The notes beneath the pieces were generated by a model. The model was not told the origin of the DNA. It made no database searches and saw nothing but the letters and a program-made list of their open reading frames with translations. Shown piece after piece: positions 1 to 37,954 of a stretch of DNA of 37,954 nucleotides (position 1 is its first letter; each line of letters opens with the position of its first letter). The translations under genes were made by a program, and so were the position numbers. Source of the stretch: Verrucomicrobiota bacterium (GTDB lineage Bacteria; Verrucomicrobiota; Verrucomicrobiia; Chthoniobacterales; UBA10450); the NCBI GenBank assembly GCA_003218975.1, contig QHPD01000115.1, positions 1 to 37,954 of the forward strand, written 5' to 3'.

Positions 1-758
1 CAAAATTAATTCTGAGCATTCGGTTCATTCTGTCTAAAAATCTGAACCACGGATGGCGCGGATTTTACGCGGATGTGATTCAATGAACCAGAGAGGACAC
101 GAGCACGAATCGGCAGAGCAGAGGACCGCGGGTTACCGCCACGGCGGGCAGGCTACGAACGATGCGGATAACGGAGTTCGGACAGGATTCACAAAATGGG
201 AACAAAATCAATTCTGAGCATTCGCTTCATTCTGTCTAAAAATCTGAACAGCGAAATAGACAAACAGCCGTGAGAGTCACACATCTCGGTAAGAAGGCGG
301 TTAAGGTTAATCGCCCCTATCAATTGGCCAGAGCAGAGGACCGCGGATTACCCGCCGCGGCGGGCAGGCTACGGGGTGGAAACGGATAGGCAGAAACTCA
401 CCGAATGAAGAAAACCAATGACAGAATCCGTGTTATCCGCGTTCGCCGACGGACGAATCCGTCCAGTGGCGGATTATCCGTGGTTGTTATTATTTTCGTG
501 ATTCGTGTCGATTCGTGATTAAGCACAAAACAAAAACGCCCAGCGGTTTCGCTGTAGCGACCGCCCTGTGGGCGGTGAGGAACCCTCACGTGACGGCTCA
601 TAGAGCCGTGGCTACAACCTTCGTGTTTCTTCGTGTTAATTAGTGTTTAGCACGAAACAAAACACCCCGCGACGAGGCGGATCATAGAGGCGTACGCGCG
701 CCTGCGACGGTGAGAACTTCCTTCTTGATGTCGGGTCATACCTGTAGTAATACCACTC
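1..758. repeat. Gene-free, repeat-rich stretch
   Basis: I see no convincing gene here; the short ORFs are translations of repeats. Several dispersed repeat families are present. Units around 1-50 and 178-255 carry ATTCTGAGCATTCG and CATTCTGTCTAAAA and recur near 4262, 4805 and 5160. Units of the type ACCGCGGATTAC...CGGAT occur near 48, 123 and 340, with the reverse orientation at 433-483. A GGCGGTTAAGGTTAA stem unit is at 297-315, and a stem-loop pair at 550-617. Two copies of the CGGAT repeat contain a GC-rich palindrome (136-154 and 351-370), and the reverse copy contains a different one (444-472). A weak promoter-like pair TTGATG (725) and TAATAC (748), 17 bases apart, lies just before the mazE start. 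Confidence 0.7.
550..657. repeat. Direct repeat copy A with paired stem-loops
   Basis: This segment contains two stem-loops, ACCGCC-CTGTG-GGCGGT and CGGCT-CATAG-AGCCG, followed by TTCGTGTT...TTAGCAC and GAAACAAAAC. A closely similar segment in the same orientation lies at 1376-1488, on the other side of the mazEF pair. The two stem-loops face each other, as in paired REP elements. Differences between the copies are substitutions and small indels. Confidence 0.7.
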
Positions 759-1001
759 ATGAGCGCAGCAAAAGTGGCAATTTCAATGGATCAGCGCACC
801 CTCCATCATGTGGACAGCTTGGTGAAGAATCGTGTTTTTAGAAGCCGAAGCGAAGCAATCCAGAAGGCGCTCGAGGAAAAGTTGAGTCGCCTGAAAAAAT
901 CCCGGCTCGCCGAGGAATGCGACAAACTCTCACGTCGTGAAGAGCAAGCTTTTGCCGAGATCGGCTTTGAAGCCGACACCAAAGAATGGCCACCATACTA
1001 A
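759..1001 (+). CDS. Ribbon-helix-helix antitoxin, MazE/ParD-like
   Basis: An 80-residue protein that is probably the antitoxin of a type II toxin-antitoxin pair. It would bind its own promoter as a dimer and neutralise the toxin encoded just downstream. The N-terminal 45 residues have the pattern of a ribbon-helix-helix domain: a short strand (VAISMDQRTL), then two helices including SRSEAIQKALEE. The C-terminal third is charged and ends in an aromatic/proline tail (KEWPPY), as expected for a toxin-wrapping segment. The stop codon lies 16 bases inside the toxin gene, so the two are probably translationally coupled. No clear Shine-Dalgarno sequence precedes the ATG. The exact antitoxin family is not certain from sequence alone. 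Confidence 0.85.
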   Translation: MSAAKVAISMDQRTLHHVDSLVKNRVFRSRSEAIQKALEEKLSRLKKSRLAEECDKLSRREEQAFAEIGFEADTKEWPPY

Positions 1002-1324
1002 GGGGCGACATTCGCTGGGCAAATCTGGCGCCAACCAAGGGCTCAGAGCAAGCTGGCAGGCGTCCGGTGGTTATTTTGAGCGAGGACACGTTTAACGAGC
1101 GTTCCGGCACCGTCATAGCTATGGCCATAACAAGCCAGCAACCGAAGGTTGGCTTCCCACTCGCTCTTGAACTCACGACTCCCCGCTTGCCGAAAAGATC
1201 CTGGGTAAAAATCAGTCAAATTCGAACTCTCTCTGTTGAGCGCTTGGGAACAAAGCTCGGTCGCGCCAGCGACGAAGAGCTCAGTCAGTTCGTCGAAGGA
1301 TTAAACGAAATTTGCGGGCACTAG
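986..1324 (+). CDS. mazF: MazF/PemK-family endoribonuclease toxin
   Basis: A 112-residue protein, the usual length for MazF/PemK toxins, which cleave mRNA at short motifs. The N-terminal strand ILRGDIRWANLAPTKGSEQ resembles the family signature (RGDIxxxxLxPxxGsEqxgxRPVVIL), and RPVVILSEDTFNERSGTVIAMAIT follows, with the conserved RPVVIL strand and the core T/S position. WVKISQIRTLSVERLG matches the conserved region in which strand residues lead into the last helix. The gene starts inside the antitoxin gene (16-base overlap), the normal antitoxin-toxin order. The pair is bracketed by direct repeats at 550-657 and 1376-1488, suggesting it arrived or moved as a cassette. Confidence 0.93.
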   Translation: MATILRGDIRWANLAPTKGSEQAGRRPVVILSEDTFNERSGTVIAMAITSQQPKVGFPLALELTTPRLPKRSWVKISQIRTLSVERLGTKLGRASDEELSQFVEGLNEICGH

Positions 1325-1347
1325 CGTCTCCCGCCGTAGCGACCTTG

Positions 1348-1379
1348 CAGGAAAACAAAACGTTCCGGCCGTTTTCCTG
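1348..1379 (+). terminator. Stem-loop after mazF
   Basis: CAGGAAAAC at 1348 pairs with GTTTTCCTG ending at 1379, 24 bases after the mazF stop. There is no clear T-run, so it may be a weak terminator or an mRNA-stabilising hairpin. Confidence 0.4.
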
Positions 1380-1488
1380 TAGCCACCGCCCTGTGGGCGG
1401 TATGAAACCCTGAGTGACGGCTCATAGAGCCGTGGCAACAACATTCGTGTTAATTCGCGTCGATTCGTGGTTAAGCACCGAAACAAAA
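1376..1488. repeat. Direct repeat copy B with paired stem-loops
   Basis: The second copy of the segment at 550-657, in the same orientation. It contains the same two stem-loops (ACCGCC-CTGTG-GGCGGT and CGGCT-CATAG-AGCCG) and ends in TTAAGCACCGAAACAAAAAC. Confidence 0.7.
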
Positions 1489-1521
1489 ACGCCCAGCCGG
1501 AAACATCCAGCTGGGCGTTTT
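1486..1521. terminator. Bidirectional terminator between mazF and the prepilin gene
   Basis: AACGCCCAGC and GCTGGGCGTTTT form a strong stem with A-rich and T-rich flanks on both sides. It sits 28 bases past the stop of the minus-strand prepilin gene and can also stop plus-strand transcription from mazEF. Confidence 0.75.
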
Positions 1522-1548
1522 GAAACAGTTACGAAGTTCTTTTTCGAA

Positions 1549-2271
1549 TTATTCAGGATTCAGCAGGAAGTTCGTCGTGGCCAGCCAATCATCTGGAGAC
1601 GCGCTCTTGCTAAGATCCCAAATGCTGTAAGAGTAGCCGCCTGGCCTAAGCACTGTCAGGTTGGTCCTATCGTCCACGGTCATGACCTGGCCGGCGCCGT
1701 CTGGAAAGATAACGATGGCTTTAGTGGCGGTCCAAACGCCGCCCGGTAGGGATGTGTCTGCCACGTATTTCGGAATCGATGTACTCCATCCATCTTGTAC
1801 CAGCGGGAACAAAGTATTGGACGTATCTTGTAAGGCAGCGGTATACGCATACCCGTTCTCGCCCACCTTCAGCGTGTCCCCTCCCGCCGTCGCGTCGATC
1901 TTGTTATCCGGGCCTGGAAAATTCCATTTGGAACCCGGAACCGCAAAGATTTCTTCGCTTTGGGTGTACGTCGGAATTAGCCAGCGGAACGCACTATTGG
2001 AGGTGCTGCTAGAGCCTATGGGCGTCAGAGTGCTATCTGTATACGACTTGCCAAACGCATATTCTTTATTTGGGAAGTCGCCGTTGTTATCGAGAGCAAA
2101 CTGCCGTAGAGCGATGGCGATTTGTTTCCCGTTGGAAAGGTCCTTGGTTTGTTTCGCCCGTCGTTGCACGCCAATGAATGCCGGCAGGGCGATGCTTGCC
2201 AGAATGGCGATGATCGCAATCACGATCAGTAATTCGATCAAGGTAAATGCTGAGGAGATTTTTGTTTTCAT
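1549..2271 (-). CDS. Prepilin-like protein with N-terminal methylation motif
   Basis: A 240-residue type IV pilin or type II secretion pseudopilin-like protein. It would be inserted in the inner membrane, cleaved by a prepilin peptidase and assembled through its hydrophobic helix. Residues 8-33 hold the class-III signal: a short charged leader, then FTLIELLIVIAIIAILASIA, with Glu at mature position 5. The residue before the cleavage point is Ala (SSA/FTLIE) rather than the usual Gly. The rest resembles the large verrucomicrobial and planctomycete prepilin-like families, with a Trp/Gly-rich C-terminal part. It stands alone, about 3.3 kb from the pilus block, with its own terminator. Whether it is a structural pilin or a minor one cannot be told. 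Confidence 0.9.
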   Translation of the reverse strand: MKTKISSAFTLIELLIVIAIIAILASIALPAFIGVQRRAKQTKDLSNGKQIAIALRQFALDNNGDFPNKEYAFGKSYTDSTLTPIGSSSTSNSAFRWLIPTYTQSEEIFAVPGSKWNFPGPDNKIDATAGGDTLKVGENGYAYTAALQDTSNTLFPLVQDGWSTSIPKYVADTSLPGGVWTATKAIVIFPDGAGQVMTVDDRTNLTVLRPGGYSYSIWDLSKSASPDDWLATTNFLLNPE

Positions 2272-2363
2272 ATATGTATTCGTAACTGAATGCCGCGTCT
2301 TATCGCAGTATCCATGGAAGAAGTCAACGGTTATTTTTAACTATTTTATGGGGGAACCCCGAA

Positions 2364-2668
2364 ACCGCAGATTACACGGATTACGCGGATATAAACGGAT
2401 CAGAATTAAGAGAATTGACCGCGGATAGCGCGGATGCAGACGAATGCAAGAGGAAGAGGAATTACCGGCGGGCTGGCGCAGATTCAAACGAACGACGGAG
2501 AAAGAGATTGACCGCGGATTACACGGATTTAAACGGATCAGAACTAAGAGAACTAAACCGCGGATGGCGCGGATGCAGACGAATGCAAGAGGAATTAACG
2601 GCGGATCACACGGATGTAGACGGATGATGGAGAAGTGAATTAACCGCGGATTACACGGATTTAAACGG
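2364..2668 (+). repeat. Upstream array of CGGAT-type repeats (6 units)
   Basis: Six irregularly spaced units (40-93 bases apart) of the form ACCGCGGATnnCnCGGATnnAnACGGAT. Their linkers also repeat, for example GCAGACGAATGCAAGAGGAA at about 2437 and 2575. ORFs crossing this array are repeat translations, not genes. Confidence 0.85.
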
Positions 2669-3079
2669 ATGACACACATGATCCACGAAGAACTTAGTCG
2701 CTCCATTATTGGCATCGCCATGGCGGTGCTAAACGAGTTGAAGCCGGGCCTCGATGAAAAACTATATGAGCGGGCCCTCGTGATTGAATTGCGACAATGC
2801 GGTCACAGAGTTGAAGCCCAACGCGTCTTTCCGGTCTCGTATCATGGACAAGTAATCGGATCTTTGACGCCTGACTTGATCGTCGATGACGCCATTATTG
2901 TAGATGCGAAGGTCGTAGCTGCGTTCACCGATGCGCACATCGCGCAGATGGTCGGATATCTGGCGATAACCGGGCTCGAACTGGCGCTGCTACTAAATTT
3001 CAAAAATGCGCGCCTCGAATGGAAGCGAGTTGTTAGGGAAGTTAAGAGGGACTCCCCGCCCCCAAATCTTCAGGTTTGA
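2669..3079 (+). CDS. GxxExxY family protein (PD-(D/E)XK-like)
   Basis: A 136-residue member of the GxxExxY family, a small group related to PD-(D/E)XK nucleases with no settled function. Residues 1-30 read MTHMIHEELSRSIIG, and the name-giving motif is at about 27-33 (GLDEKLY: G, E and Y correctly spaced). Then comes LVIELRQCGHRVEAQ and a possible catalytic core TPDLIVDDAIIVDAK, where D...DxK would replace the usual D...(D/E)xK. The rest (MVGYLAITGLELALLLNF) is typical of the family. The first ATG lies within the tail of a repeat unit; an alternative ATG is 9 bases later (MIHEELS), and the decayed copy at 9801 supports that as the conserved start. Repeat arrays flank it on both sides. Confidence 0.88.
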   Translation: MTHMIHEELSRSIIGIAMAVLNELKPGLDEKLYERALVIELRQCGHRVEAQRVFPVSYHGQVIGSLTPDLIVDDAIIVDAKVVAAFTDAHIAQMVGYLAITGLELALLLNFKNARLEWKRVVREVKRDSPPPNLQV

Positions 3080-3310
3080 TCCGCGTCATCCGCGTCATCC
3101 GCGTCATCCGCGTCATCCGCGGTTCTCTTTTTTGTCATCCGCGTCATCCGCGGTTAATCCCCACATCTTCAGATTTGATCCATGTTATCCGTGTAATCCG
3201 CGGTTCTCCTTTTTTGCCATCCGCGTCATCCGCGGTGAATCGCCGGATCGTCAGGTTTGATCCGCGTTCGCCGACGGACGAATCCGTCCAGTGGCGGATA
3301 ATCCGCGGTT
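3064..3310 (-). repeat. Downstream inverted array with reiterated gene 3' end
   Basis: It begins with a 9-base tandem (ATCCGCGTC) repeated four times from 3079, closing with ATCCGCGGT. Further reverse-oriented units are at 3137-3158, 3177-3204, 3217-3237 and 3259-3310. The last bases of the GxxExxY gene (AATCTTCAGGTTTGATCC at about 3064) recur at about 3164 and 3245, so the 3' terminus of the element appears to have been duplicated twice. The last unit contains the 29-base palindromic insert also found at 444-472. Confidence 0.8.
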
Positions 3311-3319
3311 CTCCGCTAT

Positions 3320-3907
3320 CTATCTCGGCGCAGGGCTAGGTGATTTGTGCGCCGGCGTTTTCTGCCCTTTTTTCTTTTCTGCTTTTTCTTTTTCTTCAGC
3401 GGCGATGGCATCGCGTTGCTGCTGCTCGTACCATCGAACGGACTGGCCGATGCCTGCTGCAATCTGCGCCTGATTGGCGTAATCGGACTTGGCAACGTCT
3501 TCAGCAATATTAAGATCATTGGTCAGCTGGGACGAGACAACTCCGAATTGGTACTGGCCGTCTGAGACCGTGCTCAGCGGATCGCCTTGCTGGATCATCG
3601 TAACCTTGGTCCCCGGCGCAAAACCGACGACACCCGAATCAATGTTGAGTGACACGCGCCGAAGCAAAAAGTACGTGCCTTCGGGCGCCAGACGCGGTTG
3701 CCTAGTTGCGACGGAACGAGCAGGCGTTGGTTTGGCGACTTGCACCTTCGCCGGCGTGGGGCGCGCAGCTGTCGCCGGCTTTGGCGGAGTGCGTTGCGCT
3801 TGAGGCCGGGCCACCGGAGGCGGCGGCTTCGGGGCAGGGGCGAACCAGTGCCATCCGAGATAGCCGAGGATCGCGATCGCGAGGATGGCCAGTAGCACGT
3901 TTTTCAT
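3320..3907 (-). CDS. Membrane-anchored protein with Pro/Ala linker and SH3-like domain
   Basis: A 195-residue hypothetical protein. Residues 1-22 form one hydrophobic segment (MKNVLLAILAIAILGYLGWHWF), a membrane anchor or uncleaved signal. Residues 24-75 are a Pro/Ala/Lys-rich linker (KPPPPVARP, KPATAARPTPAK), typical of spacers through the periplasm. Residues 76-130 (TYFLLRRVSLNIDSGVVGFAPGTKVTMI) resemble a small SH3-like beta barrel. The C-terminal 40 residues are a charged helix (AAEEKEKAEKKKGQK) likely to be coiled or disordered. No specific function can be assigned. The gene stands alone between repeat tracts. Confidence 0.75.
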   Translation of the reverse strand: MKNVLLAILAIAILGYLGWHWFAPAPKPPPPVARPQAQRTPPKPATAARPTPAKVQVAKPTPARSVATRQPRLAPEGTYFLLRRVSLNIDSGVVGFAPGTKVTMIQQGDPLSTVSDGQYQFGVVSSQLTNDLNIAEDVAKSDYANQAQIAAGIGQSVRWYEQQQRDAIAAEEKEKAEKKKGQKTPAHKSPSPAPR

Positions 3908-4363
3908 GATGCGCTTGATCTAACCACAAATGGACACGAATTAACGTAAATTGTAAATCCACAGATTTCACAGATTTTCGCAGAGGACCGCGGATTACGC
4001 GGATGATACGGATAACGGAGAAAAGGAAGGCGGTTTGGTTAACCGCCCCTAACAAATCGATCAGACAGGTAGGGGCGACTGACCTCAATCGCCCGAGGCG
4101 GTTTGGATGAATGGAGTCGGCGGGAGCCGAGCGAACATACACGGGAAGCCCAAGAGAGTGCGCGAGTGGCGCGAGCAAATCAACCGCCCCTACCTAATCG
4201 GCAGAGCAGAGGACCGCGGATCACCCGCCACGGCGGGCAGGCTACGGATGATGCGGATGCCGAATCTCGGACAGAATTAACAGAATGGACAAAAGGGGAT
4301 TCTGACAAATTCAGGCTATTCTGTCTAAGATCTGAACAGCGAAACAGACAAACAGCGCATTGA
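3908..4363. repeat. Gene-free repeat tract
   Basis: No supported gene. It holds an ATCCACAGATTTCACAGATT unit (about 3956), CGGAT-type units at 3984 and 4211, the second with a nested palindrome at 4224-4243, GGCGGTTTGGTTAACCGCCC-like stems near 4030 and 4170, and an ATTCTGT unit at 4262-4354. ORFs running through it read repeat sequence. Confidence 0.7.
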
Positions 4364-4579
4364 CTAGATTGCGACGTCGCAATAGGACGCCTCAGACCGA
4401 GGCTTTGGAATTTCTTCACCGGCCGCGCGAAGTCCTTCGATATGAAACTCGATTGCGTCGTGCATCTCACGTTCGACTCCTGAGCGTGTGGAGGCCGCCG
4501 CGACACAGCCGGGAACATCCGGAGAGTATGCTGAATACCCGGATGGAGTTTCCTCAACAATGATAAGGTAGCGGTTCAC
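4364..4579 (-). CDS. hicB: HicB-family antitoxin
   Basis: A 71-residue HicB-type antitoxin that should bind and block the HicA nuclease. The N-terminal partial RNase H-like fold is visible as YLIIVEETPSGYSAYSPDVPGC, with the SPDVPGC motif characteristic of HicB, followed by the helix REMHDAIEFHIEGLRAAGEEIPKP. It is short and lacks a clear C-terminal DNA-binding domain, as in the small HicB forms. The start is GTG and overlaps the hicA stop by four bases (GTGA), so translation is coupled. The order hicA then hicB is the common one for this family. Confidence 0.92.
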   Translation of the reverse strand: MNRYLIIVEETPSGYSAYSPDVPGCVAAASTRSGVEREMHDAIEFHIEGLRAAGEEIPKPRSEASYCDVAI

Positions 4580-4761
4580 TTTAGCCCTGCTTGTTTAAGG
4601 ATACTGTTTGCCGTGCCTGGCGCAAGATCGTCGCTCGGCCGCCCGGCGATAGTGACCAAGCCCCGCTTGGTACGGTGTTTGAATTGCCGATGACTGCCGC
4701 GTGTGCGATCGAGATACCAGCCATTAGACTCGATAAGTTTAATTGCATCCCGGACTTTCAC
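4576..4761 (-). CDS. hicA: HicA-family mRNA interferase toxin
   Basis: A 61-residue HicA toxin, a double-stranded-RNA-binding-like fold that cleaves mRNA. The pattern KVRDAIKLIESNGWYLDRTRGSHRQFKH contains the conserved GSH in which the catalytic histidine lies, and the end IAGRPSDDLAPGTANSILKQAGL matches the family C-terminus. Length is normal. Translation starts at GTG. The gene is followed with a four-base overlap by hicB. The pair sits within a repeat tract, in keeping with toxin-antitoxin modules in accessory DNA. Confidence 0.92.
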   Translation of the reverse strand: MKVRDAIKLIESNGWYLDRTRGSHRQFKHRTKRGLVTIAGRPSDDLAPGTANSILKQAGLK

Positions 4762-5635
4762 TGCCGCAGACTGTCACCGAATTAATTCCGATGGATGCGA
4801 ACCTCGGCCAGAATTTACAAAATGGGAGTGAGCATTCGGTTCATTCTGTTTAAAACTCTGAACTGCGCATGGCGCGGATTTTACGGGGATGTGATCCCAT
4901 GAACCACAGAGCATATGAAGAAATCCACAGATTTTACAGATTAGCGCAGATTGATTTTAAGAGAAAGCTAAGAAAGGAGTCAGGTAGCCACGATTGACCT
5001 CAATCGCCCAAGGCGAGAATCACACATCCTCAAAAAGGCGGTTAAGGTTAACCGCCTCTACCAGGGATCCCGTGGTGGAAATGAACCACGAATGGACACG
5101 AATGAACACTAATTGGCAAGGCAGAGACCGCGGATCGAACAGATGATCTGGATGCCGACTTCGGACAGAATTAACAGAATGGACAAAATTAATTCTGAGC
5201 ATTCGGTTCATTCTGTAAAAATAGAACCGCGGATGACGCGGATTTACGCGGATATGATTCGATTAAACACAGAGGACACGGAGCACGCAGAGGTCCAACC
5301 ACGAATCCGGCAGCTGCCGGACGAATGAACACTAATAAAATGACGAAGGACGAATGTCGAATGACGAAGGAATGAGAAATACGAATTCCACAAATGGAAC
5401 TAATTTTATTGGGGTCGATTCGTGTTAATTAGTGTCTGACTCTTCCTTCGTGATCTCTGTGCTCTCTGTGGTAAATGAGCTGGGAGCCTGGCGGCATCAT
5501 TCATTTAAACTTTCGACGTTGGGCGTTCGGCCTTAGCTCAAATAGAAGATCGTTTCGGCGAGGCGCCGAAACCAGCACGCGAGGCGCGTGCGCTCCCCGG
5601 ATAATTCGTGTTATCCGCGTTATCCGCGGTTCCCC
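4762..5635. repeat. Gene-free repeat tract before the pilus block
   Basis: No supported gene. Units seen include ATTCTGT-type repeats at 4805-4860 and 5160-5220, CGGAT-type units at about 4865 and 5226 (forward) and 5605-5632 (reverse), an ATCCACAGATTTTACAGATT unit at about 4922, a GGCGGTTAAGGTTAACCGCC stem at 5038-5057, and CACGAATGAACACTAAT units at about 5090 and 5300. The second of these carries the palindrome TCCGGCAGCTGCCGGA (5306-5321). Two further stem-loops, GTTTCGGC-GAG-GCCGAAAC-like (5551-5572) and GCACGCG-AGG-CGCGTGC (5575-5591), lie downstream of the secretin gene and could act as its terminator. Confidence 0.7.
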
Positions 5636-8440
5636 CTATTTTTTGTACGCTGGCACTTCGGGTAAAACCGGCGGTTTCACCAATTCCTCTTCTTCCTCCT
5701 CCGGATGCAAGGGCAACCCGGCAGGCGTAACGAGCCGCGCGGTGACAAAGATGACCAGGTTGGTCTTGATGTGTTGATCGACATTGGTGCGAAAGAGCCG
5801 TCCCACCAACGGAACATCGCCTATGATCGGGACCTTATCTTCCGTCTTCTGCACGTCTTCGCGCATCAAACCACCCAGCACGACGGTTTGACCGTCCCAC
5901 ACGCTCACATTCGTGGTCACCTTACGCGTGCTAAACACGGGCTGGTTAATCACATTCTCGGTGAGAGTAACTGCCTTAGAGATTGATATTCCTGCAACAG
6001 TGTTGACAGCAATTGCGTTGATGGGACTTCCGTAATTGATGAAGCCTTCGAACTCAACGACCTGCGGTACCAGATTTAGATCGATGGTTTGACCATCCGG
6101 CCCTACGACTGGTTCTACTTCCAAAGTCACGCCGGTATTTCGAGTTTCAAAATTCTGCGGCGTAGTCGGTGCGGCTATTATAGGCTGCGCGGGGGCGGGA
6201 ACTAATACGCCATTGAGTACCGTCGGCGCCGTGGTGGTGGTAAGACTCGGGATCTGCGGCGGCGTAAACGTGGTTGGGTAACGAAATTCCCTCACGATCT
6301 CGATAAGCGCGCGTTGTCCACTCTTGGTTGTCACCATTGGCGCCGAGAGAAGATCGACACCTTTTTTCTGGTTCAGCGCCCGCATCACGACTTGAAACTG
6401 CGGCTGGGTAAAAACCCCGGCCAAGCTAAAAATGCCGGGAGCCACGGCGCTCGTTCCCATTGACGGGAACAGCAGCGCATCGAGCGCGTTAACACTGATC
6501 GCGGCATTTCCGCTGCGGTTTCCCGCAGTGACAGGGCCGCCCGCCGTGCCGCCAGGGGCGCTGCCCGTTCCATTTGAGGGGAAAGATGTCCCTGCGTTAG
6601 CCACTGGGTTGCCCTGTGAATCAAGCACCGGAAAATTGGCCGGATTCACAGGTGTGCCGAGTCCCGACGTGCCGCCGGAGCCGAAGATTTTGCGAGTCCC
6701 AAGGTTAAATGGACCAAGCAACCAATCGAAGCCGAGTTCCTTCAGGTTGTTTTGTGAGACCTCCACAAACTTCGCCTCAATCTCGACTTGCTTGGGGACC
6801 GCCAGATTCATTCCCTCAACGATTGCATCGACCAGATCCAAATTGTCCTGAGTGTTGCGGACGATGAGCCTGCTGCTTTGGGGAAGGAAATTCGCGCTCG
6901 CGCCTGGCGGGAATGCTACTCCCTGTGTCTCCAGGAATTCCTTGGCGCCTTCGAGAGCTACCAGCTGTGTCCCGCCGGTGGCTTCCTGTGTGTCTTTTCC
7001 AGTGCCAATGGGCGCTGCGGTTCCTGGCGCTTTTGTGTAAGCGCCACGGCCCAGCAGCGATCTCCCGGTCAGGCTGGTGGTAATGAAGTCAGGCGGCACG
7101 CGATATTCTTTTGTGATCAGATCGTTGCTCTGCTCGGTAATGGGAATGACCGATACTGCATACGGTTCCACTTTTACTTTCAAGCCAGCCTGCGCAGCGA
7201 TGTAGCGGAGCGCCTCACCGAGCGGGATCTGGTTAAGCGTAAGTGTGATGCGCGCTTCTGCCGGAGAAAGCGCTGCCGCAGCGACTACGGGTCGCGCCAC
7301 GGCTGGCTGGGCAGTGACCGGCCCCGTCCCCGGAGCACCAGGACCAGTAGGCGCAGCAGGAGGACCTATTGGACCCGGCGGAGAACCAGCGGCGGCTGGT
7401 GATGCTGCCGGTCCGACAGGGACCGGCGGCGGAGCTATCTGGCCGAGAGGCACCGTACGCAAGACAATATCGACACCCTTTTTCTCAGGATCGTTCTCTA
7501 CGGCCTGTTCTCGGAGAAAATCGATTGCCTCACGAATGCTGGCATCCCGAAATTCTACTCGCGGAATAATGATGGTGTTCAGCTTATTGGTAATTCGCGC
7601 TGTACCGCCGGTATCTCTGGCGAAACCTACTCCTACCGGAGCGGCTGCCATGCCATATTTGTGGACTGGTTCTTCCCAGGCTTTTTCCACCTTCCAAAGC
7701 TGCCGCGCTCGCGTCTCGTTATATGCATTCTCGCCATAATGGTATTTTGCGTTGGTGATCTTCTCCTGGCCGCGGCGCGCCGCAACGTTGTACGGATCGA
7801 GGTTAAGGACCTGTTCGTATCGCTTAAACGCAAGATCGTATCGACCGGATTGGTAATAACCGTCGGCCTCAGTGAGCAATTGCTTTACTTCTTCGACTTT
7901 ACCGATGAACGCCGACGTGATCGTTTTGTTGAAATATCCCGGCTGATGTAAGTGAGCGAGAAGCTCTGCTGCCGGCCGACAGTTCGGATCATAACGATCG
8001 CTCAAAACTTCTCTCAGGATCGCTTCGGCCTCGGCGTAATCCGTCTGTGCAATACGCGCTTCCGCCAAAGTTACACCGCTTTTGCAAAAACCCTCGACCG
8101 CCTGGTCATGCGCTTTTCCTGAAACTACCGCGTCCGGCAGATAGGAAACCGCGGTTCGGAATTCTTCGTGGGCGACGGTGTAATTTTTCGCCTGCATGGC
8201 GGCCTTGCCCCGCGCGAGCGCGGCTTCGCCTTGTGGTATGGCGCTCTGGCGGCGCTGAACTTCGCGCTCAGCGACCGTCTCACTGCTTTGCGCAAAGCTC
8301 GATACGCAAAAGGTCGATAGACTCCCAGCCATGAGGATGGCAGCAAGCGCGGGGTTGTAGGGCGTTTCTGTGAAACGCCGGTTTCTAATTGGCATTCGCC
8401 GCGGCGAACGCCCTACAGCACGAAAAGGATTTTTTTTCAT
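5636..8440 (-). CDS. Type IV pilus secretin, Amuc_1098/PilQ-like
   Basis: Outer-membrane secretin ring through which the pilus would pass. Counting from the TTG at 8446 the protein has 936 residues; the first ATG is at 8440, and another is at 8395. No start has a good ribosome site, so the start is uncertain. A hydrophobic signal segment ALAAILMAGSLSTFCVSSFAQ is at about 33-53. TPR-like repeats follow at about 75-235 (YYQSGRYDLAFKRYEQVLNLDP), then an N-domain near 300, a Pro/Ala/Gly-rich linker at about 345-405, and secretin N domains. The C-terminal secretin signature is GQTVVLGGLMRE...VPIIGDVPLVGRLF. The leader before the hydrophobic segment (VGRSPRRMPIRNRRFTETP) is encoded by a dispersed stem-loop repeat. 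It is last in the pilus block. Confidence 0.93.
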   Translation of the reverse strand: MKKNPFRAVGRSPRRMPIRNRRFTETPYNPALAAILMAGSLSTFCVSSFAQSSETVAEREVQRRQSAIPQGEAALARGKAAMQAKNYTVAHEEFRTAVSYLPDAVVSGKAHDQAVEGFCKSGVTLAEARIAQTDYAEAEAILREVLSDRYDPNCRPAAELLAHLHQPGYFNKTITSAFIGKVEEVKQLLTEADGYYQSGRYDLAFKRYEQVLNLDPYNVAARRGQEKITNAKYHYGENAYNETRARQLWKVEKAWEEPVHKYGMAAAPVGVGFARDTGGTARITNKLNTIIIPRVEFRDASIREAIDFLREQAVENDPEKKGVDIVLRTVPLGQIAPPPVPVGPAASPAAAGSPPGPIGPPAAPTGPGAPGTGPVTAQPAVARPVVAAAALSPAEARITLTLNQIPLGEALRYIAAQAGLKVKVEPYAVSVIPITEQSNDLITKEYRVPPDFITTSLTGRSLLGRGAYTKAPGTAAPIGTGKDTQEATGGTQLVALEGAKEFLETQGVAFPPGASANFLPQSSRLIVRNTQDNLDLVDAIVEGMNLAVPKQVEIEAKFVEVSQNNLKELGFDWLLGPFNLGTRKIFGSGGTSGLGTPVNPANFPVLDSQGNPVANAGTSFPSNGTGSAPGGTAGGPVTAGNRSGNAAISVNALDALLFPSMGTSAVAPGIFSLAGVFTQPQFQVVMRALNQKKGVDLLSAPMVTTKSGQRALIEIVREFRYPTTFTPPQIPSLTTTTAPTVLNGVLVPAPAQPIIAAPTTPQNFETRNTGVTLEVEPVVGPDGQTIDLNLVPQVVEFEGFINYGSPINAIAVNTVAGISISKAVTLTENVINQPVFSTRKVTTNVSVWDGQTVVLGGLMREDVQKTEDKVPIIGDVPLVGRLFRTNVDQHIKTNLVIFVTARLVTPAGLPLHPEEEEEELVKPPVLPEVPAYKK
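8352..8416. repeat. Paired stem-loop repeat inside the secretin leader
   Basis: TGTAGGGCGTTTCTGTGAAA begins one stem-loop and GCGAACGCCCTACAGC closes a second, inverted one. Both have the GTAG-headed layout of the elements at 550-617, 1376-1442 and 32338-32362. It is read in frame as part of the secretin N-terminus. Confidence 0.7.
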
Positions 8441-8448
8441 AAGCAAGT

Positions 8449-8577
8449 TTATGGAGGGACAAAGCCGATCTCGATCGGCTCATTTGGCTTCTGAGTATTG
8501 ACGATCACGGCCTTGTCTGGCTGCACATCTACGAGCTTTTACCCGATTTCTTCTACGGCGTTCAAGGAAAATTCTTA
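8449..8577 (-). pseudogene. Duplicated 3' end of the Amuc_1099-like gene
   Basis: This repeats the last ~125 bases of the gene that ends at 8729. The first 85 bases (from ATGGAGG on the plus strand) differ at only two positions, and similarity then falls. On the minus strand it reads KLVDVQPDKAVIVNTQKP and on to FVPP with its own TAA stop, just before the secretin ATG. It has no start and is a fragment. Its place next to the secretin suggests it may be the original 3' end, displaced by a duplication plus inserted sequence at 8578-8728. Confidence 0.85.
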
Positions 8578-8591
8578 AATTTTTTAAGGTG

Positions 8592-8658
8592 AACGCGTTG
8601 TCCTCAACGCGTTGGAAGAAAAACTGCGAACCAGGCATCGGCCCGCCGCGGCGGGCCG
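8592..8658. terminator. Two strong hairpins after the Amuc_1099-like gene
   Basis: AACGCGTTG-TCCT-CAACGCGTT (8592-8613) is a perfect hairpin, and CGGCCCGCCGCGGCGGGCCG (8639-8658) is a perfect 20-base palindrome. They lie between the Amuc_1099-like gene and the secretin and could reduce read-through or stabilise mRNA ends. Neither has a T-run, so terminator function is not certain. Confidence 0.4.
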
Positions 8659-8728
8659 ATCCACCTTGGAACCTTCGGCCATGAGCAAGGGGTCGTCTTC
8701 AGAGAACCCTCGATCCACCTGGAATTTC

Positions 8729-9679
8729 CTATGGAGGGGCAAAACCGATCTCGATCGGCTCATTTGGCTTCTGAGTATTGACGATCACGGCCTTGTCTGG
8801 CTGCACATCTACGAGCTTATATTTGATTTGCTCGATCGGTTTCAAGGAAAATTCTTGATCTTTTCTCACTTCAAATTCATGCCGCCCGCCCCAAGTATAG
8901 ACCATGGTGGCAACCGATTGAGGAGACGTGGCTACCTTTTCCTTTACCAGCGTGATCTGCGCCTTGGTCTCCTGATGCTCCACAAGCAACTCCGAAACGT
9001 CAGTCTTCGTGCCGTATTGGTTGCGATCGTGTTTTTCGGTGAACTTGATGATCTTAAAGTTTGTGCCGCGAATGATGTCACCCATTTTCAGGAATTGCGT
9101 CGGCTCGCTCTGATCGATGGTGTTTAGCGCAAATCTCCCACCGACCCATGATGAAAAAATGAAGCGGAACGGTTCCTGAAATACAGATACCAAGTGTAGT
9201 TTTGTAAGATAGTCCGGATGCGAGTCCGCCTTGGTCGGATCAGTGCCGCCCTGCCACTCGTCCAGGTTCGTGAATCCGTCGTGATCAGGATCTTCATCGA
9301 GGGCATCAGCGTTTTCGATTGGCAAAGTATATTGTTGGAACCACTCATTCGGCACAGGTGGATGCACCTGCGTATTGTGCAAGGTCGCCGGAAGACCATC
9401 GGCGCCGATAAAGTGTCGCTCGGGAACAAAAAGCCCCGAGCGTGCGCTTGATTTCCATTGCGCAGGATTCTCGAGCTCTTTTGCGACGCGATCGAGCTCG
9501 ACCGCCTTAGCTGGTGGCGATGCGGTTTTGGGCGGAGGCGCTCGATGGCCGGTCAAACGATTCCCGAATTGAATGACGTTCCACCAAATGGCAATCGACG
9601 AAAAAAACAAGAATAGCAGCGCAGCAATAAGCACGGCGCGGTCGTAGTGCGCCTTAATCCAGTCCAACGCCTTAGCCAT
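8729..9679 (-). CDS. Pilus-locus periplasmic protein, Amuc_1099-like
   Basis: A 316-residue protein in the position of Amuc_1099 in the Akkermansia pilus locus. It probably has one N-terminal membrane span (about residues 16-35, AVLIAALLFLFFSSIAIWWNVI), the rest being periplasmic. A Pro/Ala linker follows (APPPKTASPPAK). At about residues 125-155 is an Asp-rich segment, DEDPDHDGFTNLDEWQGGTDP, that looks like a thrombospondin type 3 calcium-binding repeat. The C-terminal half carries beta-rich stretches compatible with a PilP-like connector to the secretin. A duplicate of its last 40 codons lies downstream. Role is inferred from position and architecture, not from a recognised enzymatic motif. 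Confidence 0.8.
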   Translation of the reverse strand: MAKALDWIKAHYDRAVLIAALLFLFFSSIAIWWNVIQFGNRLTGHRAPPPKTASPPAKAVELDRVAKELENPAQWKSSARSGLFVPERHFIGADGLPATLHNTQVHPPVPNEWFQQYTLPIENADALDEDPDHDGFTNLDEWQGGTDPTKADSHPDYLTKLHLVSVFQEPFRFIFSSWVGGRFALNTIDQSEPTQFLKMGDIIRGTNFKIIKFTEKHDRNQYGTKTDVSELLVEHQETKAQITLVKEKVATSPQSVATMVYTWGGRHEFEVRKDQEFSLKPIEQIKYKLVDVQPDKAVIVNTQKPNEPIEIGFAPP

Positions 9680-9692
9680 GGTTAAACAACAG

Positions 9693-9835
9693 AACCACGG
9701 ATTGCACGGATTTCACGGATAGGAAGATTCAAACATGAAGATCGCGCTGACCGTCTTTGTCGGGTTCTTGGGACCGCAACACTGAGCTCCTCATGAATCA
9801 TTCTGTAATGCGTGTTATCCGCGTAATCCGTGGTT
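9693..9835 (-). mobile_element. Deleted GxxExxY element with terminal inverted repeats
   Basis: A 143 bp unit whose ends are inverted repeats: AACCACGGATTGCACGGAT on the plus strand at 9693, and the complement of AACCACGGATTACGCGGAT ending at 9835. Read on the minus strand, after the repeat comes ATG at 9801 encoding MIHEELS, the same seven residues as the start of the intact GxxExxY protein, and near the other end ATCTTCATGTTTGAATC, resembling the end of that gene (ATCTTCAGGTTTGATCC). The middle of the gene is missing. It lies between the Amuc_1100-like and Amuc_1099-like genes. This resembles a MITE-like derivative; movement is inferred. Confidence 0.65.
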
Positions 9836-9859
9836 GAATTTGGCAGTCTCCGTTCGTGG

Positions 9860-10801
9860 TTAAAAGCTGAATCGCAGCATCTCGATTGTGGCCGAGACTT
9901 CGACGTGTTCGTTGCCAACGATGAAGGTCAATGCTCCAGCGGTAACTGGCTGGTTGGGGCTCAGCGATGTGGCCGGGGTGGGAGTTGGCTCTGCACTCTT
10001 TTCCCGCGGCGGTCCCTGGTCTTTTTCATTTCGAATGTACAAAGTGCGGATGATGTAAAATTGCCCATTCGAATTCGAGATCTCGTTTAAGACTTTTCGC
10101 GCGGCGTCAGGCCCTGCTCTAAACGTAAGATCGACTATGTTGCGTTCGAGTACTTTTGCAGCAATCGCTCCCGGTTCGGAAGGCTTTTCTTTCTGGGTGG
10201 GGCCGCCTCTTCGTCCTGCCCTCACAGGAGCAGGAGTGGCCGTAGGAGCAGCTTTTGGTTCTTTTTCTTCGGTCAACGGCATGCGGTGGAAAGAAGTCAC
10301 CCCATCGATTCGTGCGTCGAGCAGAATGTTGATGAGCATCTGAACTTGGGACAACTCCTGTCCGAGGAGCGGTGCGACGGCTGTTCGCGGCAGCGCAGTC
10401 GCAAATTCGTCAAACCCGAGACGAAAATTCTCCGGGAGTTTGATGTTGTTGGCGCGCGCCCTATTGAGAGTCGCGACAGTAGCCTGACGCAAACGCGATT
10501 GGAATTCATTGGGGGCGAGTGGCGTCTCGGGGATCATTTCCTTTTTTAATTCCTCTTTAAATTTGTCCAGCATCACATGGTAGTTTGCGATGTAATCCTT
10601 CAGCTTGTGATAGTTGGCGTCGTTTGGGAATGGGTCGAGTGTCTCCAGCCGGGCGCGTTCCGCGGTTGCCTTATCGAACTCACCCCTGGCGGTCGCCAAT
10701 TTGCTCCCTGTCGAATACAAAAGAATCATCGTAATCACCATGCAGATTCCGAAGGCGATCAGGAGCGCGCCAAGCAATCGATTCTGGCGAAACCAATTCA
10801 T
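9860..10801 (-). CDS. Pilus-locus protein, Amuc_1100-like (PilO-like)
   Basis: A 313-residue protein in the Amuc_1100 position of the locus. Residues 8-30 form a membrane span (LLGALLIAFGICMVITMILLY), followed by a coiled-coil-prone helix (KLATARGEFDKATAERARLE) and a periplasmic domain, the organisation of PilO-like proteins. The central part (LPENFRLGFDEFATALPRTA, LLGQELSQVQMLINILLDA) is characteristic of the verrucomicrobial family. A Pro/Ala/Arg linker (PVRAGRRGGPTQKEKPSEP) lies at about 190-210. Its start overlaps the PilM stop by four bases (ATGA), so the two are coupled. In Akkermansia the homologue is exported to the outer membrane and signals to host TLR2; nothing here says the same holds. 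Confidence 0.85.
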   Translation of the reverse strand: MNWFRQNRLLGALLIAFGICMVITMILLYSTGSKLATARGEFDKATAERARLETLDPFPNDANYHKLKDYIANYHVMLDKFKEELKKEMIPETPLAPNEFQSRLRQATVATLNRARANNIKLPENFRLGFDEFATALPRTAVAPLLGQELSQVQMLINILLDARIDGVTSFHRMPLTEEKEPKAAPTATPAPVRAGRRGGPTQKEKPSEPGAIAAKVLERNIVDLTFRAGPDAARKVLNEISNSNGQFYIIRTLYIRNEKDQGPPREKSAEPTPTPATSLSPNQPVTAGALTFIVGNEHVEVSATIEMLRFSF

Positions 10802-12561
10802 TGGAACTTCATCGGCCGGCGAAGGGTGAGTTGGAGCTCATAAGGGAAAGCCCACTCCCGATCGCTTGGCACTGCGTTGGATCTAATTACGCGCTCAGGT
10901 TTTTTCTCATCGACGACAAAAAATGGCGACTGCGCGAGGTTACGAAAGTAATCGACGACTAGTTCCTGCTGTTTCGGGTTATACATGTAGAGACCGCGTA
11001 CATAAATGCCGTCAACGGTTAAACCGGTCCCGGATGTTTTTGCTCCAGTTACCGAAGGGGATGAACCGGCTGGCCGCGTGATCGGGGCAGTCTCAGCGGC
11101 GCGTTTTTCGCCAGTACCGAGCAGCTTTTCCCCAGACGTAGCGGCAAGCTCCGTGATCCAGATATCCGATTCCGGGAGGCGCGCGTTCAGCTCTTGCAGG
11201 ATTTGCGGCCAGAAACTGCGATCATTAATTGCGTTAATGAGCGGTGTTGCGATGGCATCCAGTGAAGTGGCTTCTTTCTTGAGCTTATCAACACGCCCTT
11301 CGGCCAGCCGCATGAGATCGATCTTTTGCTGCAGTCGTTGGGTGCTCTGCCGGGTCACCTGAGCCGCTCGCGCGAAATAGGCTGACCAGCCCAGTAGAGC
11401 GAGAAGAAAACAAGCTGCCGCCATGATAAAGAAAGGCTGGCGTCTTTCCATTTCCTTCCGGCGAACGACGCTTTCGGGCAGGAGGTTCAACTCAATGGGG
11501 CAACTGGTCACGCTGCGAAGCGCTAGGCCGACTACTTCGCCAAGCAGATGCGCCGATTGCGTAAGCTCTCGTACAGGCGCTGACTCCGCGGCCGTAATGT
11601 TGCGGAGCGGATTAAAGAATTCGACCGGGACCCGCAATTTCTCGTGAAAAAATTCGCGCATGTAAGGCATGCTGCTGCTTCCACCAGCGAGAAAAACGCG
11701 CTCCGGCACGCCCCCCTGCTGCTGCGCGCGATAGCGACTGATGGAGCGCATCAACTCCGCGTGCAATCGCGTCATCGTGCTGCGCGCTATTTTCGAGACC
11801 CGCGCGATCTCGGGGTCAGTCGGTTCAGCATATGGGCCGCCAAGGCTGACAAAGGCGTCGCGTTTCTTGCGAAATTCCGCCGCGGCAAATGACTCGCCGA
11901 ACTCTTTGGCGACCGCGGCGGTGATCGAGCTGCCGCCAATTGGAACGCTGCGCATGAAGACTTTTCCCGGCTCGATGAAAACGAGATTTGTTGTTCGCGC
12001 GCCGATATCTACAAGCAACGAACAACCTGTGGTATCCGCATAATTATATCTGAAAGCATTGTATAGCCCTGTCGTCGCAATGCCGATTTTGTTGGCGCGC
12101 AAGCCGGATTCTTCAATAGCAGCATTGATGTTTTCAAGATAGTCGGCTTTGATCGCGACAATTACGACCTGGATTTGTTCGTCCATACCGCCTCCGACGA
12201 CCTGGTAATCCCAAACCACTTCATCGATTGGGAACGGTACGTTTTGTTGCGCTTCAAACCCGATAATCCGCTCGATTTTCTCTTCTTCCACCCGAGGCAA
12301 CTTAACAAAACGCAGGAAAGCAGACTGCGCACCGACCGCGTAATTGACACTGCTGCGTTTGATCCCCACCTCATCCAGCATTTCGCGCAGCGCGGTCGTG
12401 ATTTGCGCTGGCCGCGTCCCCTCGCCTGCTGGATCAGCCAAAATTTCCCGGAACCGATAATCCAGCAGCATCAAGCCTCCATGGGTCTGGACGCGAAACT
12501 TCGCCAGACCAACGGTCTGGGCTCCGATGTTAAGAGTGATCAGACGGGCCGGTGCGGGCAT
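10798..12561 (-). CDS. pilM: PilM-PilN fusion, type IV pilus assembly ATPase-fold protein
   Basis: About 587 residues. The N-terminal ~350 residues are PilM-like, an actin-fold cytoplasmic protein that binds the N-terminus of PilN: RLITLNIGAQTVGLAKF, FLRFVKLPRVEEEKIERIIG, FEAQQNVPFPIDEVVWDYQV, LLVDIGARTTNLVFIE, and VFLAGGSSSMPYM. Then PFFIMAAACFLLALLGWSAYF forms a membrane span, followed by a coiled-coil helix (QKIDLMRLAEGRVDKLKKEA) and a PilN-like domain (LQELNARLPESDIWITELAA). So PilM and PilN, usually separate, are one chain. Upstream starts at 12603 (TTG) and 12588 (ATG) read a dispersed repeat (FEFGAFK), so I prefer ATG 12561. The stop overlaps the PilO-like start. Confidence 0.93.
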   Translation of the reverse strand: MPAPARLITLNIGAQTVGLAKFRVQTHGGLMLLDYRFREILADPAGEGTRPAQITTALREMLDEVGIKRSSVNYAVGAQSAFLRFVKLPRVEEEKIERIIGFEAQQNVPFPIDEVVWDYQVVGGGMDEQIQVVIVAIKADYLENINAAIEESGLRANKIGIATTGLYNAFRYNYADTTGCSLLVDIGARTTNLVFIEPGKVFMRSVPIGGSSITAAVAKEFGESFAAAEFRKKRDAFVSLGGPYAEPTDPEIARVSKIARSTMTRLHAELMRSISRYRAQQQGGVPERVFLAGGSSSMPYMREFFHEKLRVPVEFFNPLRNITAAESAPVRELTQSAHLLGEVVGLALRSVTSCPIELNLLPESVVRRKEMERRQPFFIMAAACFLLALLGWSAYFARAAQVTRQSTQRLQQKIDLMRLAEGRVDKLKKEATSLDAIATPLINAINDRSFWPQILQELNARLPESDIWITELAATSGEKLLGTGEKRAAETAPITRPAGSSPSVTGAKTSGTGLTVDGIYVRGLYMYNPKQQELVVDYFRNLAQSPFFVVDEKKPERVIRSNAVPSDREWAFPYELQLTLRRPMKFQ

Positions 12562-12569
12562 TCCCTTAA

Positions 12570-12705
12570 AAGCTCCAAATTCAAACATCCAAGTCCCGAA
12601 CAAATCCCAAGCTCCAAAGATCAGAGCTGTTCAATGCTACTCCTTCCGTTGCGGTTATCCAGATTTGGAATTTCTGTTGGAGGTTGGGATTTCGGATTTC
12701 CAGCT
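12570..12705. repeat. Inverted pair of CCAAGCTCCAAA-type repeats
   Basis: AGCTCCAAATTCAAACATCC and CAAATCCCAAGCTCCAAA (about 12571-12620) face a reverse-oriented TTTGGAATTTC...GGTTGGGATTTC unit (about 12664-12692). They occupy the gap between the PilMN and Amuc_1102-like genes and may extend into the annotated N-terminus of PilM. Such units are widespread in related genomes (from memory). Confidence 0.65.
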
Positions 12706-13280
12706 TAGCGCGCGGTTTTGATCTGCTCGTAGCGGTCCCAGAAGAGAGGCGCAAATGGTGTCTGATCCTTGTTAAGAACAAATCCGGAGGTCCCGTGGAG
12801 GTTCGCGAACCATTGTGGCTGCGCTCGGGCAAGGCTGGCTTCGGCTTTCACCACACCCTGCTGCACGATCTGCACCGCTACATTCTGACATGAATTCTCC
12901 GTGATTGGCCGATTATTTGCGAAACGGTCAAGGGCGCGCGGCGGCACGTACATGACCGACCGGTTCTCGCGGCCGGCAGGGATATTCACATGGGTCACAT
13001 CGCCAGTGAGCAGCGTTCCATTGAAAAGAATGTAATACTTGAAGATCAGCTCGTCGGTTAAGTCGGGCAAAGCTGAAAATTCAACCTCCACTTCCAGCCA
13101 GCGATCGCGCCGATCCGTTGGATACTGCTTTGCGCCCGCGTAGGCGAACTGGGGCGTCGAAATCAGGTTCTTGCTGATTTTCGTGATTTGGAAATCGCCA
13201 CCGGCTGGTGCTCTGGCAGGTCCTTGCGCAAAGGTAATGAGCGGCGTGAAAACGATCAGGGCGAGCGAGTTTACTTTCAT
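12705..13280 (-). CDS. Amuc_1102-like secreted protein of the pilus locus
   Basis: A 191-residue protein in the Amuc_1102 position, first conserved gene of the pilus block. Residues 1-19 are a signal peptide (MKVNSLALIVFTPLITFAQ). The mature part is rich in beta-strand patterns: ITKISKNLISTPQF, RWLEVEVEFSALPDLTDELIFKYY, GTLLTGDVTHVNIPAGRENRSVMYVPP, and ending in FVLNKDQTPFAPLFWDRYEQIK. This suits the immunoglobulin-like fold reported for Amuc_1102. It is probably periplasmic or surface-exposed and part of the pilus machinery. It is followed by a repeat-filled gap of about 140 bases, then PilMN. Confidence 0.85.
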   Translation of the reverse strand: MKVNSLALIVFTPLITFAQGPARAPAGGDFQITKISKNLISTPQFAYAGAKQYPTDRRDRWLEVEVEFSALPDLTDELIFKYYILFNGTLLTGDVTHVNIPAGRENRSVMYVPPRALDRFANNRPITENSCQNVAVQIVQQGVVKAEASLARAQPQWFANLHGTSGFVLNKDQTPFAPLFWDRYEQIKTAR

Positions 13281-13326
13281 AGATTATCGTGATCGTGCTA
13301 TGGCTCAGTCCGCCTGATATGACGCA

Positions 13327-13551
13327 TCAAAATTCCGAGCAATTCATGATCACGCGGCCTCGGCAAATCTCACTGCGACAGATTATTTTGCACTTTTCCT
13401 GCACCGCCTCTTCGCCACAGACCGGGCAGATGAGAGACTCCAGTTTCGCCGGGGATTCATCTTGAGGAAGTGAAAGTGCGGAACCGCGGGAATCGTCCGC
13501 TCGACTCTTCGTATGCCGTGCCGACTGTGATGTGGAATTTGTCATTGCCAA
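13327..13551 (-). CDS. Small zinc-ribbon-like protein
   Basis: A possible 74-residue protein whose C-terminal half has four to five cysteines in a zinc-ribbon-like pattern: ICPVCGEEAVQEKCKIICRSEICRGRVIMNC, spaced CxxC...C...C...C. The N-terminal half is polar and low in complexity. It overlaps the preceding gene by 95 bases in another frame, so its real start may be later and translation could be coupled. The cysteine pattern is the main argument that it is real, and I recall similar small proteins in Verrucomicrobia. No function can be given. Confidence 0.55.
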   Translation of the reverse strand: MAMTNSTSQSARHTKSRADDSRGSALSLPQDESPAKLESLICPVCGEEAVQEKCKIICRSEICRGRVIMNCSEF

Positions 13552-14011
13552 CCTCGCCCATCATGTAAGTCTGCCATAGATCGCCACTGGATTTGCCACT
13601 CCAGCGCCCGTACAAAACGCCCACTTCCCCGCTGGAATAAACCGGATGCAACGGCGAGCTGATCACTTCGACAAGCGAATCTTTTGCATCTGCCGACTCG
13701 CCGGCGCGACCTGCGTTTGTCTTCTTTGCTGCCGCCGGCGCAAGGAACGCGGCAGGAAAGAGATCAAGCGGCGCTGTTCCCATCCGGCCCAGGTCGGTCG
13801 AAACCGGCAGTCGCTGTCCGTCCAAAAGCGCGAATACTGGAAGGTTATGAATCAGCGCGAAGCTATCCACCGTGCTGAAAACGTCTGGTCGGTACAGAGC
13901 CAAGGCAGAAGGGGCATTGAGCGTTTCTTGCGCCGCCACAGAAAAGTAAAGACAGACAAAGCTGACAGCGATAAGGAGCACACGCTTCGCCACGAGGCAA
14001 TTCACGGCCAA
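13457..14011 (-). CDS. Secreted hypothetical protein upstream of the pilus block
   Basis: A 184-residue hypothetical protein with a signal peptide at about 5-27 (LVAKRVLLIAVSFVCLYFSVAAQ). The mature part includes STVDSFALIHNLPVFALLDGQRLPVSTDLGRM and a segment VYSSGEVGVLYGRWSGKSSGD, a possible beta-rich domain ending in GEVGNDKFHITVGTAYEESSG. It is oriented with the pilus genes and lies about 180 bases upstream of the Amuc_1102-like gene. I do not recognise the family. The last 31 codons overlap the zinc-ribbon-like ORF in a different frame. Confidence 0.65.
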   Translation of the reverse strand: MAVNCLVAKRVLLIAVSFVCLYFSVAAQETLNAPSALALYRPDVFSTVDSFALIHNLPVFALLDGQRLPVSTDLGRMGTAPLDLFPAAFLAPAAAKKTNAGRAGESADAKDSLVEVISSPLHPVYSSGEVGVLYGRWSGKSSGDLWQTYMMGEVGNDKFHITVGTAYEESSGRFPRFRTFTSSR

Positions 14012-14072
14012 AAAAGCCGGAGCGTCAATGAAATCTTGTTCAAATCGAGCAAGCCCATGTGATTGGTGATTC

Positions 14073-14154
14073 GTTACACCGTTACATCGTTACAAGCGGT
14101 ACATCGGCCGCTCGGCATTTGTAACCATTTAACCTTTGTAACTGTTTTAACACT
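14073..14154. repeat. GTTACA-rich dispersed repeat, copy 1
   Basis: Contains CGTTACACCGTTACATCG, then a GC-rich centre, then TTGTAACCATTTAACCTTTG and AACACTTC. A similar unit of about the same length lies at 26699-26781. Each half is roughly the inverse of the other (GTTACA against TGTAAC), so a hairpin is possible. It lies just past the stop of the UDP-glucuronate decarboxylase gene. Confidence 0.65.
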
Positions 14155-15114
14155 TCAACGGTTCAACGATTCCTTGAAATACTTGATCGTCTTTTGGATT
14201 CCTTCTTCGAAACTGACTCGTGGTTCCCAGCCGAGAATTTTTTTTGCCCGCCCGATGTCGGGCTGGCGCACTTTCGGGTCGTCCACTGGGAGCGGTTTAT
14301 ATTCAATTACCGATTTTGTTCCCATTATGCGAATGATTTCGTCGGCGAATTTTTTGATCGTCATTTCCTGAGGATTGCCAAGGTTAACCGGCTCGTGGAA
14401 GTCGCTCATCGCGAGCCTAAAGATTCCGTCGATCAAATCGGAGACGTAACAGAACGAGCGCGTCTGCGAACCGTCGCCGAAGACGCTGAGCGGCTCGCCG
14501 CGTAATGCCTGCCCAATAAATGCCGGTACAACGCGCCCGTCGCGCAAACGCATTCGCGGTCCGTACGTGTTGAAGATGCGCACGATTCTTGTGTCCACGC
14601 GGTGATAACGATGATAGGCCATGGTGATCGCCTCGGCGAAACGCTTGGCCTCGTCGTAAACGCCACGCGGCCCGATCGGGTTGACATTGCCCCAGTAATC
14701 TTCCTTTTGCGGATGCTCAAGCGGATCGCCGTACACTTCCGAGGTGGATGCGAGAATGAATGCCGCTTTTTTGTCCTTTGCCAGACCGAGCGTGTTATGC
14801 GTGCCAAGCGCGCCGACTTTTAGCGTCGGAATCGGCAGTTCCAAATAATCGATCGGGCTCGCCGGCGACGCGAAATGAAAGACGTAATCAATTTTTTCCT
14901 CCGGTAGAAAAATGAAATTGGAAACATTGTGCTTGATGAACCGGTAATTCTCATTCCCCGCCAGATGGCCAAAGTTCGCCGTGTTGCCAGTGATCAGATT
15001 ATCGATGGCGATCACGCGATGACCTTCCGCCAGCAAACGGTCGGTCAAATGCGATCCCAAAAAACCGGCGCCACCAGTCACCACGGAAACGGGCTGGGAT
15101 TTTTGCGCAGGCAT
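14155..15114 (-). CDS. UDP-glucuronate decarboxylase (UDP-xylose synthase)
   Basis: A 319-residue extended short-chain dehydrogenase that would convert UDP-glucuronate to UDP-xylose using bound NAD. The NAD-binding motif [10 protein letters not shown] is at about 14-23, then [25 protein letters not shown] and [15 protein letters not shown] carry the substrate and catalytic Ser/Thr region; YDEAKRFAE contains the catalytic Tyr-x3-Lys. [21 protein letters not shown] and [16 protein letters not shown] are characteristic of this subfamily as against dTDP-glucose dehydratases. Length matches the bacterial enzymes. Likely role is nucleotide-sugar supply for polysaccharide. It is divergent from trpS with a 238-base gap. 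Confidence 0.93.
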
Positions 15115-15293
15115 GGATCGTTTATCTACTCAGTCGTCCGGCCGATATCCAGCAAGAAACAATCCCTTTGTCAGTCTGGAATTTTTCAATTGACCATTGT
15201 CGATCCACCGGACGCCATCATTTGCTCAGGTTAACCGCGGCGGTGCTCAGTTCGTGTGCCGAACTTCCACCCCCACGACGAGCTCGTTTCCGT

Positions 15294-15329
15294 CGATGTT
15301 TCCATCGTTGCCAGTTTGCCGAAACATCG
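15294..15329 (+). promoter_or_regulatory. Hairpin in the trpS leader
   Basis: CGATGTTTC (15294-15302) pairs perfectly with GAAACATCG (15321-15329), 24 bases before the trpS ATG. It could affect trpS translation, but no T-box or antiterminator is recognised. Weak call. Confidence 0.3.
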
Positions 15330-15352
15330 AAACGTGTTCAACATTCAACGAC

Positions 15353-16312
15353 ATGCGCATTCTTTCAGGCATTCAAGCGAGCGGCGTACTGCACATCGGC
15401 AATTACTTCGGCATGATGCGGCCTGCCATAGCGCTCCAGGTAGAGGGCGAAGCGTTTTATTTCATCGCTGATTACCACGCGCTCACTACGGTGCGCGATC
15501 CGAAAGCGCTGCGTGAGAACACGCGCGGGGTCGCGCTCGATTTCCTGGCGTGCGGACTCGATCCGGAACGTGCCACACTTTTTCGGCAATCGGACGTTCC
15601 GCAAGTGACCGAGCTGGCGTGGATTTTATCAACGGTCGCGCCGATGGGTTTGCTGGAACGCGCGCATTCCTACAAAGACAAACTTGCGCGCGGCTTGAGC
15701 GCGACAGCCGGATTATTCAATTACCCGGTGCTGATGGCAGCCGATATTTTGATCTACGACAGCGATGTCGTGCCGGTTGGCAAAGATCAGAAACAGCACA
15801 TCGAAATCACGCGCGATCTTGCTGCAAAAATGAACGAGACTTTTGGGCCAATTTTTAAATTGCCCGAACCGCGTATTGAAGCCGCAACGGAAGTGGTTCC
15901 GGGTCTTGACGGCCAGAAGATGAGCAAAAGCTACGGCAATAACATCGACATTTTCAGCGACGAAAAAGAGACGCGGAAACGCGTGATGAGCATCGTGACC
16001 GACTCGACGCGGGTGGAAGCGCCCAAGGACCCCTCAAGATCGACAATTTTCCAACTTTACTCGCTGGTTGCCTCAAAGGACCAAATCGCCAACATGCGCG
16101 AACGATTTCAAAAAGGCGGCACCGGTTACAGCGATTTCAAGAGGGAATTGTTCGAGAAGCTTTGGGAATATTTCGCCCCAATGCGCAAATGCCGCGAAGA
16201 AATCCTCGCCGACAAATCGTATATCGACAATGTCCTCGCCCGCGGCGCGGAGCGCGCAAACCAAGTTGCTGATCACGTTATGACGCGCGTTCGCGCTGCT
16301 GTTGGCCTGTAG
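15353..16312 (+). CDS. trpS: Tryptophan-tRNA ligase
   Basis: Class I aminoacyl-tRNA synthetase of 319 residues, charging tRNA-Trp. The N-terminus RILSGIQASGVLHIGNYFGM carries the HIGH-type motif (HIGN, a usual variant in TrpS), and KMSKSYGNNIDIF is the KMSKS loop (about residue 195). FIADYHALT, LFNYPVLMAADILIYDSDVVPVGKDQKQHIE and the C-terminal helices match the family. The open frame extends 52 codons upstream (to 15197), but that part is not like TrpS and includes a leader hairpin, so I start at ATG 15353. No convincing Shine-Dalgarno sequence precedes this start. Confidence 0.96.
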   Translation: MRILSGIQASGVLHIGNYFGMMRPAIALQVEGEAFYFIADYHALTTVRDPKALRENTRGVALDFLACGLDPERATLFRQSDVPQVTELAWILSTVAPMGLLERAHSYKDKLARGLSATAGLFNYPVLMAADILIYDSDVVPVGKDQKQHIEITRDLAAKMNETFGPIFKLPEPRIEAATEVVPGLDGQKMSKSYGNNIDIFSDEKETRKRVMSIVTDSTRVEAPKDPSRSTIFQLYSLVASKDQIANMRERFQKGGTGYSDFKRELFEKLWEYFAPMRKCREEILADKSYIDNVLARGAERANQVADHVMTRVRAAVGL

Positions 16313-16361
16313 GGAGACCCGAAACCTTTCGGGGTTGCACTTTCAGAGGACAACATTGCAG

Positions 16362-16802
16362 TCAGACGCTTTGGTCATTTCGCGGAACGCGTTGAATAAA
16401 CCAGTCGACGATTGCCGACAGCGTGTGCGCGCCTGACTCGTCGTGCAATTCCCACGCTGACGGGGATCAATGCGCGGCCCTTGTTTGCAATGTCCGCAGT
16501 GACTGATCAAGCTTCTCCTGGGGGGCGTTCGCAACGGACGTGACTGCGCCGCTGGCCGGCTTGCGGAATTTGGCTTCGAGGCGACGGACGACGGCGACGA
16601 TGCCTTCGACCGAAGCTAAGCGGTGAAGCAGAAACTCGCCGCTCGATGCCTCAGCGAGGGCAAGCTGCGCACTCGCGTGAACCGTCCCAAGGTGATTGAG
16701 ATACTGGCCACCGGGTGGGAGCCGGAGTAATTGCGATGGTTCGGCAGCCTTCTGAAGTCCGAGAAAGCTGTTGAAAGGAAGTTCTGTGACGCTGGCTTTC
16801 AT
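16362..16802 (-). pseudogene. DUF4442/PaaI-like hotdog protein with two compensating frameshifts
   Basis: The open frame (111 codons, 16467-16802) has a hotdog-fold signature, YLNHLGTVHASAQLALAEASSGEFLL, of the DUF4442/acyl-CoA thioesterase-like families, and then stops early at RAAH. Just past that stop, the same frame resumes a plausible C-terminus: WELHDESGAHTLSAIVDWFI, ending at 16362. The missing strand (GRALIPVSV) is readable in the next frame across the stop. So one lost base (probably in the AAACAAGGG run) and one gained base (in GTGGGAA) would restore a normal ~147-residue protein. This is either a disrupted gene or two sequencing indels. Substrate is unknown. Confidence 0.7.
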
Positions 16803-16882
16803 ATCATGGTTAGCAAATAGGCCTTTTTAATCTTTCGACGAATAAGTGCAACGCTCGTAAGACGCCGCTACACTTGCTCGCA

Positions 16883-17149
16883 ATGGCTAGTCTTCGATTT
16901 CACATTGTTCCCAATGCGAAAACGAACGAGGTCGTGGGCAATCACGGCGGCGCGATCAAGATCAAGCTGCGTGCGCCGGCGATGAAAGGAAAGGCGAACG
17001 CCGCGCTGCGCAGTTTCCTGGCGGCAGAATTGCAAATCTCCGAACGCCAGATCGCGCTGAAACGCGGTCAGAAATCACGCGACAAGCTGATTCGTATCGA
17101 AGGACTAAGCTACCAAGATGTGCGGCGCCGTTTGCTCGCGAGAACCTGA
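16883..17149 (+). CDS. DUF167/YggU-family protein
   Basis: An 88-residue protein of the DUF167 (YggU) family, found across bacteria and archaea with no established activity. The N-terminus SLRFHIVPNAKTNEVVG and the core IKIKLRAPAMKGKANAALRSFLAAEL carry the family hallmarks (VxPxAkxn, L.ApPv.GkAN). LKRGQKSRDKLIRIEG follows, with the family's GxxSRxK motif. Start at ATG 16883 is preferred over a TTG 9 bases upstream. It overlaps nothing and is convergent with the mlaD gene. Confidence 0.9.
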   Translation: MASLRFHIVPNAKTNEVVGNHGGAIKIKLRAPAMKGKANAALRSFLAAELQISERQIALKRGQKSRDKLIRIEGLSYQDVRRRLLART

Positions 17150-17187
17150 GAGAATCGACAGTTACTCGATGATGATTTTGCGCGATC

Positions 17188-18057
17188 TCAGCGGCTTTGA
17201 GTTCGGCGCGCGGGTTTGGTTTGCTGCGGCGGTTTCGGCTGCGTCTGTGCAGCGGTGTCGCGGTAAAACAAAACGCCGTGCGCGCGCAGATTGGTAATCA
17301 GCGCGTGCAGATCATTCGCCAACTGCTGATCGTTTAGCAGTGCCGCTACCAAACCGTTCCCCTGCGCCGCGGCGCGCAGCACCTTTTGCAGGTTGTCAGC
17401 TGCCTTTTTCGCCGACGTCATTGTAGAATCCGCCTTCTCGATCACGCCGTCCAATTTCTTTGAGGATTCTGCCAGCGAACCAGTGGCCTGATTCAAATGT
17501 TCCATGCTTGCCTTCAGATTCTCCATGTTCTCGGAAGAGAGCGTGTCTTGATTCAGCCGCGCCACGGTGGTGTCGACCTTTTGCACAGTGCCGCGGAGAT
17601 CGTTCACGAGCGCGCCGCCTTCGCGGGTGAGATCGTCAATGCCGGTCTCGCGTGCACCATCGACATAGGCATTCGGCGGCAGATAAGCTTTTGGCAGCCC
17701 GGGCGGTATCGTTACATTTACGAACCGATCGCCAAGCAAACCGGAACTTCCCACCGTGAATTTGGTTCCTTCAGGGATCTTAATGTAATCATAAATTTTC
17801 AGCGGTACAACCACGCCACCACCTTCGCGAACCAGCCGCGGACCGCCTGCGACTTTTCCAATTCTCGCCCCGGCGAGCAAGACATCGGTGCCTTTCAACA
17901 GTCCGCTCGCATCTGCGAAGCGGACCGTCAGCGGATAATACGTCTTGAAGCCTTCCCCAAGGCGGCCGAATTGCACAACCAGCGCGCCTAACATCGCCAA
18001 TCCCACAAAAACGAAAACGCCGACTTTAAATTCCAAACCTCGCTCGTGCCGGTTCAT
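17188..18057 (-). CDS. mlaD: MlaD-like MCE-domain lipid transport protein
   Basis: A 289-residue MCE-domain protein, the substrate-binding part of a MlaFEDB-type phospholipid transporter, anchored in the inner membrane. A single N-terminal span (VGVFVFVGLAMLGALVVQFG) precedes the MCE domain: YYPLTVRFADASGLLKGTDVLLAGARIGKV and GTKFTVGSSGLLGDRFVNV. After about residue 145 comes a long amphipathic helical part (TVARLNQDTLSSENMENLKASMEHLNQAT) and a Pro/Lys/Arg-rich tail. It is the last of three genes mlaE, mlaF, mlaD in one direction, separated by 79 bases from mlaF. No mlaB or mlaC is seen nearby. Confidence 0.92.
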   Translation of the reverse strand: MNRHERGLEFKVGVFVFVGLAMLGALVVQFGRLGEGFKTYYPLTVRFADASGLLKGTDVLLAGARIGKVAGGPRLVREGGGVVVPLKIYDYIKIPEGTKFTVGSSGLLGDRFVNVTIPPGLPKAYLPPNAYVDGARETGIDDLTREGGALVNDLRGTVQKVDTTVARLNQDTLSSENMENLKASMEHLNQATGSLAESSKKLDGVIEKADSTMTSAKKAADNLQKVLRAAAQGNGLVAALLNDQQLANDLHALITNLRAHGVLFYRDTAAQTQPKPPQQTKPARRTQSR

Positions 18058-18136
18058 CTTGAATGGTTATTGTCGATCTTGGCGGCATTTTGGCAAGAAG
18101 CAACGATCTCAAAATCGCCATCTTTCTCTCGGTAAT

Positions 18137-18970
18137 TTAAGAAATCGCCGCTCCTTGTTCCGAGCGACCGAGGAGGAAATCCTGAATGAGCGGATCGGTC
18201 GATTGCTGAAGCTGATTCGCCGTTCCGTTAAAATAAATCCGGCCCTCGTGCAGGTATGCGATTCGGTCCGCCACGTCAAACGCATTTTTCATATCGTGCG
18301 TGACAACGACGCTGGTCATCCCGAAGCGCTGTTGCAGCCGGCGAATCAATCGATTGATGCTGTCCGCTACCACGGGGTCGAGGCCGGACGTGGGCTCATC
18401 GTACAATACACAGGAGGGCCGGCGAATGATGGAGCGTGCGAGCCCAACGCGTTTCTTCATTCCACCACTCAAACTCTCCGGCATCTTATCTTCCTGTCCC
18501 TCCATTTCCATCACTTCAAGTATCTCGGCCACTTTTGAACGCAAAACTTCCGGATCGCGCTCACCGGCCTCGCGCAATGGGAAGGCGATATTTTCTTCCA
18601 CAGTCATCGAATCAAAGAGCGCACCGCCTTGAAAAAGAATGCCGACCTTTTTGCGGATCTCCCCGAGTTGGCGTTCGCTCATTCCGATAATGTTTTGGCC
18701 CTGGATCCAAATTTCTCCCGCGTCCGGCTGCATCAAGCCGACGATATGTTTCAACAAAACGCTTTTGCCGCCGCCGCTGCGCCCAATAATCGCAAGGGTC
18801 TCGCCCGTGATGACCTCCAGATCGACGCCGCGCAAAATTTCCTGTTGCCCGATTCTTTTCGCCAATGCCCGCACCGCAATCATCGGCGAAGACTTGCTCG
18901 CAACCAAACGAGGCTTAATGGAGGGCTCGAGAGATGGCGGCGCTTCGATCATCGCAACGCATAAACTCAC
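18137..18970 (-). CDS. mlaF: MlaF-like ABC transporter ATP-binding protein
   Basis: A 277-residue ABC ATPase, the energising subunit of the lipid transporter. Walker A is GRSGGGKS, the Q-loop VGILFQGGALFDSMTV, the signature LSGGMKKRVGLARSI (the GGM variant is typical of MlaF), Walker B VLYDEPTSGLDP, and the switch His VVTHDM. The first ~35 residues (SLCVAMIEAPPSLEPSIKPR) are an extension upstream of the family core, so the start could be at M7 or M30; I kept the longest. Spacing to mlaE is 52 bases and holds a CACAACTC-rich repeat (18967-18999). An operon with mlaE and mlaD is likely. Confidence 0.93.
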   Translation of the reverse strand: MSLCVAMIEAPPSLEPSIKPRLVASKSSPMIAVRALAKRIGQQEILRGVDLEVITGETLAIIGRSGGGKSVLLKHIVGLMQPDAGEIWIQGQNIIGMSERQLGEIRKKVGILFQGGALFDSMTVEENIAFPLREAGERDPEVLRSKVAEILEVMEMEGQEDKMPESLSGGMKKRVGLARSIIRRPSCVLYDEPTSGLDPVVADSINRLIRRLQQRFGMTSVVVTHDMKNAFDVADRIAYLHEGRIYFNGTANQLQQSTDPLIQDFLLGRSEQGAAIS

Positions 18971-19022
18971 AACTCACAACTCTCAACTTTCAATTCATTA
19001 TTCCAACGCTCTATCACTCCAC

Positions 19023-19817
19023 TCACTGATACCCCGCCGGGTAAATGATGTTGAACGACATGGTGAGGAAAAAATTGCAGACCAGAACCGCGAGCGAGGC
19101 GTTCACCACCGCTTCAGTCGTGGCCCGGCCGACGCCCACCGCGCCTTCGCGTGTGGTCAATCCTTTGTGGCAACTGATGAACACGATGAGTATTCCAAAA
19201 CAGAACGCTTTTGACAGACCCATGATGATGTCGCGGCTGCGCGTCCAGCGCACCATGTTCGCCATGTAGTAGGTGCCGTTAATGTCGAGCATGAAAATCG
19301 CCACGAAATAGCCAGCGGCGATGCCGACGGCGATGCACTCCGCCACTAGCAGCGGCATCGACACCATCATAGCGAGCGCGCGCGGCACGACCAAATAATC
19401 AACCGGGTAAACCGCGAGCGCGCGCAACGCATCGATTTGCTCGGTTACTTTCATCGTGCCGATCTCGGCCGACATCGCTGCGCCGACGCGTCCGGCCACC
19501 ATGAGAGCTGTCAGCACCGGGGCCAGCTCACGGCAGAGCGCTACTGAAACTACTGCACCTACGGCGGAGCCCATTCCCAGCTTGTTAAATTGGAAAAATG
19601 TTTGTGCTGAAAAGACCGCACCAGTGAATCCACCGGTGATTACGACAACGAGCTGCGAAAGCAATCCAACCTCGACGATTTGATTAAGAAACAACTTCCA
19701 CCGGAGCTTGTGCGTGAAAATAGAACGAAACGTGTCAGTTGTGAGCAAAACGAGCTCGCCCAAATATTGGAAAAACGAGAGCAGAGGTGCGCCCAGGGCA
19801 TTAAAGACTTGAACCAT
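19023..19817 (-). CDS. mlaE: MlaE-like ABC transporter permease
   Basis: A 264-residue permease of the MlaE family, the membrane-spanning subunit of the lipid transporter. The family-defining segment is VAGRVGAAMSAEIGTMKVTEQIDALRALAV, with PVDYLVVPRALAMMVSMPLL after it and several hydrophobic spans. Other markers include GLTTREGAVGVGRATTEAVV near the C-terminus. Length is standard. It is the first gene of the mlaE-mlaF-mlaD cluster and diverges from a lipoprotein gene with about 130 bases between. The gap holds a GTGATCAGTGACTAGTGGTC-type repeat. Confidence 0.94.
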   Translation of the reverse strand: MVQVFNALGAPLLSFFQYLGELVLLTTDTFRSIFTHKLRWKLFLNQIVEVGLLSQLVVVITGGFTGAVFSAQTFFQFNKLGMGSAVGAVVSVALCRELAPVLTALMVAGRVGAAMSAEIGTMKVTEQIDALRALAVYPVDYLVVPRALAMMVSMPLLVAECIAVGIAAGYFVAIFMLDINGTYYMANMVRWTRSRDIIMGLSKAFCFGILIVFISCHKGLTTREGAVGVGRATTEAVVNASLAVLVCNFFLTMSFNIIYPAGYQ

Positions 19818-19949
19818 CGTTCCCGGTGATCAGTGACTAGTGGTCGGTCATGAGCGATCGCAGAGTTTAGCCAGCGGATGCAACGATGCAATTCTTTAAG
19901 CCGCGAGCGGTGCAGAGGGTTTGCGCACTACGTAAAGACGCGATAAAAG

Positions 19950-20459
19950 ATGTCGATCCAAGGAATGAAGCGGGCCACTCACTTTCTGTTCGCAGGCAAT
20001 CTTCTGGTTGGCGCGATATTCTTCGGCAGTTGCCAGACTATGCCGGAGGGAATTCACCAGGCACGAATCGAGATGGCCCAACACATCGCCGCCGAACCTG
20101 CGGGAGATTATTTCATCGGCCGACGTTACTACAAACCCGACTTCAAATTTTGGGGATACGTTCGCCGACCAGGTCAACCGTGGAGTACCGCGCAGTTGGT
20201 CATGCTCAATGAAAAACAGAAACTGGCGCCGGATCGCGAACGGCTCGAGTTCGGCAGCGACAACAACTACGAATACAAACTCTACGGCTATTTCAGCAGC
20301 GACAAGGTTTACGAGCCGGCGAGCAATGGAATTTATCCCGAGTTCGTTTTGCAGGGGTACGAACTGATCTCCACCAATCCGCCGCCGATCTTTAAAAGTC
20401 AGATCCGGGGAAGTCCAAGCCCGACCGAACTGCGTTACACGGTCGAAAGACCCGAATAA
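19950..20459 (+). CDS. Putative lipoprotein
   Basis: A 169-residue protein with a lipoprotein signal: KRATHFLFAGNLLVGAIFFGSC, the lipobox FGSC with Cys at about 28. The mature part contains PAGDYFIGRRYYKPDFKFWGYVRRPGQPWSTAQLVMLNEKQKLAPDRERL, suggesting a small beta-rich domain, and ends PTELRYTVERPE. I do not recognise the family. An alternative start is M6 (19965). It may be a cell-envelope lipoprotein, but nothing links it directly to the mla genes upstream. Confidence 0.75.
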   Translation: MSIQGMKRATHFLFAGNLLVGAIFFGSCQTMPEGIHQARIEMAQHIAAEPAGDYFIGRRYYKPDFKFWGYVRRPGQPWSTAQLVMLNEKQKLAPDRERLEFGSDNNYEYKLYGYFSSDKVYEPASNGIYPEFVLQGYELISTNPPPIFKSQIRGSPSPTELRYTVERPE

Positions 20460-20470
20460 CGTTTCCTGTT

Positions 20471-20500
20471 GTCATTCCGAGCGAAGTCGAGGAATCTCTC
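20471..20500. repeat. GTCATTCCGAGCGAAGTCGA dispersed repeat
   Basis: A short unit, GTCATTCCGAGCGAAGTCGA plus GGAATCTCTC, that I recall as a widespread dispersed repeat; in translation it gives SFRAKSRNLSLL or the reverse, FLDFARND. It lies between the lipoprotein gene and the xer gene. ORFs running through it are artefacts. Confidence 0.6.
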
Positions 20501-20620
20501 ACTGTTATTCCAGCCGCACAGGATCATACGAACAGCAATTCCGGACGAGGAAGAGACCCCGCTGGAGATGATAAACGGCGCCAACGCGCGCCACGGAAAA
20601 GCGCTCTCGTCGAGAAATTC

Positions 20621-21475
20621 TTGCGTTATCTCGAGGTCGAGCGAAATGCTTCGCCACGGACAGTCAAAGCGTACTGCGAAGCGTTGAATGCCTTTCGGGC
20701 GGAAACCAAAACGCCCTGGAAAAAATGCGCGGCGGAAGATTTCCGGAATTATCTCTTCGCGCTGATGAAGCGCGGCCAGGCCCGGTCGTATGTGCGGCTG
20801 CAATTCTCCGCGCTGCGCACGTTTTATCAGTTTCTCGCCGCGCGAAAAGGCTTGCGAGTGAATCCGGTGCGCGAAGTGCAATTGCCAAAGATCGAAAAAA
20901 AGCTCCCGCTGGTGCTGACGCGCCAGCAAGTCGACGAGTTGCTCACAGCGCCACTCAAGATCGACAAAAACCGGGCGGCGCCAAGCTGGATGCCGTTGCG
21001 CGATGTAGCGATTATGGAGCTTTTTTACAGCAGCGGTTTGCGTTTAAGCGAACTGGCTGCGCTCGATGTCGCCGACGTCGATCTTTACACTGAGTCGGTG
21101 CGCGTCATGGGCAAAGGCCGGAAGGAACGGGAGTGCCCGGTTGGTTTGCCCGCGCTGGAAGCGATCTCGCGCTACCGCGCCGCGGCCAACGTGCATGCGG
21201 GCCCGCTCTTCATCAACAAGGGGCGAAGGCGAATGTCCGTGCGCTCGATCTGGCTGGTGTTGAAACGCTATGTGCAACATACTTCGATTCCCATTTCAAT
21301 TAGTCCGCACAAGCTGCGCCATAGTTTCGCGACGCATATGCTCGATCGTGGTGCCGATCTGCGCAGCGTGCAGACGTTGCTCGGCCATGCCAGCCTTTCG
21401 ACGACCCAGATCTACACACACGTCACGGTCGAGCGTTTAAAGAAAGCTTACGCAAACGCGCATCCGCGCGCGTAA
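20621..21475 (+). CDS. XerC/XerD-type tyrosine recombinase
   Basis: A 284-residue tyrosine recombinase, close to the length of XerC/XerD, which resolve chromosome dimers at dif. The N-terminal core-binding domain starts RYLEVERNASPRTVKAYCEALNAFR. Catalytic residues visible: Arg in SSGLRLSELAAL, Lys in MGKGRKERECPVG, His-x-x-Arg in SPHKLRHSFATHML, His in LLGHASLSTTQIYTH, and nucleophile Tyr in YTHVTVERLKKAY. Start is TTG at 20621; no ATG is available upstream in frame, and the sequence reads back with VEKFL, so the true start may be slightly earlier. It could be the host Xer protein; no integrated element is evident. Confidence 0.93.
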   Translation: MRYLEVERNASPRTVKAYCEALNAFRAETKTPWKKCAAEDFRNYLFALMKRGQARSYVRLQFSALRTFYQFLAARKGLRVNPVREVQLPKIEKKLPLVLTRQQVDELLTAPLKIDKNRAAPSWMPLRDVAIMELFYSSGLRLSELAALDVADVDLYTESVRVMGKGRKERECPVGLPALEAISRYRAAANVHAGPLFINKGRRRMSVRSIWLVLKRYVQHTSIPISISPHKLRHSFATHMLDRGADLRSVQTLLGHASLSTTQIYTHVTVERLKKAYANAHPRA

Positions 21476-23947
21476 TTATTCGCTGACGACCTTGGCCAAG
21501 TCCGCCTTCTCCTGTCCAGGGCGGAAGCTGAGCTTGCCATCGGCGACCGCAACCTCGACACGGTCACCGGTTTTGACATTGCCTCGGAGCAATTCTTCCG
21601 CGAGCGGGTCCTCGAGATAGCGCTCCACCGCACGGCGCATTGGCCGTGCGCCATACTGCGGGTCGTATCCTTTCTCGATGAGGAATTCCTTCGCGCTTTG
21701 CTTCAGCTCGAGATGGACGTCTTTGGCTTTGATGCGACTGAGCACTTTATCCACCTCCAGATCGACAATACACAGCAACTCCGGTTTGCCGAGCGGATGG
21801 AAGACGATTGTTTCATCAAGCCGATTGAGAAACTCCGGTTTAAAGACGCGCTTGGTTTCATCGAGAATTTTCTCCCGCATCGAGTTGTAATCGTGTCCTT
21901 CCACCGGGGCGCCGAAACCCATCACGGTTTGTTTCTTGAGCAGATCCGCGCCGACGTTCGAAGTCATGATGATGATCGTATTGCGGAAATCGATCTTGCG
22001 CCCTAACGAGTCAGTGATCTTGCCGTCCTCCAAAATCTGCAAAAGCAAGTGCATCACGTCGGGGTGCGCTTTCTCGATTTCGTCAAACAGAACCACCGAG
22101 TACGGCCTGCGCCGCACCGCTTCAGAAAGTTGGCCCCCTTCCTCGTAACCCACATAACCCGGCGGCGAGCCGATCAAACGAGAGGCGGTGAATTTCTCCA
22201 TGTATTCCGACATGTCGATCTGAATCAATGCGTCGGGATCGCCGAACATGAACTCCGCCAGGGTCCGCGCGAGATAAGTTTTGCCGACCCCAGTCGGGCC
22301 GAGGAAGACAAAGGAACCGATGGGGCGTCTGGGATCTTTAAGGTCAGCCCGCGAGCGCCGCAACGCCTTGCTGATTGCTGTGACAGCTTCGTCCTGGCCG
22401 ACCACGCGCTGCTTTAGCTCGGCTTCCATCCTCAGAAGCTTCTGCGTCTCCTCCTCCTCCATGCGCTGCAGCGGAACGCCAGTCACTTTCGAAATGATGT
22501 GCATCATGTCGTCCGCCGTGACCACGACCTGTTTCTCTTCACGCTCCTCCCGCCACTTGCTCAGAATTGCGTCGAGCTTTTCTTTCGTGTGTTTCTCTGT
22601 GTCCCGGAGCGCAGCCGCTTTTTCAAAATCCTGCGCCTTGATCGCACCTTCTTTTTCCAGCCGGATACCTTCAATTTCCTTCTCGATCTCTTTAACATCG
22701 GGTGGGCGCGTCATCGCATTGATGCGGGCGCGCGCCCCGGCTTCATCCATGACGTCGATGGCCTTGTCCGGAAGAAAGCGGCCGGTGATGTAACGATCAG
22801 AAAATCTGACCGCGGTCTCGAGCGCTTCATCGGTGAGTTTTGCCTTGTGGTGCGCCTCATATTTCGGACGCAGACCTTTCAAAATCTGGATTGCTTCATC
22901 CACCGTGGGCGCATCGACTTTTATCGTCTGGAAGCGGCGTTCGAGCGCGGCGTCCTTCTCGATGTATTTACGGTACTCGTTCATGGTCGTTGCGCCGACA
23001 CACTGAAGTTCTCCGCGACTCAAGGCGGGTTTGATGATGTTCGAAGCATCCATCGCGCCCTCGGCTGAACCCGCGCCCACAATCGTGTGCAGCTCGTCGA
23101 TGAAAAGGATGACGCTCTTAGAACGGCGAATCTCGTCCATCACCGCTTTGATGCGTTCTTCAAACTGACCACGGTATTTTGTGCCGGCGACCATCAATGC
23201 CAGATCGAGCGTGATCACTCTTTTATCGCGCAAAAGCTCGGGCACATTGCCGTTTGCGATCTCTTGCGCGAGTCCTTCAGCAATCGCCGTTTTGCCGACA
23301 CCCGCTTCACCGATCAAGACCGGATTATTTTTCGTCCGTCGGCAAAGCACTTGGATCACGCGCTCGATTTCATTGCGCCGGCCAATCACCGGATCGAGCT
23401 CGCCTTTCCTCGCCAAATCAGTCAGGTCACGTCCAAATGCGCGGAGCGCAGGAGTCTTGACATCGCGTTTTGTTGGTTCGCCACTTTCCTGATCCGCATC
23501 GGACGGCATAAAATTCGGATCGAGCTCTTTGAGAATTTCGTTGCGGGTGCGTTCGATGTCGAGCTCCAGACTCTTGAGTACTCGCGCTGCTACCCCTTCG
23601 CCTTCGCGTAATAGCCCGAGCAAAATATGTTCCGTCCCGACATAGGAGTGGTTGAGGACCTTGGCTTCCTTCCCAGCGAGGGCGAGCACCTTTTTGACCC
23701 GCGGCGTATAGGGAACGTTGCCAACCATTTTGGTTTCGGGGCCGGAGCCGACCTGCTTTTCCACTTCCATGCGCACGGTCTCAAGATCGAGACCCATTTT
23801 TTGCAAAACATTTACCGCTACCCCCTGCCCCAGCTTGATCAGCCCCAAAAGCAGATGTTCGGTGCCGACATAATTGTGATTAAACCGGTCCGCTTCCTTG
23901 CGGGCAAGCGCTAGGACCTGTTGGGCGCGGGGTGTGAAATTATTCAT
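21476..23947 (-). CDS. clpC: ClpC-type AAA+ unfoldase
   Basis: An ~823-residue ClpC, Hsp100 unfoldase that feeds proteins to ClpP. The N-terminal double Clp-N repeat (residues 1-150) starts [21 protein letters not shown]1 has [16 protein letters not shown] (Walker A) and [22 protein letters not shown] (Walker B). The middle domain has a UVR motif ([21 protein letters not shown]) typical of ClpC, not ClpA or ClpB. D2 has [16 protein letters not shown] and [13 protein letters not shown]. Start at ATG 23947 (9 codons into the longest frame) overlaps the mcsB stop by 8 bases. With mcsA and mcsB it forms an operon; no ctsR is seen. Confidence 0.97.
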
Positions 23948-25067
23948 CTTCGCTGGCCCTGGCAGTCGAGCCATTCCCAGACTCCCTGGCCATCTTACTA
24001 ATATCAGGTTTGGGGAGCAGTTTCAAACGGTCGCGAATAATTTGGGCGCGCAGATAATCGCGCTCTTCCGCATTTAATTTTTGCTGCGAGCACTTCTGCA
24101 AGTGCGCGGGCTGCGTATCAATGAACAATCCGTCGATCGACAAACGGTGATCTTGTGGAAATGCGCCCAAGTCGATGCCGAGCTTGATGATCGACAATAA
24201 ATTGAGCGCTTCCTTTGAAGCCATGGCATGCGCATAAGTCAGAACGCCATAAGCGCGGCCGATCTGGTCGCAAAGCGTGTTGGGTTTTTTCTGCAGCAGA
24301 ATCTGTCGTGCGTCGTGTTCCTTCTCGATGATTGTCTCAATCACTTTGCTCAGGCGGTTGATGATGTCTTCTTCCTTCTCGCCGAGCGTGGTCTGATTCG
24401 AAATCTGGAAGAGGTTGCCCATCGCTTCAGTCCCTTCGCCGTAGAGGCCGCGCACCGCTAGGCCGATTTTGCTCACCGCCTGAATCACCTGATTAATCAG
24501 CTCACTCAGCACGAGCCCTGGCAAGTGCAACATCGCGGAGGCGCGCATGCCCGTCCCTACGTTTGTAGGACACGCGGTCAGATATCCGAGCCGCGGATCG
24601 TACGCAAACTGCAACTTCTCTTCGAGCGCGCTGTCGATTTTATCGACGAGCTTGAAAGCCTGTTTTAACTGCAAACCGGAACGGATCGATTGCATGCGCA
24701 GATGATCCTCCTCGTTAATCATAACGCTGAGAGTTTGCCGGCGGTTCATCACTACTGCGCTGCCCACGCCCTTGGCTGCATGCTCGCGACTAATGAGATG
24801 CCGTTCGATCAAAACCTGCCTTTCCAGCGCCGAGAGATCCTGCAGGTTTTCCGAAAACGAATCCTGCATTTCAGCCAGCTGTTCGACACGCGGCCGGATC
24901 AAGTCGAGGATGGCAATGCGCTCGGCTTTCTTGGCCCAGCCTGGAAATGCATGATTGCGCAAATTGCGCGCCAGCCGAACCCGGCTGCTAATGACGACCT
25001 GGTGATGCGGTCCTTCGCCGCGCAACCATTCGCCGGGAGTGGTCATCACGCTGGAGAATTTCATCAT
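23940..25067 (-). CDS. mcsB: Protein arginine kinase McsB
   Basis: A 375-residue protein arginine kinase, which phosphorylates arginines of substrates and so marks them for ClpC. Phosphagen-kinase motifs are visible: [18 protein letters not shown] (SxRxRxxRN, nucleotide-binding arginines), and [20 protein letters not shown] (the active-site signature with its conserved Cys). [16 protein letters not shown] near the C-terminus matches the McsB C-terminal segment. Start ATG overlaps the mcsA stop (ATGA), and the stop overlaps clpC by 8 bases, strongly suggesting one coupled operon. Confidence 0.97.
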
Positions 25068-25558
25068 GGGTTCGAGAGCTCGCTTTCGAGTTGCTTGATT
25101 TGATCGCGTAACGAGGCCGCCGTTTCATAGTTTTCTTCCGCGACCGCTTTCTGGAGGTTTTCATTCAGTGTGCGCATGCGGTGGCTCAGCTCGATGGTCC
25201 GATGCGCACGTTGCGGCAATTTGCCCACATGCTCGGTGCCCTTGTGCATCGCTTTTAAAAGCGTATGCAAGCCTTCTGCAAACGTGGTGTAACACGCCGC
25301 GCATCCGAGGCGGCCTGTCTTCTTGAAGTCAGCCTGACTAAAGCCGCACACGGGACATTTCTGCGTAAGCGTGCTTTTCTCGATTTCTTCCGAAGCGCCA
25401 ATGCCGAGAAGCAAATCCGCCAGCGCAAAACTCTTGGGGTCTTCGACGCCCTTTTCCTTAGAACAGGCGTCGCATAAGTTCACCTTCTGCATCTTGCCGT
25501 CCTGAATTTGCGTCAAGAAGACCGTCGCATCATTGCATTTACAGACGTCACACAACAT
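25064..25558 (-). CDS. mcsA: McsA, activator of McsB
   Basis: A 164-residue McsA, zinc-binding partner that activates McsB. The N-terminus has two CxxC pairs: MLCDVCKCNDATVFLTQI and NLCDACSKEKG; a second zinc site is KCPVCGFSQADF...GRLGCAACYTTF. A UVR-type C-terminal helix (LNENLQKAVAEENYETAASLRDQIKQLESEL) is where ClpC would be contacted. It is the first gene of mcsA-mcsB-clpC. The gene upstream (ilvE, also minus strand) stops 83 bases before this start, and I see no CIRCE or CtsR operator there. Confidence 0.95.
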   Translation of the reverse strand: MLCDVCKCNDATVFLTQIQDGKMQKVNLCDACSKEKGVEDPKSFALADLLLGIGASEEIEKSTLTQKCPVCGFSQADFKKTGRLGCAACYTTFAEGLHTLLKAMHKGTEHVGKLPQRAHRTIELSHRMRTLNENLQKAVAEENYETAASLRDQIKQLESELSNP

Positions 25559-25641
25559 CTCTGTTAATTAGAGTGCGAAGGTTTGGAAAGATTCAACCGG
25601 AATAATTTCCTGCGGACGAGATATTGCCGAGGCGGTTATGT

Positions 25642-26640
25642 TCAATCTTGGTCAAAAATTGGCGTGCCTGTTTCGCGCGTCATCTCCCGGAAGCGCGCAA
25701 TGATGCGTGTAGTAATTGGTCCGGGTTTTCCATTCCCAATCGAGCGCCCGTCGACTTTGACAACAGGAACGATCTCCGCAGCCGTCCCCGTGAGAAAGCA
25801 TTCATCCGCGACGAAAACATCGTGGCGCGTGATATCCGCTTTCAAGGTTTTGATGCCGACTTCCGCAGCGATCTCAAACACCACCGAGCGCGTAATGCCG
25901 CGGAGCGCGCCCGCGGTAACAGGTGGCGTAACAATTTGACCGCGTTTGACGATAAATATGTTATCTGCGGTACATTCCGCGACGTTGCCCGCATCATTCA
26001 ACATGAGCGCTTCGTCCGCGCCAGCCAGATTCGCTTCTATCCGTGCCATCACATTGTTTAAATAATTGAGGGATTTGACCGCCGGGTTCAGCGCACCCGG
26101 ATTGCAGCGGTGCGTTGCACAGGTCACGATGGTTAATCCCTTGCGATAAAGATTCTCGCGATAGAGGGCGATCGCTGCGGCAATAATAATGACGCTCGGC
26201 CATTTACATTGCGTTGGGTTTAAGCCCAGATTGCCGATGCCGCGCGTCACCAACAGCCGAATATAGCCGTCCCGTAAATGATTTTGCCGAATTGTCTCGA
26301 GGATCGCGTGCGTCATGCCCTGCTTCGTCATTGGAATTTCCAGGCAGATTGAGCGAGCCGAATCCCACAGACGATCCAGATGTTCTCCAAGCCGGAAAAC
26401 GCGCCCGTTGTAAAAGCGAATGCCCTCGAAAATTCCGTCGCCGTACAGCAGACCATGGTCGAAGACGGAGATCTTCGCGTTCGCTTCGGAGTAAAATTTT
26501 CCGTCGATGTAAATCTTCGCTTCCTTCACGCCCAGCGCAGTGGGCCGTGGGCGACTTTCAATCGCGGGTTCAACTACCGCGTCCGCAGTAGGTTCGTGAG
26601 TTTTGGGTTCGTCTAATACCGCTGCATCAGTAGTTTTCAT
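25642..26640 (-). CDS. ilvE: Branched-chain amino acid aminotransferase
   Basis: A 332-residue fold-type IV PLP aminotransferase, last step of Leu, Ile and Val synthesis. KIYIDGKFYSEANAKISVFDHGLLYGDGIFEGIRFYNGRVFRL is the usual N-terminus, after a 40-residue extension (PTADAVVEPAIESRPR). The PLP lysine is in NPAVKSLNYLNNVMARIEA, followed by DEALMLNDAGNVAECTADNIFIVK and GALRGITRSVV, with CFLTGTAAEIVPV near the end. The extension is unusual and may be an annotated-start artefact, with M at 26640 the only ATG I see there. D-amino acid transaminase or ADC lyase are less likely by these motifs. Confidence 0.93.
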   Translation of the reverse strand: MKTTDAAVLDEPKTHEPTADAVVEPAIESRPRPTALGVKEAKIYIDGKFYSEANAKISVFDHGLLYGDGIFEGIRFYNGRVFRLGEHLDRLWDSARSICLEIPMTKQGMTHAILETIRQNHLRDGYIRLLVTRGIGNLGLNPTQCKWPSVIIIAAAIALYRENLYRKGLTIVTCATHRCNPGALNPAVKSLNYLNNVMARIEANLAGADEALMLNDAGNVAECTADNIFIVKRGQIVTPPVTAGALRGITRSVVFEIAAEVGIKTLKADITRHDVFVADECFLTGTAAEIVPVVKVDGRSIGNGKPGPITTRIIARFREMTRETGTPIFDQD

Positions 26641-26698
26641 AATCGCAAAAAAATGTTCGACGTTTACTCGCGTAATTCAAGCAGCAAAATGAATGAGC

Positions 26699-26781
26699 GT
26701 TACAATGTTACAGGTGTTACATAGTTACATCGGCTAAGGCTGCCACCACATCTGTAACTTTTTAACTCTTTTAACGATTCC
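26699..26781. repeat. GTTACA-rich dispersed repeat, copy 2
   Basis: GTTACAATGTTACAGG and GTTACATAGTTACATCGG, then a short centre, then CTGTAACTTTTTAACTC and AACGATTCCC. Like the copy at 14073-14154, the halves are roughly inverse and the 3' end reads AACGATTCC in both. It fills the gap between ilvE and the LolD-like gene. Confidence 0.65.
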
Positions 26782-26789
26782 CTTTTCCT

Positions 26790-27461
26790 TCACTGCAAGA
26801 CGCCGTCTTTGATATGCAACTGGCGGTCGCCTCGCGCAGCCAGCCGCGTATCGTGCGTCACCACCAGCAGCGTCTTGTTTCGCTGCCGCGCCAGCTGCAA
26901 TAGAAGATCGACAATCGCGTCACCGGTTTTCGAATCAAGGTTCCCAGTCGGCTCGTCAGCGAAAATGATGTCCGGATTGTTGGTCAACGCGCGCGCAATG
27001 GCTACGCGCTGCTGCTCGCCGCCAGAAAGCTCTGCTGGCAGATGGTGCATGCGATCGCCCAGACCGACAGCAGCCAAGCTTTCCTCAGCTTCGCTTCTTG
27101 CCGCCCTACGCCCAATCATCGCCGGCAGCATTACGTTTTCCAAGGCAGTGAGTTCAGGCAGCAAAAAATAGCCTTGAAAAACAAAGCCCATCTTTTGGTT
27201 TCGAAATCGCGCCTGCGCCTTCGAGCTGCCGTTATAGAGCCGGCGTCCTTCGAATTCGACCGTCCCAGATTCGGGGCGTTCCAAGCCAGCCAACGTGTAC
27301 AGCAAGGTTGTCTTGCCCGCGCCGGACGCACCCGAAAGGAAAACGGCTTCGTTATGCGCAATGTCCATGGAGATACCGCGCAGAACTTCGATCCGGCGCG
27401 CGCCCATCCGAAACGACTGGTAAATATCGCGGGCAATTAATTGCGGTGCCTGCACGAGCAA
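26790..27461 (-). CDS. LolD/MacB-type ABC transporter ATP-binding protein
   Basis: A 223-residue ATPase of the LolD/MacB/FtsE group. Walker A is GASGAGKTTLLYTLAG, the Q-loop GFVFQGYFLLPELTALENV, signature LSGGEQQRVAIARAL, Walker B IIFADEPTGNLDS, switch VVTHD. The family energises lipoprotein release (LolCDE) or macrolide/peptide export. No partner permease is adjacent, so the substrate cannot be settled. A TTG start at 27461 is supported by an AGGGGGAGA stretch a few bases upstream; the first ATG is not better placed. Confidence 0.88.
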   Translation of the reverse strand: MLVQAPQLIARDIYQSFRMGARRIEVLRGISMDIAHNEAVFLSGASGAGKTTLLYTLAGLERPESGTVEFEGRRLYNGSSKAQARFRNQKMGFVFQGYFLLPELTALENVMLPAMIGRRAARSEAEESLAAVGLGDRMHHLPAELSGGEQQRVAIARALTNNPDIIFADEPTGNLDSKTGDAIVDLLLQLARQRNKTLLVVTHDTRLAARGDRQLHIKDGVLQ

Positions 27462-27603
27462 CTATCTCCCCCTAAGATCGACATCGCGCAAGATCAGTCA
27501 AAACGACGAGCTGAGGATAAACGGAGCTCGACGTATCGGAAATTGTAGGGGGGGGAGGTACCAGCTTCCCTTACAAACTCCAAACTGCGCGGTAGGACCG
27601 TCG

Positions 27604-28554
27604 TTATGTCATTCCCAGCGATTCCAGCGTCGGCCGATCAATGGCTGACGTTATGTAGAGGCCGTGGTCGCGTTGGTAATTTGCAATCGCGGCACGCGTA
27701 AGCGGTCCGAGCAGACCGTCAACTTCGCCCTGATAATAGCCTTGCTGTTGCAGTGCGCTCTGGACATTTGCGATCGCCTGGTCGGGTGGCAAACCATTAT
27801 AGGCGTAGATCGGGCCATCATAGGCGTAATATGCATTCGGAGCGTAGCCCCAAGCCGGGTACCACCAGCCCGCATTCCAATAATACCATCCGCCATACAC
27901 GAACACGACGCGGTTGTAATGGCGGTTCCACCAGCTCCTCTCGTGCCACACAGGTCTGTAATTCCGGAAGGCCCAATAATTTTGACCCTGCCAGTTTTGG
28001 CTTCCCACAATTCGTCTGTTTTGCTGAAACGTTACGGCTCCGACCGTTGCCGGACGCGTCCTGGTCTGGAGGTCAAAGTGCTTGGCTTTGTATATCCCAG
28101 AGCTTGACTGAAACGCGGCGGCAGAGGTCGTGCGGCCTTTTAATTGTTTCGTCTTCTGAGAATACGTTGAAGATGCTGTATATTTCCCAGCCACCGCCGC
28201 CTGCTGCGACCCTTTTGTCTTCTGTAGCTTTCCGCCCGCTGGCTGACCACTCTGTGTAGCGATCTGCTGTGATCCCTTCGGCTTGTCTTTTGTCTTGTTT
28301 GCTCCAATGCCCGTCGAACGTCCACCAGCCGTAGTCACGTGTTGGGCGCCTTTCGTCTTCTGATAGTGCGTCGCTTTGGCTGCCTGATAGTGCGTGGGCG
28401 TTGCCTTTTTTGCTCTGCTTGCAGCGGTTGCGGGCTGCGATGATTGAACCTGCTTTTTCTTCGTTGTTGACTTCTTTGATTGGTTTTCATTTTGCGCACC
28501 GCCTGCGGCGCAGGCGAGCGCAACAGTGCAAATTAGAACCAAAAATGTTCTCAT
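27604..28554 (-). CDS. Secreted peptidoglycan-binding-domain protein, paralogue 1
   Basis: A 316-residue exported protein. Signal peptide MRTFLVLICTVALACAAGGA, then about 130 residues of Lys/Gln/Thr/Ala-rich low-complexity sequence with repeats such as TKGSQQ. A conserved Trp/Tyr-rich segment follows: WHERSWWNRHYN, YYWNAGWWYPAWGYAPNAYY, AYDGPIYAYN. The C-terminal 65 residues are a peptidoglycan-binding domain (PG_binding_1): QAIANVQSALQQQGYYQGEVDGLLGPLTRAAIANYQRDHG. It probably binds cell-wall glycans while the basic linker spans or binds the periplasm. First of three tandem paralogues, all on the minus strand. Confidence 0.88.
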   Translation of the reverse strand: MRTFLVLICTVALACAAGGAQNENQSKKSTTKKKQVQSSQPATAASRAKKATPTHYQAAKATHYQKTKGAQHVTTAGGRSTGIGANKTKDKPKGSQQIATQSGQPAGGKLQKTKGSQQAAVAGKYTASSTYSQKTKQLKGRTTSAAAFQSSSGIYKAKHFDLQTRTRPATVGAVTFQQNRRIVGSQNWQGQNYWAFRNYRPVWHERSWWNRHYNRVVFVYGGWYYWNAGWWYPAWGYAPNAYYAYDGPIYAYNGLPPDQAIANVQSALQQQGYYQGEVDGLLGPLTRAAIANYQRDHGLYITSAIDRPTLESLGMT

Positions 28555-28694
28555 ACGTTTTTTTCCTTCGATCAGTTAGATGTTTTACTTTCTCCGTTTA
28601 TTCAACGTCGAAGCGAGGCCTTTAGTTGCGTAGCCCGACGCAGAACTCAAGTGCTCAAATGCAGTCTTCAGCGCATCGATTTCTCGAGTCCGTA

Positions 28695-28732
28695 AAGAAG
28701 CCGCCGTCAAGATCATCCCGCGGCGGCTTCTT
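28695..28732 (-). terminator. Terminator after paralogue 2
   Basis: AAGAAGCCGCCG and CGGCGGCTTCTT form a 12-base perfect stem with a 14-base loop, 17 bases past the stop of the gene at 28749. Confidence 0.75.
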
Positions 28733-28748
28733 GGTAATCGAAATCTCG

Positions 28749-29705
28749 TTATGTCATTCCCAACGATTGCAGAGTTGGCTGATCGACCGCGGCTGTCTCT
28801 GCCAGCCCATGGTCGCGTTGGTAAGCGGCGATAGCAGCGCGCGTCTGCGGTCCGAGCAGACCGTCTACTTCGTCGTGATAATAACCTTGCTGTTGCAGCG
28901 CCGACTGGACGTTTGCAATCACCTGGTCAGGCGGCAGGTTGTTATACGCCGGGACCGGGCCATCCCAAGCGTAATAAGCATTCGGCGAGTAGCCCCAGGC
29001 AGGGTACCAGTAACCAGCGTTCAAGAAATACGGCGCGCCGAACATGAACACGATGTTATTGCCGTAGTGGCCATGCCACCAACCCTGATCGTGCCACTCT
29101 GAATGGTAGTTGCGGAAAACAGCATATTGCTCGCCTTGCCAGTTTTGGCTTCCTTCAATGTGTCTACCTTGCTGGAACTTCACGGGCGGAGCCTTTGCGG
29201 TATTTGGCTGTTTTGGAACATCAAAGTGCTGCGGCTTAATCGTCTTGCCTGCTGTCGTCGTTTTGGCTGCTCCCGCCGCTTTTCCGACTTCCGCTGGCTT
29301 GCCAACTTCGGTGGGCTTCGCTGTTGCCTTCCCCTTGCCTGCTCCCGCCGCTTTTCCGACTTCCGCTGGCTTGCCAACTTCGGTGGGCTTCGCTGTTGCC
29401 TTCGCCTTGCCTGCTCCCGTTGGTTTACCAACCTCCGTGGGCTTACCCGTAGTCGTTGGTTTCCCTGTGGTCGTCGGCTTGCCTGCCCCTTTGGCCTTGC
29501 CGACTTCTGCCGGCTGACCAACACCCGTCGGCTTACCTGCTCCTGTGGGTTTGCCCGCTCCCGTCGGTTTTCCACCAGGTTGCGGCGAAACCTGTCCAGC
29601 TTGCGCACCCTTTTTCTTTGGTTGTCCCTTCTTTTCTGGCGGAGTTTGCGCGGCTGCGACACACGCAAGTGCTAGACTACAAATGAAAGCGATAAATATT
29701 CTCAT
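28749..29705 (-). CDS. Secreted peptidoglycan-binding-domain protein, paralogue 2
   Basis: A 318-residue protein of the same architecture as its neighbours: signal peptide MRIFIAFICSLALACVAAAQ; a long Gly/Lys/Pro/Thr low-complexity linker of six-residue repeats (GKPTGA, GKPTTT, GKPTEV, GKPAEV); a Trp/Tyr-rich segment (YFLNAGYWYPAWGYSPNAYY); and a C-terminal peptidoglycan-binding domain (VIANVQSALQQQGYYHDEVDGLLG). The linker DNA has an exact-period 72-base tandem (24 residues) at 29269-29412. It probably originated by duplication of the neighbouring gene. Confidence 0.88.
   Translation of the reverse strand: MRIFIAFICSLALACVAAAQTPPEKKGQPKKKGAQAGQVSPQPGGKPTGAGKPTGAGKPTGVGQPAEVGKAKGAGKPTTTGKPTTTGKPTEVGKPTGAGKAKATAKPTEVGKPAEVGKAAGAGKGKATAKPTEVGKPAEVGKAAGAAKTTTAGKTIKPQHFDVPKQPNTAKAPPVKFQQGRHIEGSQNWQGEQYAVFRNYHSEWHDQGWWHGHYGNNIVFMFGAPYFLNAGYWYPAWGYSPNAYYAWDGPVPAYNNLPPDQVIANVQSALQQQGYYHDEVDGLLGPQTRAAIAAYQRDHGLAETAAVDQPTLQSLGMT
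29269..29412. repeat. 72-base tandem repeat in paralogue 2 linker
   Basis: Two near-identical 72-base units start at 29269 and 29341 (each beginning GCTCCCGCCGCTTTTCCG), encoding 24-residue GKPAEVGK-type blocks. The units are nearly the same at DNA level, so the duplication is recent. Confidence 0.8.
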
Positions 29706-29820
29706 AGTTTTTTCCTTCTAGGCTCTTTGACATTTCGAATGTCTCATTTATTCAACGTTGCAACGTTTCTTTTTGGATGCCTTATTCAGCGAAAACGAAG
29801 GCAAACCGCACCTCCTATGC

Positions 29821-29853
29821 AGGCCGCACCGTCGAACTCACCGTGCGGTCCTC
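29821..29853 (-). terminator. Weak hairpin after paralogue 3
   Basis: CCGCAC and GTGCGG with flanking matches form a short stem 21 bases past the stop of the gene at 29874. No T-run; low certainty. Confidence 0.3.
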
Positions 29854-29873
29854 TGTGAAGGAGATTGTTGAGC

Positions 29874-30794
29874 CTACGTTAACCCGAGCGCTCGAATCGT
29901 GGGCCTGTCAATTGCCGAAGTGACCGCCAGGCCATGGTCGGCTTGAAAAGCCGCCAGCGCCCCGCGCATTTGCGGTCCAAGGTCTCCATCGATTGGTCCG
30001 GCGTAATAACCTTGCTGTTGCAAGGCGAGCTGCACGTTTTCGACAATCCGATCGGGTGTCAGGTTGCCGTAGCCGTAAATGGGCCCGTCGTATGGGTAGT
30101 AAGCGTACGGGTCATAACCCCAAGCCGGATACCAATAGCCGGCGTTCCAGTACCACCATCCGCCCAGCGGATTGGCATAGACAATCCACGGGTAGTTACT
30201 TACCCACCAGCCGCTGCCATGCCATACCCGGTTGTAATTATAGAACGCGGCGTAATTCCTGCCGTGGAAAGGAGCGCTTCGCCAATAGTCGACGACGCGG
30301 GCGTTTGTTGCGCGATTGATCGCCACATTACGTCCCAACGTTAGATTTCTCCCCCGGTTCGCCGCGACATTGGTGCCAGCGCCAATTCGGGCGTTAGCCT
30401 GTGCGGTTTGCGTACTACGCAATCTCGCCGCCTCTGCGCGGTTCGTTCGCAGAGTGTTTGCGCGAGTGAGGCTTCTCTCGCGATTAACCGCCACTCTGGT
30501 GCGAGCGGCTTCCATGCGGCTGCCTCGCGAGGTGTTTGCATGAGCGACCGCACTCGGTCTAATGCGGCCGGCAGATATACCTTTCGATGTTCTCATACTG
30601 GCAGACCGACCAACCGTATGGCCGCCGCCTTTCGCCGGCGCAACGTGGCCTCCGCCTTTGGCCGATGCCACATGAGCGCTTGGCGCGCCCCTTCCCTTCG
30701 CTGATCTTGTTGTTGATTTATTCTGTGGAGCTCCCCACGCCGTCAGCACCAGCGCAAGGCTCCCAATGCATGTTAAAAACAGAACACGTTTCAT
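29874..30794 (-). CDS. Secreted peptidoglycan-binding-domain protein, paralogue 3
   Basis: A 306-residue protein. Signal peptide MKRVLFLTCIGSLALVLTAWG. The linker is Ala/Arg/Gly/Asn-rich (KGGGHVAPAKGGGH, RTRVAVNRERSLTRANTLRTNRAEAARLR), different in composition from paralogues 1 and 2. The Trp/Tyr-rich segment is YYWNAGYWYPAWGYDPYAYYPYDG, and the C-terminal peptidoglycan-binding domain RIVENVQLALQQQGYYAGPIDGDLGPQMRGALAAFQADHG. Linkers have diverged while the C-terminal halves are conserved, so the function is probably in the latter. Confidence 0.87.
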   Translation of the reverse strand: MKRVLFLTCIGSLALVLTAWGAPQNKSTTRSAKGRGAPSAHVASAKGGGHVAPAKGGGHTVGRSASMRTSKGISAGRIRPSAVAHANTSRGSRMEAARTRVAVNRERSLTRANTLRTNRAEAARLRSTQTAQANARIGAGTNVAANRGRNLTLGRNVAINRATNARVVDYWRSAPFHGRNYAAFYNYNRVWHGSGWWVSNYPWIVYANPLGGWWYWNAGYWYPAWGYDPYAYYPYDGPIYGYGNLTPDRIVENVQLALQQQGYYAGPIDGDLGPQMRGALAAFQADHGLAVTSAIDRPTIRALGLT

Positions 30795-30859
30795 GATTTC
30801 CCTCTATTTCGTTCATCAATTTAACTCTGGTCGCGTCTGGCGTGTTGCGGTCTTTCTGA

Positions 30860-31203
30860 TCAGCAGCGCTGCTGACGTACCGCTTCGAATAAGACAATTG
30901 CAACTGCGGTCGCCAAGTTCAGCGAACGAGTCCCGTGCATTGGAACCGTGATGCATGCATCCGGATTCTTCGCCAGCAGAGTTTCAGGCAATCCCTTTGT
31001 TTCTCTCCCGAAAACGAGGAAATCGCCGTCACGAAAATCGACGTCGTAATACGGCCGGGTGGACTTCGTCGTCAGGAAAAAATAACGCCCAGTGGCTCGT
31101 TGTCCGCGCTGTAATTCACGAAAGGAATCCCAGATCCGTACATCAACTTCATCCCAATAATCGTCGGCGGAATCTCCGGCTCGACTAAAACAACATTGAA
31201 CAT
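30860..31203 (-). pseudogene. trmL: Broken trmL (tRNA cytidine(34)-2'-O-methyltransferase) with internal deletion
   Basis: The frame starts MFNVVLVEPEIPP, the start of the TrmL-type SPOUT methyltransferase, then shifts: two extra bases follow, and in the new frame the gene continues DYWDEVDVRIWDSFRELQ, FLTTKSTRPYYDVDFRDGDFLVFGRETKGLP and MHGTRSLNLATAVAIVLFEA, ending RQQRC. About 36 residues, the NTGNI...RRAGL part before DY, are absent, and the length (344 bases) is not a multiple of 3. A full TrmL is about 150 residues, which this totals when the gap is filled. TrmL modifies the wobble base of tRNA-Leu. Deletion or assembly error are both possible. Confidence 0.85.
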
Positions 31204-31238
31204 GCTGCAGCCGTTTTGCTGTGCGACGCGGCCAGCGG

Positions 31239-32234
31239 CTACAATTTCGACGCGACGAGTTTTTCGAGCTTCACCACATCCGCGGCGAACTTGCGAATGC
31301 CCTCGCCCGTTTTCTCGTACGCCATCGCATTATCGTTCAGCAGCCAGCGGAACTTCTTCTCGTCCAGCTCCAGCTTCTCGACCTTCGCCGACTTCGCTTT
31401 TTCGGGATCGAGTTTGCGCTCGAGCGGCTCCTGCGATTCGGAAAGTTCCTTCATCAATTCGGGGCTGATCGTCAGGCAATCACAGCCGGCCAATTCCCGA
31501 ATCTGGCCGATGTTCCGGAAACTCGCGCCCATCACTTCCGTTAGGATACCGAATTTTTTGTAATAGGTGTAGATCTCCGTCACCGATTGCACCCCAGGAT
31601 CTTCCGGACCGGTGTAATCACGCTTCATCTCTTTCTTGTACCAATCGTAAATCCGGCCAACAAAGGGCGAAATGAGCTGCACCTTCGCTTCGGCCGCGCG
31701 CACCGCCTGGGGCAGTGAAAACATCAACGTCAAATTGCAGCGGATCTCTTCCTTTTGCAGTTGCTCGGCGGCATTCAACCCTTCCCAAGTCGATGCGACT
31801 TTGATCAACACCCGTTCGCGTGGGATTTTGCGCTCTTCATATAATTGAACAAGTCGCCGCGCTTTCTTGATCGAACCTTCGACATCGTACGACAATCGCG
31901 CGTCGGTCTCGGTCGAAACGCGTCCCGGCACAATTTCCAGAATGTCGCACCCGAATTGGACAAGCAGATGATCGCAAATGTCTTCGATCTGCTCGTGTCC
32001 GCTCAAACCTGATTTCTTTCGATCCGTCAGAACTTCCTCTAGCAAATGCGTGTATTCAGGTTTTTGTATCGCAGCATAAACCAAACTCGGATTCGTGGTC
32101 GCGTCCTGCGGCTTGAATTGCTTCATCGACTCGAAATCGGCCGTGTCGGCCACGATCTTGGTAAATTTCTTCAGCTGCTCGAGCTGATTCAATTTCGTTT
32201 GAGCTTTCTTCTCTTCAGCAATTGCGGTGCTCAT
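31239..32234 (-). CDS. tal: Transaldolase
   Basis: A 331-residue TalB-type transaldolase of the pentose phosphate pathway, transferring a dihydroxyacetone unit. The N-terminus [40 protein letters not shown] matches TalB; the Schiff-base lysine is in [13 protein letters not shown], and ATTNPS and [33 protein letters not shown] follow. Start at ATG 32234 has a strong ribosome site (GGAGG, 8 bases upstream); the longer frame to 32312 is not needed. The C-terminal end has an extended [27 protein letters not shown] part. A broken trmL lies 36 bases downstream. Confidence 0.96.
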
Positions 32235-32337
32235 AGTCAATCCTCCGTTTCTGGGTAGAACGTACGCCTGAACGAAAGATCGACAATCGCAAACTGAACG
32301 GCAGCGGCTCATGATCGCCGGGCCCGTGTCACGTTAT

Positions 32338-32356
32338 CGGCGCTCACAGAGCGCCG
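32338..32356. repeat. GTAG-type stem-loop at the aminotransferase 3' end
   Basis: CGGCGCTC-ACA-GAGCGCCG, a perfect 8-base stem, followed by CTACAG. It shares its head and loop with the paired stem-loops at 550-617 and 8352-8416, and lies 8 bases beyond the class-III aminotransferase stop, so it may also act as its terminator. Confidence 0.6.
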
Positions 32357-32363
32357 CTACAGC

Positions 32364-33824
32364 CTACGCCGAAACCACCGGGCGCGTCTCGACTGAGCGA
32401 CGCGAGCCGAGCGCGGCGCGCACGAAATTGTTTCCCAGCTCCCATATCGGGCCCGGGAATTTGCGGCATTCAGTCAACACATCGTCGAGCGCGTTGACGA
32501 ACATGTCCACCTCGCGCTCGCCAATGATCAAGGGTGGCAGGATCCTCATTACGTCCATGGCGTGGCCGGCGACCTGCGTAAGGACCCGATGCTTGCTCAA
32601 CATTTGGCTCACGATCATTTGGGCAAAGAGCACCTTGTCGATCTTGTGCAGAAGTTTCCACGCCATCTTGAGCCTGAATTCCTGCGGCTCCTGAAATTCG
32701 ATTCCGACCATGAGTCCCTTCCCGCGGACTTCTTTGATGAAGGAATGCTTGGCGCGCAGCGCATCGATTTTCTCCATCAGGAGCGCGCCCATTTTCGCCG
32801 CGTTCTCCACCAAATTTTCCTGTTCAATAATTTCCAGCGCAGCCAGTCCACAGGCCATTGCCAGATTGTTGCGCCCGAATGTGGACGAGTGAACGACGCA
32901 CCGGTCCATGCGGGAAAAAGTCTTCTGGTAAATATCGCGCCCGGTGACAATGGCGCCGCACGGCACAAAACCGCCGCTCAACGTCTTTGCGAGCGTGATG
33001 ATGTCCGGCTCCAAATTCCAATGCTGGAAACCGAACATTTTGCCGGTCCGGCCAAGGCCGGTCTGCACTTCGTCTGCAATTAAGAGCGTTCCATATTTGC
33101 GACAGAGTTCCTGGGCGCGAACGAAAAAATCACCTTTCGGTGTCTGGCAGCCTTTGCCCTGAACGGTTTCGATGACAAAGGCCGCGACATCGCGCGAACG
33201 CAATTGTCGATCTAATTCGTCGATATTATCGAGCGGCACGCGCGCATCGAAGCCTTCCATCAAGGGCCCGAAACCTTCCGTGAAACTTTCGCAGCCCATC
33301 AAGGACAACGCGCCGAGACTGAGCCCGTGAAAGGCGCTCGCGAGCGAAACCGCGCGTTTACGTCCCGTCGCAGCACGCGCAAATTTCAGCGCGCCTTCCA
33401 TTGCTTCCGTGCCGGAGTTACAAAAGAACACGGCGTTCAGATGCGGCGGCGTCCGTTTGACGATCGCCTCGGCCAGCAATCCGCTCAGTAGCGAGCAATC
33501 CATCTGCACCATGTTTGGCAGATCGAGATCGAGCACATCGCGGATCGCCTGCTTCACGACAGGATGATTACGCCCAATATTGAAAACGCTGTAGCCGCTC
33601 AGAAAATCCAGATACGGCCGGTTATCCATGTCGTAGAGGTACGCGCCCTCGGCACGGGCATAGACTTTGTCGAACCCGATCACGCGCTGTGCGGACACAA
33701 GCGTGCGGTTCACGTGGCGCTCGTGCAGCTGATAATTCTCGCCCAGTCGCGCAGCGATAATTTCCTTTAAATCCAACGACACTGGGCAATTTTCGGCGAT
33801 TTGCACTCGGAACGCAAATCTCAC
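32364..33824 (-). CDS. Class-III PLP aminotransferase (ornithine/acetylornithine-type)
   Basis: A 486-residue fold-type I class-III aminotransferase. FFCNSGTEAMEGALKFARAATGRKRAVSLASAFHGLSLG, LLIADEVQTGLGRTGKMFGFQHW (Asp of the PLP site), and the PLP lysine in ITLAKTLSGGFVPCGA are all typical. HSSTFGRNNLAMACGLAAL is the next conserved block. It is longer than ArgD or RocD (about 400), because of an N-terminal extension and a C-terminal tail. Hopanoid-linked HpnO proteins are about this size, but no hopanoid genes are near, so I do not name it. GTG start at 33824; a GTG at 33782 is an alternative. Confidence 0.85.
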   Translation of the reverse strand: MRFAFRVQIAENCPVSLDLKEIIAARLGENYQLHERHVNRTLVSAQRVIGFDKVYARAEGAYLYDMDNRPYLDFLSGYSVFNIGRNHPVVKQAIRDVLDLDLPNMVQMDCSLLSGLLAEAIVKRTPPHLNAVFFCNSGTEAMEGALKFARAATGRKRAVSLASAFHGLSLGALSLMGCESFTEGFGPLMEGFDARVPLDNIDELDRQLRSRDVAAFVIETVQGKGCQTPKGDFFVRAQELCRKYGTLLIADEVQTGLGRTGKMFGFQHWNLEPDIITLAKTLSGGFVPCGAIVTGRDIYQKTFSRMDRCVVHSSTFGRNNLAMACGLAALEIIEQENLVENAAKMGALLMEKIDALRAKHSFIKEVRGKGLMVGIEFQEPQEFRLKMAWKLLHKIDKVLFAQMIVSQMLSKHRVLTQVAGHAMDVMRILPPLIIGEREVDMFVNALDDVLTECRKFPGPIWELGNNFVRAALGSRRSVETRPVVSA

Positions 33825-33875
33825 TGGCAGCGCGCTGCGCGTAACCCCGGCATCGCAAAGCCATGTTCCCCCTCC

Positions 33876-33895
33876 CCGCAGGAGATGTCCTGCGG
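33876..33895 (-). terminator. Hairpin after secreted paralogue A
   Basis: CCGCAGGA-GATG-TCCTGCGG, a perfect 8-base stem, 27 bases past the stop at 33923. No T-run follows, so terminator strength is uncertain. Confidence 0.45.
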
Positions 33896-33922
33896 CTTCA
33901 AAGCTAGGCGGGCTAGCTCTGC

Positions 33923-34303
33923 TTATTCTCTCTCAACCACGGTAACCCGTGCGACTCTGCCTTTGCGATCAAAACCCAGACTCACGCGAGTACCCGGTCG
34001 GATCAGGTGCGGGTCGATCGCTCTGCCGTCTTTGTCGACATAGCGAACCTTTTTAGCAAGCATGTACGACACCGGCTTGGTGTCGGGCGAAGACTGCACA
34101 ACGATCGGCGAGGGGGCCTCAATGGGCTTTACGCCGGCGTTAAACGCGGTTACCGTACCGATTTTAACAGCGCCGGTGGTCATCTGCGTGGGTGCTTTCT
34201 GCGTCTGACCAGTATGTGAAACACCCGATGTCTTTGCTACGGGTTGTGCCAACGTGAAAGGCGCAATTATCGCGCAAATCAGAGCAACAGCTGTTCGTCT
34301 CAT
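33923..34303 (-). CDS. Small secreted protein, paralogue A
   Basis: A 126-residue secreted protein. Signal peptide MRRTAVALICAIIAPFTLAQ; then a Thr/Lys-rich region; the C-terminal part VSYMLAKKVRYVDKDGRAIDPHLIRPGTRVSLGFDRKGRVARVTVVE resembles the other two small paralogues downstream in layout (YxL...VxxxGxxIxxxxxRPGxRV...V.RV.V). A ribosome site AAGGAAC lies just before the ATG. Function is not known; all three are probably envelope or extracytoplasmic. Confidence 0.8.
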   Translation of the reverse strand: MRRTAVALICAIIAPFTLAQPVAKTSGVSHTGQTQKAPTQMTTGAVKIGTVTAFNAGVKPIEAPSPIVVQSSPDTKPVSYMLAKKVRYVDKDGRAIDPHLIRPGTRVSLGFDRKGRVARVTVVERE

Positions 34304-34381
34304 AAGTTCCTTTCCCTCAATTGACTTTCCGTAAGTTGTTTCGCGACGCGCACTTGTTTCGGATGCCTCCGATAGCCTGCT

Positions 34382-34422
34382 GCAAAAAGCCGCAGCCCTT
34401 CACAGGAACGCTGCGACTTTGC
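34382..34422 (-). terminator. Terminator after secreted paralogue B
   Basis: GCAAAAAGCCGCAGC and GCTGCGACTTTGC form a long stem, with a G-U pair, 21 bases past the stop of the gene at 34444. The same sequence type follows paralogue C. Confidence 0.6.
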
Positions 34423-34443
34423 GCTTGCGAACTGCTTTTTCGC

Positions 34444-34788
34444 CTAATCCCCAACCACTATTCGCTCAACCATGCGATTCTCGCCGGTGCCCGTGTAATA
34501 AACCCGGACACGTTGACCCGGCGTGAGCGCCGCTGTGACCGCGTTACCGGCGGTATTCTCGATTCGCGCGGACGCGCCGAGCGCGAAACTGACCGGCCCT
34601 TGGGTACTATTGACCACAATCGTCTTGCCAGGCTGATATGTTGTTACAACACCGGCAGTATAAGTCGTGGCCGTTTCTTTGGCCGCTGGTTGTGTCGGGG
34701 CCTTTTGCTCGACCTTCTTAGTCCCTGTTTGTGCGAACGCCAATGGCGCGATCATCGCGCAAACAAGGATGATAGTTATTCGTCTCAT
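34444..34788 (-). CDS. Small secreted protein, paralogue B
   Basis: A 114-residue secreted protein: signal peptide MRRITIILVCAMIAPLAFAQ, a Thr/Lys/Ala-rich linker, then TTYTAGVVTTYQPGKTIVVNSTQG, PVSFALGASARIENTAGNAVTAALTPGQRVRVYYTGTGENRMVERIV. The start is at ATG 34788 by alignment with paralogue A (AGGGAACTCCATGAGACG against AAAGGAACTTATGAGACG), not at the earlier ATG 34803. The C-terminal half is nearly the same as paralogue C. Function unknown. Confidence 0.85.
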   Translation of the reverse strand: MRRITIILVCAMIAPLAFAQTGTKKVEQKAPTQPAAKETATTYTAGVVTTYQPGKTIVVNSTQGPVSFALGASARIENTAGNAVTAALTPGQRVRVYYTGTGENRMVERIVVGD

Positions 34789-34944
34789 GGAGTTCCCTTT
34801 CATTAATTGACCTTACGTAGCTGTTTCGCGGCGGGCGCTCCTTTCGGATGCCTCGCGGCCAGACAGCACGCTGCTCGGTCTGAACCGCAATTGGCAAGAA
34901 CGACACGATGTGGTCAAACATCGCGGCGCGATGCGCCTTGCCAG

Positions 34945-34980
34945 CAAAAGTCGCAGGTTTTACAAACCCTGCGACTTTGC
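34945..34980 (-). terminator. Terminator after secreted paralogue C
   Basis: GCAAAAGTCGCAGGTTT pairs with AAACCCTGCGACTTTGC, a long stem 21 bases past the stop at 35002. The sequence is the same kind as after paralogue B, showing the gene and its terminator duplicated together. Confidence 0.7.
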
Positions 34981-35001
34981 CTTTGAGAACTAATTTTTCG
35001 C

Positions 35002-35349
35002 TTATTCCTCAACGATCACTCGCTCGACCACACGACTCTCAGTTGGGCCCGTGTAATAAACGCGTACCTTTTGACCAGCTCGTAGCGGGGCTGTCACTAC
35101 TTTGCCGGTGGCGTCAACGATACGTGCAGCTGTACCTAGAGCGAAACTGACCGGTCCTTGATCGCTCTTGACCACAACGGTCTTGCCGGGCGTATAGGTA
35201 GTTACCGTGCCAGCGGTATAAGTTGTGGTTGTAGTTTCTGTTGTCGTTGTTGGCTGTGTTGTTGTTTGCTCGGTCGTTGTCGTGCTGGTTTGCGCAAAAG
35301 CTAAGGGCGAAACGAGCGCGCACACGAGAGCAACGATTACTTTCTTCAC
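35002..35349 (-). CDS. Small secreted protein, paralogue C
   Basis: A 115-residue secreted protein: signal peptide MKKVIVALVCALVSPLAFAQ, a Thr-rich linker (STTTTEQTTTQPTTTTETT), then TYTAGTVTTYTPGKTVVVKSDQGPVSFALGTAARIVDATGKVVTAPLRAGQKVRVYYTGPTESRVVERVIVE. Closely related to paralogue B. It is divergent from purL. The Thr-rich linker has low codon and residue complexity, and no function is known. Confidence 0.85.
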   Translation of the reverse strand: MKKVIVALVCALVSPLAFAQTSTTTTEQTTTQPTTTTETTTTTYTAGTVTTYTPGKTVVVKSDQGPVSFALGTAARIVDATGKVVTAPLRAGQKVRVYYTGPTESRVVERVIVEE

Positions 35350-35546
35350 TCTGATACCTCCTGTTTTGTGGTTATTGCTTTTTCCCCAAGGTTCGTGACT
35401 CAGGGGTTCAACGGACGGCTTCCCAAGGGATTTACCCGTTCGTTCAAGGGTTGGACTGTGTCCGCAACGCCGCTATTCAAACCGATTTAAAAGGGCGTTA
35501 TTTGTGTGATTGAGCGCGCACCCGGATTCGTTAACGTGACAAGGCG

Positions 35547-37880
35547 ATGAGCCGCCAAATGCCGACTGCCGATCCCGTCGTTACACCTGAACTCGTCAAG
35601 CAGCACGGTCTCACTTCAGAAGAATTCGAGCGGATCAAGAAAATCCTCGGTCGCGAACCGAACTTTACCGAGCTCGGAATTTTTTCGGTCATGTGGAGCG
35701 AACACTGCTCGTACAAGAATTCGAGGAAAGAACTGAAGAAATTTCCCATCGCTGCGCCAAACATTCTGGTGAAAGCCGGCGAAGAAAACGCCGGCGTAGT
35801 GGACATTGGCGATGGTTGGGCAATCGCGTTCAAGATGGAGAGCCACAATCATCCGAGCGCGATTGAACCATTCCAAGGCGCCGCCACCGGAGTCGGCGGA
35901 ATCATTCGCGACATTTTCACCATGGGCGCCCGCCCGGAATTTTGCCTCAACTCGCTGCGGTTCGGACCAATAACAGCCGAAAATCCGAAGTCCGAAATTC
36001 GAAATCTGAAATTGGCGGAGAACCGCCGATTATTCACCGGCGTCGTCTCCGGAATCGCGCACTACGGAAACTGCGTCGGCATCCCCACAATCGGTGGCGA
36101 GATTTATTTCGATGAAAGTTTCGAGGGCAACCCCCTGGTAAATGTCTTTTGCCTCGGCGTCCTGCGTCGCGAGCAGCTCGCGCGCGCCACTGCAAAAGGC
36201 GTCGGCAATCCCGTCTTTTACGTCGGCTCCGAAACAGGTCGCGACGGCCTTGCTGGCGCCGCGTTTGCGTCGCGTGAATTGACCGAACAATCGCGTGAAG
36301 ATCGTCCGGCCGTGCAAGTGGGAGATCCATTCAAGGAAAAACTTTTGCTCGAAGCGTGTCTGGACCTTCTCGCGCACGATGCTATCGCCGGAATTCAAGA
36401 CATGGGCGCGGCCGGCTTGGCGTGTTCAACTTGCGAAACGGCCAGTCGGGCCGGAAGCGGAATTGAAATTGATCTGGCGAAAGTGCCGAAACGCGAGCCC
36501 GGGATGACGCCGTATGAAATTCTGTTGAGCGAATCGCAGGAGCGAATGCTCATCATCGCGAAGCGCGGAAAAGAGAATCTGGTCCGCGAAATTTTCGCGA
36601 AATGGGATGTCCCATGCGCAGAGATTGGGCGCGTAACTGACGACGGTATGATGCGCGTGCGAAACAACGACGCGATTGCCGCGGAAATTCCGGCAAAACC
36701 CTTAGCCGAAGAAGCGCCGCTATATTCCCGCGAAGCCACGCCCGTAGCGGCGGCGGTCTCTGACCGGCGAATCGCGGATCTGCCCAAGATCGACAATCGT
36801 CGAGCGCTTCGCCAATTGCTGCTTGATCCGACGATCGCGTCAAAGAACTGGGTCTATCGTCAGTACGATCACACTGTGCGAACCGGCACACTCGTCAAAC
36901 CGGGATCGGATGCTGCCGTGTTCTTCGTTCGCTATGCGAATAAAATCCTGGCCGCGACCACCGATTGCAATTCATTCTACTGCGCGCTTGATCCGCGCGT
37001 GGGCGGGAAGATCGCTGTCGCCGAAGCCGCGCGCAATCTCACCTGCTCGGGCGCATACCCGCTGGCCGTTACGGATTGCCTGAATTTCGGCAACCCCTAC
37101 AAACCGGAGAACTTCTGGCAATTGCGCGAAGCTGTTGAAGGGATCGCGGAAGCCTGCCGCGCATTTGGCACGCCGGTCACTGGCGGAAACGTTTCTTTAT
37201 ACAACGAAAGCCCGGCCGGCGTTGTCGATCCAACGCCGACCATCGCCATGGTCGGATTGATCGATGACGAAAAGCACATCACCACGCAGTGGTTCAAAGA
37301 GCCCGGCGACTTGATTATTCTCGTCGGCCGTGGCATTGGCTTCCAACCGACGTCTGATCGGCGGGATGCCGATGCCACGTTACTTGGGGGCTCGCAGTTT
37401 CTGAGAGTCTGCCACGGCCTGAAAATTGCCCCAGCGCCACATGTCGATCTTGTGCATGAAATCAAAGTACAAAACGCTGTTCGAGATCTGATCCGCGAGG
37501 GCCTCGTGAAAAGCGCGCACGATTGTTCCGAAGGGGGGCTTGCCGTAGCCGTGGCCGAATGTTGCTTCAATCCGGAAAAGCTTTTGGGCGCAGAGATCAA
37601 CCTGAAAGCGGCCGACACGCCTGCCACTACAGTGCTGTTCGACGAATCGCAGTCGCGCATCGTCATTTCCGTCGCGCGTGCCGACTTGGAAAAAACGGAA
37701 TCGATCTTGCGTGAGCACGGCGTTTTGTTTCAGGAATTAGGTGAAGTAGGGGGCGACACGCTTTCTATCCGCGTAAACGAGGAAACTTTTCGTTGGCAGG
37801 TTGCCGATCTTTACGATGACTGGTGCAATGCGATTCGCCGCACTGTTGAAGACGAAACGGAAAGAATTCCGAGCTTGTGA
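35547..37880 (+). CDS. purL: Phosphoribosylformylglycinamidine synthase, PurL subunit
   Basis: A 777-residue PurL (small type), the synthetase subunit of FGAM synthase in purine synthesis. ELGIFSVMWSEHCSYKNSRKELK is the family N-terminal motif, with MESHNHPSAIEPFQGAATGVGGIIRDIFTMGARP and YGNCVGIPTIGGEIYFDESFEGNPLVN, QDMGAAGLACSTCETASRAGSG, and ESQERMLIIAKR. The second half has NPYKPENFWQLREAVEGIAEACRAFGTPVTGGNVSLYNE and KSAHDCSEGGLAVAVAECC. PurS and PurQ should be separate. Residues ~145-157 (ENPKSEIRNLKLAEN) look like a dispersed repeat inserted in frame. A ribosome site AAGG lies 5 bases before the ATG. Confidence 0.97.
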   Translation: MSRQMPTADPVVTPELVKQHGLTSEEFERIKKILGREPNFTELGIFSVMWSEHCSYKNSRKELKKFPIAAPNILVKAGEENAGVVDIGDGWAIAFKMESHNHPSAIEPFQGAATGVGGIIRDIFTMGARPEFCLNSLRFGPITAENPKSEIRNLKLAENRRLFTGVVSGIAHYGNCVGIPTIGGEIYFDESFEGNPLVNVFCLGVLRREQLARATAKGVGNPVFYVGSETGRDGLAGAAFASRELTEQSREDRPAVQVGDPFKEKLLLEACLDLLAHDAIAGIQDMGAAGLACSTCETASRAGSGIEIDLAKVPKREPGMTPYEILLSESQERMLIIAKRGKENLVREIFAKWDVPCAEIGRVTDDGMMRVRNNDAIAAEIPAKPLAEEAPLYSREATPVAAAVSDRRIADLPKIDNRRALRQLLLDPTIASKNWVYRQYDHTVRTGTLVKPGSDAAVFFVRYANKILAATTDCNSFYCALDPRVGGKIAVAEAARNLTCSGAYPLAVTDCLNFGNPYKPENFWQLREAVEGIAEACRAFGTPVTGGNVSLYNESPAGVVDPTPTIAMVGLIDDEKHITTQWFKEPGDLIILVGRGIGFQPTSDRRDADATLLGGSQFLRVCHGLKIAPAPHVDLVHEIKVQNAVRDLIREGLVKSAHDCSEGGLAVAVAECCFNPEKLLGAEINLKAADTPATTVLFDESQSRIVISVARADLEKTESILREHGVLFQELGEVGGDTLSIRVNEETFRWQVADLYDDWCNAIRRTVEDETERIPSL
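35977..36013. repeat. In-frame dispersed repeat within purL
   Basis: AATCCGAAGTCCGAAATTCG and the following AAATCTGAAAT is a short-period sequence that I recall as a frequent intergenic repeat in related phyla (NPKSEIRNxK in translation). It lies in a loop of PurL between LRFGPITA and NRRLFTGVVSG. Confidence 0.65.
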
Positions 37881-37954
37881 AGATTGCTCCGGAACGCGAG
37901 ATTGAATCGCAGCACAATTTGATGGATTATCTTTTGTGATTCCTCCCCCAGACG
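37881..37954. other. Window end after purL
   Basis: No supported feature. A GTG-started reading frame overlapping the purL stop codes only about 20 residues and is not convincing. Confidence 0.5.

Follow-up and report, generated by a model that had tools for sequence, protein, structure and literature searches.

Inverted arrays of short repeats bracket GxxExxY genes: a candidate mobile element with a PD-(D/E)XK-type nuclease

A GxxExxY gene and the two arrays of short repeats that flank it in opposite orientation very probably make up a single element. The gene lies on a 37,954-nucleotide stretch of DNA, referred to as the window, which is contig C90 of a metagenome-assembled genome (3.06 Mb in 165 contigs) of a Verrucomicrobiota bacterium. 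An earlier note, made from the letters of this DNA, had proposed a candidate element here and had placed it correctly, at about 2364-3310. The proposal has held up well: inverted arrays bracket 90% of the GxxExxY genes sampled, their polarity is fixed, the repeat unit co-varies with the protein, and both occupied and empty sites exist. On balance, we favor a reading in which this is a compact element, mobile or formerly or recently mobile, whose nuclease acts on its own arms. The GxxExxY family is widespread and, to our knowledge, without an assigned function.

Architecture of the Window Locus

The gene runs from 2669 to 3079 on the + strand, or from 2678 to 3079 if an alternative in-frame start is used. 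Its left arm (2364-2675, + strand) consists of 13 units of the form C[AG]C[GA]GAT, arranged in some six to seven clusters that begin AACC or GACC; the right arm (3079-3312, - strand) holds 13 units in five clusters, each the reverse complement of a left-arm unit, and has ATCCGCGGTT at its outer end. In both arms a cluster contains two to three or more units at a spacing of about 9 bp. Orientation is uniform, with 13 units on the + strand and 0 reversed at 2340-2700, and 13 reversed and 0 forward at 3060-3320. The layout described earlier, units before the gene and their reverse complement after it, therefore stands, the number being 13 per side and not six. Complementarity from arm to arm amounts to about 70-100% over stretches of 19-37 nt; what had been called a large inverted repeat consists of two arrays in opposite orientation and not of a single repeat that matches base for base. 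The inverted score of the locus is 21, compared to a mean of 10.1 and a maximum of 15.5 for dinucleotide shuffles (0/1000 reach 21). The lag-9 score is high for the right arm (35 versus a shuffle maximum of 12) and weak for the left (10, a value reached by 18/1000 shuffles).

The first in-frame ATG, at 2669, falls within the last GGATG unit, and it is possible that the start codon of the gene belongs to a repeat unit, as had been suggested. This is true for the ATG at 2669; however, the in-frame ATG at 2678 is a better fit to the start that is usual in the GxxExxY family.

The unit type of the window gene is concentrated around it, and further gene-less pairs are present on the same contig. 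One of these, at 9690-9838, is an inverted pair of CACGGAT units, the same type as in the arms of the gene (9696-9720 on the + strand, 9817-9832 on the - strand). A second inverted pair of GGAT type without a GxxExxY gene is found at 48-485 (48-63, +; 426-485, -), and its right arm at 430-485 is 93% identical to 3255-3310. An ACAGAAT-type gene-less inverted pair forms a palindrome at 5165-5216, the right-hand half of which also occurs at 1-47, 203-249 and 4817-4863, and a run of forward arms at 3922-4013 (+) has three unit types in series (CACAAAT, CACAGAT, CGCGGAT). At 5224-5632 inverted pairs are nested: an outer GGAT-type pair (5224-5243 and 5613-5632) encloses an AGAG-type pair (5268-5292 and 5446-5470), inside which lie a GAAT-type pair and a short array of 7-bp period. 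The nested pairs, which differ in unit type, apparently reflect one insertion after another. Composite blocks of several arm types are also duplicated locally, at 79-96% identity (1-120, 203-249, 4817-4918 and 5184-5290; 309-374 and 4182-4247; 430-485 and 3255-3310), and a small GC-rich palindromic insert, CCCGCCRCGGCGGGCAGGCTACGG, is seen within arms at 136-160, 345-374 and 4225-4247; it is perhaps another miniature repeat.

Generality of the Arrangement

The source genome has 8 GxxExxY loci, 2 of them broken, and on reading the flanks, all 8 were found between inverted arrays of about 9-bp period with a unit that differs per locus. These units include CGCAGAGGA, AGAATNAAC, CGCAGATTT, CACGAATTA, CACGAAGGA and CACAGATNA; the unit at the broken copy on contig C107 is degenerate. 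The window unit belongs among them, and the repeat, which had been taken as one sequence, is in fact a family in which each gene lineage has its own unit.

A general sample of 242 non-redundant loci was drawn from relatives within the family and the phylum and from further phyla in a named set, and a locus was counted as bracketed at an inverted-arm score of at least 13. Inverted arms are present at 89.7% of these loci, and the same score is reached by 1.0% of outer flanks (700-1050 bp out), 7.3% of flanks swapped between loci and 8.8% of control ORFs from the same DNA (n=91); at about 10% of the 242 loci no arms were detected. Units point inward at both flanks (upstream 126 forward and 17 reverse; downstream 18 forward and 122 reverse), and the outer ends read T-T-[AC]-A-C-C on each side. 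GxxExxY genes elsewhere thus carry flanking arrays in fixed orientation at 90% of the loci, contrary to one of the two refuting conditions in the earlier note. The array period peaks at 9 bp, with 8 and 10 bp also above controls, and the median element length is 465 bp. Bracketed loci are distributed among Planctomycetota, Bacteroidota, Acidobacteriota, Nitrospirota, Desulfobacterota, Omnitrophota and others. In one clade of GxxExxY genes (L065, L066, L068, L073, L074), arms of 8-bp period, CAGGAAAC, extend into the N-terminal coding sequence.

The origin of the window in a metagenome-assembled genome of 165 contigs could point to an assembly artefact, or the layout could be due to chance, but single-contig genomes (G181, G147, G158) and named isolates show the same layout. 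With 90% of the 242 loci bracketed and none of the 1000 shuffles matching the score of the window, this explanation is refuted and retains a negligible probability.

Repeats with and without the Gene

The dimer CRCRRAGNNCRCRRAG was counted in 145 genomes of the phylum, where it tracks the gene (p = 2e-15). Genomes that have the gene (69) contain 4159 matches, compared to 502 for the reversed control, and those that lack it (76) contain 445 compared to 305. The repeat is therefore not equally common where the gene is missing, contrary to the other refuting condition, although some excess is observed even in 16 of those 76 genomes. Arrays are more numerous than genes, and short convergent gene-less pairs number 44 in 12 genomes, versus 0 in the control. 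In two genomes that were compared, gene-less pairs have common arms and unrelated loops; as the loops are not homologous, the pairs are not copies of one master. Gene-less arrays best matched the arms of resident genes in only 2 of 5 genomes.

The surplus of gene-less arrays over genes, and their occurrence in some genomes without the gene, would suit a passenger gene, flanked by accident by repeats of separate origin (slippage or another transposase). This is very improbable in view of the 90% bracketing, the period, which is particular to each gene family (9 bp in most cases, versus 7 bp for the S23 genes discussed below), and the co-variation of unit and protein.

Regarding this co-variation, arm similarity between non-syntenic pairs in different genomes is 0.10 at the lowest protein identities and climbs with identity to 0.55; for copies in the same genome it stays at about 0.12. 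The protein tree requires 43 changes of unit class, where 50 shuffles gave 127 on average and never fewer than 120, and the class is common to a gene and its nearest non-syntenic homolog in 108 of 186 cases, with 23.5 expected. Homologs from different phyla at 75-82% identity often have common arms, an example being L249 from Planctomycetota and L259 from Desulfobacterota. Such co-variation across non-syntenic sites and phyla is the pattern expected of a unit that moves whole. No near-identical copies within one genome were found among the genomes examined. Copies in the same genome (Verrucomicrobiota) have a common unit class in 6 pairs where 13 are expected, a weak signal that hints at exclusion.

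Occupied, Empty and Altered Sites

Insertion polymorphism at single sites is evident in three gaps, between what we take to be ahcY and metK, dxr and cdsA, and selB and selA, the names being read from sequence and not from annotation. The ahcY-metK gap contains an element in the source genome and some relatives, while in others it is empty with contiguous flanks; in one genome (G044) both arms are kept and most of the gene is lost. In G033, G014, G054 and G030 the same gap holds S23 genes, where relatives hold GxxExxY elements. The dxr-cdsA gap contains four unit types: relatives have an ACAGAAT-type or CACGAAT-type element with the gene, gene-less pairs of the CACGAAT, CACAAAG and CACGACG types, a remnant, or nothing. 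The third pair of genes, selB and selA, abut in empty genomes and are elsewhere separated by an element with the gene or by a gene-less one. Both occupied and empty sites, which the earlier note had suggested comparing between close strains, therefore exist. The flanks in the closest such comparisons are only about 80% identical, and those of a Bacteroides pair considered for exact junctions just 69-77%. Since several genera carry the ahcY-metK element, part, and perhaps much, of its distribution may be due to old insertion or descent followed by loss and not to recent movement.

No signal of a target-site duplication above chance was detected at 87 loci (mean of 2.83 nt at their own ends versus 2.75 nt when shuffled), a result compatible with 2-nt duplications or imprecise ends. 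Empty sites in relatives have no arms at all. This weighs against a homing-type element, in which the nuclease would cut units elsewhere and recombination between arrays would copy the element in, with spread only to sites that already have units: arms seem unnecessary at the target, and the arrays of an occupied genome would themselves be cut if they had no protection. The many gene-less arrays in genomes with the gene and the nested pairs of differing unit type are in keeping with homing, which we nevertheless consider unlikely.

The GxxExxY Protein

The window protein matches TIGR04256 at 123.4 bits (cut-off 35) and PF13366 (PDDEXK_3) at 116.9 bits (cut-off 22). Its active-site residues are E30, D69, D79, K81 and a QxxxY motif (Q93, Y97); E30, D69, K81, Q93 and Y97 are invariant in 62/62 sequences, and position 79 is E in 61/62, the window protein having D. 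An AlphaFold2 model of the protein (pLDDT 93.5) has Cas4, lambda-type exonucleases and Holliday junction resolvases as structural neighbors, all at modest scores. The best Foldseek matches, LHK-Exo and Cas4 SSO0001, are likewise modest (E about 3e-4, TM 0.50-0.55), as is the VIA comparison with 4ic1 (Z 9.9, rmsd 4.0, 102 aligned), and a sequence search of the PDB with the protein gave no match. The resemblance to PD-(D/E)XK nucleases that the earlier note had mentioned is borne out by the motif residues and by the fold matches to Cas4 and LHK-Exo; judged from sequence and model, the protein is a predicted nuclease of the RecB/Cas4 type with its active-site motif set intact. The dN/dS ratio is about 0.06 (35 pairs, with dS saturated). 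GxxExxY genes were found in 8 of 72,556 plasmid records, in 3 viral contigs and in none of the phages searched.

Proposed Mechanism and RNA-Level Alternative

The nuclease most likely acts on its own arms. It would recognize the units either as duplex or as a hairpin that the two arms could form, and a nick or cut would allow the element to excise, copy or insert. Internal deletion would give rise to gene-less arm pairs, which may still move in trans. Because a target-site duplication is absent, insertion by single-strand transfer or break repair would be expected rather than DDE-type cut-and-paste.

A different explanation places the element at the RNA level. Intervening sequences of 23S rRNA carry S23 genes between inverted repeats, and these terminal inverted repeats are cut sites of RNase III (PMC4990558). 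By analogy, the GxxExxY arms would be the stem of a transcribed hairpin that is folded or processed out and so tolerated in operons; the protein would act on RNA or on nothing in particular, and other machinery would move the element. The loci examined by their neighbors lie between protein genes, many of them within apparent operons, and the window element folds far better than its shuffles (z -9.1, 20 shuffles), but any inverted repeat would fold well. S23 genes, which encode unrelated proteins (four-helix bundle, TIGR02436), have the same layout in the same genomes (L041-L045, L352-L381), with inverted arms of 7-bp period in 20/25. Conversely, GxxExxY has the full, strongly constrained motif set of a RecB/Cas4-type DNA nuclease, and no Rfam family was found at the gathering threshold. 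We regard the RNA-level explanation as unlikely, and as distinctly less probable than action of the nuclease on its arms.

Comparison with Known Systems

The rRNA intervening sequences are similar in being compact (428 nt in Coxiella) and in enclosing one small gene in a stem formed by terminal inverted repeats; the GxxExxY element differs in its protein, its periodic-array arms and its place between protein genes. The S23 genes of the genomes examined do have periodic 7-bp arms, at intergenic sites.

RAYT genes with REP/REPIN repeats (PMC3116915) are the nearest working analogy, not a class to which the element belongs: both combine short repeats on either side of a nuclease gene in the chromosome with inverted doublets that lack the gene and occur throughout the genome. 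This comparison, already drawn in the earlier note, holds for the layout and fails for the type of enzyme, RAYT being a tyrosine (HUH-type) transposase and GxxExxY a PD-(D/E)XK nuclease (TIGR04256), and for REPIN-like populations, as gene-less GxxExxY pairs share arms and not loops in the two genomes tested. GxxExxY arms are also arrays of 8-10-bp period, with several gene-arm types per genome.

Insertion sequences and MITEs share with the element a gene between inverted ends, gene-less deletion derivatives and insertion polymorphism; however, GxxExxY is not a DDE, HUH, serine or tyrosine enzyme, and its element has array ends, no target duplication that could be seen and no near-identical copies per genome. 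Foldback elements of eukaryotes resemble the element in that short tandem repeats make up their long inverted ends, but their arms are far larger than those of GxxExxY.

No description of a GxxExxY gene with its arms as an element was found in the literature, which was searched in open access only, so that this absence is no proof. GxxExxY is little mentioned there, one passage concerning RT neighbors, and the exact repeat strings occurred in unrelated papers only. The arrangement might represent a separate class of bacterial mobile element, made up of a small accessory protein that co-evolves with its periodic inverted arms. The protein family would determine the period (8-10 bp with GxxExxY, 7 bp with S23), and movement would involve neither target duplication nor a known transposase or recombinase; we put this forward tentatively, at a little under even chance.

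Implications

If the GxxExxY gene and its arms do form an element whose nuclease acts on those arms, a role could be assigned to many GxxExxY genes, and intergenic repeats of a type that is common yet unnamed, seen as runs like CACGAAGGACACGAAGG, could be attributed to them. As the units vary in step with protein lineage, they would serve as ready protein-DNA pairs for studies of specificity, and the parallel with S23 would be relevant to the long-standing question of the spread of rRNA intervening sequences.
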